DNA from: a virus
Length of the DNA stretch: 21,387 nt
Reading direction: 5' to 3' (one strand)
Virus record (IMG/VR): IMGVR_UViG_3300044825_003337
Location: 1-21,387 of that record
Shown piece by piece: positions 1-21,387 of the stretch (position 1 is its first letter; each line of letters begins with the position of its first letter). Under the pieces are notes generated by a model. That model saw only the letters and a program-made list of their open reading frames with translations. It had not been told where the DNA came from and did not search any database. The translations under genes were made by a program, and so were the position numbers.

Positions 1-44
1 GTACTTCGAACCGCGATGAAATTCTAGTGTCTGGGGTTGCCCGG

Positions 45-98
45 AGTGGTCGCCTAGAGTGGTCGCCAGTAGTCGCCGCGGAGTAGTCGAGTAGTCGC
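45..98. repeat. Tandem AGTRGTCGCC repeats upstream of the small terminase gene
   Basis: Five copies of a 10-base unit can be read. AGTGGTCGCC is at 45-54 and 58-67, AGTAGTCGCC at 68-77, and shorter copies AGTAGTCG at 82-89 and AGTAGTCGC at 90-98. They sit 27 bases before the start of the small terminase gene. In lambda, cosN and the gpNu1-binding R sites of cosB lie just before the small terminase gene, so this is the expected place for a packaging recognition site. A packaging role is inference; the repeats themselves are plain. An alternative is a transcription-factor binding array. Confidence 0.5.
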
Positions 99-114
99 GC
101 AAGGCCGGACGGCC

Positions 115-119
115 GGAGG
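115..119 (+). promoter_or_regulatory. Ribosome binding site of the small terminase gene
   Basis: GGAGG lies five bases before the ATG at 125 and decides that start. The preceding bases 103-114 form a short inverted repeat (GGCCG-GA-CGGCC). I see no convincing promoter in the first 124 bases. Confidence 0.7.
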
Positions 120-124
120 TCGCC

Positions 125-766
125 ATGGCCGATTGGATCTCGCTGCGGGAGTACTCCCGCCGTCGCAACGTCACGCTCGGCGCGGTGCAGAAGGCCATCG
201 CCAGCGGCCGCGTCACCGCGGTCAGGCGCGACGACAAAGGCCGGCTGGTCGCCATTGATGCCGAGCTGGCCACGCAACAGTGGTCCACGAACACCGACCC
301 GGATCTCGCGTTGCGGACCGGGACCGTAGTACCACCGCCGGACAGAATACCCACGCGCGAGGATGCGCAACGGGTCTCGGAGGACGCGTCGGGGGGTCTC
401 CTGCCCTCCGACGCCGAATCCGCTCTACCCCAAGCGCAGCAGTCAGGCAAAGAGCCGGAAGCGTCCCCCTCCGGGGGGGATAGCGAGTTCCACCGGCACC
501 GCACCGAGCGTGCGCGCCTGGACGTCGAGAAACAGCGTGCCGACCTGGCCGAGCGCATGGGTGCCCTGGCCAGCGTCGACGCCATGCGGGCCGCAGCCGG
601 CGAGTCCGCGCGCCTGGTCAACACGAAACTGATGGAACTGCCGGAGCGGCTGTCTCCGCTCCTCGCCGTCGAGACGGATCCGCTGCGCATCCACGCGCTG
701 CTCACCAGCGAGATCCGCGGAGTCCTCAATGCCCTGGCCGATCGAGCTCGAGAACTGGGCGCCTGA
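125..766 (+). CDS. Phage terminase small subunit (Nu1-like)
   Basis: This is the probable DNA-recognition subunit of the packaging motor, 213 aa. Residues 4-45 (ISLREYSRRRNVTLGAVQKA) look like the winged helix-turn-helix at the start of Nu1-type small terminases. Residues about 50-115 are rich in Pro, Ser, Asp and Glu and are probably a flexible linker. From about residue 120 the protein is a charged helix (RARLDVEKQRADLAERMGAL) ending in a Leu-rich segment, typical for assembly of the small subunit and contact with the large one. The ATG at 125 has GGAGG five bases upstream. The 3' end overlaps the large terminase gene by 38 bases, which suggests translational coupling. The tandem repeats just upstream are a candidate binding site. 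The family call rests on architecture and position more than on strong motif identity. Confidence 0.8.
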   Translation: MADWISLREYSRRRNVTLGAVQKAIASGRVTAVRRDDKGRLVAIDAELATQQWSTNTDPDLALRTGTVVPPPDRIPTREDAQRVSEDASGGLLPSDAESALPQAQQSGKEPEASPSGGDSEFHRHRTERARLDVEKQRADLAERMGALASVDAMRAAAGESARLVNTKLMELPERLSPLLAVETDPLRIHALLTSEIRGVLNALADRARELGA

Positions 767-2972
767 GGGCCTCGGCGACGCGGCTGCGGCCTGGTGGGCT
801 GGGTTTGCGGACGGCATCCGTCCGGATCCGGACATGAGCGTGTCGCAATGGGCCGATCAGTACCGCGTGCTGTCGTCGGTGTCGTCGGCCGAGCGTGGCC
901 AGTGGCGGACCGAGCGCACGCCGTACCTGCGCGAGATCATGGACTGCTGCACGCCGTCGCATCCGATGACGAACGGCGCATTCCAGAAAGGCACCCAGCT
1001 CGGCGGATCCGAGGCCGTCTACAACTTCGTCGGCTACTGCATCGACCAGGCACCCGGTCCGATCATGCTGGTGATGCCGACGGTCGACGGCGCCAAGACG
1101 ATCTCGAAGCAGCGCATCAAGCCACTGATCGAAGAGTCGCCGGCGCTGCGCGACAAGGTCCGCGACGCGAAATCGCGCGACTCCGGAAACACCACGCTGC
1201 AGAAAGAGTTCACAGGCGGGGTGCTGAAACTGGTGGGCGCAAACTCCGGGCCCGGCCTGCGGAACATGCCGATCCGCTACCTGATCGGCGATGAAGTCGA
1301 TGCATTCCCGGCGGACGTCGATGGCGAGGGCGATCCCATCGTCCTGGCGGAGAAGCGCACCGATACCTTCGGCGCGCGTGCCAAGCGCATCTACGTCAGC
1401 TCGCCCAAGCTGGCCGGATCCAGCCGCATCGACCGGCTGCGTCGCGAGGGCTCGCAGGGCCGCTACTACGTGCCCTGCCCCCACTGTTCGCATGAGCAGT
1501 ACCTGCAGTGGTCGCAGATGCGCTGGACGATGTACCAGCGGCGCGAGATGCCCTGCCGCGAATGCGGTGCCGCGTCGGAGATCGCCGAGGAAGCCAGCGG
1601 CGAGGCCATGTGTCATCACTGCGACGCCTGGTCAACCATTGACGAAGCCAACACCCGGCACGCCTCCACCGACGTCGTCGCCCGCGCCTGGTACGAGTGC
1701 GAGAGCTGCGGCGAGGAGGTCGGCGAGGAGCACAAGCCCGAGATGCTCGCACGCGGCCGCTGGATCCATTCGAACCTCGGCCCGGGCGAACTGCTCGACG
1801 ACGATGACCCGCACCCCTGGGCGCTGTGGACCTGGGTTGGGAAGACCGTCCGGCGATTCCTGCCGACCTACTCGCGGCCGCTGTCGTGGCACCTGCCCAG
1901 CCTGTACTCGCCGCTGGGCTGGTTTTCCTGGACGAAGGCAGTCACGCAGTTCCTGAAGGCGAAGGCCGGCGGCGTTGACGAGAACGGCGAGCCGCTTATG
2001 CAGGTGTTCACGAACACGGTGCTGGCCGAGGTCTACGAAGCGCCAGGCGAGCGGCCCAGCGATCAGCGCCTGCGCGAGCGTGCGGAGCCTTACCGGCTCG
2101 GCCAGGTGCCAAAGGATTGCCTGCTCCTGGTCGGTTCGGTGGACGTGCAAGGCAACCGATTGGAGGCCATTTGCCTCGGATTCGGGCGCAATGGCCGCAA
2201 GTGGGTCATCGATCACCAGCGTTTCTACGGCGATCCGCTCGATCTCGGTGAAACCGGCCCGTGGCAGGCGCTCACCGCCTGGCGGCGCACCGCGTACACG
2301 CATGCCGGCGGAGCCACCCTGCGCATGCACACCGTGGCGGTGGACTCCGGCCACATGGCGCACACCGTCTACTACTACTGCGCCCTGTACCGCACCGAGC
2401 AGGTCATGGCGGTCAAGGGCATGGGCGACGTCGGGCGGCCGGTGCTCGGTCTGCCGAAGATGGTCGACATCGACCATCGCGGCAAGGTCATCAAACAGGG
2501 CTGCCAGCTCTGGATGGTCGGGACCGATACGGCCAAGGAGCAGATCTACCGCGCGCTCGAGCTGGAGGAGCCGGGCTACGGCTGGATCACTTTCCCCGCT
2601 GGCCTGCCTGACGAATTCTTCGAGCAGCTCACCGCGGAGAAATTCGATGCGACCGCGCGTCGTAACCGCTTCGACCGCGGCAACCGCCGCAACGAAGTGC
2701 TCGACCTGGTCGTGTACGGCCTGGCCGCCGGCGAGCGCGCTGGTGTGCGGCGTGTCGACTGGGACGCCCTCGAGCAACGCATTAACCCCGCCATGCGCGA
2801 TCTGTTCGCCGTGGCCATGGATGCACCCCCTGAAGAGGAAGCAGCAACGGCGTCAGTCCCGCGGGACGAAGCGCCGATCACGGACGGGCCCGCCGCCGCG
2901 GCGGCGGTGCCCCACGTGGTGAGGCCGATCAAGCGGCCGCCTCCTCGTCGCAACTTCGCAACCCAGTGGTGA
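729..2972 (+). CDS. Phage terminase large subunit, gpA family
   Basis: This is the ATPase-nuclease that cuts concatemeric DNA and pumps it into the prohead, 747 aa. A deviant Walker A lies at residues 87-95 (KGTQLGGSE), and a Walker B at about 184-189 (YLIGDE, with D188/E189). The C-terminal nuclease has the spaced acidic residues of the family: D472 in VDVQGN, D539 in AVDSG and D659 in LDLVVYG. Four CxxC pairs (C250/C253, C276/C279, C295/C298, C324/C327) lie between the two domains. The first and last pairs fit the usual gpA zinc region and the middle two look like an extra insert. The tail from about 690 is Ala/Pro-rich and probably disordered. The ATG at 729 has GGAG at 719-722 and lies within the small terminase gene. 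Confidence 0.95.
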   Translation: MPWPIELENWAPEGLGDAAAAWWAGFADGIRPDPDMSVSQWADQYRVLSSVSSAERGQWRTERTPYLREIMDCCTPSHPMTNGAFQKGTQLGGSEAVYNFVGYCIDQAPGPIMLVMPTVDGAKTISKQRIKPLIEESPALRDKVRDAKSRDSGNTTLQKEFTGGVLKLVGANSGPGLRNMPIRYLIGDEVDAFPADVDGEGDPIVLAEKRTDTFGARAKRIYVSSPKLAGSSRIDRLRREGSQGRYYVPCPHCSHEQYLQWSQMRWTMYQRREMPCRECGAASEIAEEASGEAMCHHCDAWSTIDEANTRHASTDVVARAWYECESCGEEVGEEHKPEMLARGRWIHSNLGPGELLDDDDPHPWALWTWVGKTVRRFLPTYSRPLSWHLPSLYSPLGWFSWTKAVTQFLKAKAGGVDENGEPLMQVFTNTVLAEVYEAPGERPSDQRLRERAEPYRLGQVPKDCLLLVGSVDVQGNRLEAICLGFGRNGRKWVIDHQRFYGDPLDLGETGPWQALTAWRRTAYTHAGGATLRMHTVAVDSGHMAHTVYYYCALYRTEQVMAVKGMGDVGRPVLGLPKMVDIDHRGKVIKQGCQLWMVGTDTAKEQIYRALELEEPGYGWITFPAGLPDEFFEQLTAEKFDATARRNRFDRGNRRNEVLDLVVYGLAAGERAGVRRVDWDALEQRINPAMRDLFAVAMDAPPEEEAATASVPRDEAPITDGPAAAAAVPHVVRPIKRPPPRRNFATQW

Positions 2973-2981
2973 GAGACCGAC

Positions 2982-3446
2982 ATGGCGACTGGTGACATCA
3001 AATGGTTCGCTCAGGCCTTGCATGACCTGGGAAACAAGATCCACGACCTCGACGGCGACACGATCAAGCTGGGCGTCATCACGTCCGCTGTAACGCCGGC
3101 GCTGTCGACCGCTGCGCCGCACTGGGGCGGGACCGGCACCACGAATTTGGCCAGTAATCAGGTGGCGACTACCGGCACGTCCTACACCGGCCCGATCACG
3201 CTGGCGAACAAGTCCTGGTCGATCGTCAGCAACGTGCCCACGTTCCGCGCCGACGAGGTCACCCTGGCACAGGACGCCAGCGGATTCACGAACGGCCGCT
3301 GGGGCGTGATCTACAACGACTCCGATGCGAATAAACGCTGCCTCGGATTCGTCGACATGGGCTCGGACCGCTCTCTCGTAGCCGGCCCCGTCGTGTTTGC
3401 CTGGTCGGGGGCGGGCAACGACATCTTGACGCTGACCCAGTCGTGA
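2982..3446 (+). CDS. Putative virion structural protein
   Basis: A 154-aa protein with no signal peptide or membrane segment. It opens with a short helical segment (IKWFAQALHDLGNKIHDLDG) and then becomes Thr/Ser/Gly-rich and beta-like. It ends in a pattern (WGVIYNDSDANKRCLGFVDM, then V...VFAW and ILTLTQS) that I recognise from small structural proteins of tailed phages, in which a conserved R/WxxVIYND is followed by a GY/FxDxG turn. The exact role, such as head decoration or tail appendage, cannot be told. It begins nine bases after the large terminase stop and overlaps the next gene by four bases, so it is in the same operon. Lambda has no gene here. The structural call is family resemblance from memory, not a match I could test. 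Confidence 0.55.
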   Translation: MATGDIKWFAQALHDLGNKIHDLDGDTIKLGVITSAVTPALSTAAPHWGGTGTTNLASNQVATTGTSYTGPITLANKSWSIVSNVPTFRADEVTLAQDASGFTNGRWGVIYNDSDANKRCLGFVDMGSDRSLVAGPVVFAWSGAGNDILTLTQS

Positions 3447-3874
3447 AAAAACTCTACCTGGTCGAGTTCACCGAGACCGTCGTGGAGGACGGCGTCCTGC
3501 GGCCGGTGTTGCCGTGGGACGGGATGGTGGCAAATGTGCACTGCGTCTATCCGCGCGCCGAAGGCGGCCGGTACCAGGAGTCGCACGTGATGGCGGCCAT
3601 CGAGGCCGATGCCAAGGTACACGCCGAGATCGCGCGGGCGGCCGGCGTGACGGAACTTCCGGACGACACCGCCGGAAAGCTCAAGGACGTGCCGGCCGGC
3701 AAGCGAATCGAGGTCGACCAAAAGATCGCGGCGCTCAAGGTCGATGCAAGAGACGTCACGCCGGACACGCCAGTCAAGGTCGTGCTTGATCGCCTGGGCG
3801 AAAAGCTCAAGCCCGGATTCGACGTCGCACGGCTCCAGCCGGCGGTGCTCGACGCGGCAAGGGAACTGCGCTGA
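3443..3874 (+). CDS. Hypothetical phage protein
   Basis: 143 aa, unrecognised. The start is a GTG inside the GTGA overlap with the previous stop, and the stop overlaps the next ATG as TGATG, so translation is probably coupled on both sides. Residues 1-40 look beta-stranded (KKLYLVEFTETVVEDGVLRP). The rest is mixed, with charged helices around residues 50-67 and 90-100 and a C-terminal helix. There are no Cys pairs, signal or membrane segments. Its place between two probable virion proteins suggests a structural or assembly role, but nothing in the sequence shows one. Codon use and high G+C match the neighbours, and the overlaps on both sides make it very likely to be a real gene. Confidence 0.6.
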   Translation: MKKLYLVEFTETVVEDGVLRPVLPWDGMVANVHCVYPRAEGGRYQESHVMAAIEADAKVHAEIARAAGVTELPDDTAGKLKDVPAGKRIEVDQKIAALKVDARDVTPDTPVKVVLDRLGEKLKPGFDVARLQPAVLDAARELR

Positions 3875-5040
3875 TGGCCTTCCTCACCGACACCTTTACC
3901 GAAGCTAGCGATACCACGCTAGCGTCGCACACGTCGGATTCTGGGCACACGTGGACGATATATGCGGGCGGGTTGACCGTCATCGGGTCCGAAGATCGTC
4001 TTCGCGGTGATTCGGCGGGGGGGAGCGGCGTCGCAATAAGCAGCGCGTCTCCGGCATCGGATCAATACGATGTCGAGGGCGTTGTTAGACGCACCACCAG
4101 CGACGCCAATGCGGTGAGCGGCATCTATGCCCGGTTTAACACCGTTGGGCCGGACCTGATCCAGTTGTACATGTCGCATCCGGACTCCACGCTGACCATG
4201 CAGGAGGTCCAGGACAATGCCGTGGTGGAGTCGTCCACGTATGCGAAATCGTGGTCGGCCGATACAAATTACACAATTAAGCTTGAAGTTAGAAACGGGT
4301 CAAACGGGGTCAAGGGGTATCTTGACGGCGTCCAACGTGTGCAAATCACGTGGTCCGGCGACAGTACGCCCGGCAATGTTGCCGTGCGATCGCGCCTGTA
4401 TGGCCGCATTGATAACCTGACGGCGACGGACTACAGCGCCGGCGTGACGCTCGACTGCACCGTCGGCAACGCAGTCGCCGCAGGATCCGCGGCCAGCATC
4501 AGCGCTGGCACCACCATCAATGCCGGCATCGGCAATGCCGTGGCGGCCGGCGCCACGGCCAACGTCAGCGCCGGAACCACCATCAACGTCAGCGTCGGCA
4601 ATGCCGTGGCGGCGGGCGTGCAGGCCTCGATTACAAGCGGCACGACGCTGGATTGCACCGTCGGTAACGCGGTCGCCGCGGGCGGCACGGCCAACATCAG
4701 CGCCGGCACCACCATCAACGCCGGCGTGGGCAATGCCGTGGCGGCCGGCGTGCAGGCCTCGCTCACCAGCGGCGTCACGCTCGAATGCACTGTCGGCAAC
4801 GCCGTGGCCGCCGGCGTGCAGGCCGGCATCAGCGTCGGCAGCGGCACCGTCACTATTGCTTGCGCCGTTGGCAATGCGGTGGCCGACGGCGTCGACGTGG
4901 ACATCTGGTCGGCAGACATTCCCCTGCCGCTCACAGGCCGCATCGGCAGCAGTGGACTGGACGACACCCGCCGTATCGGTGGCAGCACGCTGAGTGGATC
5001 GCGTCGCATCGGGAGCAGCACGTTGAGGAAGCCAGCATGA
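3874..5040 (+). CDS. Repeat-containing virion protein with LamG-like N terminus
   Basis: 388 aa in three parts. Residues 1-185 look like a concanavalin/LamG-type beta-sandwich: the opening LTDTFTEASDTTLASH, then ARFNT, YTIKLEVRNG, VKGYLDGVQ and RIDNLTATD are typical of such phage and carbohydrate-binding folds. Residues 189-344 are seven tandem units of about 22 residues centred on GNAVAAG. Residues 355-384 carry three units of an 11-residue motif (GRIGSSGL, RRIGGSTL, RRIGSSTL). A carbohydrate-binding virion or appendage role is inference. The DNA for the first domain is much lower in G+C (24/60 in the line from 4261) than the repeat region, which points to mosaic origin. It is coupled to both neighbours (TGATG at 3872, ATGA at 5037). 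Confidence 0.6.
   Translation: MAFLTDTFTEASDTTLASHTSDSGHTWTIYAGGLTVIGSEDRLRGDSAGGSGVAISSASPASDQYDVEGVVRRTTSDANAVSGIYARFNTVGPDLIQLYMSHPDSTLTMQEVQDNAVVESSTYAKSWSADTNYTIKLEVRNGSNGVKGYLDGVQRVQITWSGDSTPGNVAVRSRLYGRIDNLTATDYSAGVTLDCTVGNAVAAGSAASISAGTTINAGIGNAVAAGATANVSAGTTINVSVGNAVAAGVQASITSGTTLDCTVGNAVAAGGTANISAGTTINAGVGNAVAAGVQASLTSGVTLECTVGNAVAAGVQAGISVGSGTVTIACAVGNAVADGVDVDIWSADIPLPLTGRIGSSGLDDTRRIGGSTLSGSRRIGSSTLRKPA
4438..4905 (+). repeat. Seven tandem ~66-bp coding repeats (GNAVAAG units)
   Basis: Six in-frame units of exactly 66 bases start at 4438, 4504, 4570, 4636, 4702 and 4768. A seventh, diverged 72-base unit runs 4834-4905. Each encodes 22 residues with a TTIN or TLDC opening, an invariant GNAVA core and a short Ala/Ser-rich end. 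Units 1, 4 and 6 share the LDC/LEC type, while 2, 3 and 5 share the IN type, so the array seems to have grown by duplication of pairs or triplets. Confidence 0.9.
4936..5025 (+). repeat. Short RRIGSSTL coding repeat
   Basis: Three units of period 33 bases (11 residues) at the end of the repeat protein: GRIGSSGLDDT, RRIGGSTLSGS and RRIGSSTL. The first two are full length and the third is cut to eight residues before the RKPA terminus. The segment is basic, unlike the neutral GNAVAAG array before it. Confidence 0.75.
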
Positions 5041-5591
5041 ACCTCACCGAGCTCTACGTCGGCGACAGCCTGCAGTTCGAAACCTCCGTGCCCGAGTACC
5101 CGGCCAGCGGCGGCTACACGCTCAAGTACCGCCTGGTGCCGCGCGCGGGCGGATCCGCCTACGTGATCACCGCCAGCGCCAGCGGCGATGCCTACGCCGT
5201 CAACGTCGCCGCGGCCACCACCGCGGCCTGGGTCGCCGGCGAGTACTCCTGGCACGCGTACATCGAGATCTCCGGTGCGCGGTACACCGTGGGTTCCGGG
5301 CAGCTCACGCTCAAGCCGGATCCGTCGGCGATCGCCGGCGGGACCGACACGCGCACGCAGGCCGAGATCGCGCTGGCGCAGGCCAAGGCCGCCTACGCCA
5401 GCATGAGCGCCAACCCGAGCCGCAAGGCGTACACGATCGGCGATGTCTCGGTCACGTTCAACAGCCCGGCCGAGATCCTGCGGACCATCAACTACTGGGA
5501 AATCCAGGTCCAGCGCGAGCAGCACGCCGACGCGATCCGCAAGGGCCTGAAAAATCCCAACCGCGTCTATGTGAGGTCGCTCCGTGGATAA
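5037..5591 (+). CDS. Head-tail joining protein, gpW-like C terminus with extra N-terminal domain
   Basis: 184 aa. The start is the ATG in the ATGA overlap with the previous gene. Residues 1-100 look like an immunoglobulin-like beta domain (LYVGDSLQFETSVPEYPASG, WHAYIEISGARYTVGSGQLT). Residues about 105-184 follow the pattern of lambda gpW: a helix (AEIALAQAKAAYASMSANPS), a beta hairpin (KAYTIGDVSVTF), a helix (AEILRTINYWEIQVQREQ) and a basic end (NPNRVYVRSLRG). Lambda gpW is only 68 aa and lies between the terminase and portal genes, exactly the place of this gene. gpW plugs the portal after packaging and receives the tail connector. The gpW call is from pattern and position. The N-terminal half has no lambda counterpart and could be a surface or adaptor domain. 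Confidence 0.65.
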   Translation: MNLTELYVGDSLQFETSVPEYPASGGYTLKYRLVPRAGGSAYVITASASGDAYAVNVAAATTAAWVAGEYSWHAYIEISGARYTVGSGQLTLKPDPSAIAGGTDTRTQAEIALAQAKAAYASMSANPSRKAYTIGDVSVTFNSPAEILRTINYWEIQVQREQHADAIRKGLKNPNRVYVRSLRG

Positions 5592-7323
5592 GCGCTGGTG
5601 TCCTCGCACGGCTCAGTGGCTCGAGCTGGCCCCGGCGGCCTCGGTCTCACCAGTCAAGCGCTGGCAACCGCCGCCGCAGGCTGAACGGACGATGCAGTCA
5701 GCGCACGACCCGGCGCAAGAGCGCGCGCGATTCGACGTGCGGTCCATCCCCATGGGCCCCGCTTCGAAGCGGGCCGTGCGGATGTACCACAACGCCCGTG
5801 CGACGCGCGCCACCGCCGGCTGGAACGCAGCCCAGACCAGCGCGGATGCCGAGCTCGACAGCTCGCTGACGGCGCTGCGCAACCGCTCGCGCGCGCTGGT
5901 GCGCGATGCGGCGTACGCCAAGCGCGCGAAGATCATCGTCGTCAACAACGTAATCGGCGCGGGCGTGGGCATGCAAGCGCAGGTGCGCAACAACCGCAAG
6001 CGGTTGCTGACGAAGGTCAACGCGGGCATCGAAGCCGCATTCCAGGAGTGGGGCGAGGCCGATCACTGCCACACCGGCGGAAAGCTGCACTTCGCAGATC
6101 TGGAGCGGCAGGCCAAGGGCCAGATCTTCGAGGCGGGCGAGGTCATCTTCCGCAAGCACTACCGCCGCTTCGGATCTTCGCGCGTGCCGTTTGCGCTCGA
6201 GCTGATCGAGGGCGAGCGCCTGGCCGACACCCTGACCCGGTCGCCGGTGAGCGGCGCGGACGTGCGCATGGGTGTCGAGGTCGACGAGTTTCAGCGGCCC
6301 GTCGCGTACTGGCTGCGGGAGGGCCATCCCGGAGATCTGCGCCGGACTCGTGCGGGCGCCGAAAAGCTGGTGCGCGTGCCGGCCGACCAGATCTGGCACC
6401 TGTACATCGTCGACCGCTGGCCACAGTCGCGCGGCGAGCCGTGGCTGCACGCCACCGCGCGCCGGTTGAACGACATGGACGGCTATTCCGAGGCCGAGAT
6501 CATCGCGGCGCGCAACAGCGCCACGCAGATGGGATTCGTCGAGACCTCCATCGAAGCAGTCTCCAGCGTCCGGAGCATGGTCGACGAGACCGACGAGACT
6601 GACGGTGAGCAGCGCATCAATTTCGAGCCGGGCGTCATCGAATACCTCGCGCCTGGTCAGCAGTTCAAGGAACACAACCCCAGCCGGCCCAACACCGCCA
6701 TCGATCCGTTCCTGCGCTACATGCTGCGCGAGGTCGCGGCCGGGATCGGGGTGTCGTACGAATCGCTCTCGCGCGACTACAGCCAGAGCAACTACAGCAG
6801 CTCGCGCCTGGCGCTGCTCGATGACCGAGACCTGTGGCGGACCCTGCAGCTGTGGTGGATTCGCAATTTCCGGCTGCCGCTGCATCGCGAGTGGCTGAAA
6901 GCCGCCGTGTATGGCGGTGCGGTCGAGGGCCTGAGCGTCGCGGACTACCTGAGCGATCCCAAGCGGTACGAGTGCGTCAAGTTCAAGCCCAGGGGCTGGA
7001 GCTGGATCGACCCGGCGAAGGAAGTGGACTCGCAGATGGCCTCCGTGCGCGCGGGCTTCACCACCGTGTCGGACGTCATCGCCCGCACCGGCGAGGGCCG
7101 CGACCTCGAGGACGTAATCGAGGAGCGCAAGCGCGAACTGGAAATGATGCGCGAGGCCGGCCTGCAGTTCGATACCGATCCGGCCGCGGCCGCCCCCGCG
7201 AAACCCGCCGCGCCGAAGGACCCCGCCGCCGATCCCGACGAGTCCGCCGATTCGGACGAGTCCGGGGATGGCGAATCCGAAGACGACGCCCCGGCCGCCG
7301 GCCGCGTCATCCCGATGAGGTAA
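5584..7323 (+). CDS. Phage portal protein, lambda gpB family
   Basis: 579 aa; forms the dodecameric ring at the head vertex through which DNA enters and leaves. Lambda gpB is 533 aa. Family hallmarks are the early RATAGWNAAQTSADAEL region, RSRALVRDAAYAKRAKIIVV, a central beta region (GEVIFRKHYRRF, FALELIEGERL) and the diagnostic RDYSQSNYSSSR at residues 397-408. The C terminus from about residue 530 is Ala/Pro/Asp/Glu-rich and probably disordered. The start is a GTG at 5584 with GAGG at 5573-5576, overlapping the gpW-like gene by eight bases. A later start would remove the roughly 35-residue unusual N terminus, so the exact start is slightly uncertain. Confidence 0.93.
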   Translation: MDKRWCPRTAQWLELAPAASVSPVKRWQPPPQAERTMQSAHDPAQERARFDVRSIPMGPASKRAVRMYHNARATRATAGWNAAQTSADAELDSSLTALRNRSRALVRDAAYAKRAKIIVVNNVIGAGVGMQAQVRNNRKRLLTKVNAGIEAAFQEWGEADHCHTGGKLHFADLERQAKGQIFEAGEVIFRKHYRRFGSSRVPFALELIEGERLADTLTRSPVSGADVRMGVEVDEFQRPVAYWLREGHPGDLRRTRAGAEKLVRVPADQIWHLYIVDRWPQSRGEPWLHATARRLNDMDGYSEAEIIAARNSATQMGFVETSIEAVSSVRSMVDETDETDGEQRINFEPGVIEYLAPGQQFKEHNPSRPNTAIDPFLRYMLREVAAGIGVSYESLSRDYSQSNYSSSRLALLDDRDLWRTLQLWWIRNFRLPLHREWLKAAVYGGAVEGLSVADYLSDPKRYECVKFKPRGWSWIDPAKEVDSQMASVRAGFTTVSDVIARTGEGRDLEDVIEERKRELEMMREAGLQFDTDPAAAAPAKPAAPKDPAADPDESADSDESGDGESEDDAPAAGRVIPMR

Positions 7324-7328
7324 CCCCA

Positions 7329-9365
7329 ATGCTCTATCGCACCCACACGATCGACCAGCAGCGCGCAGAGAGCCAGGAGAGCGGCGACTACGTCGTCGAG
7401 ATGGCGTTTGCGTCCGAAGAACCGTACGAGCGCTGGTGGGGCGTCGAGATCCTCGACTGTTCCGAGTCCGCCGTGCGGCTGGACCGGCTCAACGATGGCG
7501 CGAGCCTGCTCTACAACCACAACTGGAACGACCTGCGCGGCGTGCACGTCGCCGAGTCTGTGCGCTGCGATCCTGACCGTGTCATGCGCGGCAAGGCCCG
7601 CATCACGTCGGCCACGCAGACCGGCCGCGACACCATCGCCCTGGTCAAGAGCGGCGTGCTGACTAAGACCTCCGTCGGCTACGAGATCCACAAGGTCATT
7701 GAGCAGACCACCGTCAAGGGCAAGACGGTCGAGCGCGAGCTCGATGGCGTTGCTTTCGAGGGAATCCGCACCCGCGCCCACGAAACCGCCCGCGGCGATA
7801 TCGCCGCGTTCCGCCGACTGCTCGACGAACGCTTCGGCGCGTTCGAGCGCGGCTCCGACGATCCGACGATTTACCGCGTCGTCGACTGGGAGCCCATCGA
7901 GAACAGTCTCGTCACCGTCCCCGCCGACGCGTCCGTCGGCGTGGGCCGCACGCACGAACCCCTATCGCAGCAAACGCAGTCCCACCCGCCGCAAGGCACC
8001 TCCACAGGAGTGAAGACCATGACCGACACGGTCACCCCCAACGCCCCGGCGGGCGCAACCGCCGATCAGACCACGTCGCTGTCCGCCGATAACGTCCGCA
8101 AGCTCGAGCGCGCCCGCTGCGAGCAGCTCGCCCGTCTGGGCGAGCAGAACGGCGTCGACGCCGGTGTAATCCGCGGCTGGGTCGAGTCCGGCAAGACCGT
8201 CGACCAGGCCGCCGAAGACGTGATCGGTATTCTCGAAAAGCGCGCCAAGGACAATCAAGTCATCGGCAACCTCGGCATGTCGAAGCGCGAGACCGAGCAG
8301 TACTCGATCCTGCGCGCCATCGGCGCGTCGTTGGACCAGAACTGGAAGAAGGCCGGCCTCGAATTCGCGGCACACGAGGAAATCCAGAAGCGCCTGAACC
8401 GCCCCCCGCAGTCGAACAACGCGTTCTACGTCCCCTTCGACGTGCAGGCCCGCAGCATGGACATGAGCGATGCCGCCATCGAGCGCGAAGTCGCGCGGCG
8501 CGTGGCGCGTGCCACCGGCCGTCGTGACCTCACTGTAGCCAGCGGCAGCGGCGGCGGCTACATGGTCGCCACGACGAACCAGGGCTTCATCGAGCTCTAC
8601 CGCAACGCCACCGTGCTGTTCGCCCTGGGCGCGCGTCGCCTGGGCGGCCTCACCGACAGCATCACCGTGCCTCGCCAGAGCAGCGGCGCCACGGCCTATT
8701 GGCTCTCTACCGAAGCCACGGCCATCACCGAATCCGCGCTGGTGCTCGGCCAGATGGCGCTGTCGCCCAAGAACGTCGGCGCCTACACCGAAATCAGCCG
8801 CCAGCTCACCCTGCAAGCCAATCCCGACATCGAAACGCTGGTCATGACCGACCTGGCGCTGCAGGTGGGCATCGACGTCGATGCCAAGGGCCTGAACGGC
8901 TCCGGCTCGTCGGGACAGCCCACCGGCCTGCTGAACACCTCCGGCATCGGCTCGGTCACCGGCTCCTCGATCGCGCTGGCCGGGATCATCGAGTTCCAGT
9001 CCGACGTGTTCGGCGCCAACGTGAGCCTCGGCAACGCCGGGTATCTCACCACCGGCGCTGTCGCCGGGCTGCTGATGGCCCGGGCCCGGATCTCCAGCAC
9101 CGACTCGCGCGTGCTGTGGGAAGGCGCCCTGGAGCGCGGCGAAATGGTCGGCAAGATGGCCATGGCCTCGAACCAGGTGCCGTCCGCGACGCTGATCTTC
9201 GGCGACTTCTCCGAGATCGTCGTGGCCGAGTGGGGCGTGCTCGAGGTGGACGTCAACCCCTATGCCGGATTCACCGCCGGCATCGTGGGGGTGCGCGCCA
9301 TGGCGAGCGTCGACGTGGGTGTGCGCCACCCCGGCGCGTTCTCCGTCGCCACCTCGGTGTCCTGA
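7329..9365 (+). CDS. Prohead protease fused to HK97-type major capsid protein
   Basis: 678 aa in one uninterrupted frame, starting at the ATG five bases after the portal stop (GAGG at 7317-7320). Residues 1-200 are a prohead serine protease of the U35/S78 type: H64 in LLYNHNW and S115 in LTKTSVGYE are the probable catalytic His and Ser. Residues 200-235 are a Gln/Pro/Thr linker. Residues about 235-400 are a charged helical delta (scaffold) region, and about 400-678 are the HK97 capsid fold (GGGYMVATTNQGFIELYRNA, then SGQPTGLLNT and GYLTTGA). The mature shell part, about 278 aa, is close to HK97's 282. Many phages encode protease and capsid separately. An internal in-frame start at 8019 with a strong ribosome site could give free capsid protein of 448 aa. 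Confidence 0.9.
   Translation: MLYRTHTIDQQRAESQESGDYVVEMAFASEEPYERWWGVEILDCSESAVRLDRLNDGASLLYNHNWNDLRGVHVAESVRCDPDRVMRGKARITSATQTGRDTIALVKSGVLTKTSVGYEIHKVIEQTTVKGKTVERELDGVAFEGIRTRAHETARGDIAAFRRLLDERFGAFERGSDDPTIYRVVDWEPIENSLVTVPADASVGVGRTHEPLSQQTQSHPPQGTSTGVKTMTDTVTPNAPAGATADQTTSLSADNVRKLERARCEQLARLGEQNGVDAGVIRGWVESGKTVDQAAEDVIGILEKRAKDNQVIGNLGMSKRETEQYSILRAIGASLDQNWKKAGLEFAAHEEIQKRLNRPPQSNNAFYVPFDVQARSMDMSDAAIEREVARRVARATGRRDLTVASGSGGGYMVATTNQGFIELYRNATVLFALGARRLGGLTDSITVPRQSSGATAYWLSTEATAITESALVLGQMALSPKNVGAYTEISRQLTLQANPDIETLVMTDLALQVGIDVDAKGLNGSGSSGQPTGLLNTSGIGSVTGSSIALAGIIEFQSDVFGANVSLGNAGYLTTGAVAGLLMARARISSTDSRVLWEGALERGEMVGKMAMASNQVPSATLIFGDFSEIVVAEWGVLEVDVNPYAGFTAGIVGVRAMASVDVGVRHPGAFSVATSVS
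8006..8021 (+). promoter_or_regulatory. Internal in-frame ribosome binding site and ATG for the capsid protein
   Basis: AGGAG at 8006-8010 lies eight bases before an ATG at 8019, which is codon 231 of the fused protease-capsid frame and sits exactly in the linker between the two domains. Translation from here would give a 448-aa capsid precursor (8019-9365) with its own delta region. No stop separates it from the upstream protease. This resembles lambda C/Nu3, where a second product starts inside the protease frame. Confidence 0.6.
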
Positions 9366-9375
9366 TCTTCCTCAT

Positions 9376-9403
9376 CCGGACGCGGCAATGGGTCCGCGTC
9401 CGG
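9376..9403 (+). terminator. Perfect GC-rich hairpin after the capsid gene
   Basis: CCGGACGCGG (9376-9385) and CCGCGTCCGG (9394-9403) form a perfect ten-base-pair stem with an eight-base loop, ten bases after the capsid stop and 26 bases before the next start. No U-tract follows (CAACCCCTC), so it is not a classic intrinsic terminator. It is more likely a partial terminator or an RNA-stabilising or processing hairpin that keeps capsid mRNA above that of the genes downstream. The hairpin is seen directly; the role is inference. Confidence 0.6.
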
Positions 9404-9429
9404 CAACCCCTCACATAGGAGTCATCGAC

Positions 9430-9681
9430 ATGTTGACCGGACCCAACGTTGCCCTTGCCAACCGAGAAGTGACGGCCGAAGTGCTGCGCCCCTTCTGGTT
9501 TCGCCGCGACGACAAGATGGTGGAAGTCAAGCCCGGCGAAACCATCAAGTGCCCGCTTTGGCTCGCCAACCAGCTCGCCAAGCACGCCCAGCCGAAGATC
9601 GGCCCGGTGGGCACGCATGCCCGACTGCGCGCGGAGGCGGACGCCGCCGCGAAGGAAGCCGCCAGCAAGAAGGCCGCGTAA
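9430..9681 (+). CDS. Small hypothetical head-region protein
   Basis: 83 aa. The ATG at 9430 has a clear AGGAG at 9417-9421. The first 50 residues look like a small beta fold (REVTAEVLRPFWFRRDDKMV, EVKPGETIKCPLWLANQLAK) in which a charged surface strand, a VxPGE turn and a W/L-rich helix follow one another. The last 25 residues are an Ala/Lys-rich helix (ADAAAKEAASKKAA). The place straight after the capsid gene is that of decoration or head-completion proteins (lambda FI region), and small genes with a VxPGE turn are common there in phages. I cannot assign a function. The long spacer upstream, with its hairpin, separates it from the capsid gene. Confidence 0.6.
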   Translation: MLTGPNVALANREVTAEVLRPFWFRRDDKMVEVKPGETIKCPLWLANQLAKHAQPKIGPVGTHARLRAEADAAAKEAASKKAA

Positions 9682-9712
9682 GCGGGCGCCGATCACCTCA
9701 CGAGCACACGAC

Positions 9713-9961
9713 ATGAACCACAGCAAGCAGATCGAGATCCTCAAGCCCACGCGCTTTTCCGGCGAGGAAGTACAGGTCGGGACGGTGATGACCGTCGGCA
9801 CGGCCATGGCCGTGGATCTCGTGGCGCGCGAGCGGGCCCGCATCGTTGAACCGGCAGCGGCAGCCGATGCGGCCGTCCCCGAGTCGGAAGTCGTCGTCGA
9901 GCTGGAGACGGATCCGGCGTCGACGAGCGAGACGGACCCCGGCGATCCCGCTGCCCCCTGA
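9713..9961 (+). CDS. Small hypothetical head-region protein
   Basis: 82 aa from the ATG at 9713. An in-frame ATG further upstream at 9617 would run through the previous gene and gives an Arg/Pro-rich peptide that looks like out-of-frame sequence, so the later start is preferred, although its ribosome site is weak. Residues 4-45 (KQIEILKPTRFSGEEVQVGT, then LVARERARIVEP) read as a small fold with a basic strand, a Gly turn and a terminal helix. The rest is acidic and Ala/Pro/Thr-rich, likely disordered. Residues 6-46 align without gaps with the start of the hydrolase gene at 10388. It is probably virion- or assembly-related by position; no function is shown. Confidence 0.55.
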   Translation: MNHSKQIEILKPTRFSGEEVQVGTVMTVGTAMAVDLVARERARIVEPAAAADAAVPESEVVVELETDPASTSETDPGDPAAP

Positions 9962-10003
9962 CATCCACCCCAACGCGGCCGCGCGCCGCAGCAGGAGAAC
10001 GAC

Positions 10004-10375
10004 ATGCTAGGCAACGAAGCGCAGGCCTGCGAACAGGTCAAGGTCATCAACACCGTGAGCGCGGCCAACACGGCAGCCGCCACGTCGGGATGGATCGACG
10101 TGCGCAAGTACGAGGGCGATCTGCTGTTCCTGCAACACATCGGCGCCGTCACCGGGTCCATCACCGGAAAGATTCAGGACGCCGACGATTCCAGCGGCAC
10201 GAACAGCGCGGACGTCACGGGCGCGACGGCCACCGCCGTCTCCAGCGCCAACGACGCGCAGAAGATCGTGGTCCCCGCGAGCTCGGTGCGCGGCTGGGTG
10301 CGCTACGTCGGCACCATCGTCACCGGTCCTGCCCTCACGTCGGTGCAGCTGCTCGCCCGGCCGAAGTACGTGTAA
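10004..10375 (+). CDS. Putative capsid-associated structural protein
   Basis: 123 aa, with AGGAG at 9993-9997 six bases before the ATG. The sequence is a beta-rich Thr/Ala/Ser pattern: TAAATSGWIDVRKYEGDLLF, GSITGKIQDADDSSG, DVTGATATAV, then RGWVRYVGTIVTGPA and a terminal VQLLARPKYV. I know this pattern from small phage proteins that follow the capsid gene, where Y/WxG, KIQDSxD and RYVxTxxG are conserved. They are thought to be head decoration or other structural proteins. Position and pattern agree, but the exact role is not established. No membrane segment or signal peptide is present. Confidence 0.65.
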   Translation: MLGNEAQACEQVKVINTVSAANTAAATSGWIDVRKYEGDLLFLQHIGAVTGSITGKIQDADDSSGTNSADVTGATATAVSSANDAQKIVVPASSVRGWVRYVGTIVTGPALTSVQLLARPKYV

Positions 10376-10387
10376 AGGGAGGGCGCC

Positions 10388-12025
10388 GTGACTATTCGAC
10401 TGACCAACGCGATCAAGCTGGACGGAACGGATCGTGCTGTTGGAAGTACGCACGCATTCGGTCGCGAGAGAGAAGAGCGTCTTCTGGCGGAGGGTGTTGC
10501 GCAGCGTGTTCAGCACGAGCTGCGCGGTGTCAAGCCGAATGCACGAGCGCGCAATACGTTCGTGCTGTTCGGCGATTCCATCACCGAGATGCACAAGGGG
10601 TTCACGACGCTCACTGTGCCGTCAGAAATCAGTCGATCCGGCGCCGTTGCCACCATCGCGCGCGGAACAGTGGTAGGCCTGAGTCCAAGACAACCGATCC
10701 GTGTGTACAAGACCCGCGCAAAGGGTTGGGCGGGTACCAAGCAACTGGAGAACATGCAGTCAGGATCCGCCGAGTTCTATTTCAATGATCTCGGAGTCGA
10801 TCCTGAGCCCACTCCGTACGAGCCGCACACTCAAGCGGCCTTCTTCGTACCTCAATGGAACACTGACCGAGGATGGTTTTGGTGGGCCAATGCGATGAGC
10901 GGGTGGCGCGCAGAAGTGCTGAACGTCAGTGGCGTCGGTGGCGACCGGTCGTACAACCTGCTGCAAAGAATTGCTGACATCGAGATGGGCGTTCTGCCAT
11001 ACGAGCCGGCGTACTGCACAGTGATGATCGGAGTGAATGACCTCAATGGCGATCTGACGTCCGCGCAGGTCATTGCTAATCTCGAGCAGATCTACCGAAT
11101 CCTGTTGGACGCCAATATCGGCGTCGTCGCCATGACGGTGTTGCCGGTGACGACTGGGCACTTCAAGGCGGGCAACGAGACGCACTCGCAGGCCATCATG
11201 GCCGTCAATGAGTGGATTCGCCGGACGGCGACGCGCACTCCTGGGATGTATTTGTGCGACTCGTGCGCTGCAGTCGTTGACCCCACTGCGGCAACGTTCA
11301 CGACGCTGTCGGGAATGCTGGCGTCCGACGGCATTCACCTGACGGCAAAAGGTGCGCGAGCAGTGGGCGCGGAACTGGCGAAGCAGCTGCAATGGATTTG
11401 CCCGCCCAACGGATCCTTGGTTTCCTCGAATCGGGACTCCTATGGAGCGTCAAGCACGAATTCGCAGCGGATCGACAACCCACTATTCACGGGTTCGGGG
11501 GGCAGCGCGGGAACCGGCATGAGCGGGACAATCGCCGCCTCCTGGCAGGTCGAGCGGCTGGGCGGTACGCCAACAGGCGTGTGTTCGGTTGTCGCACGTA
11601 CCGTTGTTGATGATGGCGATGCCATTGGAAACAACCAGCGCGTGGTCATCACCGCCGGCGCAAACAACGATCTGGTTGCGGTGCGTCAGAGCACTAATCT
11701 GATCTCTCGCGTAAGCGAGGGGGATCTGGTGGTGTTCCAGTGCGCGGTAAAGCTGTCGTCATGCTCCAACGTCAAGAGCCTGCGAGTACTGGTGCAGGCA
11801 AGCGACGGAAGCTTGTTCCCCGCCGGAGAAGCTCTAAAGAACAGCGACACCACGTTCGATCAAGCGGACTTCGCCGGCGTGTTCAAGACACCCCCGTTCC
11901 GGATCCCGCCGGGAATGACGTCAATGACGCCTCGGGTGTATGTGACGTTTTCGGGATCTGGCGGTGCAACGTTGGACGTGGGTCGGGCGTCGCTCATCAA
12001 AGCGGACTGGCGCGAAATCTACTGA
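10388..12025 (+). CDS. SGNH/GDSL-family hydrolase with head-protein-like N terminus
   Basis: 545 aa. Residues 55-325 are an SGNH hydrolase: block I FGDSIT with nucleophile S64, block II Gly at about 182 (NVSGVGGD), block III N217 in MIGVNDLN, and block V D314/H317 in SDGIHLTAKG. All four catalytic positions are present, so esterase or deacetylase activity on a sugar or lipid ester is likely. Residues 1-45 resemble the small protein encoded at 9713. Residues about 340-545 are a beta-rich domain, possibly carbohydrate-binding. The start is a GTG at 10388 preceded by GGGAGGG. G+C is lower than in neighbours (34/60 in the line from 10981 against 43/60 at 13201), which suggests a later gain. Acting on acetylated host surface polysaccharide is inference. 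Confidence 0.85.
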   Translation: MTIRLTNAIKLDGTDRAVGSTHAFGREREERLLAEGVAQRVQHELRGVKPNARARNTFVLFGDSITEMHKGFTTLTVPSEISRSGAVATIARGTVVGLSPRQPIRVYKTRAKGWAGTKQLENMQSGSAEFYFNDLGVDPEPTPYEPHTQAAFFVPQWNTDRGWFWWANAMSGWRAEVLNVSGVGGDRSYNLLQRIADIEMGVLPYEPAYCTVMIGVNDLNGDLTSAQVIANLEQIYRILLDANIGVVAMTVLPVTTGHFKAGNETHSQAIMAVNEWIRRTATRTPGMYLCDSCAAVVDPTAATFTTLSGMLASDGIHLTAKGARAVGAELAKQLQWICPPNGSLVSSNRDSYGASSTNSQRIDNPLFTGSGGSAGTGMSGTIAASWQVERLGGTPTGVCSVVARTVVDDGDAIGNNQRVVITAGANNDLVAVRQSTNLISRVSEGDLVVFQCAVKLSSCSNVKSLRVLVQASDGSLFPAGEALKNSDTTFDQADFAGVFKTPPFRIPPGMTSMTPRVYVTFSGSGGATLDVGRASLIKADWREIY

Positions 12026-12028
12026 GAC

Positions 12029-12313
12029 ATGATCCCCGCCGCCGACCTCGAGATCATGTACGACACCGTCAACGGCTTCGCGGTGCAGGCCACCGTCGGC
12101 GCCGAGACCAAGCCGGTCCACTTCCGGCAGGGCGATGCCGACGTGCTCGGGGATCGGCTCGTGCGGGAGTACACCCTGCGGTTCCGTGCCACGGACTTCA
12201 CCACCTTGGCGCGGGGCGACACCGTCACCGTCAATGCGATCGCCTACAAGGTCCTGGAGATCCGGCTGCTGGACTCCGGCGACGAGAAGGTCGCGAGGAT
12301 CTCGAAGACATGA
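12029..12313 (+). CDS. Head-tail joining protein, gpFII-like
   Basis: 94 aa. It begins MIPAADLEIMYDTVNGFAVQ, has a mid-protein RLVREYTLRFRATDFTTLAR and ends in a beta segment (GDTVTVNAIAYKVLEIRLLD). This is the small beta-barrel pattern of lambda gpFII, where a G-D-x-V/I followed by a Y-x-V-x-x-I is characteristic. gpFII is the stopper that seals the filled head and offers the tail-binding surface (117 aa in lambda). The order, head genes then this then a tail terminator, is the lambda order FII then U. It starts three bases after the hydrolase stop and overlaps the next gene by four bases. Confidence 0.75.
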   Translation: MIPAADLEIMYDTVNGFAVQATVGAETKPVHFRQGDADVLGDRLVREYTLRFRATDFTTLARGDTVTVNAIAYKVLEIRLLDSGDEKVARISKT

Positions 12314-12753
12314 GCAGCCTCGCCGAACAGATCGCCGAGGTCGTGCGGGTGGCCCTGCACAACACCATCCCGGCCGTTGGAACGCGCGTATACCGCGCCC
12401 GGCAGGACGCCATCGACCGGACGGAGTGCCCGGCGATCGTGATCGAGTCCGGCAACGAAAACACCGACAACGCCGAGGCCGATGGCGAGGTCGAGGCCAA
12501 CGTCCTGTCGCTGTCCGTCGCCATCCACGTGGCACCCGGGACCGGCACCGTGTGGGAAACCGCGGCGGACGAGCTTGTGGTGGCCGCGCACGCCCTCATC
12601 CGCGCCGCCACCTACCCCGGCATGTCCGGCCCGCCGCTGCGGCAGGGACGCACCTGGGAGGCGGCCAGCGGCGACGGCTCGCCGGGCATCTGCGTCCTCA
12701 CGTACCGGTTCGATTACTGGAACAACGCGACCGATCTGTCCACATCCGCATAG
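12310..12753 (+). CDS. Tail terminator protein, gpU-like
   Basis: 147 aa from the ATG in an ATGA overlap. The N-terminal helix (LAEQIAEVVRVALHNTIP), then VYRARQDAIDRTECPAIVIE, the strand LSLSVAIHVAPG, a helix AADELVVAAHALIR and the end ICVLTYRFDYWN are typical of the gpU family, in which R-x-x-A-x-x-x-x-E-x-P-A-I is conserved. The terminator caps the tail tube at its fixed length and gives the head-joining face. No separate gpZ-like gene is seen between this and the gpFII-like gene. A gpZ assignment is possible but fits less well. Confidence 0.75.
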   Translation: MSSLAEQIAEVVRVALHNTIPAVGTRVYRARQDAIDRTECPAIVIESGNENTDNAEADGEVEANVLSLSVAIHVAPGTGTVWETAADELVVAAHALIRAATYPGMSGPPLRQGRTWEAASGDGSPGICVLTYRFDYWNNATDLSTSA

Positions 12754-12765
12754 GAGCGCATCACC

Positions 12766-13416
12766 ATGGCAATCACCAAGACCACCGGCCTGCAGATCGC
12801 GATCGCGACCGGGTACGGTGCCAGCAAGAACATGACCGCGGTCAGCAACGCCTCCGAGGGCGTCGCCACCCTGGAATCGTCGCACGGCGTCGCCGTCAAC
12901 GACATTATCGAGCTCACCAGCGGCTGGAAGTACATCGACGGCCGCCTGGTGCGCGCCAAGGCCGTCGCCACCAACGACGTGACCCTGGAAGGGGTCGACA
13001 CCCAGAGCACGACGTTCTTCCCGGCTCTCGAAGGTGTGGGCACTGTGCGTGAAGTGTCCGGCTGGCAGCGGATCACCGGCATCGTAGCCGGCTCGTTCCA
13101 GCCCAGCGGCGGGGGATTCGGCGACATCCCGGCGACCGAGTCCGACGACGTGCGCGAGAAGGTCGTGCCCGGCCTGGCGCGGGCCGTGTCGCTCGACTTC
13201 AAGTTCCACTATCCGCCCGCCGCTGCGTGGCGGACCTATGTCGAGGCGGCCGCCCGCACCGGTGCGGCCACGGCCTACCGGATCTCCATCGGCTCCATCC
13301 GGATCTACGGCAACGGCTACTGGGCGTTCAACAACGAGCCCGCCGACGAGAACGGAAAAATGGTCGGCTCGATCCGCATCGCCACCGTCGCCGACTCCAC
13401 GTACTACGCCTCATGA
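12766..13416 (+). CDS. Major tail tube protein
   Basis: 216 aa, with AGGAG at 12752-12756 overlapping the previous stop TAG. The opening (TKTTGLQIAIATGYGASKNM), a repeated short beta rhythm (ASEGVATLESSHGVAVNDII, ELTSGWKYIDGRLVRAKAV) and the later DVREKVVPGL and SIRIYGNGYWAFNNEP segments match the tube proteins that stack as hexamers to form the siphovirus tail. The place, terminator before and chaperone after, is that of lambda gpV (246 aa). No C-terminal Ig domain of the lambda gpV kind is evident. It is probably the most abundant tail protein. Confidence 0.85.
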   Translation: MAITKTTGLQIAIATGYGASKNMTAVSNASEGVATLESSHGVAVNDIIELTSGWKYIDGRLVRAKAVATNDVTLEGVDTQSTTFFPALEGVGTVREVSGWQRITGIVAGSFQPSGGGFGDIPATESDDVREKVVPGLARAVSLDFKFHYPPAAAWRTYVEAAARTGAATAYRISIGSIRIYGNGYWAFNNEPADENGKMVGSIRIATVADSTYYAS

Positions 13417-13856
13417 TCGACGACTCCGGCTTCGACATTCAGGACCTCAAGCGCCGCGCCGAGGCGGTGCGCGAGTTCGTCCACAAGATCCCCGAGGCGG
13501 GGGTGGCGTTAACCGTGCGGTTTCCCTCGCGCTTCGAGCGCATGGCGATCGACTACCGGCACGAGAAAGACGTCGCCGGCCTGGTGCGGGAGGTCGTGCG
13601 CATGAGCATCCAGGGCTGGCAGGGGGTTCGCGTCAGTCACGCCCTGCCGGAGTGGAAACAGGACGACACCGAGCTGCCGTTCGGGCCCGACACGCTCGAT
13701 CTGCTGCTCGATCAACAGACCGACTGGCTGCTCGATATCTGGAAGGACATCGACACCCGCACCAAGGAGCGCAACGCGCGGATCGAGGCCGCCCTAAAAA
13801 ACTTCGCGAGCGGGTCCGGCATGAACGACGCCGCGCCCGCCTCTCCGGTGCACTGA
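13413..13856 (+). CDS. Tail assembly chaperone, gpG-like
   Basis: 147 aa from the ATG in an ATGA overlap with the tube gene. The N terminus (DDSGFDIQDLKRRAEAVREF), a beta-strand VALTVRFPSRFERMAI, and the helical LDLLLDQQTDWLLDIWKDID are in line with small chaperones that sit between tube and tape measure genes. These chaperones coat the tape measure during tail assembly and are absent from the finished virion. The gene contains a heptamer A_AAA_AAC at 13796-13802, where part of the ribosomes should shift to -1 and make the longer GT protein. Unshifted, the last 17 residues (FASGSGMNDAAPASPVH) are added after the slip site. Confidence 0.85.
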   Translation: MIDDSGFDIQDLKRRAEAVREFVHKIPEAGVALTVRFPSRFERMAIDYRHEKDVAGLVREVVRMSIQGWQGVRVSHALPEWKQDDTELPFGPDTLDLLLDQQTDWLLDIWKDIDTRTKERNARIEAALKNFASGSGMNDAAPASPVH

Positions 13857-14068
13857 AGACCACCGGCTTCGGTGCGCTGCTGGAGGAGGAAGCGCCCGAG
13901 CTGGACAGCGAGAACCTGCAGGCGATCGCGCTGTGGAACCTGCTCGGCGGGTACCACCTGGAGCGGTTGCCGTATCTGAGCGGGCTGGTGCGGGTGCAGG
14001 ACTGGGAAGACATGCTCGAACGCTTGCGAGCCATCGACGGCGCGCAGAACGAACCGATGGAGAGCTGA
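13413..14068 (+). CDS. Tail assembly chaperone fusion gpGT by -1 frameshift
   Basis: The slip at 13796-13802 moves the ribosome from the G frame to the -1 frame, read from 13802 to 14068. The product would be 218 aa: the first 130 residues of G plus 88 residues of T (ALKTTGFGALLEEEAPELD, then LQAIALWNLLGGYHLERLPY). The T part has no start codon or ribosome site of its own at its beginning, and its stop abuts the GTG of the tape measure gene. In lambda the same arrangement makes a few percent gpGT, and the T part recruits tube protein. The shift efficiency cannot be read from sequence. Confidence 0.88.
13796..13802 (+). promoter_or_regulatory. Programmed -1 frameshift slippery site A_AAA_AAC
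   Basis: In the G frame the codons are CTA AAA AAC, so the heptamer A-AAA-AAC has the ideal X-XXY-YYZ form for a -1 slip of both tRNAs. A GAGG at 13785-13788, seven bases upstream, could act as a stimulating Shine-Dalgarno-like element. Downstream, GCGGG (13810-13814) can pair with CCCGC (13836-13840), a weak candidate stimulatory stem. Confidence 0.88.
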
Positions 14069-15988
14069 GTGGCTGACAAGCGCTACGAATACGAGATCAC
14101 TGCCGACGTGGCGCAGTTCCGGCGCTCAATGGAGCAGGTCGCCCGCGACGCGCAGGAGAGCGCGCGAAACGTCGGCGCATCGTTCAAGAACGCGGAGCGG
14201 GATCTCGGATCGCTCACCAGCATGGCCAGCGGGCTGCGCAACGTCCTCGGCGGAGCGCTCTCCGCCGGCGCCATCATCCAGTTCGGCCGCGCCGTGGCCG
14301 ACTCCACGCTGGAAGCGGAACGCTCCACCGCGCTGCTGCAGAACACGTTGCGCACCACGGGCTACGCCGCCGGCCTGACCGCCAACGACATCGAGGAGCT
14401 GGTCGGCGAGCTGTCGAAGATCTCCGGCTTCGACGATGACCCGATTCGCGAAGGCGCCACGTCCCTGCTCCGGTTCAAGGGAGTGGCGGGCGATACATTC
14501 CGCGAGGCGGCCAAGCTCGCCGTCGATTTCGCGGCGGCCACAGGCAAAGACCTCCCCAGCGCGTTCGTCGCGGTCGGCAAGGCCCTGCAGAACCCGGTCA
14601 CCGGCATGCGGGCGTTGCGTGATGCCGGCGCTGATCTTTCGGAGGGCCAGGCCGAGCTGGCCGGAAAGCTCGCTGAGACCGGGCGGGTCGCGGAGTCGAA
14701 TCAGATCGTGCTGTCCGAGCTGGCCCGTACCGTCGGCGGTTCGGCGGCCTCTGCAGGCGGCGGTCTGGCCGGCGCGACGCGCGCTTTGTCCAACGCCTGG
14801 GACGACCTGCTGAAGAACATCGGCCGCACGGCGACCGTCAGCGCGGGCGCCCGGGGCGGTCTGGACGCCCTGACCGGCGGGCTCAGCTTTGCCAATCGTC
14901 TGCTGGCCCAGCCCGACACCGAGCTCACCGGCACGATTCGCGTGCCAGGACAAACCGCTCCGCGCCCCACCATCGGCCGTCTGTCCGAGGCCGAAGCCCT
15001 GGCGTTGCAGCGTGCCGAGGGTCCGCAGGTCCGCATCGCCGAGCCGAAGAAGAGCGACCCGGCGGCGGCCAAGCGCGCAGCCGCCGAAGCCAAGGCGCGC
15101 TATGAGGCCGAGTACCAGCAGGCGCTGGCGGCGGGGAAGGCGTTCTCCGATCAGGAACTGCAGCAGCTCAACGAAGCCGCCGACAAGAAGATCCGCCTCG
15201 AGGAAGAGGTCAACGCCGAAAAGATCCGCATTCTGCAGGAGGGCGCGGAAGCCGCAGCCAAGCTCCAGCAGAAGCAGGAGGCCTTCGTCCAGTCGACGGG
15301 CGCTGGCCAGCTCAACGCGCTGCGCGAGCGATCGCGCCAGCTCACGCAGGCCCTCGACGTCGGACTGATCGACGAGGCCGGATACGACGCCGAGCTGAAA
15401 AAGATCGGCGACGAGATGGCCAAGCTGCAGCTCGACGGCAACGCGGCATTCAAGGACCTCAAGGAAACCGGCAAGGACACGCTCAAGGATCTCGAATTCG
15501 CCATCCAGGGGTGGGGCCGTCAGGCCTCCGCTGCGTTTGCCGACATGGTGGTGAGCGGTACCGCGTCGTTCGAAGATCTGCGGGACGTCGCACGGAACGT
15601 GGTCCGCGACATCCTCGCCATGGTGGTGCAGAAGAACATCCTTGATCCGGCCATCAAAGCCGGCGCGGCGGTGCTGGGGAACGTCTTCAGCAGCATCACC
15701 AGCGGCGGCAGCAGTGGCGGCGGCGGGGGCGGCATGATTGGCCTCAAGCTCCCGCAGGCCGACTCCGGCGGCCCCGGCATTGCCGGCCAGGCGTACGTCA
15801 TCAACCCGCGTGCCGCGCCCGAGATCTTCGTGCCGCGTACCGCCGGCACGTTCTACCCGAACGCGAATCTGGGTGGGTCGATCAGCATCACGAACTACAT
15901 CGACAGCCGCTCGGACGTGGCCACCATCTCCGCCGTCACGCGCGCCTCCGAGCGGCGCATCTTCGACGAGCTCGCCAAGCGCCGATGA
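14069..15988 (+). CDS. Tail tape measure protein, lambda gpH-like
   Basis: 639 aa; sets tail length and is ejected ahead of the DNA. The GTG start directly follows the T stop. Residues 1-50 are a helix (YEYEITADVAQFRRSMEQVA). There are Gly/Ala hydrophobic stretches at about 52-75, and residues 100-260 show the usual phage tape repeats (GDTFREAAKLAVDFAAATGK, SAFVAVGKALQNPVTGMRAL). A long charged coiled coil runs about 320-470. The C-terminal domain (GTASFEDLRDVARNVVRDIL, then GGPGIAGQAYVINPRAAPEI and FVPRTAGTFYP) matches the lambda tape measure C-terminal family. Using about 0.15 nm per residue, the tail would be near 95 nm, less if the C terminus is cleaved; this is a rule-of-thumb estimate. 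Confidence 0.92.
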   Translation: MADKRYEYEITADVAQFRRSMEQVARDAQESARNVGASFKNAERDLGSLTSMASGLRNVLGGALSAGAIIQFGRAVADSTLEAERSTALLQNTLRTTGYAAGLTANDIEELVGELSKISGFDDDPIREGATSLLRFKGVAGDTFREAAKLAVDFAAATGKDLPSAFVAVGKALQNPVTGMRALRDAGADLSEGQAELAGKLAETGRVAESNQIVLSELARTVGGSAASAGGGLAGATRALSNAWDDLLKNIGRTATVSAGARGGLDALTGGLSFANRLLAQPDTELTGTIRVPGQTAPRPTIGRLSEAEALALQRAEGPQVRIAEPKKSDPAAAKRAAAEAKARYEAEYQQALAAGKAFSDQELQQLNEAADKKIRLEEEVNAEKIRILQEGAEAAAKLQQKQEAFVQSTGAGQLNALRERSRQLTQALDVGLIDEAGYDAELKKIGDEMAKLQLDGNAAFKDLKETGKDTLKDLEFAIQGWGRQASAAFADMVVSGTASFEDLRDVARNVVRDILAMVVQKNILDPAIKAGAAVLGNVFSSITSGGSSGGGGGGMIGLKLPQADSGGPGIAGQAYVINPRAAPEIFVPRTAGTFYPNANLGGSISITNYIDSRSDVATISAVTRASERRIFDELAKRR

Positions 15989-16599
15989 CGACGATCGTCT
16001 TCCCCACCCTCACGGTCAAGCCGTCCCGGATCGAGTGGCAGCTGCTGTCCAGCTCGCTGGGCGTGCAGTCGCCGCTCGATCTGTCCATCCAGCAGCAGGA
16101 ATTCATCGGCGCGCGCTGGGGAATGATCCTGGAGTACCACACGTTCACGGAGTCCGACGCGAACGCGCTCAAGGCGTTCTTGGCCAAGATGCGCGGCGGG
16201 GCGAACGTGGTGGAGCTGTACAACTTCGAGCGGCCCAAACCGCAGGGCGTGACCATCGGCGCCCCGACGATCAAGGTGGTGGGGGCGGGCCAGACCGGCA
16301 ACACGCTCAACACCAACGGCTGGGCGACCGGCTCTCACGTCAAGGCCGGCGATTTCTTCGCGGTCAACGGCGAGCTGAAGATGATCGTCACCGATGCCGC
16401 CGAGAGCGCCAACAGCCTCACGGTGGAGTTCGAGCCGCCCCTGCGCGCCAGCCCGCCCGACGATGCGCCGCTGGACTTCACCGCGCCCACCGCGACGATG
16501 AAGCTCACCGAGGACGTGGCGCGCTGGACGCCGGTCAACATGGGCAAGATCCACCGCGCTCACGATTTCGTCCTCCAGTTTGTCGAGGTCTGGCGATGA
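15985..16599 (+). CDS. Distal/minor tail protein (Dit-like, gpM/L position)
   Basis: 204 aa from an ATGA overlap with the tape measure stop. The N terminus (VKPSRIEWQLLSSSLGVQSP) and QQQEFIGARWGMILEYHTFT are the conserved start of a tail protein family where the SPL/GxxRW pattern recurs. It continues with DANALKAFLAKMRGGANVVE, GQTGNTLNTNGWATGSHVKA and GDFFAVNGELKMIV, then ends in FVEVW. Such proteins follow the tape measure and form the ring linking the tube to the tip, like lambda gpM or Dit. The family call is fairly clear. The precise lambda equivalent is inferred from order. Confidence 0.75.
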   Translation: MTTIVFPTLTVKPSRIEWQLLSSSLGVQSPLDLSIQQQEFIGARWGMILEYHTFTESDANALKAFLAKMRGGANVVELYNFERPKPQGVTIGAPTIKVVGAGQTGNTLNTNGWATGSHVKAGDFFAVNGELKMIVTDAAESANSLTVEFEPPLRASPPDDAPLDFTAPTATMKLTEDVARWTPVNMGKIHRAHDFVLQFVEVWR

Positions 16600-17300
16600 G
16601 CCGCACGCTCACCAGCGCCATGCTCACCGCGATCGCCGACGGCGTCGTGCGGCCGCACAAGCTCGTGGTCGCCGACTTTCCGTCCGGCGTCGCGCGATTC
16701 ACCACCGCGCCGTACAGCGTCGTGTGGGACGGCGACACCTACACCGGACTGGGACACCTGCTGTCCGTCGACACCATCGAGGAGCGCGAGCAGCTCTCCG
16801 CGTACGGCGCGCGGTTGTCGTTGTCGGCCGTCCCCACCGATCTGGTGGCCACGGCTATGGGCGAGCACTACCAGGGCCGCGACCTGGCGATCTACCAGGC
16901 GCTGTTCGACGAGGATCACCAGATCATCGCTGACCCGATGCTGCCCTGGTCCGGTTTCATGGACACGATGACGATCGAGATCGGCGAGAAGGTCGCCACG
17001 GTCACGCTCACGGGCGTCCATCGCCTGCACGACATGGATCGCGCCCGCGGCGGCCGCTACAACGACGGCGACCAGCAAAGTCGCTTCGCCGGCGACAGGT
17101 ATTTCGAGTTCCTGGAAGAGATGCAGAACACCGATCTGCAGTGGGGCATGTGGCGCGCCCCGGTGGACAGCCGCCCGCGCGATTCCGGCACGACCGGGTA
17201 CATCCAGACCGGGGGCGGATCGGACAGCGGCACGCGGGGCTACACCAGCGGCGGCAGCAACCAGATCGCTCGCGACGCCGGCACGCGGGGGTACTACTGA
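16596..17300 (+). CDS. DUF2163-like tail tip protein
   Basis: 234 aa from an ATGA overlap. The core (VVADFPSGVARFTTAPYSVV, then WDGDTYTGLGHLLSVDTIEE and ERVQLS-like EREQLSAYGARLSLSAVPTD, followed by GRDLAIYQALFDEDHQIIAD) is the pattern of DUF2163-type proteins found between the distal tail and NlpC/P60 genes in siphoviruses and gene transfer agents. The role is a tip or hub component, by position like lambda gpL. The last 42 residues are low-complexity Gly/Ser/Thr with three copies of a D-S/A-G-T-x-G-Y motif (DSGTTGY, DSGTRGY, DAGTRGYY). This tail has no counterpart I know and may be a flexible linker. The stop overlaps the next ATG as TGATG. Confidence 0.75.
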   Translation: MSRTLTSAMLTAIADGVVRPHKLVVADFPSGVARFTTAPYSVVWDGDTYTGLGHLLSVDTIEEREQLSAYGARLSLSAVPTDLVATAMGEHYQGRDLAIYQALFDEDHQIIADPMLPWSGFMDTMTIEIGEKVATVTLTGVHRLHDMDRARGGRYNDGDQQSRFAGDRYFEFLEEMQNTDLQWGMWRAPVDSRPRDSGTTGYIQTGGGSDSGTRGYTSGGSNQIARDAGTRGYY

Positions 17301-17722
17301 TGGCGCGCGTCGCGAACTGGCCAGAGCAGCTGCAGGCCGTGCTTGAGCGGATGGCCGTCACGCCGTTCGAATGGGGGCACGACGACTGCTTTTTGTGGGC
17401 CGTGCGGGCGGCGTGCGCGGTGACGGGAGGCATGCCGGGCGAGCAGTTCGGCGCCCCCTGGTTCTACCAGTACAGCGGCCACCTGGGCGCCCTGCGCATC
17501 CTGGCCAGCCACACCATGCCGGAGATCGGCGACACGGCGTTCGGCGGCCGGCGGATCCCGCCGCTGTGTGCCCAGCGCGGCGACATTGCCCTGGTCGCGG
17601 ATGAGGACGGCCATCAGGCGTTCGCCATCGTCGACCACGAGCGCTGCATCGCGCCGTCGGTGGACGGCGGGACCCTGTTCGTGCCGCTCGAGCGCGCGCT
17701 GATGGCCTGGAGGATCGACTGA
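17300..17722 (+). CDS. NlpC/P60-like tail protein (gpK analogue, DUF6950-like)
   Basis: 140 aa. The motif TPFEWGHDDCFLWAVRAACA carries the probable nucleophile C30, and H105 in EDGHQAFAIVD is the probable partner His. Both fit the NlpC/P60-related cysteine peptidase fold that in many phages lies just before the tip protein, as lambda gpK does before gpI and gpJ. Such proteins help cleave peptidoglycan peptide cross-links during entry or are structural in the tip. Activity is inferred. It is tightly coupled on both sides (TGATG at 17298 and 17720). A lambda gpI-like gene is not seen between it and the tip gene. Confidence 0.78.
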   Translation: MARVANWPEQLQAVLERMAVTPFEWGHDDCFLWAVRAACAVTGGMPGEQFGAPWFYQYSGHLGALRILASHTMPEIGDTAFGGRRIPPLCAQRGDIALVADEDGHQAFAIVDHERCIAPSVDGGTLFVPLERALMAWRID

Positions 17723-20505
17723 TGCCGCAGCTGATTGCGGGAGCTGCGATCGCCGGCGGGGTGTCCTCGATCTTCACCGCAGGGTCGTTCTTCTCCGTCT
17801 TCGCCACGACCATCGCCGCGGGCTTCCTCGGTCAAGTGCTCACGCCGCTGCCCTCAAACCTCAACAACGGCGCGCCACAGAATCGTCAGGTCGGCGGCCG
17901 CTCCACGCTGGCCTCGCGCCGCTACGTCCTCGGGCGCGTGCAGCTGGCCGCCGCCAACCTCGCCTATGGCGAGATCACGGGCGACCAGGGCGAGCACCTG
18001 CACCTGGTGCTACCGTTCTGCCAAGGGCCGCTCACGGCCATCGAGGCGATCCTGTTCGACGACGAGATCGTCGGTGCGCGCGACGGTGACGGCGTGGTCA
18101 TCGAGGGTACCTTCGAGCGCCAGCCCGACGGCACCGGCGGCTGGGCGGAGATCGCGCGGATCCACGAATCCCTGGGCAGCGACAGCAAGACCGCCGACGC
18201 GGACCTCGTGGCGGAATCCGACGGCCGCTGGACCACCGACCATCGCGGCCGGGGCATCGCTGACCTGGTGATCCGGCTGCGGCGCGACGCGCAGGATCGT
18301 CTGTATCCCTCCGGCGCGCCGACGGTGCGCATCATCGCGCTGGGCAACGCCGTGTACGACCCGCGCGATGCCGGCACCCGGTTCACCGTCAATCCCGCCT
18401 TGCTGATCCGCTGGTTGCTCACCCTGCCGCGGCCGGACGGATTCGGCGTGGATGCCGGCGAGATCAACGACCCGCTCGTGGCCGCCGCCGCGAACATCTG
18501 CGAGGAACGCGTCGCGGTCGATACCTACAGCTCGCCGCTGTTCACCGCCAACGCCACCACCGACACGCTGACGTTCGCCTCGCGCGAAATGATGATCGGC
18601 CTGGGCGACGGCGTGCGCGTGGTCGGTCCGGGCCCGCTGCCGACCGGCCTGTCGGCGGGCGTCACGTATTACGCCATCCGCCCCACCGGCCTCACGTGCA
18701 AGCTCGCCACCACCTACGCCAACGCGATCGCGGGCGTGGCCATCGACATCATCTCGGCCGGGTCGGGCGACATGACGCTGTCGCACATCGACCAGGCGCG
18801 CTACCAGTGCTCTGGCCTGTATGAGGCCGACCAGTCGCCACGGCAGGTTCTGTCGGCGCTCCTGGCCTCGATGGCGGGCGTGCTGTGGTACGCCGAAGGC
18901 AAGTTCCATTTGCGGGCCGGCGCGTGGCTCACGCCGCGTTCTCAGCCCATCACCGAGCGGGACCTCGCCGGCTCGCTGCAGATCCAGACCTGCACGCCGT
19001 GGCGCGACCTGTTCAACACGGTGCGAGGAACGTTCACCGACCCCAACCAGGATTTCCAGCCCACCGATTTCAAGGCAGTGACGGATTCGACCTACGTCAC
19101 GGAGGACGGCGCCGAGCTGCCAAAGGACATCGATTTCCAGTGGGTGGACAACCCGCTTCGTGCGCAGCGGCTGGCTCAGATCAACCTGCGCCGGGCTCGC
19201 CAGGGGCAGATTCTCACGCTGCAGTGCAAGCCGACAGTGCTCGACGTCGGCCTGTGGGACACGGTCAAGGTCAGCATCGCGAAACTGGGCCTGTCCGAGG
19301 ACACGTTCAGGGTCATCGGCTGGGACATGCAGCAGGGACAGGCCACCACGCTCGTGCTGATCCTGCAGTCCGAGACCTCGAGCGTGTTCGGGTGGAGCGC
19401 CACCGACGGCGACACCGTCACCCCGAAGCCGGACCTGGTGCTGCCCAATCCCCGCGTCGTCGATCCGCCGTCGGGCCTGACCATGGCCAGCGGCACGGCG
19501 CACCTGCTGCGCCTCACCGACGGCACCATCCTGTCGCGCATCGCCGCCAGCTGGACCGCCTCGCCCGACCCGAACGTCGGCAGCTACGAGATCCAGTGGG
19601 CGAAGGCCACCGAAACGGGCTGGCCGAACAGCGTCACCATCCCCGCCTCGCAGCTGGCCTACTCGATCTCTCCCGTCGAGGACGGCATCGGCTACTACGT
19701 CCGCGTGCGGGCGATCCGCCTCGGCAACACCGCGAAAAGCGACTGGATCCTCGACGGTCACAATGTCATCGGCAAGACTGCCACGCCGACGGGTCCCAGC
19801 GCGCTCACCATCACGGCCGTCGCCGGCGGCGTGCGGCTGTCTTGGCCAGACTCGCCCGACGCGGACTACAAACGTACGCTGGTCTATGAGGCCACCGCCA
19901 ACGACTGGACCCACGGCAGCCGCACGCTGATCGACTCCATCTCCGGCAACGGCTACAACCGCACCGGCCTCACCCCCGGCGACGTGCGGTACTACTGGAT
20001 CGTGCACGAGGACACCAGCGGGCTCACGTCCGACCGCTGGCCCACCACCGGCAGCGGCAACGCCGGGGTAAGCGGCACCGCCGGCAGTGCCACGGTAGGC
20101 GTTGACGCGGTCGACACCATCAACATCGTCAGCAACGCCGTCACCGACATAACGTCGGCGTTCACTGAGGCGACGGTGGGGCTGGGCGCTGGCACGTGGC
20201 AGGACGTCCAGACGATCGTGGTGACGACCGACGGCAATCCTCTCGTGATCTCCGGTGTCGCCCACATTCACGTAGGCGGCGGCGGCCCGCGCTCGTGCGG
20301 AATCCGGCTCCGGCGGGATTCGACGACGGTCGCCGGCGATTCGGCGGGCAGCATTTCTGGGCCGAACGACGTAGACGGCTACGGCGTCATCAGCGTGATC
20401 GATCAACCGGCGGCCGGGACCTACACCTACAAGCTGCAATGCATTCCGTCGGGGGGCGCTGGTGTCGATATGCGTTTCCTGTCGGCGTTGGAGACCAAAC
20501 GATGA
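17722..20505 (+). CDS. Tail tip / host specificity protein, gpJ-like
   Basis: 927 aa; the central hub that contacts the cell and passes DNA. Residues 1-45 are hydrophobic and Gly/Ala-rich (AGAAIAGGVSSIFTAGSFFS). The hub core spans about 55-575 (SRRYVLGRVQLAAANLAYGE, FHLRAGAW, QRLAQINLRRARQGQILTLQ, WDTVKVSI). Residues about 268-359 are a beta-rich insert between C260EERVAVD and the YQCSGL strand. Fibronectin type III-like domains run about 582-685 and 687-775 (IAASWTASPDPNVGSYEIQW; LSWPDSPDADY). Residues 787-927 are a Gly/Thr/Val-rich terminal domain (GNPLVISGVAHIHVG, YGVISVIDQPAAG) that may be the receptor-binding part. Lambda gpJ is 1132 aa. Confidence 0.88.
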   Translation: MPQLIAGAAIAGGVSSIFTAGSFFSVFATTIAAGFLGQVLTPLPSNLNNGAPQNRQVGGRSTLASRRYVLGRVQLAAANLAYGEITGDQGEHLHLVLPFCQGPLTAIEAILFDDEIVGARDGDGVVIEGTFERQPDGTGGWAEIARIHESLGSDSKTADADLVAESDGRWTTDHRGRGIADLVIRLRRDAQDRLYPSGAPTVRIIALGNAVYDPRDAGTRFTVNPALLIRWLLTLPRPDGFGVDAGEINDPLVAAAANICEERVAVDTYSSPLFTANATTDTLTFASREMMIGLGDGVRVVGPGPLPTGLSAGVTYYAIRPTGLTCKLATTYANAIAGVAIDIISAGSGDMTLSHIDQARYQCSGLYEADQSPRQVLSALLASMAGVLWYAEGKFHLRAGAWLTPRSQPITERDLAGSLQIQTCTPWRDLFNTVRGTFTDPNQDFQPTDFKAVTDSTYVTEDGAELPKDIDFQWVDNPLRAQRLAQINLRRARQGQILTLQCKPTVLDVGLWDTVKVSIAKLGLSEDTFRVIGWDMQQGQATTLVLILQSETSSVFGWSATDGDTVTPKPDLVLPNPRVVDPPSGLTMASGTAHLLRLTDGTILSRIAASWTASPDPNVGSYEIQWAKATETGWPNSVTIPASQLAYSISPVEDGIGYYVRVRAIRLGNTAKSDWILDGHNVIGKTATPTGPSALTITAVAGGVRLSWPDSPDADYKRTLVYEATANDWTHGSRTLIDSISGNGYNRTGLTPGDVRYYWIVHEDTSGLTSDRWPTTGSGNAGVSGTAGSATVGVDAVDTINIVSNAVTDITSAFTEATVGLGAGTWQDVQTIVVTTDGNPLVISGVAHIHVGGGGPRSCGIRLRRDSTTVAGDSAGSISGPNDVDGYGVISVIDQPAAGTYTYKLQCIPSGGAGVDMRFLSALETKR

Positions 20506-20942
20506 GCGAGACTCCCGAGATCGCGCCGCCGCCGCGCACCGTCGACTACGCGTTGTTCGAGCGCGACTCCGGCCGCATTGTGGCGACGGGCCGTTGCCGC
20601 GAGGATCGCGTCGAGGTGCTGGCCGATATGGCGTACTACGGCGTCCTCACCGAGGTGTGGGCGCGCGACGCCATCCACTGCGTCATCGATGGCGCGATCG
20701 TCGAGCGCACCCCGCTGCCAGGCGCGGAGACGGTCTACACGCTCGCGGCCGACGGCGTCGATAGCGTCAGCATTCCGGTGCCCGTCGGCGCGACCTGCTG
20801 GATGCAGGGCCGCCTCAGCGGCCCGCCCTGGACCGAGGCCTCCGGCACCGCGCGCATCACCACCAACGTCGCCGGCGTCTACGAGCTCGTCGTCGATCAC
20901 CCGCGCCACCTGGTGGCCCGGATCCGCATCGAGGCGACCTGA
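20502..20942 (+). CDS. Putative tail tip-associated protein
   Basis: 146 aa from an ATGA overlap with the tip gene. The opening (RTVDYALFERDSGRIVATGR) and the repeated beta rhythm (HCVIDGAIVERTPLPG, ADGVDSVSIPVPVG, GVYELVVDHPRHLVARIRIE) are like small phage proteins beside tail tip or fibre genes, where a GRI-x-x-x-G start, a central D/G-x-I-V-x-R-P and a terminal Y-x-V/L-x-x-x-x-P recur. A structural part of the tip or a fibre base is the likeliest role; the function is not known. Coupling on both sides (TGATG into the next gene) places it in the tail operon. Confidence 0.55.
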   Translation: MSETPEIAPPPRTVDYALFERDSGRIVATGRCREDRVEVLADMAYYGVLTEVWARDAIHCVIDGAIVERTPLPGAETVYTLAADGVDSVSIPVPVGATCWMQGRLSGPPWTEASGTARITTNVAGVYELVVDHPRHLVARIRIEAT

Positions 20943-21148
20943 TGGCCACCCGCATCGATCTGCGCGCCGACGCGGCCACCGCCCGCCAGGCGGCCTATCC
21001 CGACACCGGCGAGCAGCTCGACGCGCTGTGGAAGATCGTCGACGCTCTGATCAACCGACAACCGCTGCCGGCCGAGGCGCTGGCCGTGCGCGACGCCATC
21101 GCGACCGTCAAGGCGCGGTACCCGAAACCCCTGCAGGAGGCGAAATGA
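20942..21148 (+). CDS. Small conserved phage protein near the tail tip
   Basis: 68 aa from the ATG in TGATG. The pattern RQAAYPDTGEQLDALWKIVD, ending in ATVKARYPKP, is one I know from small phage proteins between fibre and lysis genes, where YPxxxEQLDALWK is conserved. Its role is not established. It has no signal or membrane segment and is mostly helical and charged. The stop overlaps the holin ATG as ATGA, and its last codons contain the AGGAGG ribosome site (21135-21140) for that holin. Confidence 0.65.
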   Translation: MATRIDLRADAATARQAAYPDTGEQLDALWKIVDALINRQPLPAEALAVRDAIATVKARYPKPLQEAK

Positions 21149-21387
21149 TCTGGATCGCGTTGTGTGTGGTGACGGTGCTGGCCCTGCTGGCGTTCATCCT
21201 GGTCATCACCAATCCAGCCCAGGCAGCCGAGGCGCGATCGCCCTTCGACTACGGCGTCCTGACCTACCTGTGGGTACTGTGCCTCTCTGCGTTCGGCGGC
21301 ATCGTCAATTTCAGCCGCAAGCTGCGCGACTCGCGGACCACCCCGTTCCGGTTGACCGAGTTCATCGGCGAACTTGCCACAAGCACC
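21145..21387 (+). CDS. Phage holin, LydA-type (partial, cut by window end)
   Basis: The first 81 codons are visible and the frame is open at the window edge. A strong AGGAGG lies four bases before the ATG. Residues 3-22 (WIALCVVTVLALLAFILVIT) form one membrane helix and about 37-55 (YGVLTYLWVLCLSAFGGIVN) a second. Next come a basic loop (FSRKLRDSRTTPFRLTEF) and IGELATS, the pattern of the LydA holin family, in which L-x-Y-x-W, GG-x-V and a basic RxxxFRxxE-x-x-GE-x-x-TS follow one another. Such holins have further membrane segments, which must lie beyond the window. It times lysis by opening the inner membrane for an endolysin not visible here. Confidence 0.8.
   Translation, partial: MIWIALCVVTVLALLAFILVITNPAQAAEARSPFDYGVLTYLWVLCLSAFGGIVNFSRKLRDSRTTPFRLTEFIGELATST

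Follow-up and report, generated by a model that had tools for sequence, protein, structure and literature searches.

How an active protease is brought into the prohead at the right dose is an open question of phage assembly, and it arises in a particular form where protease and major capsid protein share a single gene. Such a gene lies in the window, i.e. the whole stretch of 21,387 nucleotides from IMG/VR virus record IMGVR_UViG_3300044825_003337 that was analysed here. Reading of the sequence shows a frame on the plus strand (7329-9365) that is open throughout its 678 codons, from the ATG at 7329-7331 to the TGA at 9363-9365, and the encoded fusion of 678 amino acids is assigned to PHROG 617/4523, 'major head (and protease) protein'. 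Codon 231 of this frame is a further in-frame ATG (8019-8021), preceded at a spacing of 8 nt by the Shine-Dalgarno (SD) motif AGGAG (8006-8010), and it opens a nested ORF of 448 amino acids (8019-9365). Judged from sequence and structural model, the product of this nested ORF is predicted to be a free capsid precursor, which carries a delta region but is devoid of the protease. An earlier, sequence-only reading of this DNA had claimed a frame open through both domains with this internal site, and all of its coordinates proved accurate. The question is whether the gene specifies one product or two.

The domain organization of the protein is that of an S78-HK97 capsid fusion, since Peptidase_S78 (PF04586, residues 58-128, E 2e-5) and Phage_capsid (PF05065, residues 409-674, E 4e-32) both exceed their Pfam gathering scores within one frame. 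Together with the family alignment and the secondary structure of the model, the former match delimits an S78 prohead protease domain at residues ~12-205 (7362-7943, plus strand, as are the other parts of this gene given below). In this domain, His64 (7518-7520) and Ser115 (7671-7673) are invariant in 28 of 28 aligned family members, and by analogy with the S78 family both residues are presumably catalytic. In an AlphaFold model of the 678-aa protein, which was based on a 28-row family alignment and reached a mean pLDDT of 74, the protease is followed by a disordered linker (residues 211-252; 7959-8084) with pLDDT below 50, which is also unalignable across the family. The helices of residues 253-395 (8085-8513) occupy a position matching the HK97 delta domain, suggesting a delta- or scaffold-like role. 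A flexible segment of low pLDDT (residues 397-415; 8517-8573) is the predicted maturation cleavage zone and leads into the HK97-fold capsid domain (residues 409-674; 8553-9350). The best Foldseek match is the R4C capsid 8gta (E 1.9e-17), followed by GTA and HK97 proheads, and the 8gta chain begins approximately at the residue aligned to Gly409 of the window protein. Because the linker separates the folded protease from the helical region, codon 231 lies in mid-linker, just where the earlier reading had located the internal AGGAG-ATG.

Other fusion families fit the protein less well. No ClpP match was obtained in Pfam and NCBIfam profile searches, so the window protein does not belong to the ClpP-type fusions (NF045540), and against NF045541 (scaf_prot_MCP2) it scores 116.6 bits, below the cut-off of 525, with the best stretch confined to residues 174-328. 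The well-known S78-HK97 fusions of R4C, VP882 and ep3 (L162, L178 and L181) likewise fall far below this cut-off, and NF045541 thus appears to model S78 fused to another capsid type, thereby missing the present family.

With terminase subunits and a lambda-type portal encoded 5' of the fusion gene, the head module is that of an ordinary tailed phage. The genes for large terminase and portal are usually close neighbours; in the window, several genes are inserted between them (2982-5591), one of which matches PHROG 644, a family of unknown function, while another (3874-5040) encodes a 388-aa protein with tandem repeats of ~66 bp (22 aa; TVGNAVAAG...) that matches no Pfam or PHROG family. Among the head-tail genes, 10388-12025 encodes a protein of 545 aa that resembles GDSL lipases (PF13472, E 1.6e-21), possibly a virion-associated esterase.

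An SD motif precedes each of the two starts of the fusion gene. The SD of the upstream start, GAGGT (7317-7321), which was identified by pattern scan, overlaps the end of the portal gene (stop at 7321-7323), and the position of the fusion start directly behind this stop may couple fusion synthesis to portal translation. On the coding strand of the window, patterns of an SD core followed by N4-9-ATG mark mostly true gene starts (e.g. before 125, 7329, 12766 and 17722), and the site at 8019 resembles these genuine starts. With regard to strength, the description of the internal ribosome site as strong is fair as such, though the site is unexceptional, as its duplex energy (-6.9 kcal/mol) equals that of the fusion's own SD (-6.9 kcal/mol). 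The notion that the nested start outperforms the upstream one was not borne out: across the family, the median SD energy of the upstream start (-6.4) does not differ significantly from that of the internal one (-6.6; p = 0.07), and accessibility in the window is reversed, the local structure (-25 to +20) at 8019 amounting to -11.3 kcal/mol, near the gene average of -13.5, vs -5.9 kcal/mol at the more open fusion start 7329. A minor amount of fusion next to free capsid protein in bulk is plausible, but sequence alone gives no product ratio.

Whether the nested start is maintained was addressed with 134 loci from IMG/VR and GTDB genomes that carry both domains in one frame, this frame being open in all 134, and that form 73 clusters at <60% identity. 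These homologues were gathered by similarity to full fusions, so that relatives of this particular capsid that are encoded by split genes may be underrepresented; loci L059-L081 were mostly excluded, as they encode the S78 protease on its own and yielded no capsid homologue. Each in-frame ATG was scored by its anti-SD duplex energy, a good SD being defined as <= -5 kcal/mol, and starts were counted from 0 to 60 codons past the protease end. A nested SD-ATG was present in 64 of 73 clusters (123 of 134 fused loci), at a median of 19 codons past the protease end, as opposed to 10.2 +/- 2.7 clusters expected from segments of the same size elsewhere in the same genes. According to the sequence-only reading, a lack of AGGAG and ATG conservation among fusion-bearing relatives would have refuted it, and this outcome did not occur. 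The excess persists at 50% identity (23 of 27 clusters vs 4.6 expected) and at 45% (10 of 12 vs 2.0), whereas single-linkage clustering at 40% leaves just four clusters (2 of 4 vs 1.1), too few to be informative. Moreover, in 65 of 68 clusters the RNA flanking the nested start shows weaker folding than the average of the gene (mean -5.1 vs -11.4 kcal/mol). Of the deviating clusters, three lack the ATG and carry TTG or GTG codons behind SDs of -11.8, -8.2 and -7.9, and another six of the 73 have an in-frame ATG at the linker spot without a strong SD. The latter condition is found in the named phages S-CBS1, S-CBS3, S-LBS1 and MQ-4, of which the three cyanophages S-CBS1, S-CBS3 and S-LBS1 feature A/C-rich leaders ahead of the linker ATG. 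A clear-cut example of the common form is R4C, with GGAGG-5 nt-ATG at codon 189. Thus, the gene shows a nested-start organization, i.e. an in-frame start with a ribosome-binding site after the protease that is kept in relatives, and sequence comparison indicates that the start in the linker is maintained by selection.

One might object that selection acts on the peptide rather than on the RNA, charged linker residues (Lys-Glu before Met), for instance as a self-cleavage site, mimicking an SD. Synonymous codon shuffles, which retain protein and codon usage, indeed still yield 30.6 +/- 3.5 of 73 clusters, since the stretch ahead of the Met is rich in Lys/Glu in many members; part of the signal consequently reflects peptide composition, but a large excess is left, as the observed 64 lies above all 100 shuffles (maximum 40). 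Moreover, the internal SD is spread evenly over the three codon phases (22/22/21 across S78-fusion clusters) and encodes differing residues accordingly (QEH, KGA, TGV and others), which argues for selection on RNA instead of protein, since no peptide motif accounts for such an SD. Phase spread and shuffles together strongly disfavour a constraint by a peptide motif, an account that is now very improbable. Hardly better placed is the idea that the SD-ATG is a fossil, which once served as the start of an independent capsid gene and has been unused since loss of a stop codon fused the two genes. Split relatives do start their capsid gene at the corresponding place, yet the linker has diverged past alignment while the signal stays far above the synonymous-shuffle level, and an unused motif of five bases would be expected to decay across such divergence; this origin without present function is therefore judged equally improbable.

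Slightly more credit, though still little, is due to the simplest alternative, according to which only the full-length fusion is made, each shell subunit begins with a protease domain that is removed at maturation, and the linker ATG is fortuitous. Such a product would be compatible with the sequence, and 17 of 17 records of phages with S78-capsid fusions show a single CDS without a nested gene. On the other hand, full-length synthesis alone fails to explain why an SD-ATG is kept, in any codon phase, in a linker that lacks conservation at the amino acid level, and why it recurs in the great majority of S78 clusters and in every ClpP-type cluster examined (64/73 and 15/15). In addition, by our own estimate, ~400 protease domains in a T=7 prohead would mean heavy crowding, an argument that is not decisive.

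The ClpP-type fusions (NF045540) constitute, as far as sequence can tell, an independent replicate of the nested start, given their different protease and PF25209 capsid. Here, the nested SD-ATG occurs 13-55 codons after the protease in 15 of 15 clusters, as compared with an expectation of 2.7 and a synonymous-shuffle mean of 7.6 (maximum 13). The SD phases are uneven in this class (9/4/2), and the argument for nucleotide-level selection is weaker for it taken alone. Candidate nested starts were also seen in actinophage fusions, i.e. Maggie ATG160 (-5.8 kcal/mol), RRH1 ATG274 (-5.7) and CapnMurica ATG242 (-10.2); these are single cases, and RRH1 has other ATGs scoring similarly, so that they serve as leads only. 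A search of 369 genomes with NF045541 revealed no third fusion class and returned only known ClpP-type genes.

Taken together, programmed dual initiation, whereby one gene gives rise to a protease-capsid fusion and a free capsid precursor that co-assemble, is regarded as the probable explanation. In this scheme, ribosomes starting at 7329 would produce the protease-delta-capsid fusion, while those starting at 8019 would yield the 448-residue delta-capsid precursor lacking the protease. Both forms would co-assemble via their common capsid and delta parts, and the protease would enter the prohead already tethered to some of the shell subunits. Because the linker contains no stop and leaves the fusion as the only possible source of protease, there are good grounds in the sequence to expect that the protease enters the shell in covalently attached form, as a minor subunit. 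Subsequently, the protease would cut the delta regions as well as its own tether, and the mature capsid protein would then start near residue 400. The use of both starts and the ratio of products are predictions of this scheme, as are co-assembly and self-release, which draw on analogy with HK97 biology. Conservation of His64 and Ser115 implies a need for the fusion, just as that of the nested start does for the short form. The mature N-terminus cannot tell which start was used, as in R4C the nested start is codon 189, whereas the deposited capsid chain 8gta begins only at codon 362, a distance of 173 codons. Extended to tailed phages at large, the proposal would be that protease-capsid fusions, including those of unrelated protease and capsid classes, generally rely on dual initiation, with an unannotated conserved nested start supplying free capsid precursor and the fusion providing dosed, tethered packaging of the protease; this generalization is favoured, albeit with less confidence than the scheme for the window gene.

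If dual initiation holds true, two start sites on one mRNA would set the protease-to-shell ratio, the same solution would recur with at least two unrelated proteases, and many database entries would misplace the start of the bulk capsid precursor. The idea would be testable in cultured phages, among which the R4C capsid is already solved, and it would provide a natural design for loading enzymes into HK97-type shells.

The fusion as such is of a known kind. A tblastn search with the window protein returned 70 phage records at ~26-31% identity, 53 of them with a query coverage of 80% or more. One record bears the name 'major capsid protein and protease', another that of 'major capsid protein and peptidase U35', and fusion families exist in NCBIfam and PHROG. 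S78 protease-capsid fusions are established for VP882, phiHAP-1, R4C and PPpW-3; in published reports, protease-capsid fusions are termed unusual for Arthrobacter clusters AM, AU and AN (PMC5513430) and noted for Rhodobacter RcC phages (PMC8601537) and prophage clusters LC2/LC3 (PMC11409702). A nested start is annotated in none of the 17 S78-capsid fusion phage records, each of which gives a single CDS, and the open-access literature searched, as far as its text was accessible, describes only the fusion itself. Within this literature and these 17 records, the new element is hence the nested start inside the protease-capsid fusion gene.

Among known systems, the S78 fusion phages (VP882, phiHAP-1, R4C, RcCronus, S-CBS1/3, PPpW-3 and ep3) share the architecture and are homologous over both domains, and the majority of those examined also have a nested SD-ATG, although the window protein is only ~26-31% identical to them. 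Some cyanophage and roseophage fusions (S-CBS3, S-CBS1 and CRP-811; L173, L176 and L180) carry an extra N-terminal stretch ahead of the protease, which in CRP-811 matches a TUDOR domain (Hva1_TUDOR). The 'tripartite' capsid gene of Gifsy-2 and the other ClpP-type fusions likewise combine protease, scaffold-like region and capsid in one frame, but differ by a ClpP-like protease and a PF25209/gpT-like capsid, while the actinophage fusions (Arthrobacter AM/AU/AN, Rhodococcus RRH1) are also fused genes with little or no sequence similarity to the window protein. Separate genes are found at L065, where the ATG of the capsid gene overlaps the stop of the S78 protease gene, and at L079, where the capsid gene starts directly behind it; a capsid start at the protease end suggests that fusion occurred by stop loss with the capsid start kept, and since the capsid is of another type, these loci offer an analogy and not a direct ancestor. 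Their pairing (L065: 2860-5095; L079: 2914-5083) of an S78 protease related to that of the window with a different capsid type indicates a modular exchange of protease and capsid types. HK97 gp4/gp5 shares the S78 protease, the delta-capsid precursor and the HK97 fold with the window gene; HK97, however, encodes protease and capsid in two genes, and its protease is packaged along with the capsid protein without being covalently linked to it. In lambda C/Nu3, the protease extends the N-terminus of an abundant assembly protein, which is in addition produced by itself from a nested in-frame gene, and the same arrangement is known from Mu I/Z and herpesvirus UL26/UL26.5. By homology, the window gene stands outside the lambda C/Nu3 family, as its protease is of the S78 type and its nested product a capsid protein. 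The comparison with lambda C/Nu3 drawn in the sequence-only reading is nevertheless apt, both having a nested in-frame start after the protease, with the difference that the lambda product is a removable scaffold, whereas that of the window gene would be the shell protein with its own delta region.
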